37,976 nt of DNA from Chloroherpetonaceae bacterium (lineage in GTDB: Bacteria; Bacteroidota; Chlorobiia; Chlorobiales; Chloroherpetonaceae), in NCBI GenBank assembly GCA_028277445.1, contig JANQGG010000022.1:1-37976 (forward strand), in the 5' to 3' direction. Under the pieces are notes generated by a model, which was not told the origin of the DNA, did not search any database, and saw nothing but the letters and a program-made list of their open reading frames with translations. Shown here piece by piece: positions 1-37,976 of this stretch; the stretch's first letter is position 1, and the number at the start of each line of letters is the position of its first letter. The position numbers were made by a program, and so were the translations under genes.

Positions 1-45
1 ATGATGTTTTCTTAAGTGAAAAATCATTTCCTCTACCTTAATGTC

Positions 46-68
46 ATCACCCGGTTTATCCGGGTGAT
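46..68. repeat. Hairpin upstream of the GIY-YIG gene
   Basis: A perfect inverted repeat with a 9-bp stem (ATCACCCGG / CCGGGTGAT) and a 5-nt loop (TTTAT) ends 8 bp before the GIY-YIG start codon. A second hairpin with the same 9-bp stem and 5-nt loop lies at the end of that gene, so the two probably delimit one REP-like unit. No T-run follows, so a terminator role is less likely. Confidence 0.7.
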
Positions 69-76
69 CCAGCAAA

Positions 77-382
77 ATGGCAAAAAAATACTACATCTAT
101 ATCCTGGCTAGCAAACGTAATGGCGCTTTGTATGTTGGTTTTACTTCAGATATAATAAAGCGTGTCTGGCAGCATAAAGAAAAATTTGTAGATGGATTTA
201 CAACGAGGTATGGCGTGGATAAACTTGTCTATTACGAACAATATGATGACCCCGTAGCTGCAATTAAAAGGGAAAAACGCTTAAAGAAATATCCTCGTAA
301 GTGGAAGCTTAATTTGATTGAAAAAAGCAATCCAAATTGGAAGGATTTATATACAGAGTTGGCTACTGGATGCCCCGACTAA
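77..382 (+). CDS. GIY-YIG family nuclease (UPF0213-like)
   Basis: Small 101-residue protein of the single-domain GIY-YIG endonuclease family. The GIY-YIG core is visible as YYIYILASKRNGALYVGFT at residues 5-23, followed by the conserved Arg (about R29, in IIKRVWQHK). The region KREKRLKKYPRKWKLNLIE (about 64-82) and the ending NPNWKDLY are typical of the stand-alone family, whose usual length is 80-100 residues. Such proteins are predicted to cut structured DNA, but most have no proven role. The last residues (GCPD) and the stop codon are encoded by a downstream hairpin, so the natural C terminus has probably been extended by the repeat. The ATG lies 8 bp after another hairpin, and no Shine-Dalgarno sequence is visible. 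This arrangement suggests a mobile or repeat-associated gene rather than part of an operon. Confidence 0.85.
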   Translation: MAKKYYIYILASKRNGALYVGFTSDIIKRVWQHKEKFVDGFTTRYGVDKLVYYEQYDDPVAAIKREKRLKKYPRKWKLNLIEKSNPNWKDLYTELATGCPD

Positions 383-392
383 ATCGGGGCAT
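370..392. repeat. Hairpin overlapping the stop of the GIY-YIG gene
   Basis: A perfect inverted repeat with a 9-bp stem (ATGCCCCGA / TCGGGGCAT) and a 5-nt loop (CTAAA). The TAA stop codon of the nuclease lies across the loop. The geometry equals that of the hairpin at 46-68, although the stem sequences differ. It could also act as a weak terminator, but there is no T-run. Confidence 0.7.
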
Positions 393-1157
393 GACCCCAG
401 GGTGGAGACTTTTTAATCATCCCAAATAGGTCATTAGAAATCGGAAATTTTTGGCGTGAATAGCCAAAAATATAAATATGAAAACTGCGACGACGTGCGA
501 TAATAGAAAATGTTTTGAGGGGGGTAAAAAAAGTGGTCTTACTATTTAAGTTTTGCTTACCCCAAAACGCCATTCATCATTAACTGCGATAAAAATTTAT
601 GATAGATGATAAATGGTCGCAGAAACTACTGATTGCAGCGACCTCCGCTCAACTTTAATCAAATCACGTTCATTTCAATTCATCATTAACAAGGATTCCC
701 TACGGGTTCTACAAGCTGAAAAGAGTACCCCTGCAATTCCCTATGAATAAAGGCGCCACAGGCAAGTTACGAAACCTTAGTAAAAAACCAGCGATGTTAA
801 ATAACTTTTTTATTCAATTGCCATATTTAGACCAAGCTAACCTATTTAAATTCTTATTCTTACCCAACCCAGAAACCTCAACATTTTAGGTCGAATCGGT
901 TAAGTTTCTATTTTATAGGGACTTATAAAGGTTTTACCATGTTTTTATAACCTTGATTTTCTATGGTCTCGGACAAATCATCCAAAAACAGAATCAAGTC
1001 GGAACTTATAATGTTCAGTTCCTCATCTGTTTTTTTTACGCTCTCATAATCTTTTATGCATTTATTTAGAAATAGCTTAGTTGGGGATAAGCTTATTCTT
1101 AGGTTTGGTATTTAGATTTCCTTTATACAATTCTAAGACTCAAATCGAAGATGTAAC
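393..1157. other. 765-bp stretch without a clear gene
   Basis: No convincing intact gene is visible. A 13-bp direct repeat, ATTCATCATTAAC, occurs at 572-584 and 678-690. A short inverted repeat (GGTCGC / GCGACC) lies near 615-642. An open frame on the minus strand (926-1111) has no usable start and may be a remnant. The last 100 bp before 1158 should hold the promoter of the regulator operon, but I cannot place the -35/-10 boxes with confidence. Confidence 0.5.
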
Positions 1158-2126
1158 ATGTTAGAAAAAAAGCGCTACCATATTTTGCTTGTTGAAGACA
1201 ATCCGTTTGATCGCAAGGTTATCTTAGAAGCCCTTAAAACCTCATCGGAAAACTTCTCATTAAAGGCTGCCGAGTCGGTAAGCAAAGCGCAAGCAATATT
1301 AAGTAATCATGTTTTTGATGCGATTGTATCGGACTATGAGTTAGGTGATGGAACGGGTCTGGAAATTATTAAAAGCGCAAAAGATACGCCGGTCATTTTA
1401 ATGACCGGGCAAGGCAACGAAGAAATTGCCGTAGAGGCGCTTAAGGCCGGCGCTTATGAGTATCTGATCAAACATCCCGATCATAAACAGATTAACATTC
1501 TTCCGCTAACCATTAAAAAGGTTATATCAAAGAAAACTCAAAGCCAAACCAATCAAATTTTACTATCTACCCTTGAGCATGTTGCCGACAGCGTTTGTAT
1601 AACCGATTTGAATGATAAAATTATTTTTTCGAACGATGCATTTTGTGAAGAGCATGAGCAATCATTGAATATGCTTAAGGGTAAAAATTTCAAAGAGCTT
1701 GATAAAAAATATCAGGTTAACCGCGTGCATAAAGAGCCGATGGGAAAACGTGGCGCCGTCTATGAACTGAGGTTTATTAACAGCTCGGGCATGACATGTT
1801 TTTCTTCACGGTCGCAAACGCTCATTAAGGATGAAAACGGAAAGGACATTGCTAAAGCCTATATCTCAAGAGACATAACACGACGTAAACAAATTGAGCA
1901 AAAGCAAAAGAAGCTTGTAACTGAACTCAAAAAAGCCCTGGCTAATGTTAGAATGTTAAGCGGGTTGCTCCCAATTTGCTCCTCATGCAAAAAAATTCGA
2001 GATAAGGAAGGCGATTGGAATACCCTGGAATCTTATATCAAATCCCATTCAGAAGCAGATTTTAGCCATGGTTTATGTCCTGAGTGTGCAACGAAGCTCT
2101 ATCCGGAATATCATATCAATTTTTAA
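1158..2126 (+). CDS. Response regulator with REC-PAS and C-terminal four-cysteine motif
   Basis: 322-residue two-component signalling protein. Residues 6-120 form a receiver domain with acidic residues near D14 and phospho-acceptor D59 (in VSDYELGDGTG). Residues about 130-240 form a PAS domain ending in YISRDITRRKQIEQ. A short helical stretch (about 240-265) leads to a C-terminal module with the motif LLPICSSCKKIRD...CPEC (C274, C277, C307, C310). This module recurs at the ends of many bacterial sensor proteins. Its function is not known to me, but the cysteine pairs suggest metal binding. There is no kinase, DNA-binding or cyclase domain, so output is probably through protein contact. The gene lies 12 bp upstream of a hybrid kinase whose N-terminal receiver is closely similar, which suggests duplication and a shared pathway. 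Confidence 0.85.
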   Translation: MLEKKRYHILLVEDNPFDRKVILEALKTSSENFSLKAAESVSKAQAILSNHVFDAIVSDYELGDGTGLEIIKSAKDTPVILMTGQGNEEIAVEALKAGAYEYLIKHPDHKQINILPLTIKKVISKKTQSQTNQILLSTLEHVADSVCITDLNDKIIFSNDAFCEEHEQSLNMLKGKNFKELDKKYQVNRVHKEPMGKRGAVYELRFINSSGMTCFSSRSQTLIKDENGKDIAKAYISRDITRRKQIEQKQKKLVTELKKALANVRMLSGLLPICSSCKKIRDKEGDWNTLESYIKSHSEADFSHGLCPECATKLYPEYHINF

Positions 2127-2138
2127 ACAACCTTGGCT

Positions 2139-4508
2139 ATGACAAATGGTGTAAAAATACTTTTGGTAGAAGATGATCGTATTGATCAGATGGCCTTCGA
2201 GCGAATGATCAAAAAAAACAATTTACCCTACGATTATAAAATGGTTAGTTCGGTTTTTGAAGCCGAGCACATGCTTTCGCAAGAGCAATTCAATATGGTA
2301 ATCACCGATTATATCTTAGGAGATGGCACTGGAAACGACATACTTGATCACATCAAAAATATCCCGGTAATATTTACTACTGGCGCCGGTGATGAGGAAA
2401 TTGCCGTAAAAGCCATGCGCTCAGGCGCATACGACTATCTGATCAAAGATCCCGATAGAAATTATCTAAAAGTATTACCCTTAACCATAGCGCGAGCAAT
2501 CAATGACAAAAAATCATCGGAACGTTTGCGACTTTTGGAATCGGTGGTGGTCAATGGCAACGACGCCGTGCTAATTACGGATGTCGCCGATATCAGCAAT
2601 AATTACCCTAAAATTCTTTATACAAACCAAGCCTTTAGCGCTGTAACCGGATACAGCGACGAAGAATTACAAGGAAAATCCACCCAGCTTTTGTTTGGGC
2701 AACAAACCAGTCGTCGTGAATTGGTAAAAATCAGGCAAGCTCTCCGCGCGTTTAAACCCGTTCGCTCGGAATTGCAATGCTACAAAAAAGACGGTTCAAT
2801 ATATTGGAATGATATGAACCTTGTGCCTGTAGAAGATGAACGGGGAACATACACGCATTGGATTTCGGTGCATCGCGATATTACGGATCGCAAAAACACC
2901 CAAGAAGCATTGCTAAAAGCTAAAATATTGGCCGAAGATTCCATGAAATCCAAAGAGCAGTTTTTAGCAAACATGAGCCATGAAATCCGAACGCCGATGA
3001 ATGCTGTAATCGGCATGACAAATTTGCTACTCAATACCGATTTAAATTCTGAGCAAGAAGAATATTTGGAAATCATTAAGCAATCATCCGAAAGTCTTTT
3101 AGTGATCATCAACGACATTTTAGATTTTTCAAAAATCGAATCCGGCAGGATCACGTTTGAAAGCACATCGTTCTCACTGAAGAATTTGATCCAAAAAGTC
3201 ATTTCAATTTTAAATATTAAGGCCGTTCAAAAAGGTCTGAGCCTGACATATTTCATTAGCGATGCTTGTCCAAACATGATTATGGGCGACTCGGTGCGAT
3301 TAGACCAAATTTTAATTAATCTGGTTGGAAACGCCATTAAATTCACGCAGGAAGGTCGAGTGAAAATCCGGGTGGAAGTTGAGCAAACGGTTGATGATCA
3401 AGTGATGATCTTGTTTTCTGTCATCGATACCGGCATTGGCGTAAGCCCGGATAAACTTGAAACAATTTTTGAAAGCTTCTCACAAGCCGGAAACGATACC
3501 ACTCGTAAGTATGGCGGTACGGGTTTAGGACTGGCAATCACAAAGCAGTTGGTTGAATTGCAGGGTGGAAAGATCTGGGTAAATAGCCAATTGGGTAATG
3601 GGTCGAGGTTTAATTTCATGCTACCCTTTAAGTTATCCAAATCATCTCAAGAACCCGTTACGGCTAAACCCAAACAAAAAACAAGCAAAAAGTTTTATGG
3701 CCGGCATGTTTTACTGGTAGAAGACAATCATTTCAATCAGATTGTTGCGAAAAAAACGCTAAGCATGTTCCAGGTCAAGTGTGATGTTGCTGAAAATGGT
3801 AGGATCGCGTTGGAAAAACTCCACGAAAATTCATACGATCTGATTTTAATGGATATCCAAATGCCGGAAATGGACGGTTACGAAGCTTCAAAACAAATTC
3901 GAAAGCTTTCAGAACCGGTCTCCAATATTCCGATTATAGCCATGACGGCTAGCGCCCTCAAAGGCGACGAAGAAAAATGTTTGCAAGCCGGCATGAACGA
4001 TTATATATCCAAACCGTTTGATCCAGACCATCTTTTCGATCTTTTAGCCAAACATTTTCCAAAAAAACAGCAACCGGAATTTTCACTTCATAACGTTCAG
4101 GATTCTCAATCCGAAAGCAAACCAAAATTATCACTTGAAGAAGAACTCCAACAAAGCGGCATTGACTTGGCGTACCTTAATTCGCTTTCCGGAGGAAGCA
4201 ATGATTTTGTGATTGAGATGATCCAACTATTTCTGACCCAATCCCCGGAATTTACCGAGAAACTTCATGCTCAAACTCAGCAACAAAAATGGGAAGATTT
4301 AAGCAAAACTGCCCACAAATTTTTATCTTCAGTAAGTTACATGGGTATAAAAGAAGTGGCTAAGATGCTAAAACAGGTTGAAAATGATGCCAAGTCCGGG
4401 CAAAACCTCGATCAACTGCCCAGTTCCGTGGCTGAAATTATTGAAAAAATTCATGTCATGGAAAATCAACTAAAACGGGTATTTTTAGACCACAAAATTG
4501 CTGTTTAA
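2139..4508 (+). CDS. Hybrid sensor histidine kinase (REC-PAS-HisKA-HATPase-REC-Hpt)
   Basis: Cytoplasmic hybrid kinase of 789 residues with no membrane segment. Domains in order: N-terminal receiver (D57 in ITDYILGDGTG); PAS/PAC (about 130-260, ending in SVHRDITDRKNTQ); HisKA with phospho-acceptor H281 in ANMSHEIRTPMNAVIGM; HATPase_c (about 385-500, G boxes in DTGIGVSPDKL and GGTGLGLAI); second receiver with D572 in LMDIQMPEMDGYEA; and Hpt domain with H726 in TAHKFLSS. The internal layout would allow a full His-Asp-His relay. I chose the ATG at 2139; an in-frame TTG at 2133 is the alternative. The gene is 12 bp downstream of the REC-PAS protein and 21 bp upstream of the PASTA gene. The signal sensed is unknown. 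Confidence 0.93.
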   Translation: MTNGVKILLVEDDRIDQMAFERMIKKNNLPYDYKMVSSVFEAEHMLSQEQFNMVITDYILGDGTGNDILDHIKNIPVIFTTGAGDEEIAVKAMRSGAYDYLIKDPDRNYLKVLPLTIARAINDKKSSERLRLLESVVVNGNDAVLITDVADISNNYPKILYTNQAFSAVTGYSDEELQGKSTQLLFGQQTSRRELVKIRQALRAFKPVRSELQCYKKDGSIYWNDMNLVPVEDERGTYTHWISVHRDITDRKNTQEALLKAKILAEDSMKSKEQFLANMSHEIRTPMNAVIGMTNLLLNTDLNSEQEEYLEIIKQSSESLLVIINDILDFSKIESGRITFESTSFSLKNLIQKVISILNIKAVQKGLSLTYFISDACPNMIMGDSVRLDQILINLVGNAIKFTQEGRVKIRVEVEQTVDDQVMILFSVIDTGIGVSPDKLETIFESFSQAGNDTTRKYGGTGLGLAITKQLVELQGGKIWVNSQLGNGSRFNFMLPFKLSKSSQEPVTAKPKQKTSKKFYGRHVLLVEDNHFNQIVAKKTLSMFQVKCDVAENGRIALEKLHENSYDLILMDIQMPEMDGYEASKQIRKLSEPVSNIPIIAMTASALKGDEEKCLQAGMNDYISKPFDPDHLFDLLAKHFPKKQQPEFSLHNVQDSQSESKPKLSLEEELQQSGIDLAYLNSLSGGSNDFVIEMIQLFLTQSPEFTEKLHAQTQQQKWEDLSKTAHKFLSSVSYMGIKEVAKMLKQVENDAKSGQNLDQLPSSVAEIIEKIHVMENQLKRVFLDHKIAV

Positions 4509-4529
4509 ATTTTTGATGATTGACCTTTC

Positions 4530-5300
4530 ATGAATTTATCTTCTCCATTGATGCGTTTTGTGGTAAAAACTGCAATAACGCTAGTTGTGCTTGTCGTTCT
4601 TGGTTTTCTTTTTGATAAAGTGATCATGCCGTTTTACACTTTAGGCGGTGAAATCGTTAAAGTCCCCAATGTTTGCTCATTAAGCATCAATGAGGCCGAA
4701 GCCAAGCTAAGCCAAAGCGGTCTTGCGCCTAAATTGGGATACAATCGTTATGATAAAACCCGTGAGTTAAATACTGTTCTGAGTCAAAATCCTACTGCCG
4801 GTTCGTCTGTAAAGAAAGGTCGTCATGTCTATTTGTCCGTTAATAAAAAATCACAAAAGCCAATCTCATTGCCTGATTATAAAGGCCGAATAATTACGGA
4901 TGTTAAACTTTCATTAGAAAAAATCGGCTTGGAGCTCGGTGAAATTAATTATTCAATTATCTATTCCGAGGACCAGGATGGCATGGTGCTTTCTCAATCA
5001 ATTCCGCCTAAAACGCTTTTAGCTGGTGGAACTGAGGTGAATTTCATCGTTGGAAAAATGGCTGTTGAAAGCGGCCAAAAACAATCTCTGGTTCCTGATT
5101 TAACCGGGATATCTTTAAGCGAAGCTCAAAAGATCATTATTGATAATAGTTTTGCATTGGGCAATGTGAGCTTTCGCTTTTCGAGTTCCTTAATTCCCAA
5201 TACAATAATCAATCAAAAACCGGCAAGCGGGCAGGTTGCACCTTTAGGTAAACCTATCGATATCGTGGTTGCAACCGATAAACAAACACCCATTAACTAA
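4530..5300 (+). CDS. Membrane-anchored protein with three PASTA domains
   Basis: 256-residue protein with one N-terminal membrane segment (about 12-32, rich in V/L/F) followed by three PASTA repeats at roughly 43-105, 112-176 and 187-250. Each repeat starts with a V-P-x-L/V-like strand and ends with the usual NPxxGxxVxxGxxVxLxV pattern (for example SQNPTAGSSVKKG and NQKPASGQVAPLG). PASTA domains bind peptidoglycan or muropeptides, usually on PknB-type kinases or penicillin-binding proteins. Here no kinase or transpeptidase domain is attached, so the protein probably acts in the periplasm as a cell-wall binding factor. It follows the hybrid kinase by 21 bp and may be cotranscribed, but a functional link is not shown. 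Confidence 0.88.
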   Translation: MNLSSPLMRFVVKTAITLVVLVVLGFLFDKVIMPFYTLGGEIVKVPNVCSLSINEAEAKLSQSGLAPKLGYNRYDKTRELNTVLSQNPTAGSSVKKGRHVYLSVNKKSQKPISLPDYKGRIITDVKLSLEKIGLELGEINYSIIYSEDQDGMVLSQSIPPKTLLAGGTEVNFIVGKMAVESGQKQSLVPDLTGISLSEAQKIIIDNSFALGNVSFRFSSSLIPNTIINQKPASGQVAPLGKPIDIVVATDKQTPIN

Positions 5301-5447
5301 CACCTCTTTATTACACGCTTGTAAATTACACGAACTATCATTCTTGTTTCTTGATTTTGTGACAGGATAATTTCAACGGAGCATGTTATAAACAAGATTT
5401 TTTAACTAATTTTATACAAATCTTGTTTGACGTCAGTTAAGATTTTT

Positions 5448-6017
5448 ATGAGCATCCTCTACACGATTTCGTTGGGAATTGCACTGGCAGCCGCAGGCGG
5501 TATCCGACCTTTTTTTACTTTGCTATGCCTTGCCGTAGCTGAAATGTTAGGCTATTACACGATTGCCCCAGCATATGCAATTTTCACCTCTCAAGGCGTG
5601 ATTTTTATTTTAGTGATGTTATTCGGGTTGGAAACCCTGGGCTATTTGTTTAAAACGCGAATGCTTTTAAACAATCTTTTCTTTGAAACATTGGCCATGT
5701 GCGCCGGTTTCTTCATCATGCTTTTTACGCTGGAACAATCACAAGGCCACTACAAATGGATAATTGCACTATTTTGTGGTTCAACAACATCAGGCATTAT
5801 TCAGGGTATTTTTCTATTGGCGAAAGATCAGGGTGAAAACCAGGCGCAGTTTTCTTACAATGCTTATATCGCTATTATTGAGCTTATACTAACCGTTTTT
5901 ATCATTTGCCTTGCCTTATTAATTCCTTATGTTGTATCAGGATTGGTTGTTTTGATTTTAGTATTGGCGCTCAGAAAAGTTTTTTTCAGACAAATTTCCA
6001 GAAATATCTGGTTATAA
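5448..6017 (+). CDS. DUF4126-like integral membrane protein
   Basis: About 189 residues from the ATG chosen here. An in-frame TTG at 5427 would add seven residues (MTSVKIF) and is less likely. The protein is very hydrophobic, with five or six predicted membrane segments. The start, SILYTISLGIALAAAGGIRP, resembles the DUF4126 family, whose members begin with a similar small-residue-rich first helix and a Gly-x-Arg turn. No catalytic motif is visible. A 147-bp gap separates it from the PASTA gene, so it may have its own promoter. It is followed 26 bp later by lactate dehydrogenase. The function is unknown. Confidence 0.7.
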   Translation: MSILYTISLGIALAAAGGIRPFFTLLCLAVAEMLGYYTIAPAYAIFTSQGVIFILVMLFGLETLGYLFKTRMLLNNLFFETLAMCAGFFIMLFTLEQSQGHYKWIIALFCGSTTSGIIQGIFLLAKDQGENQAQFSYNAYIAIIELILTVFIICLALLIPYVVSGLVVLILVLALRKVFFRQISRNIWL

Positions 6018-6043
6018 CCATTAATCTAAACCCATAATTAAGT

Positions 6044-6964
6044 ATGAAAGTAGGTATAGTTGGCGCAGGATTTGTAGGCGCTACGGCTGCATTTGCAATG
6101 GCCATGCGCGGTTCGTGCAGTGAAATTGTAATTGTTGATATAGATCGTAAGAAAGCCAATGCTCAGGCAAGCGATATCCAACATGCGGTACCGTTCTCCA
6201 AAGTAATGACTGTAAGAGATGGCCAATACAGCGACCTAGCAGGAGCAAAAGTTATTTTCATCACTGCAGGCGTTAATCAGCAGCCTGGTGAAACGCGCTT
6301 GCATCTATTGGAACGAAACGCGGCAATTTTTAAAGCCATTGTTCCGGAAATTGTCGGCGTTGAGCCAAATGCTGTCATTGTTGTTGCTACAAACCCGGTT
6401 GATATCCTTACAAGCATCACCGAACAATTAGCAAATTTGCCGCCCGGTCAGGTGCTTGGTTCGGGAACTACGCTTGATACGGCCAGGCTGAGGGCTTTAA
6501 TTGGCGCTCATATTGAAATTGATCCTCAGCATGTTCATGCCTATGTTATTGGTGAACATGGCGATAGCGAGGTAATTGCGTGGGACAGCGCTATTGTTGC
6601 CGGCCTGAAATTATCGGATTATTGTAAATCCAGATCCATCACCTGGAATGATGAGATTAAAACACAAATTGCCGACAATGTTCGCAACGCCGCATACCAA
6701 ATTATTCAAGGCAAAGGCGCTACGTATTATGGCATTGGGGCAGTTCTGGCACGAATCGCGGAAGTTATTATTAAAAATCATCGAGCAGTCTTAACCGTAT
6801 CCATGACCAGTTCGCCCTACGAAGTTGCCCTATCGCTTCCCAGATTGGTTGGCGGTAATGGGGTTATTGATTTGATCGGCATTGAATTAACCCCGGATGA
6901 ACGCACAGCCTTTGAAAAAAGCGCAGATATTTTAAACCAAGCTTTAAAGCAAATACATTTTTAA
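6044..6964 (+). CDS. ldh: L-lactate dehydrogenase (LDH/MDH family)
   Basis: 306-residue NAD-dependent 2-hydroxyacid dehydrogenase interconverting pyruvate and L-lactate. The Rossmann nucleotide motif is GAGFVGAT (residues 7-14). Catalytic residues are recognisable by family alignment: R85 in the mobile loop (NQQPGETR), D145 and R148 in LDTAR, and H172 in GEHGDS. The substrate-specificity position (LDH numbering 102) is Gln79 in AGVNQQPGETR. Gln is diagnostic of lactate dehydrogenase, whereas malate dehydrogenases, including those typical of green sulfur bacteria, carry Arg. Length fits the family (about 310). It sits between a membrane protein gene and a secreted propeller gene, and its cotranscription with either is only implied by short spacing (26 and 30 bp). 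Confidence 0.88.
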   Translation: MKVGIVGAGFVGATAAFAMAMRGSCSEIVIVDIDRKKANAQASDIQHAVPFSKVMTVRDGQYSDLAGAKVIFITAGVNQQPGETRLHLLERNAAIFKAIVPEIVGVEPNAVIVVATNPVDILTSITEQLANLPPGQVLGSGTTLDTARLRALIGAHIEIDPQHVHAYVIGEHGDSEVIAWDSAIVAGLKLSDYCKSRSITWNDEIKTQIADNVRNAAYQIIQGKGATYYGIGAVLARIAEVIIKNHRAVLTVSMTSSPYEVALSLPRLVGGNGVIDLIGIELTPDERTAFEKSADILNQALKQIHF

Positions 6965-6994
6965 ACTCATTTTTTAACCCTAACCTTAAAAATT

Positions 6995-8881
6995 ATGGGA
7001 AACATTAGATCGGTTTTATTGATTTTAATCGTGCTTTTACCTTTTTCCGCGCATGCTCAAAAGCGCGAGTGGATTTCATACAACGCCGGTTTACCCTCAA
7101 ATGAAATCTCAAGCATTGCTATTGATAGAAACAGCGCCAAATGGATCGGCACATTTGCCGGCCTTGCCAAATATGACGGCTTTTCCTGGAAAGCATTTAA
7201 CACTTTAAATTCACCGCTTCCTTCAAACCAGATTGAGTGTGTCATCATTGATCAAAAACAGAGGAAATGGATTGGGATGTTTAATGGCGGGCTTGCCGTT
7301 TATGACGATAAAAAATGGCGATTATACAACAGATCCAATTCCAAATTACCCTCGAATTACGTGGAAAGTATTGCCATCGACAAAAAAGGCAAAGTTTGGA
7401 TCGGGACATGGAGTGGGGTAGCGGTGCTCCATAAGCGGAAGTGGAAAGTTTATACCATGAAAAACTCCAAGCTGCCTTACGATAAAATCTCTTCAATTGC
7501 TGTCGATAATGATAATAATGTCTGGATCGGCACAACCAATGGCGGGCTTGCCAAAGTTGATAATAAAAACCGTTGGACGGTTTATAATACCTCAAATTCA
7601 AATCTGCATTCCAACTCCGTTCATGCCCTGAGCATCGATAACGATGGAAAATTGTGGGTGGGTATGCAAAGCTTTAAAGGTGAAGGCGGCATATCGGTGT
7701 TTGATGGCAAAACCTGGAAACTCCACCGCCCATCCAACGAAGCTTTGGGTTCTAATGATATCAATTGTATCGTTACGGATGAAAATAACCGCAAATGGAT
7801 TGGCGTGGGAACCGATCGACCGTTTTTAGGCGGCGATGGCGGCGTACTGGTGCATGATAACAATAACTGGTCGATTTATTCACCCATCAATTCCAATTTG
7901 CCGCACGATAGAGTCAATGCAATAGCTATTGATGAAAATCAACATGCCTGGATTGGTACGAGCAACGGACTAGCCAAATTTGACGGCAATTCATGGACGG
8001 TCTTCAGCTACTCAAATTCAGGGTTACCGGACAGGCATGTTAATTCTATTGAAATGGATGCCGGCGGTTTTGTCTGGGTCGCTACGGATCGTGGTTTGGC
8101 AAAACATGTTCAGGATCAATGGCGGGTTTATACCAAAGATAATTCATCGATTAAAGCCGATAAAATCAGCGACATGGCATTTGATAAAAACGATGATTTA
8201 TGGATGGTCAGTTCAAACACCTTAATGCACTTAACCAGAGGTAATTTAAAGTCTTATGTTATTCCAGATACGTTTCGTGTGAGGCAAATAAATAACATTG
8301 TTATCGATAAATCTTCAACAAAATGGTTATGCACGGATGAAGGGTTGCTTGAATTTAATCAGGGTAAATGGCAAATGTTTACTCGATATAATTCCAAACT
8401 TCCTCACAATCATGTTTTAACTGTTAAGCAAGATCGCCAGGGAATGTGGATTGGCACGCTAGGCGGTTTGGTTTATAAAAATGGCGAGCAATGGACCATT
8501 TACGATATCAATAATTCGGATTTACCTTCCAATTATATTTTCTCAATTAACATTGATGGCGCTAAAAATAAATGGATCGGAACCTGGAACGGCCTTTGCA
8601 AATACGACGGGAAAAAATGGACCATTTATTCACCGGCAAACACGCAATTGCCGGATAGTCGAATTTACACCCTGGCTATTGATGAGTTCGGTTACAAATG
8701 GATCGGGACATTGGGCGGGTTGGTTCAGTTCGATGGCCTAGACTGGAAAGTGTATAACACGTTTAATTCGGGCATTTCATCCAACGATGTCAGCCAAATT
8801 GAAATTGATCGTATGGGAAATATCTGGGTTGGCACTAGAAGCAATGGTATTAGCATTTTAAAAGCCAGCCGGCCGGAATAA
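6995..8881 (+). CDS. Secreted two-component-regulator-type beta-propeller protein, 14 repeats
   Basis: 628 residues with a signal peptide (MGNIRSVLLILIVLLPFSAHA, cut near residue 21). The rest consists of about 14 tandem repeats of some 42 residues. The repeat has the form W-x-x-Y-N-x-x-N-S-x-L-P-S-N, then I-x-x-I-A-I-D, then W-I-G-T-x-x-G-L-A-K-F-D-G. These are 'two-component regulator propeller' (ligand-binding sensor) repeats, normally found as the periplasmic sensor of hybrid kinases. Fourteen repeats would fold as two seven-bladed propellers. No Y_Y_Y domain, membrane helix, kinase or sorting domain follows, and the protein ends right after the last blade. It is therefore a free periplasmic or exported propeller of unknown ligand. 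A bidirectional terminator begins 43 bp downstream. Confidence 0.88.
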   Translation: MGNIRSVLLILIVLLPFSAHAQKREWISYNAGLPSNEISSIAIDRNSAKWIGTFAGLAKYDGFSWKAFNTLNSPLPSNQIECVIIDQKQRKWIGMFNGGLAVYDDKKWRLYNRSNSKLPSNYVESIAIDKKGKVWIGTWSGVAVLHKRKWKVYTMKNSKLPYDKISSIAVDNDNNVWIGTTNGGLAKVDNKNRWTVYNTSNSNLHSNSVHALSIDNDGKLWVGMQSFKGEGGISVFDGKTWKLHRPSNEALGSNDINCIVTDENNRKWIGVGTDRPFLGGDGGVLVHDNNNWSIYSPINSNLPHDRVNAIAIDENQHAWIGTSNGLAKFDGNSWTVFSYSNSGLPDRHVNSIEMDAGGFVWVATDRGLAKHVQDQWRVYTKDNSSIKADKISDMAFDKNDDLWMVSSNTLMHLTRGNLKSYVIPDTFRVRQINNIVIDKSSTKWLCTDEGLLEFNQGKWQMFTRYNSKLPHNHVLTVKQDRQGMWIGTLGGLVYKNGEQWTIYDINNSDLPSNYIFSINIDGAKNKWIGTWNGLCKYDGKKWTIYSPANTQLPDSRIYTLAIDEFGYKWIGTLGGLVQFDGLDWKVYNTFNSGISSNDVSQIEIDRMGNIWVGTRSNGISILKASRPE

Positions 8882-8923
8882 CGCGATATGGTTTGAGAGA
8901 CGATTTTATGGTTTATTAATCAT

Positions 8924-8956
8924 AAAAAGCAGGATGATAATTCCATCCTGCTTTTT
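8924..8956. terminator. Bidirectional rho-independent terminator
   Basis: Perfect stem GCAGGATG (8929-8936) / CATCCTGC (8944-8951), extended by AAAAA on the left and TTTTT on the right, with a 7-nt loop (ATAATTC). The A and T runs make it work for both converging transcripts: the propeller gene from the left and the sqr unit from the right. Confidence 0.9.
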
Positions 8957-8974
8957 GCTTTCGAAGGTAACTTT

Positions 8975-9133
8975 TTAAGAGTGTCCGCCGGCAACGATGC
9001 GGATCATTTTAATATTCAGCACAATAAACCGATAAAACTGCCAAAATGGGTTTTTTCGCCAATGAAGGGTAGCTTTTGAAGGAAAAGGCGGGTAAGCCTC
9101 TTCGTAATACCCTTTAACTTGATTTTTAGCCAT
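8975..9133 (-). CDS. Small conserved-looking protein downstream of sqr (52 residues)
   Basis: A 52-residue ORF starts at ATG and stops with TAA just before the bidirectional terminator. It begins MAKNQVKGYYEEAYPPFPSK and ends IRIVAGGHS. It has an N-terminal Tyr/Pro/Glu-rich part and a C-terminal aromatic and basic stretch (about residues 26-47, containing WRKNPFWQFYRF) that could form one amphipathic or membrane-bound helix. The composition is protein-like, with few rare residues. Its position, same strand and 163 bp after sqr and before the terminator, suggests cotranscription with sqr. I do not recognise a family. A partner that helps SQR attach to the membrane is possible but only inferred. 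Confidence 0.6.
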   Translation of the reverse strand: MAKNQVKGYYEEAYPPFPSKATLHWRKNPFWQFYRFIVLNIKMIRIVAGGHS

Positions 9134-9296
9134 AGTGAAAAATTGGATTAGAATTTTTGGTTCTCACTTAAACCTTCAAGTTTCTGAACCGCACTTATCA
9201 ATTGTGATCTAATAAATTTAAAAAAACGATGTTATCGCTTTTGGTTTCAGCATGTTAAGCAATGATGAAACCATTCTCAAAAAAACAAACTGCGGT

Positions 9297-10751
9297 TTAT
9301 TCGGGAACAAGCCACCAGAACGGGTAACCTTTTGCTTTATGTAAGAATAAGTAATGCAATAAAAATTTCAACCAATGCCCGGCAAGGCCGGCTTCACCAA
9401 CTGAGTAATTGATATCGCGCCCCCATTCCGGGTATTTTTCCCAATCCGGAACAACGGGGAAGATGGTCATGGTTGCGCCCAATCCTGAGAACGCGCCATA
9501 TCCGGCTGAAACCACACACGCCGCACCCATTCGGCTCATGGAAGCCCGGTGTTTATGATCGGCTTTACCTTGAATTCTTTCGGCAATATTCAACGCGACA
9601 ATTTTACCAATTACACCGGATGGCATTCCGGTTCTTGGAGGCGTTGGAAAAATGGGCGTTCCATTTACGCTTTTCTGCGGTTTGGATATGGGATGAGGCG
9701 GCGCAAATGCAATGCCGGCAGCATAGACGTTATCGTAAGAAGGACTTTGATAGATTTCAGGCCAATCCTCGGCACTCCAATCTTCAAAATCTTTCTGCGT
9801 ATAATCGGCATCCACTTTCATAAAGCCATTAGGCGCAAACATTTTTTCAGTAATATCATTATTGCCTTTATCAAATGCCTTTAAACCCACCCCTGAAAAT
9901 GGCGGGATGAGCATGGCAAAATCAAATTCCTGGGATTTATATTCACCATCAAGCGTTTCATAATGTGCGACACCCGGCTCCACTTTATTGACTGCGGCTT
10001 GCTTGATCCAGTTAATGCCATACTCTGCCAGCATTGATTCGGTGAAAACTTTTGTTGGCGTTATATAACCGCCACGCTTAATAAACGCGCCAGCCATACC
10101 AAAATCACCCAATTCATACTCGTTTGAAATCCAGGTGATTTGCGCCATATTCGACAAATTGCGCTCCTTAAGCTCATGAGCTACATTTAAAATATACTCA
10201 AACGCTGCACCCTGACAGGTTGCCATACCATGACCGGTGCCAATTAAAAAGCGCTGTTTCTCGCCGGCTTCCATTTTTTTAATGGATTCCTGCAAGTTTT
10301 CCCATGCATGCGCTGCATGAGTGTAAGTACAAACCGACAAGCTGTTTTCATCAGGTCCTAAACCAGGTGTAGCGCCAAAGTTAAGTTTCGGGCCGGTAGC
10401 ATTAACCAGGTAATCGTATTCAATGGTTTCAACTTCGCCACGTTTATCATCGGTGGTGTATTCATATGTAACATAGCCTTTACTAGTGTTTTCATCACCT
10501 TCGGGATGAATTTCCGTAGCTTTGGCTTGTTTTAAAATAATACCCCAGCGATCATAAACCTTTTTTAGTTTGAACCGAACCTGATCGATGCTCATTCGAC
10601 CCACGCCAACCCATATGTTGGAAGGAATCCATTGGTAGTAAGTATTAGGCGTAATGACAACAACCTCATGCTTTTTACCTAACTTTTTCTTTAAAAATGC
10701 AGCCGCAGTGTGTCCTGATATGCCTGCGCCTAAAACAACAACTCGGGCCAT
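9297..10751 (-). CDS. sqr: Sulfide:quinone oxidoreductase
   Basis: 484-residue FAD-dependent flavoprotein disulfide reductase that oxidises sulfide to polysulfide or sulfur and passes electrons to the quinone pool. The N-terminal FAD motif is VVLGAGISGHTAA (residues 4-16). A second conserved flavin region, YLVNATGPKLNFG, lies near 114-126. Candidate redox cysteines are C141 (LSVCTYTHA), C179 (ATCQGAAFEY) and C412 (GAACVVSAG). The C terminus is aromatic and basic (HWLKFLLHYLFLHKAKGYPFWW, about 459-480) and fits a membrane-binding amphipathic helix. It is longer than the classical type I enzyme (about 430), which points to one of the divergent SQR types found in green sulfur bacteria; I cannot fix the type without a tree. 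A candidate operator lies just upstream. Confidence 0.87.
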   Translation of the reverse strand: MARVVVLGAGISGHTAAAFLKKKLGKKHEVVVITPNTYYQWIPSNIWVGVGRMSIDQVRFKLKKVYDRWGIILKQAKATEIHPEGDENTSKGYVTYEYTTDDKRGEVETIEYDYLVNATGPKLNFGATPGLGPDENSLSVCTYTHAAHAWENLQESIKKMEAGEKQRFLIGTGHGMATCQGAAFEYILNVAHELKERNLSNMAQITWISNEYELGDFGMAGAFIKRGGYITPTKVFTESMLAEYGINWIKQAAVNKVEPGVAHYETLDGEYKSQEFDFAMLIPPFSGVGLKAFDKGNNDITEKMFAPNGFMKVDADYTQKDFEDWSAEDWPEIYQSPSYDNVYAAGIAFAPPHPISKPQKSVNGTPIFPTPPRTGMPSGVIGKIVALNIAERIQGKADHKHRASMSRMGAACVVSAGYGAFSGLGATMTIFPVVPDWEKYPEWGRDINYSVGEAGLAGHWLKFLLHYLFLHKAKGYPFWWLVPE

Positions 10752-11073
10752 AAGTTCATAGATTAATAGTTAAGAGAGATATTTTTATTATATAACTATA
10801 TAGTTAAAAAATAAATAAAACAAGAATGCTAAGAAAAAAGAAAATTGGAGAGCGAAAAAAGACTCTTGGATGAAAAAAAGAAATAGTCCGTATAAAACTA
10901 AACGAATTTAATCCTTTATCGCTTTAATAAAAAAAACTATTTTAACTAAAGACATTGCAAGGTTGTTGGAGACAGGTGATGAACTTGGCTAGTGCGTACG
11001 TATTACTAAAAACGCTTGTTACTTTCACCGTCTTGTTTGCAATGAACCTTCAAAAGGAATTGAATTTACGTTT
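10752..11073. other. Divergent intergenic region between sqr and the ferrochelatase-like gene
   Basis: 322 bp, strongly AT-rich, carrying the promoters of two divergent transcripts. The sqr-proximal side holds a 14-bp palindrome with a third half-site and a TATAAT-like box. The right half is A-rich and contains a 36-codon open frame (10979-11089) that runs into the next gene and is probably chance. Confidence 0.6.
10766..10806 (-). promoter_or_regulatory. Candidate sqr promoter and operator (ATAGTTA sites)
   Basis: A perfect 14-bp palindrome, TAACTATATAGTTA, spans 10793-10806. Another copy of the half-site ATAGTTA lies at 10766-10772. On the minus strand a TATAAT-like box follows the palindrome directly, 25-40 bp before the sqr ATG. 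The palindrome would thus overlap the promoter. This fits repressor control of sqr, as known for ArsR-family sulfide sensors in other bacteria, but no regulator gene lies nearby and AT-rich DNA makes chance palindromes common. Confidence 0.4.
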
Positions 11074-12135
11074 ATGTCAAAAAAAATAGCGGTTGTAGTT
11101 ACTACATATGGGGAGGTTGAACATTTAACGCTGAGTGAATTATATCACAATTCAAGGCGAATTATTAACTTTATAACCGATCAGATCACTTCATTAAGCC
11201 CGTCAATGAAAATTGCTATTGCATTGTTTAGAAGTATAAAGCGCAAAGTTCATTGGTCTATGAAGGGTTATAAGTCCAATCTCTGTAAGATCACACACGG
11301 TCAGGTTATATGCCTTCAAAAAGCCTTCAATCAGCATAATAATGGTTTTGTTGAAGATGCCAAGGTTGATGTTTTTGAAGGTTATTTTTTTTCTAAGCCT
11401 TATTTGGAAGACACACTTGCCAGGCTTGATACGTATGATCATATTATCGTTTTAACCATGCTTCCTATTGAATCTGCATTTTCCTGTGGTGTAGCCTGCA
11501 AAATTGCCCAAGAACATTTAACACCGGAAAAACAATCGAATGTAGATCTTATAGGTAGTCTATGGAACGACGATGAGCTAATACAAATCTTCCTTAATCA
11601 CATCCATACATCTCTTCTTGAGTCATCTATTGCTCCTGATGATCCCGAACTAGGTTTAATACTTTCCGTTCATGGCACATTAATTGCCGATAAAGAGGGC
11701 AAGCCGTATGAAATAGAAACCGGCCTGGATCAAACAAAAGCATTTTATGAGCGTGTCAAAAAGGCCATTGAACAAGATTCACGTTTCAATGTGAAATCCC
11801 TTAAACTTGGTTGTATTAATCATCATTTTGGTGGTCAATGGACTATTGAATCCCTGGAAAAAGCGATCTCTGAGCTTCAATCCGAAAATGTTCAACATGT
11901 TGCCTTATTCCCATTTGGTTTTTTTGCCGATAACAGTGAAATCGACTTGGAGGCCAAACAAAAATTATTAAGCGCCGGGTTTGCCAAAGCACAATATATC
12001 AATGCCGTAAATAGTTCGGATGATTTCATGAATTGGATCTTTAAGCGTTTGGTTCGCCGGATAAATTGGTATTTAAATGTTGAAAAAGCCATTGAGAAAT
12101 TTAGCATTGCCTATTATTCTGAAAACCAGTCCTAA
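11074..12135 (+). CDS. Divergent ferrochelatase-like protein (HemH/chelatase family)
   Basis: 353 residues. The N terminus (KIAVVVTTYGE) and the overall layout resemble class II ferrochelatases, which insert Fe2+ into protoporphyrin or coproporphyrin. The chelatase His is probably H200 in LSVHGT (equivalent to the SFHG motif). The acidic metal-path residue is probably E289 in GFFADNSEIDLEAK (equivalent to the GFxxDxxET motif). The stretch NHHFGGQWTIESLEKAISEL (about 250-269) corresponds to the conserved QSRFG-x-x-W-L-x-P region, but with the QSR lost. The divergence leaves open a different metal or tetrapyrrole, such as a cobalt- or siroheme-type chelatase. It ends 19 bp before odhA, so the two are probably cotranscribed. 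Family assignment is moderately sure; substrate is not. Confidence 0.62.
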   Translation: MSKKIAVVVTTYGEVEHLTLSELYHNSRRIINFITDQITSLSPSMKIAIALFRSIKRKVHWSMKGYKSNLCKITHGQVICLQKAFNQHNNGFVEDAKVDVFEGYFFSKPYLEDTLARLDTYDHIIVLTMLPIESAFSCGVACKIAQEHLTPEKQSNVDLIGSLWNDDELIQIFLNHIHTSLLESSIAPDDPELGLILSVHGTLIADKEGKPYEIETGLDQTKAFYERVKKAIEQDSRFNVKSLKLGCINHHFGGQWTIESLEKAISELQSENVQHVALFPFGFFADNSEIDLEAKQKLLSAGFAKAQYINAVNSSDDFMNWIFKRLVRRINWYLNVEKAIEKFSIAYYSENQS

Positions 12136-12154
12136 AATCAGATCCCACTGACCT

Positions 12155-15100
12155 ATGGCGCTTTCAAAGGACATGATTGAAAAATTGGTTGCCTTGTTTG
12201 GTACAAATTCTTCATTTGTGCTCGATATGTATGAACAGTATACTCTAAAGCCTGAAAGCATAAAAAAAAGCTGGGTTGATTTTTTTCGTGATGTAGAACA
12301 GAACAAAATAGATTTTTCATCCCCCATCACCGAATCCAGTCAGTGGTATCATGATCCGGTTTCTTCAAAAATACACATCAAAGAAAAGCATGAGTCTTTG
12401 GTTGAACTTCCAAAAGAAGGGTCTTTAAAGATTCCAGAGTTTAATGAAGAGGATCATTTAGGCGCATTGGTTGGCGCTCAGGCTAAGATTGTTCAAAACA
12501 TGACCCAAAGTTTATCGATTCCAACAGCAACTTCGGTTCGAAACGTCCCGGTCATCGTTTTAGATGAAAATCGCCGTATCATGAATCAATACATGAGCAC
12601 AGTTTCGGGCGCAAAAGTTGCCTTTACACATATTATAGCTTGGGCAATCGTTAAGGCCTTGGTAAAATTTCCATCCCTAAATTCGTTTTTTGCCATTAAA
12701 GACGGAAAACCCTATAAAATTCAAAAAGACGATATCAATCTTGGGCTTGCCATTGATCTGCCGCGTAAAGATGGCTCAAGAATGCTTGTGGTTCCGAGCA
12801 TTAAAAAAGCTCAATCAATGGATTTTAAACAGCTCTTTTCGGCTTATAACGCCATTGTTTCAAAGGCACGTACCGGAAAGCTGGATGTGGATGATTTTCA
12901 GGGAACGACGGCTTCGCTGACCAATCCCGGAACACTGGGTACGGTTTTTTCTTTTCCGCGTTTGATGAACGGCCAGGGAATTATTGTCGCTACCGGAGCG
13001 ATTGACTATGCCACGGAATTTCAGGCCATGAATCAAACCTTGCTTTCACAGTTGGGGATCAGTAAAATTATGACCCTCACCAACACCTATGATCACCGAA
13101 TCATTCAAGGCGCAGAATCCGGGGCATTTTTAGGCTACATTCATAAGCTTTTATTGGGTGAAGATCAGTTTTACTACGAGATTTTTTCCAGTTTGAGCAT
13201 GCCCTACAAGCCATGGAGTTATAGCAAAGACCAATCACCATCGCTTGAAGGGGTAGGCAATACCGACGAATTGATCATTAAACAAGCCAGAGTATTGCAA
13301 TTGATTAATGCGTATCGCGTGCGAGGGCACTTGATTGCAAATACCAACCCCTTGTACTACCTGCCTCAATATCATTTGGAGCTTGATCCTGATTATTATG
13401 GATTTACAATTTGGGATTTGGATCGTGAATTTATTGCCGTAGGATTTACTGAAAAGCCTAAACACAAATTAAGGGATATAATTGATCGGCTTCGAAGCGC
13501 CTATTGCGATAAAATAGGGGTGGAGTACATGTACATCCAATCCATTGATGAAAAACGGTGGCTTCAAAATCGTGTTGAGCCAAAAGAATCCCAGCAAACG
13601 TTCAGCCCTAAATTAAAACAGCGTATTCTGAGTTATTTGCTTCGGGCCGAACAATTCGAACGTTACTTACATACTAAATTCTTAGGTCATAAACGATTTT
13701 CAGTAGAAGGCGCAGAGTCGGTAATAGCCATTCTTGATTTTTTAATTGATTATGCCGGGGAGTGTTTTACCGAAGAAGTTGTTTTTGGGATGTCGCATCG
13801 GGGGCGGATCAATGTTTTGGCCAATATTATCGGCAAGCCTTATCATAAACTTTTCGCGGAATTTATAGACAAGTCATTGCCTATGGATTCGCATGATCTT
13901 ATTCATGGTTCAGGCGATGTTAAATATCATTTAGGCGCTTCTGGAACGCGTCAAACCCGGGATGATAGGGAAGTGAAGCTTTGGCTAGCATCAAATCCAA
14001 GCCACCTGGAAGCCGTATGCCCTGTTGTTGAAGGGGTTGCCAGAGCCAAACAAGATCAAAATAAACATCTTGGGGGCTCAAGCGTGCTGCCGGTGCTTTT
14101 ACACGGCGATGCTGCTTTTAGCGGTCAGGGGGTGGTTGCCGAAACATTTAATCTCTCGCAACTTGAAGGATATACCACCAAAGGTACAATACACATCGTC
14201 ATAAACAATCAAATCGGTTTTACAACCGTACCTCATGATGCACGCTCTTCGCATTATGCAACGGATGTTGCCAAAATGGTTCAAGCCCCTGTGTTTCATG
14301 TCAATGGAGACGATCCCGAAGCGTGCATTCGTGTAACGCGCCTGGCATTGGATTACCGCTTGAGATTTAACAAAGACGTGGTGATTGATTTGGTGTGTTA
14401 TCGAAAGCATGGTCATAATGAAGGCGATGATCCCTCATATACGCAACCCAAGCTTTACAATCTCATAAAAGCCAAATCTTCAACAGCAGAAATTTATGCC
14501 AAAAGGCTTTTAAACGAGGCGACAATTTCTCAAGATGATTTGGATTCGATACATCAAGACATAAAAGCCGAAATGGATGAAGCTTTTGAGATGGCCAAAA
14601 AAAATACGGAGGCTATAGATATTAAAGCCGACCCGATTACATTGCCCGAATTTATACCGCCAATCAGTAAAAGCCCTGAAACTTTGGTTTCATCAGAGAT
14701 TTTGCAACGCATCACCAAATCCAGTTTGGATTGGCCCGATTGGCTCCACCCGAATCCTAAACTTGCCAAACAATTCAGGCGAAGAGAAGCATTACTTGAG
14801 CGTCCTGAAACGGTAACCCTGGATTGGGCGTTTGCCGAAACCCTGGCGTTCGGTTCGTTGCTTCTGGAAGGCTTTAATGTTCGATTAAGCGGTCAGGATT
14901 CCACACGCGGCACATTTAGCCAAAGGCACTTGGCGTTGTTCGATATGGAGTCGGAAAAACCTTATATCCCGCTTCAACATCTTGATGACAATCAAGGTGA
15001 GCTTTTTGTCTATGATAGCATGCTTTCGGAAGCTGCCGTAATGGGATTTGAATTTGGCTACAGCATTGCCGATCCTAAAGCGCTTGTGATTTGGGAAGCG

Positions 15101-15838
15101 CAATTTGGTGATTTTGTCAATGGGGCACAAGTCATCATCGATCAGTTTTTAACTAGTTCTGAATCCAAATGGGGTCAATGCTCAGGTTTGGTGCTCTTAT
15201 TGCCGCATGGCTATGAAGGCCAAGGCCCGGAGCACTCTTCTGCCAGGATGGAACGATTCCTCCAACAATGCGCTAATGCAAATATGCAACTATGCAATTG
15301 CACAACGCCCGCACAATATTTTCATCTTTTGCGTCGCCAGGTTCGTTCAGGCAATTTAAAACCCTTAATTATTATGACCCCTAAAAGCCTGTTGCGAAAT
15401 CCACAAGCTGTTTCACCCTTAAAGGATTTTACGGGCGATAAATTTCATAATGCATTGGATGATTCTATTGTGATAAATAATCCGCGAAAAGTTATATTAT
15501 GCAGCGGCAAAATATACTACGATTTAATTAAGGAGCGGCAAAATAAAAGCATTAACGATGTTGCGATTATTCGGCTGGAGCAAATTTACCCGTATCCGAG
15601 AATTAAAATCAACGTGTTATTGAATAAATATCAATCGGCATCTAAAATTGTTTGGGCTCAGGAAGAACCCCGTAATATGGGCGCCTGGCACTTTGTTTCT
15701 CCAATGCTTTCGGAACAAATAAAAGATCATCAAACGTTAGAATATGCTGGTAGAGATGTAAAATCAAGTCCTGCTTCGGGCCGTTTAAGCATCCACGAAA
15801 AGGAACAATCCGGAATTCTCAGTGACGCGCTATCATAA
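12155..15838 (+). CDS. odhA: Fused 2-oxoglutarate dehydrogenase E2-E1 (OdhA/Kgd type)
   Basis: 1227 residues, the length of mycobacterial Kgd (about 1230). Domains: a short N-terminal E1o helix (1-45, LVALFGTNSSFVLDMYEQY); an E2 succinyltransferase-type catalytic domain (about 100-345) ending in TYDHRIIQGAESG, where Gln replaces the Asp of the usual HxxxDG motif, as in Kgd; and the thiamine-diphosphate E1 domain (about 380-1227). E1 landmarks are YRVRGHLIANTNPL (about 387), GMSHRGRINVLANI, the ThDP region HGDAAFSGQGV (about 650) to NNQIGFTT (about 685), GHNEGDDPSYTQP (about 752) and PHGYEGQGPEHSSAR. There is no lipoyl domain, so a lipoylated E2 must be supplied in trans. It oxidatively decarboxylates 2-oxoglutarate toward succinyl-CoA, opposite to the reductive TCA step expected in an ATP-citrate lyase organism. 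Confidence 0.93.
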   Translation: MALSKDMIEKLVALFGTNSSFVLDMYEQYTLKPESIKKSWVDFFRDVEQNKIDFSSPITESSQWYHDPVSSKIHIKEKHESLVELPKEGSLKIPEFNEEDHLGALVGAQAKIVQNMTQSLSIPTATSVRNVPVIVLDENRRIMNQYMSTVSGAKVAFTHIIAWAIVKALVKFPSLNSFFAIKDGKPYKIQKDDINLGLAIDLPRKDGSRMLVVPSIKKAQSMDFKQLFSAYNAIVSKARTGKLDVDDFQGTTASLTNPGTLGTVFSFPRLMNGQGIIVATGAIDYATEFQAMNQTLLSQLGISKIMTLTNTYDHRIIQGAESGAFLGYIHKLLLGEDQFYYEIFSSLSMPYKPWSYSKDQSPSLEGVGNTDELIIKQARVLQLINAYRVRGHLIANTNPLYYLPQYHLELDPDYYGFTIWDLDREFIAVGFTEKPKHKLRDIIDRLRSAYCDKIGVEYMYIQSIDEKRWLQNRVEPKESQQTFSPKLKQRILSYLLRAEQFERYLHTKFLGHKRFSVEGAESVIAILDFLIDYAGECFTEEVVFGMSHRGRINVLANIIGKPYHKLFAEFIDKSLPMDSHDLIHGSGDVKYHLGASGTRQTRDDREVKLWLASNPSHLEAVCPVVEGVARAKQDQNKHLGGSSVLPVLLHGDAAFSGQGVVAETFNLSQLEGYTTKGTIHIVINNQIGFTTVPHDARSSHYATDVAKMVQAPVFHVNGDDPEACIRVTRLALDYRLRFNKDVVIDLVCYRKHGHNEGDDPSYTQPKLYNLIKAKSSTAEIYAKRLLNEATISQDDLDSIHQDIKAEMDEAFEMAKKNTEAIDIKADPITLPEFIPPISKSPETLVSSEILQRITKSSLDWPDWLHPNPKLAKQFRRREALLERPETVTLDWAFAETLAFGSLLLEGFNVRLSGQDSTRGTFSQRHLALFDMESEKPYIPLQHLDDNQGELFVYDSMLSEAAVMGFEFGYSIADPKALVIWEAQFGDFVNGAQVIIDQFLTSSESKWGQCSGLVLLLPHGYEGQGPEHSSARMERFLQQCANANMQLCNCTTPAQYFHLLRRQVRSGNLKPLIIMTPKSLLRNPQAVSPLKDFTGDKFHNALDDSIVINNPRKVILCSGKIYYDLIKERQNKSINDVAIIRLEQIYPYPRIKINVLLNKYQSASKIVWAQEEPRNMGAWHFVSPMLSEQIKDHQTLEYAGRDVKSSPASGRLSIHEKEQSGILSDALS

Positions 15839-15874
15839 AATATCACTCAACCCTATTACTGTTTACCAATTAAC

Positions 15875-17674
15875 ATGACCTTAAAAAAACTAGTTTTTCT
15901 TACAGGTACCCTACTGAGTATGATGTGTTTTCAGAGCGGTCATACGCAAACCCTTCAAGACACAACTGGCAAAGCATTAAAGCCGGCGAAAGTTGATTCA
16001 TCTCAAATATACTGGACACAGGGTATGGCTTTGCTTGAAAAAAAACAATTTAAAGATGCCTTAGTCCCGTTTAAAGCTCTTATAAAATTAGACCCGGATT
16101 TTTCAGAAGCATTTCTGGCTTTAAGCGTAACCTATGTTCGATTGGAGCAATACCCGGAAGCTGTCAAGTATTTAAATCAAGCCATTAAACTTGATCCGAA
16201 AAATGGTGAAAACTATGTAACCTATGGGCTTTTGAACATGCGTCTTGAAAACTACCATGATGCCGTAAAAGCCCTTAAACAAGCCAACGACTATAAACCG
16301 AACGATCCCGGGATTTTATTATCCCTTGCCGAGTCGCAATCACATATCAAAGATTATTCAAACGCAAAAGTAAATTTTGAAAAAGTCTTAAGTTTGGATA
16401 GCGCCAATTTAGACGCAAAAATCGGTTTGGGTCATATCTTAATTCATCAATCCAGACATTCAGAGGCGCTTGCTCATTTTCAAACGCTTAAACTCAAACA
16501 TCCTGACAATCTTGAAGTGTTGCTTGGTATTGCCAAAGCCAAACAGCATTTGAACGACATGTCTTCGTCGGAAACCATTTATCGTAATGTTCTGAGAAAA
16601 AACAAACAATCGGTTAAAGCTTATGAAGGATTGGGCGAGTTATACCTCAAACAGAAACAATACAAAAAAGCAGAAAACGCGTTTAAAGAAGCCTTGACCT
16701 TAAAATCAAATGCGGCTTCAATATTACACAAACTCGGCCTTGTGTTTTTCGAACAAAAAAAGTACAACAATGCACTCATGGCGTTTGAAGAATCGGCCAG
16801 AATTAATCCTTCTAACCTCAAAGCCAAATATTATTTAGGTACGATTTACTACATCCAGGGCAAATATACTTGGTCTATCGAAAAGTATAAGCAAATTTTA
16901 AAAGCAAATCCTAACAACGCCGATTTAAATTACAATATCGGTAATGTGTATTTTATGCTGAACCAGTATAGCCAAGCCATTGCTTATTTTCAGAACGCGA
17001 TTAAACTCAGTCCGAATGTACCGGATTACTATTACAATCTGGGAAAATCATACGTGAGGCTGAACCGGGATAATGACGCCGTTATTAATTATAAAAAAGC
17101 CTTTGATCTGGATCCAACCTTTGTTGAAGCGGGTTATAATCTTGGCTTGGCTTTAAAACGGCTCAACAAAAAACAAGAGGCATTAGAGGCATTCAAAAAA
17201 GTCATCAAACAAAAACCCAATGATGCGGATGCACATTTCAGTTATGGAAAGCTTTTGGTAGAGTTTGGAAAGTATACAGAGGCATTGTCATCTCTTGAAA
17301 TTGTAAAAAATGCATTGCCGGATAATCCTGAAGCCCATTTTGTTCATGGATTAACGCTTTTAAAAACAGGCCAACATAAAAGCGCCGTTTCAGCGTTTGA
17401 ACGTGTCATTCGTTTGAACCCGGATTATACAAACGCTTACTACAATATGGCTCAAGCGTATAGTAAGTTGGGATTAAAACGAAAAATGATCTATACCTAT
17501 AAAGAAGTTATTAAGCGAAAACCTTATGATCCGATAGCGTTGTTAAATCTTGGATTGGGGTATTTGCAAATGAAAAACATAGGCGAAGCTCAAAAAGTAC
17601 TTAAACAACTTGAAAAAGTTGATTTAGGGATGGCCGAAGAACTTAAAGAACAAATAAAAGCAACTAAGAAATAA
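15875..17674 (+). CDS. Exported TPR-repeat protein (about 15 TPRs)
   Basis: 599 residues with a signal peptide (LVFLTGTLLSMMCFQSGHTQ, ending near residue 25). It is then built almost entirely of tetratricopeptide repeats of 34 residues (about 45-590), with the typical W/L-G-Y-A-P pattern seen in blocks such as YYNLGKSYVRL and AIKLDPKNGENY. There is no enzymatic domain. TPR arrays bind peptides or proteins; periplasmic ones often assemble envelope complexes. It starts 36 bp after odhA and 15 bp before a second TPR gene. Several blocks closely match the TPR protein at 18438-19553 (shared NLGKSYVRL and YNLGLA segments), so the genes are probably paralogous. Confidence 0.87.
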   Translation: MTLKKLVFLTGTLLSMMCFQSGHTQTLQDTTGKALKPAKVDSSQIYWTQGMALLEKKQFKDALVPFKALIKLDPDFSEAFLALSVTYVRLEQYPEAVKYLNQAIKLDPKNGENYVTYGLLNMRLENYHDAVKALKQANDYKPNDPGILLSLAESQSHIKDYSNAKVNFEKVLSLDSANLDAKIGLGHILIHQSRHSEALAHFQTLKLKHPDNLEVLLGIAKAKQHLNDMSSSETIYRNVLRKNKQSVKAYEGLGELYLKQKQYKKAENAFKEALTLKSNAASILHKLGLVFFEQKKYNNALMAFEESARINPSNLKAKYYLGTIYYIQGKYTWSIEKYKQILKANPNNADLNYNIGNVYFMLNQYSQAIAYFQNAIKLSPNVPDYYYNLGKSYVRLNRDNDAVINYKKAFDLDPTFVEAGYNLGLALKRLNKKQEALEAFKKVIKQKPNDADAHFSYGKLLVEFGKYTEALSSLEIVKNALPDNPEAHFVHGLTLLKTGQHKSAVSAFERVIRLNPDYTNAYYNMAQAYSKLGLKRKMIYTYKEVIKRKPYDPIALLNLGLGYLQMKNIGEAQKVLKQLEKVDLGMAEELKEQIKATKK

Positions 17675-17689
17675 ATATAGAAGTGTTAC

Positions 17690-18304
17690 ATGGAAACTGA
17701 CAAAAATTTTCAGACAATTAAACGCGTTGAAAATTTACTTGCATTAGATCAAGATATAGATATAAATACCCGTTACGAACTGGCGCTGGCATATTTTAAT
17801 ATAGAACGATTCAGTCAAGCCAAACATCATCTTGATATTATTTTAAATCAAACGCCCTCAAATATTAATGCGAGGTTTGCTTTAGGTATGGCCTCAATGA
17901 GCACGGGCGACTATACTGAGGCGGTTACAAATCTCACTGAAGTTATCAAGTACGATTCTACGTTTGTTGAAGCTTACAAACATTTAGGCGCTATACTCCT
18001 AACCCTTGGAAAACTCGAAGAAGCTTTGGATTGGTTATTAAAAGCCTGCGAAATTGAACCTGATTATCTGGATGCCTATATCGTTTTGGGGGATATCTAT
18101 TTAGAAATGGGTAAGGTTCCTGAAGCCAAAGCCTCATATGAAACGGCTATTGATATTGATGAAAATAATTTAGATGGTCAAATGGGGCTTGCCATGCTTT
18201 TTCTCTCTCAAGGAGATATGGAAGGATTAAACGATCAATACAAAAAAATCAAACCATTAAACATAGAAATGGCGGAAAAAATACGTTCTTTATTTTTAAG
18301 TTAA
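17690..18304 (+). CDS. Cytoplasmic TPR-repeat protein
   Basis: 204 residues with no signal peptide or membrane segment. About five TPR units run from residue 20 to 190 (for example NINARFALGMASMSTGDYTE and LDAYIVLGDIYLEMGKVPEA). It lies 15 bp after the large exported TPR gene and so probably shares its transcript, but its lack of export sequence places it on the other side of the membrane. Function and binding partner are unknown. Confidence 0.82.
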   Translation: METDKNFQTIKRVENLLALDQDIDINTRYELALAYFNIERFSQAKHHLDIILNQTPSNINARFALGMASMSTGDYTEAVTNLTEVIKYDSTFVEAYKHLGAILLTLGKLEEALDWLLKACEIEPDYLDAYIVLGDIYLEMGKVPEAKASYETAIDIDENNLDGQMGLAMLFLSQGDMEGLNDQYKKIKPLNIEMAEKIRSLFLS

Positions 18305-18437
18305 ACCTCGAAAGCAAATTCGATGAACTTATCGAATACTTATGTTTGAATGATAATTTATTTATGAGTAGAGCTTAGTTTAATCTTAATGCTAATTAGA
18401 AAAACATATTATCATTTTCACAAAACATTTTTCAGTT

Positions 18438-19553
18438 ATGAAAAGCTTTTATGGATTATTGTGGCTGATATTATTAGGTATATCCCTTGATTTAAATGCT
18501 CGCGAACACCCTAATAGCGAGTTACAACCCAGACCGGACCTCAGAAATAAAATCGCTACTATCCAGAAGTTGCCTCAATCTATGGCTTCCCAAGAGTTTT
18601 TTAAGTTAGGGAATCAATTTTTGAAGGATAAAGACTATTATAGAGCGGCAATTTTATTTAAAGCGGCTACTCAGGCCAACCCCCTCCATCGTAGTGCCTA
18701 TTATAATTTGGGGACATCCAGTTACCTCTCAGGAAATTATGAAGATGCGTTAGCGGCCTTTACGATTGCTTTGAAATTAAACCCGTCCGACACTGAAGCT
18801 ATTTACGGCCTGGGGTTGGCTCATTTTAATTTAGGGCACTACATTTCAAGTGTTGAAGCCTTTGAGCTGGTTGTTGAAAAAAATCCGGGCGATTTGGATG
18901 CCTATTACAACCTTGGGAAAAGCTATGTGCGTTTAGGTAATAATAAAAAAGCCGTCAAAGCCTATAAAAAAGCGCTGTCAATAAACCCTGCCTTCAAGAA
19001 AGCCAATTACAACTTGGGGTTAGCATTCATGCGAACCTTTAATTGCCAGGAAGCAATTGGAATTTTTGAACCATTAGCGCAATCCTATCCATCGGACTTT
19101 GAATTATTCTTTTTACTGGGTCGTTGCCATGAACACGTTGGAAACTACCAACAAGCTATTCAAAACTACAACACGGCGTTATCTTCGGATCAAATCAAAC
19201 AAAATGTGTATTATCGTTTAGGTTTAAGTTATACCGCAATAAAGGATTACAATAAAGCGATTGAATCCTACAAACGTGCCATTTATTTGAAAGATCATGA
19301 AGTTGAAAGCTATTATAACATTGGCGTTATTTACAATGAACTAAAAGACTACACAAAATCGGCATACTACTTTAATCAGGTGGTAAAAAAAGACCCGAAT
19401 CACGTGTTGGGTTATAGCAATTTAGCGTTTGTGTATCTTCAAAACGGTAATATGAAGGGCGCCATAAAAGCCTATAAAACCATTAAACAAATTGATAATG
19501 CGTTAGCCGGTTCATTGTTTTCTGACATTCAGGCTAAACATATCAAAAACTAG
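18438..19553 (+). CDS. Exported TPR-repeat protein
   Basis: 371 residues with a signal peptide (MKSFYGLLWLILLGISLDLNA, ending near residue 21) and about eight to nine TPR units from about 50 to 360. The block DAYYNLGKSYVRLGNN followed by YNLGLAFMR is nearly the same as a block in the first TPR protein (YYYNLGKSYVRLNRD...YNLGLALKRL), which indicates a duplication. The 133-bp gap to the previous gene may hold its own promoter. An inverted repeat lies 16 bp after its stop. Probably periplasmic; partners unknown. Confidence 0.85.
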   Translation: MKSFYGLLWLILLGISLDLNAREHPNSELQPRPDLRNKIATIQKLPQSMASQEFFKLGNQFLKDKDYYRAAILFKAATQANPLHRSAYYNLGTSSYLSGNYEDALAAFTIALKLNPSDTEAIYGLGLAHFNLGHYISSVEAFELVVEKNPGDLDAYYNLGKSYVRLGNNKKAVKAYKKALSINPAFKKANYNLGLAFMRTFNCQEAIGIFEPLAQSYPSDFELFFLLGRCHEHVGNYQQAIQNYNTALSSDQIKQNVYYRLGLSYTAIKDYNKAIESYKRAIYLKDHEVESYYNIGVIYNELKDYTKSAYYFNQVVKKDPNHVLGYSNLAFVYLQNGNMKGAIKAYKTIKQIDNALAGSLFSDIQAKHIKN

Positions 19554-19889
19554 TTCTTTGCTTTAATCAAGGGTTTAGCCATTTAAAAATTGACTAAAAT
19601 GGTTAAACCCTGAAACTTTATACTTGTCCCCGATATTCTCAACACTTACTGATGTTATACTTAAACACACCTATCATTTCGCTAAAACTGATACATTTAA
19701 TTCCCAAGATACACGCCTGAAAAATGGATGAAGGTTCAAAAACCTTAGATCAATAAACTGTGTTTTTTCAGATAATCTTTATAAAATAATTTATTAAATT
19801 GCAGGTTATTTAGATTGAACAAGTTTTTATTTGAAATGTCTTACATGGCACGTTAAATCGTTATAAAACAACGCGTATTCTTGGCATAA
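19554..19889. other. 336-bp intergenic region before the small membrane gene and nuo operon
   Basis: It holds the inverted repeat at 19570-19611 and then AT-rich DNA with no ORF that I can support. It should contain the promoter for the downstream gene or for the nuo operon, but no clear -35/-10 pair can be chosen. Confidence 0.5.
19570..19611 (+). terminator. Inverted repeat, probable terminator after the TPR genes
   Basis: The arm AGGGTTTAGCCATTT (from 19570) pairs with AAATGGTTAAACCCT (to 19611), with one G-U pair in RNA and a loop of about 12 nt. It lies 16 bp after the TPR gene. No long T-run follows, so it may be a weak terminator or an RNA-stabilising stem. Confidence 0.5.
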
Positions 19890-20219
19890 ATGGAGAAGTT
19901 TCGATCTCGGCTTGCATCTACCCTTGAGTGGTTAAATATCGGGCGTTTTATTCCGTTTGATAAGCGAAAAACGTTTATGACAAAAGCGCTCCCACTTATT
20001 TTTATGATTGCATGGTTTCCGGTGTTTTCTATGATTTACAGCGGGATATTAAAGTGGTTGTTTGGCGGTATTCTTCAAATTGAAATACCTGGCGCAATGT
20101 TGTTTGTTATAGCGATGATTGGCAGTATTGCAACCGTTTTGCTTGTAAAAAATGCCTTAAAAAATACATTTATGAATACATTGCCAAATCAAGACATGAA
20201 TATCAAAAAAATTAAATAA
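19890..20219 (+). CDS. Small membrane protein, unknown function
   Basis: 109 residues starting at ATG. Two hydrophobic segments (about 34-55 and 66-88) are flanked by basic residues (FDKRKTF before, KNALKN after), giving a two-helix membrane protein with a polar C terminus. I recognise no family. The gene lies 160 bp upstream of nuoA on the same strand. It could be a leading gene of the nuo transcript, but the gap argues against tight coupling. The start has no Shine-Dalgarno sequence, which is normal for this window. Confidence 0.6.
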   Translation: MEKFRSRLASTLEWLNIGRFIPFDKRKTFMTKALPLIFMIAWFPVFSMIYSGILKWLFGGILQIEIPGAMLFVIAMIGSIATVLLVKNALKNTFMNTLPNQDMNIKKIK

Positions 20220-20379
20220 GTAATGCGGTAATCTCAATTAACTTCATTATATTTGCGCCCATGATTTCGTGGCGTTAAAATTTTTAGGAATGATTATTTG
20301 TTAAGCACTAACCTGAAGTTTCTAACAGTTTTTTCTCATCTGCTATTTAATACCATTATTTGATATAAATCCAGAAACT

Positions 20380-20847
20380 ATGGATAACACGCTTTCTGAA
20401 TTTGGAAAAGTATTTGTATTTCTACTAATGGGATTGATTTTCGTGATCGGTGGTTTTGTAACCTCACGATTATTAAGACCGCATCGACCCAACGAAGAAA
20501 AATTAACATCCTATGAATGTGGGGAAGAAGCCGTCGGCTCGGCTTGGATTCAGTTTAACATTCGATTCTATGTTGTTGCATTGATTTTTATCATTTTTGA
20601 TGTTGAAATTTTATTCTTATTCCCCTGGACAACCGTTTTTAAGCAGCTTGGGCCTTATGCGCTATATGTTGCCATGATCTTTGTTACGGTATTAATTGTT
20701 GGATTGGTCTATGAATGGGCAAAAGGCTATATCGATTGGGTAAGGCCAAATCCAAATATCCCTCAAATGCCTACAAAAACCTTTGAAAAACCCGCACCAA
20801 TTGCAAAACAGGAGCCAAAACCAGATGCAGAAACCGTTAATGATTAG
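20380..20847 (+). CDS. nuoA: NADH-quinone oxidoreductase subunit A
   Basis: 155-residue membrane-arm subunit of complex I. Three hydrophobic segments (about 8-30, 65-87, 93-115) surround the conserved loop [15 protein letters not shown] (about 42-56, with the family Cys) and the second-helix motif [11 protein letters not shown] (about 72-82). NuoA helps form the quinone chamber with NuoH and NuoD. The C-terminal tail after residue 120 is Pro- and Lys-rich and longer than in many homologues. First gene of the nuo operon, with 45 bp to nuoB. Confidence 0.95.
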
Positions 20848-20892
20848 TTCGTGTATTGGGGTCAATAATCATTTAATCAGGATTTAGAAGTT

Positions 20893-21480
20893 ATGGGGTT
20901 ATTAGATAAAAAATTTGAAAAAGGTGGCGTTGTCATCACATCGGTTGAAAATGTATTTAACTGGGCTAGGCTTTCTTCGCTTTGGCCAATGGGTTTTGGT
21001 CTGGCTTGTTGCGCTATTGAAATGATGGCAACCAATGCTTCAAGCTACGATCTGGAGCGGTTTGGTATTTTTCCAAGAAGCTCTCCGCGTCAATCCGATT
21101 TAATGATTGTAGCTGGAACGGTTACATTTAAAATGGCTGATCGTGTTCGTCGGTTGTACGAACAAATGCCCGAACCGCGTTATGTGCTTTCAATGGGAAG
21201 TTGTTCAAATTGCGGCGGCCCTTACTGGGAGCATGGCTATCATGTGGTTAAAGGTGTAGATCGAGTCATTCCGGTTGATGTTTACGTGCCGGGATGTCCG
21301 CCGCGTCCCGAAGCTTTAATCGGCGGTCTGATGAAAATCCAGGAATTGATCCGTGTTGAAAAATTTGCCGGTAGCCGCACAGAAGCCATTGAGCAAATCA
21401 GCTTAAAACCAAGTGATCCTGAAACGGTTATTAAAGAAATTAGCGCCAGCGCTAAAAATATGTCCTTATCAGAATCTTAA
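20893..21480 (+). CDS. nuoB: NADH-quinone oxidoreductase subunit B
   Basis: 195-residue peripheral-arm subunit that carries the terminal iron-sulfur cluster N2, the direct electron donor to quinone. The N2 ligands are visible as C39-C40 ([10 protein letters not shown]), C104 (MGSCSNCGG) and C135 (VPGCPPRPE). The first 160 residues match the family; the last 30 (from about 165) are an acidic/Ser-rich tail. An AGGA lies 10-11 bp before the ATG, a distant and weak ribosome site. It is followed by nuoC 39 bp later. Confidence 0.96.
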
Positions 21481-21519
21481 TTACCAACGTTTTTTTGCGT
21501 TTAATTTGAACTAGAGTGT

Positions 21520-22245
21520 ATGTCTGAAGAAAATCAGAGCAATGAGCCAAAAAAGAAACTTTCTCCTGCATTGGCTGCTCGTTTGGAAGCCATGAAAAAA
21601 AAGAAAGAAGGGGAGGAAGCCTCTGGCGAAGCATCAGAACCTAAAGCAAAACCATCCAAGCTTTCACCTGCACTAGCAGCTCGACTGGCTGCAAAAAAGA
21701 CTCAAAAGCCCGGTCAAGAAACATCATCAGAAACTAAAGCCGAAGAGCCGGCAAAAGATCCTGAACCTCACGAAATTGCCTATAATATTATTAAAGAAGA
21801 ATTTGGCGATGCAATTTCGGATTTGGATAATAATCCTCACATGCCATTTTTTGAAGTCAACGAAAAATCCTTCTGGCCATCAATAGCTTATTTCATGAGA
21901 ACGGACTCCCGCCTGAAATTTAATTTCTTGAGCTGTCTTTCAGGCATAGATTATGATGACGGTCGTTTGGGTATTGTTTGTAATCTTGACTCTATTGACG
22001 AGCATGGTCACAAATTAAGCGTTAAAGTCAATTGCACCAAAGAAGACGCTCATATCCCTTCGGTTGCCGAAGTTTGGCTAACGGCTGATTGGCACGAACG
22101 CGAAGCCTACGACATGTATGGCATTGTTTTCGATGAGCACCCCGATATGAGGCGTATTTTGTGCCCCGATGATTGGGAAGGCTACCCTTTAAGAAAAGAT
22201 TATCAGGTTCAGGAATATTATCATGGCATCCGGGTGCCATATTAA
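21520..22245 (+). CDS. nuoC: NADH-quinone oxidoreductase subunit C with N-terminal Lys/Ala motif extension
   Basis: 241 residues. The 30-kDa subunit domain occupies about 85-241, with the signature WHEREAYDMYGIVFDEHPD (about 191-209) and the ending DYQVQEYYHG. NuoC packs against NuoD and NuoB in the hydrophilic arm. The first 80 residues are not part of the family domain. They are low-complexity and contain two copies of one motif: KLSPALAARLEAMKKKKE (13-30) and KLSPALAARLAAKKTQK (47-63). The same motif occurs twice in the C-terminal extension of NuoI in this operon. The extension is probably unstructured or partly helical, and strongly basic within the motifs. Confidence 0.95.
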   Translation: MSEENQSNEPKKKLSPALAARLEAMKKKKEGEEASGEASEPKAKPSKLSPALAARLAAKKTQKPGQETSSETKAEEPAKDPEPHEIAYNIIKEEFGDAISDLDNNPHMPFFEVNEKSFWPSIAYFMRTDSRLKFNFLSCLSGIDYDDGRLGIVCNLDSIDEHGHKLSVKVNCTKEDAHIPSVAEVWLTADWHEREAYDMYGIVFDEHPDMRRILCPDDWEGYPLRKDYQVQEYYHGIRVPY

Positions 22246-22270
22246 CGGATAAAAACAAATAGAATTTATA

Positions 22271-23470
22271 ATGTCGGATGATTTGCACATAGAGCCTACA
22301 GTTCGATTGACATCAGTTGATGAAAACACGACCATTCTGGAAAAAGACCTCGATACCGAACACATGCTTGTTCAGATGGGGCCACAACACCCTTCAACGC
22401 ATGGTGTGCTTCGAGTGGAGCTCTTAACGGATGGAGAAGTTATTGTAAAAGCCACGCCGCATTTGGGTTACCTGCATCGTTGTTTTGAAAAACATGCAGA
22501 AAATATTGACTACCCCGGTATTATCCCTTATGCCGACCGTATGGACTACCTGGCCTCGATGAATAACGATTTAGGCTTTGCCGTTACCATGGAAAAGTTG
22601 ATGGGCATTGAAATACCGGAACGCATCGATTATATGCGCATCATTGTTTCTGAGTTGAACCGTATTGCTTCTCACCTTGTAGCTGTTGGAACTTACGCGA
22701 TTGACCTGGGCGCCTTTACGCCGTTTCTGTTCTGTTTCCGCGATCGCGAGCACATTTTAAACCTTTTGGAATGGCTCTGCGGCGCCAGAATGCTTTATAA
22801 TTATATCTGGATCGGCGGGGTTTCCCATGATTTTCCGCCAAAATTCAAAGAACGCGTTTTAGAATTTGTCAGATACTTCAAGCCAAAAGCCCGCGAAATT
22901 TACCGACTTTTAACAGAAAACGAAATTTTTGTACAGCGTACCCGAAATATCGGTCTCTTGCCAGCCGACGTGGCCATCAATGCTGGCGCTTCGGGTCCAA
23001 TGCTTCGCGGTTCGGGCGTAAAATGGGACCTCAGGCGTAACGATCCATACTCGCTCTATCACGAGTTAGAGTTTGATATTGCCGTTCCCGATGGTAAAGC
23101 CTCCGTCATTGGCGACTGCCTTTCACGCCATTTGGTTCGTGCCATCGAGATTGAAGAAAGTTTAAAAATCATCGAGCAGTGTATTGATAAAATGCCCGAT
23201 GACCCGAATTTCGACCCGCACGCCACCGTACCGAAACGCGTGAAACCCAAAGCCGGTGAAATTTATGGACGAACCGAAGCGCCGCGCGGTGAACTTGGTT
23301 TCTATGTGGTGAGCGATGGTAAAGGTACGAAGCCTTACCGTTGTAAAGCACGTTCGTCGTGTTTTGTGAATCTGTCGTTGCTTGGCGAAATGGCCAAAGG
23401 GCAATATCTGGCCGATGTTGTCGCAATTATTGGAAGTATTGATATTGTTCTTGGGGAAGTTGATCGATAA
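22271..23470 (+). CDS. nuoD: NADH-quinone oxidoreductase subunit D
   Basis: 399-residue 49-kDa subunit, homologous to the large subunit of NiFe hydrogenases, lining the quinone site with NuoB. Conserved landmarks are [17 protein letters not shown] (about 35-51, with the quinone-site His), [15 protein letters not shown] (about 74-88) and [17 protein letters not shown] (about 239-255). NuoC and NuoD are separate genes here, not fused as in enterobacteria. Length is normal. It lies 26 bp after nuoC and 22 bp before nuoH. Confidence 0.97.
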
Positions 23471-23492
23471 AAGAAAAACGAATTAAAAACGA

Positions 23493-24575
23493 ATGCAACA
23501 TTTAGCTTTAGCTGAACTAAATTCTTGGAGTAATGCCCTCGCTGATTTAGGCATCGTAGGGCTTTTAATCATTCCAGCCATTCCACTTGTCTTTATTGCT
23601 GTTTATGCGCTCTACTATGGCGTTTATGGCGAGCGTAAAGTTTCGGCCTTTATGCAGGATCGTCTGGGGCCAATGGAAGTTGGTAAATGGGGACTGTTAC
23701 AAACCATTGCCGATATCTTAAAACTGATCCATAAAGAAGATATTGTCCCGAAAGCCGCTGATAAGTTTTTATTTGTGATCGGCCCGGCAATTTTGTTTGT
23801 CGGCGCGTTTTCCGCATTTGCCGTTTTACCGTATAGCTCTGCATTTATCGGCGCTGATCTTAATGTCGGGTTGTTTTATGCCATTTCAATTGTGTCGTTG
23901 GAAGTTGTGGGAATTCTGGCAGCAGGTTGGGGCTCAAACAACAAATGGTCGCTTTATGGCGCTATCCGAAGTGTGGCTCAAATTGTCAGCTACGAAATTC
24001 CAGCGGCAACCGCTCTATTATGCGCCGCTATGATGGCCGGAACGTTAAGCATGCAAGGCATGATTTTGGAGCAGGCTGGCCCAAAAGGGTTTCTGGATTG
24101 GTTCTTATTTCAATCGCCAATTGCATGGTTGGCATTTATCGTGTATTTCATTTCATCGCTGGCTGAAGTAAATCGCGCCCCGTTTGATATCCCGGAAGCT
24201 GAATCAGAGCTCGTTGCCGGTTACTTTACCGAGTATGGCGGTATGAAATTTGCCATCATCTTCCTTGCTGAATATGCCAGTATGTTTATGGTAAGCGCTA
24301 TTATTACCGTTGCCTTCTTGGGCGGTTGGCTGTCGCCACTACCAAACATTGGATCGCTGGCTTTAAACGATTGGACGAACGGCCCTATCTGGGGCGTTTT
24401 CTGGATGCTCTCTAAAAGTCTCTTTTTCGTCTTTGTACAAATGTGGTTAAGATGGACTTTGCCGCGCCTTCGTGTTGATCAATTGATGTTTTTATGTTGG
24501 AAAGTATTAATTCCTTTTGCATTCCTGGCCTTTACCATTACGGCGTTTTGGGAAATTTATGTCGGTCGCTGGTAA
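23493..24575 (+). CDS. nuoH: NADH-quinone oxidoreductase subunit H
   Basis: 360-residue membrane subunit with about eight helices that forms the heel of complex I and the entrance to the quinone chamber. Family motifs are [15 protein letters not shown] (about 48-62) and [20 protein letters not shown] (about 224-243, the acidic loop that couples quinone reduction to proton movement). The ending [14 protein letters not shown] (about 323-336) is also typical. The gap to nuoI is 48 bp. Confidence 0.97.
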
Positions 24576-24623
24576 ATCAGGGTATAGCCACAGTGATTTA
24601 ACCAATTTAACGGTTTAGTATAA

Positions 24624-25466
24624 ATGAGTGAGTATATCAATACATTGAAAACAGGTGTTTCTACGATTTTAACCGGTTTAGGTATTACCTGGAAGCATTT
24701 TCTAAATGCTACAAACCGCAAAGGTGATGCTGGCGTTGCCGAAGATCACTATTTTAATCAGGTTGATGGTCTATGCACCTTGCAATATCCAAGCGAAGCT
24801 ATTCCTACGCCAAGTTTTGCGCGTTATAGATTGCATAATGAATCCGACGATTGTATTGCTTGCGACCAGTGCGCAAAAGCATGCCCCGTAAATTGCATTA
24901 CCATAGAATCGTTTAAAGCAACGCCCGATGATGTAGAGGAATTAGGCAAAACCTCCGACGGCACTAAAAAGCGCTTGTGGTTACCAGTTTTTGATATTGA
25001 TATGGCCAAATGCATGTATTGCGGTTTATGCACTTACCCGTGCCCGACCGAATGCTTAACCATGACGCCGGTTCATGACTTTTCGGAATTCGACCGCGAT
25101 CATATGATTTACCATTTTGGTAACATGACTAAAGAGCAAGCAGCATTTAAGCGTAAAAAACTTGAAGAGTTCAATGAAAAGAAAAAAGCTGATGACGCAG
25201 CTAAGAAATCAGCGCCAAAACCAGCCGGAACTGTTGCTTCAAAACCGGCTTCAGCAGGAGCTAGAAAAATGTCGCCAATGATGGCTGCCAAACTTGCTCA
25301 GAAGAAAAAAGCGGAAGAAGAAGGTTCTGCAAAGCCAGAACAGCCAGAGCAGGCATCTCAAGAGGCCGGCCAGGAAAAACCCAAACCTAAACTTTCGCCT
25401 GCATTGGCCGCTAAAATGGCAGCTTTGAAAAAGAAAAAAGAAGACGGAGAAGATACTGAAGCGTAA
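24624..25466 (+). CDS. nuoI: NADH-quinone oxidoreductase subunit I with C-terminal Lys/Ala motif extension
   Basis: 280-residue ferredoxin-like subunit. Two [4Fe-4S] clusters (N6a, N6b) are bound by C77/C80/C83 with C140, and C130/C133/C136 with C87 (motifs CIACDQCAKACP and CMYCGLCTYPCP). The family domain ends near residue 175. A further 100 residues, rich in Lys, Ala, Glu and Pro, carry two copies of the motif shared with NuoC: KMSPMMAAKLAQKKKAEEE (215-233) and KLSPALAAKMAALKKKKE (256-273). Typical NuoI proteins have 150-180 residues, so the tail is a large addition. In a complex without NuoEFG, NuoI and NuoC sit at or near the exposed end where an alternative electron carrier would dock. 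Confidence 0.96.
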   Translation: MSEYINTLKTGVSTILTGLGITWKHFLNATNRKGDAGVAEDHYFNQVDGLCTLQYPSEAIPTPSFARYRLHNESDDCIACDQCAKACPVNCITIESFKATPDDVEELGKTSDGTKKRLWLPVFDIDMAKCMYCGLCTYPCPTECLTMTPVHDFSEFDRDHMIYHFGNMTKEQAAFKRKKLEEFNEKKKADDAAKKSAPKPAGTVASKPASAGARKMSPMMAAKLAQKKKAEEEGSAKPEQPEQASQEAGQEKPKPKLSPALAAKMAALKKKKEDGEDTEA

Positions 25467-25537
25467 AATGAGGTCATTTATTGATTAGATAAACTAACGC
25501 ATGTTATTATAATAAAACCATTTATGTATTTTTTATT

Positions 25538-26056
25538 ATGCAAGATTTAACATATCAGCTTATTTTTTATTTCTTTGCGGCAATCACTGTTATTTCGGCA
25601 GTGTTTGTGGTGTTCTCAAAAAATATTATTTACTCGGCATTTTCATTGCTATTCACATTTTTTGGGGTGGCCGCGCTCTATGTTTTTTTAAGCGCTGATT
25701 TTGTGGCGGTAACCCAAATTGTGGTTTATGTCGGTGGTATTTTGGTGCTCTTGTTGTTTGGGGTGATGTTTACCAACAAAGTTACCCAGGTTCAGCTTAA
25801 AACCGATGTATTTAACTTTATTCCGGGATTGCTGATCATGCTTGCCACACTTGGCGTTATCCTCTATACCTTTTTGACCAAAGCCACCTGGAAACTTTCC
25901 GACCAACACATTTCGGAAAGCGTGGTTGAAGAAATTGGGTTTGAGATCATGTCGACCTATGTGTTACCCTTTGAAGTCATTGCATTTTTATTGTTTGCCG
26001 CCCTGATAGGCGCTGCTTATCTGGCTACGTACGATAAAAAACCTACAGAAAAATAA
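25538..26056 (+). CDS. nuoJ: NADH-quinone oxidoreductase subunit J
   Basis: 172-residue membrane subunit with five hydrophobic segments. The family signature is seen in the third helix region, VTQIVVYVGGILVLLLFGVMF (about 58-78), which holds the pi-bulge glycines. NuoJ links the quinone module to the antiporter-like subunits. It starts 72 bp after nuoI and is followed by nuoK. Confidence 0.94.
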   Translation: MQDLTYQLIFYFFAAITVISAVFVVFSKNIIYSAFSLLFTFFGVAALYVFLSADFVAVTQIVVYVGGILVLLLFGVMFTNKVTQVQLKTDVFNFIPGLLIMLATLGVILYTFLTKATWKLSDQHISESVVEEIGFEIMSTYVLPFEVIAFLLFAALIGAAYLATYDKKPTEK

Positions 26057-26091
26057 AAACCGGATTAACCTAAAATTTGATAAGGATTGAA

Positions 26092-26403
26092 ATGTTACCT
26101 GAAATCGGACTTAATCACTACTTAATTATTTCTGCCATCCTTTTTTCATTAGGCCTTTTTGGGGTTATGACCCGAAAAAATGCCGTTGTGGTTTTGATGG
26201 GCGTTGAACTCATTTTGAATGCGGCAAATATTAATTTGCTGGCTTTTGGAAAATACAATGGCTCTATGCAAGGCATCATGTTTAGTTTATTTGTAATTGT
26301 GCTGGCTGCTGCAGAAGCTGCGGTTGCGTTAGCGATTATTATAAATATCTACAACACGTTTAAAACCGTTGATCTCAGTGAAGTTGATACGATGAAAGAA
26401 TAA
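26092..26403 (+). CDS. nuoK: NADH-quinone oxidoreductase subunit K
   Basis: 103 residues with three membrane helices. The conserved buried Glu residues of the proton path lie in GVELILNAANIN (E at about 42) and AAAEAAVALAI (about 72-82). I chose the ATG at 26092 because AAGGA lies 6 bp upstream, the only well-placed Shine-Dalgarno sequence in the nuo operon, and because the resulting length matches the family. An in-frame TTG at 26077 would add MIRIE and place the AAGGA inside the gene. Confidence 0.95.
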   Translation: MLPEIGLNHYLIISAILFSLGLFGVMTRKNAVVVLMGVELILNAANINLLAFGKYNGSMQGIMFSLFVIVLAAAEAAVALAIIINIYNTFKTVDLSEVDTMKE

Positions 26404-26449
26404 TTTATAAACCTAAACATCTTAGATTTATTATTGATTTTTAAAAACC

Positions 26450-28663
26450 ATGGATACACTCATTCAGTTTTCGATTATTGCGCTTTTATTACCGTTAGTG
26501 TCTTTTGTGTTTCTTATTTTCACAAATAAAAAACTACCCAGAGAAGGCGATTTCATTGCGGCTGGCGCTGTTGGCGTATCATTAATACTATCACTTTACA
26601 TCTTTTTTCAGGTTGTCGTAGGGGAGTATAATCCCGATTATTCGCTAACATGGAACTTTACTTGGATTGATTTTGGCGACGTGCCAGGCGTTGGGCCTCT
26701 GCAAATCAAGATGGGAATTCTGATTGATAATCTAACGGCAATCATGCTTGTTGTCGTTAACCTGATTAGTTTTTTAGTGCATGTGTTTTCCATGGGTTAT
26801 ATGGCAGGGGATAAGTACTACGGTAGATTCTTTGCTTACTTAGGGATTTTTACATTTTCAATGCTCGGTATCGTCTTAGCCGATAACCTGCTTGCCATTT
26901 ATATCTTCTGGGAACTTGTGGGTCTTTCCTCTTACCTCTTGATTGGATTCTTCTTTGAAAAAGACTCGGCGGCAAACGCCCAGAAAAAAGCATTCATGAC
27001 CAACCGTATTGGCGATATTGGCATGTGGTTGGGGATTCTAATATTGTATTCTCAGTTCCATACCTTTGGCTATGAAGAAATTTTCCAAGGCATTCAGGAC
27101 GGTCGTTTTACGATGTCGGAAGGTTGGCTTACAGCCGCCGGCATTTTACTCTTTTGCGGCTGTATTGGTAAATCGGCTCAGTTTCCATTGCATGTATGGC
27201 TGCCGGACGCTATGGAAGGCCCGACACCAGTTTCAGCATTGATCCATGCGGCTACGATGGTTGCTGCAGGCGTGTATTTCGTGGCCAGAATATTTGTGCT
27301 TCTTACGGTTGATGCATTGCACGTTATAGCCATCATTGGCGCTTTTACGGCTTTTATGGCAGCGACTATCGCCATCACGCAGCACGATATCAAGCGTGTT
27401 TTGGCTTACTCAACAGTTTCTCAGCTAGGGTACATGGTTATGGGCCTTGGCGTTGGCGCATTTGCTCCGGCATTTTTCCACCTTGTTACTCATGCGTTTT
27501 TTAAAGCGTGTTTGTTTTTAGGATCAGGTGCAGTGATCCATGCGGCTCATCATGAGCAGGATATGCGTTGGATGGGTGGTTTGCGAACCAAAATGCCCTG
27601 GACATTTGCAACATTTACGATTGCAATGCTTGCGCTTGCCGGCTTGCCGCTTACAAGCGGGTTTATGAGTAAAGATGCCATTTTGGCTGGCGCATTAGGA
27701 TTTGCTGCCGTTGAAGGCGGTTTATACTACCTGATACCTGCGTTAGGTTTCACAGCGGCGTTGATGACGGCGTTTTATATGGGACGCCAAATGTGGCTTG
27801 TGTTCTTCGGAGAGAACCGTGCACATTTAAAACCCGAAGACCCGCATGATGATCACCACCATGCACACGACGATCATCACGGGCACGAAGTTCATGAAGT
27901 CAGTTGGGAAATGCGTTTGCCGCTGGTTATTCTCGCTGCCTTATCCATATTCTTTGTCTATTCCATCAATCCTTTGGATGGGGCAAAAGGATGGTTTTTA
28001 CATGTGATTAAAACGCCGAACACCGTGGTTCAATCTACGGGCGATTACCATAATCATACCGAAGACCATGCCAAAGCTTCAGGGTTATTTATAAAAGAAG
28101 CTTATGCAGAATCCAAATCTGATACACATACCGAAAGTCATGATGCTGAGCATGCTTCAGTGTTTAGCGATCCAAGACAAGCTGCGATTGATCATGCCAC
28201 GCACGATGCGCACTATATGGCCATCGCATTTTCAAGCATCATGTTGCTTTTTGGTTTTGGCTTGGCATATGTTGTGTATTTTAAAGGCATTATTGACCCG
28301 GATAAAACCGCTGAGAAGATCAAACCGCTTTACCTCTATTCATTTAATAAATGGTACTGGGATGAAATTTACGATGCCACCATCATCAGAGGGTCGTTTA
28401 TGCTCTCCAATATGATGGCTTGGTTCGATAAAAATATCGTTGACGGTATGGTTAATTTTGTAGGCAGTTCATCCAAATGGTTTGCTTTCAAAAACGGCAG
28501 GTTCGATCAGCTTGTAGTTGATGGCGCTGTAAATTTCACAGCGTTTATCATTCAATTTTTTGGGCTAGTGTTTAGAAAAATTCAAACCGGCCATGTTCAA
28601 ACTTATGTTGCTCTGGCTCTTGTAGCTATAATAGGATACTTTGTCTATTTCTTTATAGGTTGA
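26450..28663 (+). CDS. nuoL: NADH-quinone oxidoreductase subunit L
   Basis: 737-residue antiporter-like subunit, the distal proton pump with the long lateral helix. Family motifs are WELVGLSSYLLIGFFF (about 156-171, with the key Glu) and LHVWLPDAMEGPTPVSALIH (about 247-266). It is about 100 residues longer than many NuoL proteins. The extra length includes two His/Asp-rich loops: about 461-487 (DPHDDHHHAHDDHHGHEVHE) and about 531-588 (many His, Asp and Glu). Such loops often bind metal ions or buffer protons, but no role is shown. It starts 46 bp after nuoK. Confidence 0.96.
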   Translation: MDTLIQFSIIALLLPLVSFVFLIFTNKKLPREGDFIAAGAVGVSLILSLYIFFQVVVGEYNPDYSLTWNFTWIDFGDVPGVGPLQIKMGILIDNLTAIMLVVVNLISFLVHVFSMGYMAGDKYYGRFFAYLGIFTFSMLGIVLADNLLAIYIFWELVGLSSYLLIGFFFEKDSAANAQKKAFMTNRIGDIGMWLGILILYSQFHTFGYEEIFQGIQDGRFTMSEGWLTAAGILLFCGCIGKSAQFPLHVWLPDAMEGPTPVSALIHAATMVAAGVYFVARIFVLLTVDALHVIAIIGAFTAFMAATIAITQHDIKRVLAYSTVSQLGYMVMGLGVGAFAPAFFHLVTHAFFKACLFLGSGAVIHAAHHEQDMRWMGGLRTKMPWTFATFTIAMLALAGLPLTSGFMSKDAILAGALGFAAVEGGLYYLIPALGFTAALMTAFYMGRQMWLVFFGENRAHLKPEDPHDDHHHAHDDHHGHEVHEVSWEMRLPLVILAALSIFFVYSINPLDGAKGWFLHVIKTPNTVVQSTGDYHNHTEDHAKASGLFIKEAYAESKSDTHTESHDAEHASVFSDPRQAAIDHATHDAHYMAIAFSSIMLLFGFGLAYVVYFKGIIDPDKTAEKIKPLYLYSFNKWYWDEIYDATIIRGSFMLSNMMAWFDKNIVDGMVNFVGSSSKWFAFKNGRFDQLVVDGAVNFTAFIIQFFGLVFRKIQTGHVQTYVALALVAIIGYFVYFFIG

Positions 28664-28719
28664 TTTTTCAATTGTCAATAAAAGAAAGTTTAACGTCTTA
28701 ACCATTAATAACTCTAAAC

Positions 28720-30357
28720 ATGTTATCACTTATAGTCTTTTTACCGATTATTGCGTTTTTTCTGATTCTATTTCTACCAGGCGCTCAGAAGCAGGCGATA
28801 CGCATTATATCTCTAGTTGCGGCATTTGCACAAGGTGTTTTTTCATTGATTATATGGCAGGGCTACGATAGTACAAAACCTGGTATTATTGCCGGTGAAA
28901 GTGGTAATGTTCATGAGACCTTTCAATTTGTTGAACGCTTTGATTGGATCAATTTGGAATTCGGCCGCTTTGGCACGCTGAATATTGAGTACTTCATGGG
29001 TGTGGATGGACTTTCCATTACCATGGTATTGCTTACGGCGTTGATTTCAATTATTGGCGTCATTTCGAGTTGGACCATTCAAAAGCAGGTTAAAGGCTAC
29101 TTTCTTCTCTACAACCTCTTAAGCACAGCCATGATGGGCTGTTTTGTTGCGCTCGACTTTTTCTTATTCTATGTGTTCTGGGAAGTCATGCTTTTACCGA
29201 TGTACTTCTTGATCGGTATTTGGGGTGGCCCAAATCGGGAATATGCAGCGATAAAGTTTTTCCTCTATACCTTGTTTGGTTCAGTATTCATGCTTTTGGT
29301 TTTGATCGGTCTTTACTTTAGTGTGATTGATCCGGCCACAGGAAATCATACCTTTAATATGGTTGCCATGGTTGATCAAGCCAATTACATCCCCGGTTCA
29401 ATTTTCGGACCCGAGAATTCCTTATGGCGGTTAGTTGCTTTTGTGGCGTTATTTGTTGGTTTTGCAATCAAAGTACCGATGTTTCCATTCCATACCTGGT
29501 TGCCGGATGCTCATGTGGAAGCGCCAACCCCAATTTCAGTTATCCTGGCCGGTGTGCTTCTGAAATTAGGTACTTATGGCATGTTGAGAATTAACTTCCC
29601 GTTTTTCCCTGAAGTTTTCCAGGATTTAGCTTTTGTGATTGGCGTTTTTGGCGCAATCAACATTATATATGGCGCGCTTTGTGCATTGGCTCAACTGGAT
29701 TTGAAAAAGATGGTGGCATACTCATCCATCAGTCATATGGGCTATGTGCTTCTGGGTATGGCCGCAATCAACACAGAAGGCATGACAGGCGCTTTGTATC
29801 AAATGTTTAATCATGGTACTATCACAGCCATGCTCTTCTTGCTGGTAGGCGTCATTTATGATCGCTCACATAGCCGTCAAATCGAGAAATTCGGTGGTTT
29901 GGCATCCTACATGCCGGCCTATACGTTTGTTTTGACCCTGGCATTTTTTGCGTCGCTTGGCTTGCCTGGATTAAGCGGATTCATATCCGAGGCGTTTGTC
30001 TTTGTTGGCAGCTTTAGTTCGGAAGTCACCAGACCACTTGCTATCGTGTCTGTTTTAGGTATTGTTTTTGGCGCGGCGTATTTACTTTGGTCGCTTCAAC
30101 GCATGTTTCTTGGGAAACGGCGCGAAGATGCCCTGTATGAAGTCCACGAAGATGAACATGGCAATGCAAAGATTCATTTTCACGATTGGAAGGGATCTAA
30201 CGATTTGGATTTGAGGGAGTATTTGATGCTTGCGCCTTTGGCGATTATCGTTGTGATTCTGGGTGTGTACCCGATGCCAATTTTAGGATTAATGACGTCA
30301 AGCATCAATCAACTTGTTGAAGTGGTTGTTTCATACACCAGCTTTGCTATGAATTAA
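28720..30357 (+). CDS. nuoM: NADH-quinone oxidoreductase subunit M
   Basis: 545-residue antiporter-like membrane subunit with about 14 helices. The conserved Glu lies in YVFWEVMLLPMYFLIG (about 150-165) and the conserved helix break in HTWLPDAHVEAPTPISVILA (about 258-277). A modest His/Asp-rich loop (DEHGNAKIHFHDWKG) precedes the last helices. It lies between nuoL and nuoN as in standard nuo operons. Confidence 0.97.
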   Translation: MLSLIVFLPIIAFFLILFLPGAQKQAIRIISLVAAFAQGVFSLIIWQGYDSTKPGIIAGESGNVHETFQFVERFDWINLEFGRFGTLNIEYFMGVDGLSITMVLLTALISIIGVISSWTIQKQVKGYFLLYNLLSTAMMGCFVALDFFLFYVFWEVMLLPMYFLIGIWGGPNREYAAIKFFLYTLFGSVFMLLVLIGLYFSVIDPATGNHTFNMVAMVDQANYIPGSIFGPENSLWRLVAFVALFVGFAIKVPMFPFHTWLPDAHVEAPTPISVILAGVLLKLGTYGMLRINFPFFPEVFQDLAFVIGVFGAINIIYGALCALAQLDLKKMVAYSSISHMGYVLLGMAAINTEGMTGALYQMFNHGTITAMLFLLVGVIYDRSHSRQIEKFGGLASYMPAYTFVLTLAFFASLGLPGLSGFISEAFVFVGSFSSEVTRPLAIVSVLGIVFGAAYLLWSLQRMFLGKRREDALYEVHEDEHGNAKIHFHDWKGSNDLDLREYLMLAPLAIIVVILGVYPMPILGLMTSSINQLVEVVVSYTSFAMN

Positions 30358-30426
30358 TTAAAGCATAGCGCCTGATGGTAAAGTGCTCAATAGATATGAA
30401 TTTATAAAAGCAAATTTATTAAAAGA

Positions 30427-31971
30427 ATGTTTCAGCAACCTTCTGAATCTGAGATTCAAGAAATTATTACCGCATTAACGCAAGCTGTTCCGGCTTTTTT
30501 ACCTGAAATTGCCATTTCTGTGCTGTTCCTTGTGGTACTTATGGTGGATGTGTTTAACCTTAAAAACAACAAGCTGTTGTTGCCGGTGGTTTCTATCATT
30601 GGTTTTGTAATCACGTTGTTTTTGGTTGTGGGGCAACATTCACTGCCGCACGAAGAGATATTTCTTGGCATGTATGCCGTTGATCCATTTGCAATCTTTT
30701 TCAAGTATTTGTTTTTAGCCAGCGGTATTCTTGCGGTATTGATTTCAATGGATTCCAATGAAATTACATATCCTGAAGGTCGCTCAATTGGGGAGTACTA
30801 TGCCCTGATCGTTGCAATGGTTCTTGGTATGTTTCTTATGGCCTCATCCACCGATTTGGTGATGATGCTTGTGGCTGTTGAAATGGTGAGTATTACCTCA
30901 TATATTTTAGCAGGGTACAACAAAACCTCGGTTCAATCTTCCGAAGCTGCGCTTAAATATGTGATTTATGGCTCGGTTTCTACAGGTTTCATGATTTATG
31001 GATTTTCTATCCTTTACGGTTTAACCGGCCAAACCAATATTTTTGAGATCCAGGCTTTTCTTCAACAAAACGATGTTGATTCGTTAACCTTAATGCTCAG
31101 CGCGCTTTTAATCTTAGGCGGGTTTGGGTATAAAGTAGGTTTTGTGCCGTTCCATTTTTGGTCGCCGGATGTTTATGAAGGCGCGCCAACGCCAATTACA
31201 GCGTATTTATCCGTAGGTTCAAAAGCGGCCGGATTTGCCATTCTCATGCGGTTTTTCAGAGTTGCTATTCCACTCGATGAATCAGCCTCATACGAAAGTT
31301 TTTTAACATTGGATTGGGTTACGATTTTAGCCGCGGTTTCCGTTGCCTCAATGGTGCTCGGTAATGTTGTTGCAATTTGGCAATCCAATGTGAAACGTCT
31401 CTTAGCCTATTCATCGATTGCTCATGCCGGATACATTTTGCTGGGTGTGTTGGTAGCCGATGATTTGGGCACTCAAGCCACATTGTTTTATTTAGCGGCT
31501 TATACAATCATGAATGTTGGCGTTTTTTATGTGGTGATTTTAATTTCCAATCAAATTGGCAGCGAAAATGTTGAGGACTACAGAGGTTTAGGAAAACGAA
31601 TGCCGCTTGCAGCAGCCTCATTAACCATATTTTTGGTTTCTTTGGTTGGCCTTCCTCCAACCGTCGGTTTTATTGGCAAACTTATGATCTTCTCTGCATT
31701 GCTCAATAAAGGCGTTGTTTTTATATGGCTGGCTGTGATTGGGGTTTTAACCAGTGTGGTTTCGTTGTACTACTACTTTAAAATCCCACTGTACATGTAC
31801 TTAAAAGAGCCTGATGGTGTTGAAGAAGATCGGGACTTTGAAGTTGGTGTTTTAGCCAACAGTTTGGTTGCATTTTTAATGATTGTAACCGTGGTATTCG
31901 GATTATACTTCACACCGTTATCAGCATTGGCTAAAGAATCTGTCTATATTTTGGGGTCGTTTTTGCAATAA
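30427..31971 (+). CDS. nuoN: NADH-quinone oxidoreductase subunit N
   Basis: 514-residue antiporter-like subunit with about 14 helices. Family motifs are VAVEMVSITSYILAGYNK (about 149-166) and FWSPDVYEGAPTPITAYLSV (about 243-262). It is the last nuo gene: the next gene (31989-32681) is on the other strand and its stop lies only 17 bp away. No nuoE, nuoF or nuoG follows, so the operon ends as an eleven-subunit set. No strong terminator is visible between the two convergent genes. Confidence 0.97.
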   Translation: MFQQPSESEIQEIITALTQAVPAFLPEIAISVLFLVVLMVDVFNLKNNKLLLPVVSIIGFVITLFLVVGQHSLPHEEIFLGMYAVDPFAIFFKYLFLASGILAVLISMDSNEITYPEGRSIGEYYALIVAMVLGMFLMASSTDLVMMLVAVEMVSITSYILAGYNKTSVQSSEAALKYVIYGSVSTGFMIYGFSILYGLTGQTNIFEIQAFLQQNDVDSLTLMLSALLILGGFGYKVGFVPFHFWSPDVYEGAPTPITAYLSVGSKAAGFAILMRFFRVAIPLDESASYESFLTLDWVTILAAVSVASMVLGNVVAIWQSNVKRLLAYSSIAHAGYILLGVLVADDLGTQATLFYLAAYTIMNVGVFYVVILISNQIGSENVEDYRGLGKRMPLAAASLTIFLVSLVGLPPTVGFIGKLMIFSALLNKGVVFIWLAVIGVLTSVVSLYYYFKIPLYMYLKEPDGVEEDRDFEVGVLANSLVAFLMIVTVVFGLYFTPLSALAKESVYILGSFLQ

Positions 31972-31988
31972 AAATTTAAATGTTCGGA

Positions 31989-32681
31989 TTAAAAAAACGT
32001 GCCGAATAGCAACGTTAGCGAAATGTTGCCGAAATAATTTCGTTCTTTATTGGTGATGATTTCAACACTTCTTGAAAAGTAATTGAATTGATAGCGGAAT
32101 GTTAAGCCCTGAAGCGTTTCGGGGTTGCTTCCGAAATAAGCGCCTAATCCGATAAAACCATTCAGGCCCCAATTGGCTTGTCCTTTGCTAAACCCGCCAA
32201 AAAAGCCATCGTCATAAGGTGTCACATAACCCATAGAAGGACCCAAACCCACTTCAACAAACGGTCGTAAGGAACTTTCGATGCTTTCTCTCAAAAGTCG
32301 CTGTTGAACACCAAAAGTAAGGGGAAAAATAAGCATGGATTCTTCACGATTCAATGAAACGGTCCGACCTGTAATCGGGTCAAAAATTTCTTGTTCATTT
32401 TCATCTCCGGCAGAAGTAATTGATAAGCTGATAAACCCGATAAGGTCTGGGGAATACAAACGGATATAATTAAAATTTCCTGTAAAACCAGTGTTGGTTA
32501 AACCGAATCCACCCGAAATGCCATGTTTTGATTTGAAATTCGGGCCGTAAATATCATCCAGGTACTCACTCTCTGACTCTGAATTTTTTTTATCCTGAAA
32601 TTCCGATGCATAAGCGCTGGAGACTATAAAAAATGTAATTAACACGAGGTGTGAACATAAAAAAAGGATGATTTTACGCAT
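31989..32681 (-). CDS. Outer-membrane beta-barrel protein
   Basis: 230 residues. Signal peptide about 1-25 (IILFLCSHLVLITFFIVSSAYA). The remainder alternates hydrophobic and polar residues in many short strands with Gly/Asn turns and ends in an aromatic residue (SLTLLFGTFF). This final Phe is the usual BAM recognition end of outer-membrane proteins. Predicted as a small eight-stranded barrel of the OmpA/OprF-like or 'outer membrane beta-barrel' class. A Glu/Asp/Ser-rich segment (about 30-45) follows the signal peptide. It is divergent from aclB (160 bp between starts) and convergent with nuoN. Function unknown. Confidence 0.75.
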   Translation of the reverse strand: MRKIILFLCSHLVLITFFIVSSAYASEFQDKKNSESESEYLDDIYGPNFKSKHGISGGFGLTNTGFTGNFNYIRLYSPDLIGFISLSITSAGDENEQEIFDPITGRTVSLNREESMLIFPLTFGVQQRLLRESIESSLRPFVEVGLGPSMGYVTPYDDGFFGGFSKGQANWGLNGFIGLGAYFGSNPETLQGLTFRYQFNYFSRSVEIITNKERNYFGNISLTLLFGTFF

Positions 32682-32841
32682 GATTATAATGGTAACAGGT
32701 AAAAAAACTAAATATACTTTAATAACACTTATTTCTGGTAATTTTGTTTCGCAATCGCTTTCTTAATTAGATAGATAATTATATTTTATCATCTTTGTTC
32801 ATGTATTGTTTAGTTAACTTTTAAAAATATAACCGAAAACT

Positions 32842-34038
32842 ATGGCAAAAATCCTTGAAGGAACGGCGATGAAGTTTTTTCAAAAATGGGGAATACCCAC
32901 GCCTTCCTATGTAGTGATCATGAATCCTGATAAGCTCAAACAGCTTGCAGAAGCCAACAAATGGATGCACGAATCCAAATTGGTTGTCAAAGCGCATGAA
33001 GCTATCGGTGGTCGTTTTAAATTAGGGCTCGTAAAGCTTGGGTTGAATCTGGAAGAAGCTGATGCAGCTGTTCGTGAAATGATCGGCAAAAAAGTCGGTA
33101 CATCCGAAATCAAGCAGGTCATTATTGCAGAACAGTTGGAGCACGATGAAGAATATTATATCTCGATTCACTCCAATCGTTACGGATCCGAACTACTACT
33201 GAGCAAGTATGGTGGTGTTGATGTTGAAGAAAATTGGGATAAGGTCCAACGTCTTGACATTGGTATTGATGAAACACCGACTAAAGAACAACTGACTGAT
33301 TTGGCTTTAAAAGCAGGATTTAATGGCGATATTGCTGATCGTGTAGCAAAAATTGCTGGCAGGCTTCAGCTTTGCTTCGAAAACGAAGATGCTCAATCTA
33401 TTGAAATCAATCCGCTTGTTATCCGCAAAAGCGACATGCGTTTTGCAGCCTTGGATGCGGTAATGAATGTAGATTGGGATGCTCGTTACCGTCACCCGGA
33501 TTGGGATTTCAAACCGGTTTCTGAAATCGGCCGTCCTTACTCCGAAGCCGAACTTCAAATCATGGACATCGATTCCCGAATTAAAGGATCGGTTAAATTT
33601 GTAGAAGTTCCAGGTGGGGAAGTGGCTCTACTACCTGCCGGCGGCGGTGCATCGGTATTCTATTCTGATGCGGTTGTTGCTCGTGGTGGAACCATTGCCA
33701 ACTACGCCGAATACTCTGGTGATCCACCAGACTGGGCTGTTGAAGCTTTAACTGAAACCGTCTGTGCCTTGCCAAATATCAAACACGTTATTGTGGGTGG
33801 TGCTATTGCTAACTTCACAGATGTTAAAGCTACCTTTACCGGTATCATTAATGGGTTTAGAGCCAGTAAAGATAAAGGTTTAATGGACGGCGTTAAAATT
33901 TGGGTACGCCGCGGTGGCCCAAATGAACTGGCCGGTCTGGAAATGATGCGAAAACTCGCTGAAGAAGGTTTCGATATTCATGTCTTCGACCGATCCATGC
34001 CATTAACCGATATTGTCGATTTGGCAATGAGTTCTTAA
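32842..34038 (+). CDS. aclB: ATP-citrate lyase small (beta) subunit
   Basis: 398 residues, the same length as AclB of green sulfur bacteria. With AclA it cleaves citrate with CoA and ATP into acetyl-CoA and oxaloacetate, the key step of the reductive TCA cycle. The N-terminal part (1-240) is an ATP-grasp domain related to succinyl-CoA synthetase beta (start MAKILEGTAMKFFQKWGIPT; Mg/ATP region IEINPLVIRKSD at about 189-200). The C-terminal part (about 250-398) is the citrate-binding domain, with the Gly-rich stretch LLPAGGGASVFYSD (about 264-277). The start has no Shine-Dalgarno sequence. aclA follows 52 bp downstream and the pair ends in a strong terminator. Confidence 0.96.
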   Translation: MAKILEGTAMKFFQKWGIPTPSYVVIMNPDKLKQLAEANKWMHESKLVVKAHEAIGGRFKLGLVKLGLNLEEADAAVREMIGKKVGTSEIKQVIIAEQLEHDEEYYISIHSNRYGSELLLSKYGGVDVEENWDKVQRLDIGIDETPTKEQLTDLALKAGFNGDIADRVAKIAGRLQLCFENEDAQSIEINPLVIRKSDMRFAALDAVMNVDWDARYRHPDWDFKPVSEIGRPYSEAELQIMDIDSRIKGSVKFVEVPGGEVALLPAGGGASVFYSDAVVARGGTIANYAEYSGDPPDWAVEALTETVCALPNIKHVIVGGAIANFTDVKATFTGIINGFRASKDKGLMDGVKIWVRRGGPNELAGLEMMRKLAEEGFDIHVFDRSMPLTDIVDLAMSS

Positions 34039-34090
34039 TCCCGAATTAATCCAATGAAAAATTTTAACCTATTAAAAATTTTATTCAACA

Positions 34091-35938
34091 GTGAGCATAC
34101 TTGTAAATAAAAACTCTCGTGCAGTTATCATTGGCGGTAGAGCTGGTCTTAATGCTGCAAAACGCATGGCAGAGTTCGACTTTTTATGCGATAAACCTCT
34201 GACCGTACAAGCTTTTGTATACCCGCCTGAACAAGGGCAGCAAAAAGAAATTTATCATGGCGCCCGTATTGAAAATATTGCGGTTTACTCCAGTCTTGAA
34301 CCAGCTTTAAGCGAAAATCCCGATATTGATGTTGCATTGATTTATATTGGCGCTGAACGCGCGTACGACGCTGCTAAACAAGCTTTAGAAGCCGACAATA
34401 TCCGTCTGGTATCCATGATTACCGAAGGTGTACCGGAGCGCGACTCCAAGCGCCTGGCTAAAATTGCCCAGGAAAAAGGCAAAATCTTTAATGGCCCTTC
34501 ATCCATTGGTATCCTTTCTGCCGGAATGTGCCGTTTGGGTGTTATCGGTGGTGAGTTCAACAACCTTAAAAAATGTTTGTTGTATCGTCCGGGTTCCTTT
34601 GGTGTAATCACCAAATCAGGTGGTTTGTCTAACGAAACTATGTGGCTTTGTGCCCAGAATGGTGATGGTATTTCAACTACCGTAAGTATTGGTGGTGATG
34701 CCTATCCGGGTACTGATTTTGTAACTTACCTCGAAATGTTTGAAAACGACCCTGAAACCAAGGCAGTAGTTTTGGTGGGTGAAGTAGGTGGAAGCCTTGA
34801 AGAAGAAGCAGCCGAATGGCTCAAGAAGGAAAAACGCCGCATTCGACTGATTGCCGTTGTTGGTGGTACATGTCAGGAAGTATTACCTCAGGGTATGAAA
34901 TTTGGTCACGCCGGTGCTAAAGAAGGTAAAGGCCATTCCGGTTCAGCCCGCTCTAAAATGGAGAAACTGGCCGAAGCTGGTGCATTGGTACCTGATACAT
35001 TCGGTGGTTTGAGCAAATGCATCAAGCAGGTTTATGAAGAACTAAAAGCCGAAGGCATCATTCAGCCTGAACCAGAAGTTGATGACGCCGTGCTCCCTGA
35101 ATTGCCAAAACGCGTTCAGGAAGTTATGAAAGAAGGCGAAGTTGTGGTTGAACCGTTGGTTCGCACCACAATTGCAGACGACCGGGGCGAAGAACCGCGC
35201 TATATGGGTTACCCTGCTTCCGAGCTTTGTAAAAACGGATATGGTATTGAACATACCATCGGATTGCTCTGGGGCAAACGATTACCGTCCGATGAAGAAG
35301 CTGAAATTATCAAGCGCATTATTATGATCTCGGCAGATCACGGCCCAGCGGTTTCAGGCGCTTTCGGAACTATTATTGCTTCTTGTGCCGGAATTGATAT
35401 GCCTCAGGCGGTTTCAGCTGGTATGACGATGATTGGCCCACGTTTTGGCGGCGCCGTTACCGATGCCGGAAAATACTTCAAAATGGGCGCTGAAGAATAC
35501 CCGAACGATATTCCCGGGTTTTTAGCATGGATGAAGAAAAATGTGGGACCTGTTCCCGGAATTGGTCACCGCGTTAAGAGCGTGAAAAATCCTGATCAGC
35601 GTGTGAAATATTTAGTCGACTATGTGAAAAATCACACCAATTTACATACGCCGGTTTTAAATTTTGCGCTTGAAGTCGAAAAAGTGACCACATCCAAAAA
35701 AGGCAACCTGATCTTAAATGTTGATGGTACGATGGGATGTATTTTGGTTGATTTGGGTTATCCGTCGCATACCTTGAACGGATTCTTTGTATTAGCCAGA
35801 ACCATCGGTATGATCGGCCACTGGATTGATCAAAAAGAACAAAATTCACGACTCATTCGTCTTTACGACTACCTCATTAACTATGCCGTTAAAGATGAAC
35901 GTGAAGTGCCAAACATGATGACTAAAGAGGAAGCTTAA
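34091..35938 (+). CDS. aclA: ATP-citrate lyase large (alpha) subunit
   Basis: 615 residues (family about 610), starting at GTG. An N-terminal CoA-binding, succinyl-CoA-synthetase-alpha-like part (1-340) carries the phosphohistidine, H273, in KFGHAGAKEGKGHSGSA. A C-terminal citrate-synthase-like domain (about 390-600) carries ADHGPAVSGAFGT (about 416-428) and PGIGHRVKSVKNPDQR (about 489-504). No nearer ATG fits the family start (SILVNKNSRAVIIGG), so the GTG is well supported. The gene lies directly after aclB. Confidence 0.96.
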   Translation: MSILVNKNSRAVIIGGRAGLNAAKRMAEFDFLCDKPLTVQAFVYPPEQGQQKEIYHGARIENIAVYSSLEPALSENPDIDVALIYIGAERAYDAAKQALEADNIRLVSMITEGVPERDSKRLAKIAQEKGKIFNGPSSIGILSAGMCRLGVIGGEFNNLKKCLLYRPGSFGVITKSGGLSNETMWLCAQNGDGISTTVSIGGDAYPGTDFVTYLEMFENDPETKAVVLVGEVGGSLEEEAAEWLKKEKRRIRLIAVVGGTCQEVLPQGMKFGHAGAKEGKGHSGSARSKMEKLAEAGALVPDTFGGLSKCIKQVYEELKAEGIIQPEPEVDDAVLPELPKRVQEVMKEGEVVVEPLVRTTIADDRGEEPRYMGYPASELCKNGYGIEHTIGLLWGKRLPSDEEAEIIKRIIMISADHGPAVSGAFGTIIASCAGIDMPQAVSAGMTMIGPRFGGAVTDAGKYFKMGAEEYPNDIPGFLAWMKKNVGPVPGIGHRVKSVKNPDQRVKYLVDYVKNHTNLHTPVLNFALEVEKVTTSKKGNLILNVDGTMGCILVDLGYPSHTLNGFFVLARTIGMIGHWIDQKEQNSRLIRLYDYLINYAVKDEREVPNMMTKEEA

Positions 35939-35968
35939 TCCTTTTTATCAAGATTTCTATGCAATAAG

Positions 35969-35996
35969 AAAAGCGAGCCTCAAAGCTCGCTTTTTT
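35969..35996 (+). terminator. Rho-independent terminator after aclBA
   Basis: The stem AAAAGCGAGC (35969-35978) pairs with GCTCGCTTTT (35985-35994), with a 6-nt loop (CTCAAA) and a T-run to 35996. It lies 31 bp after the aclA stop and directly before the DUF72 gene, ending the acl transcript. Confidence 0.92.
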
Positions 35997-36015
35997 ATTA
36001 TTATAAAAATTTATC

Positions 36016-36765
36016 ATGGATACCAACGATTTTCCAAAGATCTATTGTGGCACATCAGGATGGTCTTACCAGGATTGGAAAGGCTCTTTTTATCCTAAAA
36101 AACTTTCTCAAAACAAGTGGTTTTCGTTTTACGCCGAGCATTTTAACAGTGTTGAAATCAATGCCACGTTTTATCGGTGGTTTGAAGAAAAAACTTACCA
36201 AAATTGGCGTAAAAAAGTGCCTGAAGGCTTCAAATATGTGATCAAACTTCCCAGAACATTTACGCATCAAAAACTGCTGAAAGACATTGGCGAACCCGCC
36301 GCGCGCTTCGAAAGTTTAATTGAGCATTTAGGGGATAAGCTTGGAATGGTTCTGATGCAATTGCCACCAAAAATGCCATACGATCCCAAGCGATTGGATT
36401 TGGCCCTTTCTCAGTTTAAGCATCCCGAAAAACTAGCTATCGAATTCCGTTCACCACAATTTTTTACCGAAGAAATCAGCAAGATTCTTAAAAACCATGG
36501 CTCAACATTTTGCATTGTCGATTCCCCGGATATAAAACCCTTACCGGCCTTAACGTCGTCCAAAGCTTATTTTCGTTTTCATGGATTTTCAGAATGGTAC
36601 TCGCACAGCTACACTAAAAAACAATTGTCGGATTTTCTGGAATTATGCAAATCTTTAAAGGAACGCGGAGCTGAGGAGTTGTATTTATTTTTTAACAACA
36701 ATATTGGCAGCCATGCCCCGTTTAATGCCATGGTGATGCAACAAATAGTGATTTCAAACTTTTGA
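36016..36765 (+). CDS. DUF72 family protein (YecE-like)
   Basis: 249 residues covering the whole DUF72 TIM-barrel family (usual length 240-290). Conserved segments are [18 protein letters not shown] (about 10-27), [11 protein letters not shown] (about 44-54), KLPRTFTH (about 78-85), QLPPKMPYD (about 115-123), [10 protein letters not shown] and the final [13 protein letters not shown]. The biochemical activity of the family is not established. It is transcribed after the acl terminator and has its own start 20 bp beyond it. The ribB remnant begins 9 bp after its stop on the other strand, so a rearrangement occurred just behind this gene. Confidence 0.88.
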
Positions 36766-36774
36766 ACATGACAA

Positions 36775-37023
36775 CCTGCCTGCGACTCATTTTTACTGGT
36801 ATTGTTTTCGACCATTGGGTTAAGATCCAGAGTGTTACATTTTTCTTCAGTTAAGCACAAGCACATAATACCGCTGCATTCCCGGATCATTAAGGCCATG
36901 TCTTTCTTGGTCATTTTTTCTGCCGAATAGATAAGATCGCCTTCGTTTTCTCTATGTTCGTCATCAACAAGCAAAATACCTTTTCCCTGTTGCAAACAGC
37001 AAATGGCGTTGATAATACCATTA
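36775..37023 (-). pseudogene. ribB: Remnant of ribB (3,4-dihydroxy-2-butanone 4-phosphate synthase), N-terminal part
   Basis: The minus strand encodes about 80 residues with clear similarity to the start of Rib[21 protein letters not shown], then [16 protein letters not shown], then [18 protein letters not shown] and [14 protein letters not shown]. These contain the [10 protein letters not shown] substrate/metal motif. The frame has an in-frame TAA just upstream and no ATG, and homology stops after NESQA, where the intact protein would continue with the catalytic core. The rest of that frame is antisense to the DUF72 gene. This is a truncated fragment at both ends. An intact ribB must lie elsewhere if riboflavin is made. 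Confidence 0.8.
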
Positions 37024-37097
37024 CCTGATTAAGTAGGTTATAACGTGAAATTCAGCCACGAGTGCTTAGCGAGTTGGCTGTACTAAGTTGTTCGAAT

Positions 37098-37367
37098 TTA
37101 TTCAATTTCTAATTTTTTCTTAATTCTCTCAATATCGTCTAGAACGGTCTTATTGGTTTGTGCTAGTAAGTACAATATCAGGACTGAGTTGACTAGAGGT
37201 ATAAAAGCCAGAATTAGCAGTGACATACTCTTGCCTTTTTTGCCGATGAGATAAATGCTCACCGCAATCAATACCAAAGTCATTATTATGAGAGGAACAA
37301 ATGAAACCCATATTGGTGATGATGTTACTTCTTGCATAATTGTAATTAGTATAATTTCTTCGAACAT
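37098..37367 (-). CDS. Small two-helix membrane protein, unknown function
   Basis: 89 residues from the first ATG; the internal ATG at 37337 (MQEVTSSPIW) gives 79 residues and is equally plausible. Two hydrophobic segments (about 20-41 and 49-69 of the long form) are joined by a basic turn, GKKGKS. A charged C-terminal helix follows (VLDDIERIKKKLEIE), with heptad-like spacing, so a short coiled coil is possible. The charge pattern (positive turn, charged tail) supports a real protein. I recognise no family and the neighbours give no clue. Confidence 0.55.
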   Translation of the reverse strand: MFEEIILITIMQEVTSSPIWVSFVPLIIMTLVLIAVSIYLIGKKGKSMSLLILAFIPLVNSVLILYLLAQTNKTVLDDIERIKKKLEIE

Positions 37368-37730
37368 TAATTAGACTGATCTGTCAAATTCTGGAAAAAC
37401 AGACTGTTTCTTTCTGTATAAGAACTTTTATAAAAACCATCTTAATCCCTCTAAGTTTTATAATTCAATATGATTAGGGAAACCGTAGACGTTTAAGGGA
37501 CTTATTACAGCTTAAAATTAAGGAAGTAAAGTGAACATTACAAATACGTCCCCTGACTCTTTTCTATAAGAAGAGGGATATGGAACGAAAAGCTCCTTTA
37601 AATTATTTATATCTCCCCATATCAATCATTCCATAAGTTATTTGATGCTTTTTTGCAGCCAAACGTTGCATATCAAAAGTTTTTTGCAGTTTATTGTGGC
37701 TCTATTCATTCATTTATTTTCATTAGGATA
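37368..37730. other. 363-bp region upstream of cobQ
   Basis: No gene is supported here. It contains an odd palindrome, AAACAGACTGTTT (37397-37409), and near cobQ a pair of direct repeats TTTTTTGCAG (37649-37658 and 37680-37689). I looked for a cobalamin riboswitch because a B12 gene follows, but did not find the conserved B12-box core. Confidence 0.5.
37649..37689 (+). promoter_or_regulatory. Direct repeats TTTTTTGCAG upstream of cobQ
   Basis: Two identical 10-bp copies start 31 bp apart, about three helical turns, and end 41 bp before the cobQ ATG. Around the first copy, TTTGATGC and GCATATCAAA form an imperfect inverted repeat. The spacing fits binding of a regulator to one DNA face, but T-runs are common in AT-rich DNA. 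Confidence 0.25.
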
Positions 37731-37976
37731 ATGCGTACTTCACAATCTTATTCAGGTCGTTTAAAACCAATCATGGTTGTGGGAACTTCATCCGACGCCG
37801 GTAAAAGTTTAATAGCAGCAGGATTGTGCCGGATTTTCAAGCAGGATGGATTTGAGCCGGCGCCATTTAAAGCCCAGAACATGTCGCTGAACAGTTACGC
37901 CACGCCTGAAGGCTATGAAATTGGACGGGCTCAAGCTGTGCAAGCCGAAGCAGCCAGCGTGCCGGCTCACACCGAT
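37731..37976 (+). CDS. cobQ: Cobyric acid synthase, N-terminal part (cut by window edge)
   Basis: The first 82 residues are in the window and the frame remains open at the end. The protein amidates side chains b, d, e and g of adenosylcobyrinic acid diamide in cobalamin synthesis. The N-terminal P-loop-like dethiobiotin-synthase-type domain is clear: [20 protein letters not shown] (residues 14-33) carries the nucleotide motif. It is followed by [11 protein letters not shown] (about 48-58) and [13 protein letters not shown], all highly typical of CobQ/CbiP. The start at ATG 37731 has no Shine-Dalgarno sequence. Confidence 0.93.

Follow-up and report, generated by a model that had tools for sequence, protein, structure and literature searches.

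A fused OdhA/KGD-type 2-oxoglutarate dehydrogenase encoded beside reverse TCA cycle genes in a phototrophic member of the Chlorobiales

The window analysed here is a stretch of 37,976 nucleotides that forms one contig (C60) of a 3.42 Mb Chloroherpetonaceae genome, which is 99% complete and 0.08% contaminated. It encodes a fused E2o-E1o protein, OdhA. We consider it likely (probability about 0.8) that this enzyme works as a 2-oxoglutarate dehydrogenase in the oxidative direction beside the reverse route, that the sole lipoylated E2 of the genome lends it a lipoyl arm in trans and is shared in a hub-like manner, and that the gene was inherited from an old fusion lineage. The gene, its domains and conserved catalytic residues, the partner gene content and the phylogeny are read directly; the transfer of lipoyl-bound groups in trans, the assembly of a hub and the direction of flux are what we infer. 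The enzyme family is already known. More broadly, both the family and the E2 that partners it reach well beyond the Actinobacteria.

The fused gene and its surroundings

The odhA reading frame (12155..15838, + strand) starts with ATG and encodes 1227 amino acids. The curated NCBIfam model NF008907 ('multifunctional oxoglutarate decarboxylase / dehydrogenase / succinyltransferase') matches the protein with 1700 bits at a cut-off of 878, and residues 13-1225 can be aligned with the solved structures of M. smegmatis KGD (8p5r, 1165 bits) and C. glutamicum OdhA (8p5t, 1096 bits). Pfam finds 2-oxogl_dehyd_N, the 2-oxoacid_dh catalytic domain, E1_dh, Transket_pyr and OxoGdeHyase_C, in this order. 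The N-terminal helix domain of 2-oxoglutarate dehydrogenases spans residues 13-49 (12191..12301, +; PF16078, 36.9 bits) and is followed by the E2o acyltransferase domain, residues 105-333 (12467..13153, +; PF00198, E = 6e-45). The E1 part comprises the ThDP-binding domain, residues 506-818 (13670..14608, +; PF00676, 186 bits), the transketolase pyrimidine-binding domain, residues 889-1081 (14819..15397, +; PF02779), and the C-terminal domain, residues 1087-1226 (15413..15832, +; PF16870, E = 1.5e-45). Neither a Biotin_lipoyl nor an E3-binding domain was found in the Pfam search of the protein. The domain content and the full-length matches to solved chains thus confirm the first-pass annotation of the gene as an E2-E1 fusion without a lipoyl domain, and the protein is an OdhA/KGD-type enzyme.

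The catalytic residues are conserved among fused proteins. Each of 96 aligned sequences has the E2 catalytic histidine (His314 in the window protein) and the E1 histidines of the motifs HRGR, KYHLGA, GHNEGDD, EHSSAR and SHLEAV, which were aligned to the solved chains; His548, His592 and His754 of the ThDP-binding domain and His1027 of the pyrimidine-binding domain are all invariant (96/96). The motif containing His314 (DHRIIQG; His314 and Gln318 at 13094..13108, +) also features the OdhA-specific Gln318, a position that is occupied by Gln in 95 of the 96 fused proteins and by Asp in stand-alone E2s (DHRxxDG). Phe339 (13169..13171, +) is invariant as well (96/96) and aligns with Phe340 of C. 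glutamicum OdhA in 8p5t, the PCI phenylalanine. The phenylalanine-containing element has been described as a structural motif of the E2 enzymes of Actinobacteria (PMC10415282).

C. glutamicum OdhA and M. smegmatis KGD (8p5t, 8p5r, 2xt6) have the same domain order as the window protein, likewise without a lipoyl domain, and have the DHRxIQG motif, the E1 histidines and the Phe340 position in common with it; the identity to KGD is 52% over the E2 and junction part. What differs is the setting: the host here is a Chlorobiales phototroph, and the E1 partners are alpha/beta-fused.

A ferrochelatase-like gene (11074..12135, +; PF00762) ends 19 bases before odhA and is also located upstream of odhA in genomes G001 and G003, as seen by tblastn synteny. 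Two ATP-citrate lyase genes lie 17 kb downstream of odhA, after a series of NADH-quinone oxidoreductase genes, so that odhA and acl do share the window, as had been annotated. One encodes the subunit with ATP-grasp and citrate-binding domains (32842..34038, +; PF16114, PF24948) and the other the subunit with CoA-ligase and citrate synthase-like domains (34091..35938, +; PF00549, PF00285). G001, a single contig of 3,293,456 bases, is the only genome of the same family in our set and the nearest relative. It keeps the same order of ferrochelatase-like gene, odhA, TPR genes, nuo and acl (tblastn). Given this conserved order from odhA to acl, together with the completeness and low contamination of the genome, a chimeric contig is unlikely.

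The lipoyl partner

A search of the whole genome with PF00364 gave six matches, all of which could be identified. Five are the biotin carrier protein BCCP (AccB), two further biotin carriers, a carboxylase subunit and a GcvH-like protein. The sixth is a lone lipoylated E2 of 452 amino acids on contig C8, with lipoyl (DIATDKVDAEV), E3-binding and catalytic domains, and a lipoyl synthase (lipA)-like gene lies 81 bases behind it. The count of one E2 is based on searches of the genome with PF00364 and with the E2 domain of OdhA. A single Lpd scores above the equivalog cut-off. Besides OdhA, the genome encodes two E1 proteins of ~700 amino acids with fused alpha and beta parts, matched by pyruvate-type E1 models below cut-off. 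With one lipoyl E2, one Lpd and three E1s, the three E1s appear, from gene content, to rely on the same E2 and the same Lpd. The first-pass annotation had proposed looking for a lipoylated E2, lpd and korAB, and had regarded the lack of both E2 and lpd as evidence against its reading; all three were found, along with citrate synthase, so the E2 and the Lpd that OdhA would need are both encoded.

In gene content, the genome resembles the PDH-ODH hybrid of Actinobacteria (AceE, AceF, Lpd and OdhA; PMC10581250, PMC10415282): it encodes OdhA, a single Lpd and just one lipoylated E2. The E2s themselves are related. In our E2 tree, the Chlorobiales partner E2s form a clade with the E2s of other OdhA-bearing Bacteroidota, those of Acidobacteriota and actinobacterial E2p (support 96/95), apart from the second E2s of the same genomes, E. 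coli SucB and Chlorobiaceae SucB. Among solved structures, the C8 E2 matches an E2p chain (9y7v) best; among NCBIfam models, it scores highest with SucB_Actino, where its 393 bits stay below the cut-off of 423.

The C-terminal tails of these E2s are distinctive. Canonical E2s end in [DNQ]P plus a hydrophobic end (eight of nine), and actinobacterial E2s have a Phe at the fourth position after the helix (six of six). The same Phe occurs in four of six Acidobacteriota E2s, and the other two have a Trp at the second position. All seven Chlorobiales tails follow the pattern (S/G)Y(N/S/D), as opposed to (A/E)GxF in the actinobacterial hybrid, and most tails of other Bacteroidota also carry an aromatic residue at the second position. 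The tail of the C8 E2, SYNEHTVL, is thus neither of the (A/E)GxF nor of the canonical P-hydrophobic type. Judged by tail length alone, no three-residue insertion is obvious in the Chlorobiales E2s. The phenylalanine-containing, three-residue C-terminal insertion of actinobacterial E2p was reportedly first defined in a PNAS study of 2021. Actinobacterial OdhA is in every case linked to an E2p unable to form large cores (PMC10581250). The tails described here suggest that the pairing of OdhA with an E2 lacking the canonical tail is not confined to Actinobacteria.

An alternative is that OdhA does use the C8 E2, but that this E2 assembles into an ordinary 24- or 60-mer core, in which case lipoyl arms would be shared without a trimeric hub. 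In favour of this, SYNEHTVL differs from the actinobacterial GxF tail, and no three-residue insertion is obvious in it. Against this, the [DNQ]P plus hydrophobic end that is typical of canonical E2s is equally missing, and the C8 E2 falls inside the clade that contains actinobacterial E2p. We regard an ordinary core as possible but less likely than not.

Proposed function beside the reverse cycle

In the mechanism that we favour, with a shared hub, the E1o part of OdhA would decarboxylate 2-oxoglutarate using ThDP and then succinylate a lipoyl-lysine on another protein. The lipoyl arm would be supplied in trans by the C8 E2, as the only lipoylated E2 of the genome; the E2o part of OdhA would transfer the succinyl group from this arm to CoA, leaving the single Lpd to re-oxidise the lipoyl group with NAD+. 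Because the C8 E2 would also have to serve the two alpha/beta-fused E1s, which are of pyruvate/branched-chain type, a shared dehydrogenase hub like that of the actinobacterial hybrid would be expected.

The genome also encodes the FMO bacteriochlorophyll a protein, ATP-citrate lyase, KorAB and PFOR of the reductive TCA cycle, and a separate citrate synthase, and there is a match to COX1 of haem-copper oxidases. KorAB of green sulphur bacteria acts on the same metabolite pair as OdhA and co-occurs with it here, but its architecture is unrelated, and it is a ferredoxin-linked, reversible enzyme that is used reductively. The 2-oxoglutarate dehydrogenase step is close to irreversible and would therefore have no expected role in the reverse cycle. 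Most likely, OdhA would be an NAD-linked 2-oxoglutarate dehydrogenase running oxidatively beside KorAB. OdhA, citrate synthase and, in this species, the haem-copper oxidase would make up an oxidative branch linked to NAD; alongside it, ATP-citrate lyase, KorAB and PFOR would form a reductive branch that depends on ferredoxin. The gene content allows both directions of the TCA cycle. A published carbon-fixation phylogeny of Chlorobiales covers KorAB, ATP-citrate lyase and others, and the term 'oxoglutarate dehydrogenase' does not occur in its text (PMC9560492).

The nearest relative has matches for FMO, ATP-citrate lyase, KorAB/PFOR and citrate synthase, but none for COX1. As it retains odhA, aerobic respiration is not the sole role of the enzyme, and a role outside aerobic respiration needs to be taken into account, for example in dark metabolism or in the supply of succinyl-CoA.

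Enzymes of the KGD family have decarboxylase and carboligase side activities in vitro. Together with the presence of odhA in a relative with no COX1 match, this would fit an enzyme that works mainly as a lipoyl-independent 2-oxoglutarate decarboxylase/carboligase, yielding succinic semialdehyde or 2-hydroxy-3-oxoadipate outside any dehydrogenase. We think that this is unlikely. The E2o domain and its catalytic histidine, kept in all 96 fused proteins, would be superfluous in a pure decarboxylase, and the genome encodes a lipoylated E2 of the matching clade, LipA and Lpd.

Distribution and descent of the fusion

When the E2-junction alignment was run against genome contigs, fused loci were found, among the matches listed, at 50-56% identity in Acidobacteriota, Ignavibacteria, Kapaibacteria, Balneolaceae, a Salinivenus MAG and Actinobacteria. 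PF16870 was searched over 394 genomes of the phylum; among the rows listed, frames of ~1200-1380 amino acids occur in ~20 families and frames of ~900-1000 amino acids in four. The fused OdhA and the altered E2p have been treated as features of Actinobacteria (PMC10415282, PMC10581250). The fusion does occur there, but it is also common in Bacteroidota, in many families, and present in Acidobacteriota, so that a chiefly actinobacterial view of it is too narrow. The open literature yielded nothing on point on OdhA outside Actinobacteria or on 2-oxoglutarate dehydrogenase in Chloroherpeton; subscription papers were outside the scope of this search, and an earlier mention is possible.

Within the Chlorobiales, three families carry the fusion. 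The fourth, the Chlorobiaceae-type majority, has an unfused E1 of 911-1005 amino acids, or pieces of one, in 32 of 49 genomes, and none or a fragment in the rest. Where checked, this E1 adjoins SucB and Lpd. The SucA-SucB-Lpd system of E. coli and Chlorobiaceae catalyses the same overall reaction as the OdhA system and has a homologous E1o core, but differs in its unfused E1, the neighbouring SucB and Lpd, the canonical E2 tail and its position in a separate clade.

We calculated an E1 tree of 77 rows by a quick method with SH-aLRT support. A branch with support of 99 sets all fused proteins apart. Some of them had been collected by likeness to the E2o part, a procedure biased towards close forms; the loci collected through PF16870 (L221-L235) fall inside the same clade. 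The Chlorobiales fused proteins form one clade (support 100) and the Actinobacteria a separate one (96), while the Chlorobiaceae-type E1s adjoin E. coli SucA outside the fused clade. Forcing the Chlorobiaceae E1s and the fused Chlorobiales E1s together is rejected by the AU test (p = 1.4e-15), and with it the idea that all Chlorobiales inherited a single E1o vertically. The tree gives weak support to the deeper order of the phyla and therefore does not distinguish between gain, loss and old transfer at that level. With related fusions in two further phyla, the "actinobacterial" design looks like an old one and not like a recent loan, and odhA would have been inherited within the Chlorobiales from an old fusion lineage common to Bacteroidota, Acidobacteriota and Actinobacteria.

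Recent horizontal acquisition from Actinobacteria, which the first-pass annotation had raised as transfer of the gene, is suggested by the best solved structures being actinobacterial and by the fusion being described solely from Actinobacteria in PMC10415282 and PMC10581250. The tree speaks strongly against it: the Chlorobiales OdhAs stand in their own clade apart from the actinobacterial one, and, with the model used, a joint clade of the two is rejected for the E1 part (AU p = 6.8e-6). The best matches of the window protein outside the Chlorobiales, among those listed, are from Acidobacteriota and Ignavibacteria, and the local synteny is kept in the nearest relative. We consider such a transfer highly improbable. 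That odhA is unexpressed or decaying is hardly credible either: its frame is broken in two genomes of another Chlorobiales genus (G013, G019), but the gene is intact in the window's genome, its motifs are fully conserved, and of the ten other Chlorobiales genomes that carry the fusion with both parts on a single contig, eight have it intact.

A broader reading, which we advance tentatively and at slightly less than even odds, is that the hybrid hub, meaning the fused OdhA and a reduced, non-canonical lipoyl E2 that also serves pyruvate/branched-chain E1s, did not originate in the Actinobacteria but is an ancient paired module of Actinobacteria, Acidobacteriota and Bacteroidota, including the phototrophic Chlorobiales, and that it was swapped whole for an E. 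coli-type SucA-SucB-Lpd system in the Chlorobiaceae. The occurrence of the same fusion, boundary Phe and related tail-altered E2s in Bacteroidota and Acidobacteriota would place the origin of the architecture earlier and offers new organisms for its study. One order of phototrophs holds two separate arrangements of a single TCA cycle step as well as the enzymes of the reverse cycle, which would make the Chlorobiales a natural comparison for how the TCA cycle is run in both directions.

Genes flanking odhA

Immediately upstream of odhA (12155-15838, + strand), positions 11074-12135 (+) encode a divergent ferrochelatase-like protein that scores below the TIGR00109 cut-off. The gene is retained in the same position in G001, the nearest relative, and lies near odhA in G003. 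Two TPR-repeat proteins (15875-17674 and 18438-19553, both +) are located between odhA and the nuo cluster, and have a counterpart in G001 at ~33-35% identity. The window, from a green sulfur relative, also carries an L-lactate dehydrogenase-like gene (6044-6964, +; TIGR01771, 356 bits against a cut-off of 304), which could be a malate dehydrogenase-type homologue. The stretch 6995-8881 (+) gives a weak match to PorZ of type IX secretion (196 bits, below the cut-off of 260).

Integrity of odhA and labelling of loci

G013 and G019, which belong to the same genus, each carry a frame-broken odhA (L012 107-3900 and L011 1498-5266), with the E2o and E1o parts in separate frames; in G005, a third genome from this genus, the gene is intact. 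The breaks could reflect true fission, decay or sequencing error. Locus L107, titled Chlorobiaceae BC.017, clusters among Ignavibacteria, and L099, titled Bradyrhizobiaceae, with one Bacteroidota family; their source MAGs are probably mislabelled or mixed.

The lipoylated partner E2

The lipoylated E2 on contig C8 of the window's genome has a multi-haem cytochrome gene (L054 492-2138, +) upstream of it. Among the six partner E2s from Acidobacteriota, four (L193, L196, L197 and L200; tails SGQF, AGQF, NTQF) have a phenylalanine after the last helix, at the position of the actinobacterial E2p phenylalanine. Unlike actinobacterial E2p, these four stop immediately past this shared residue.
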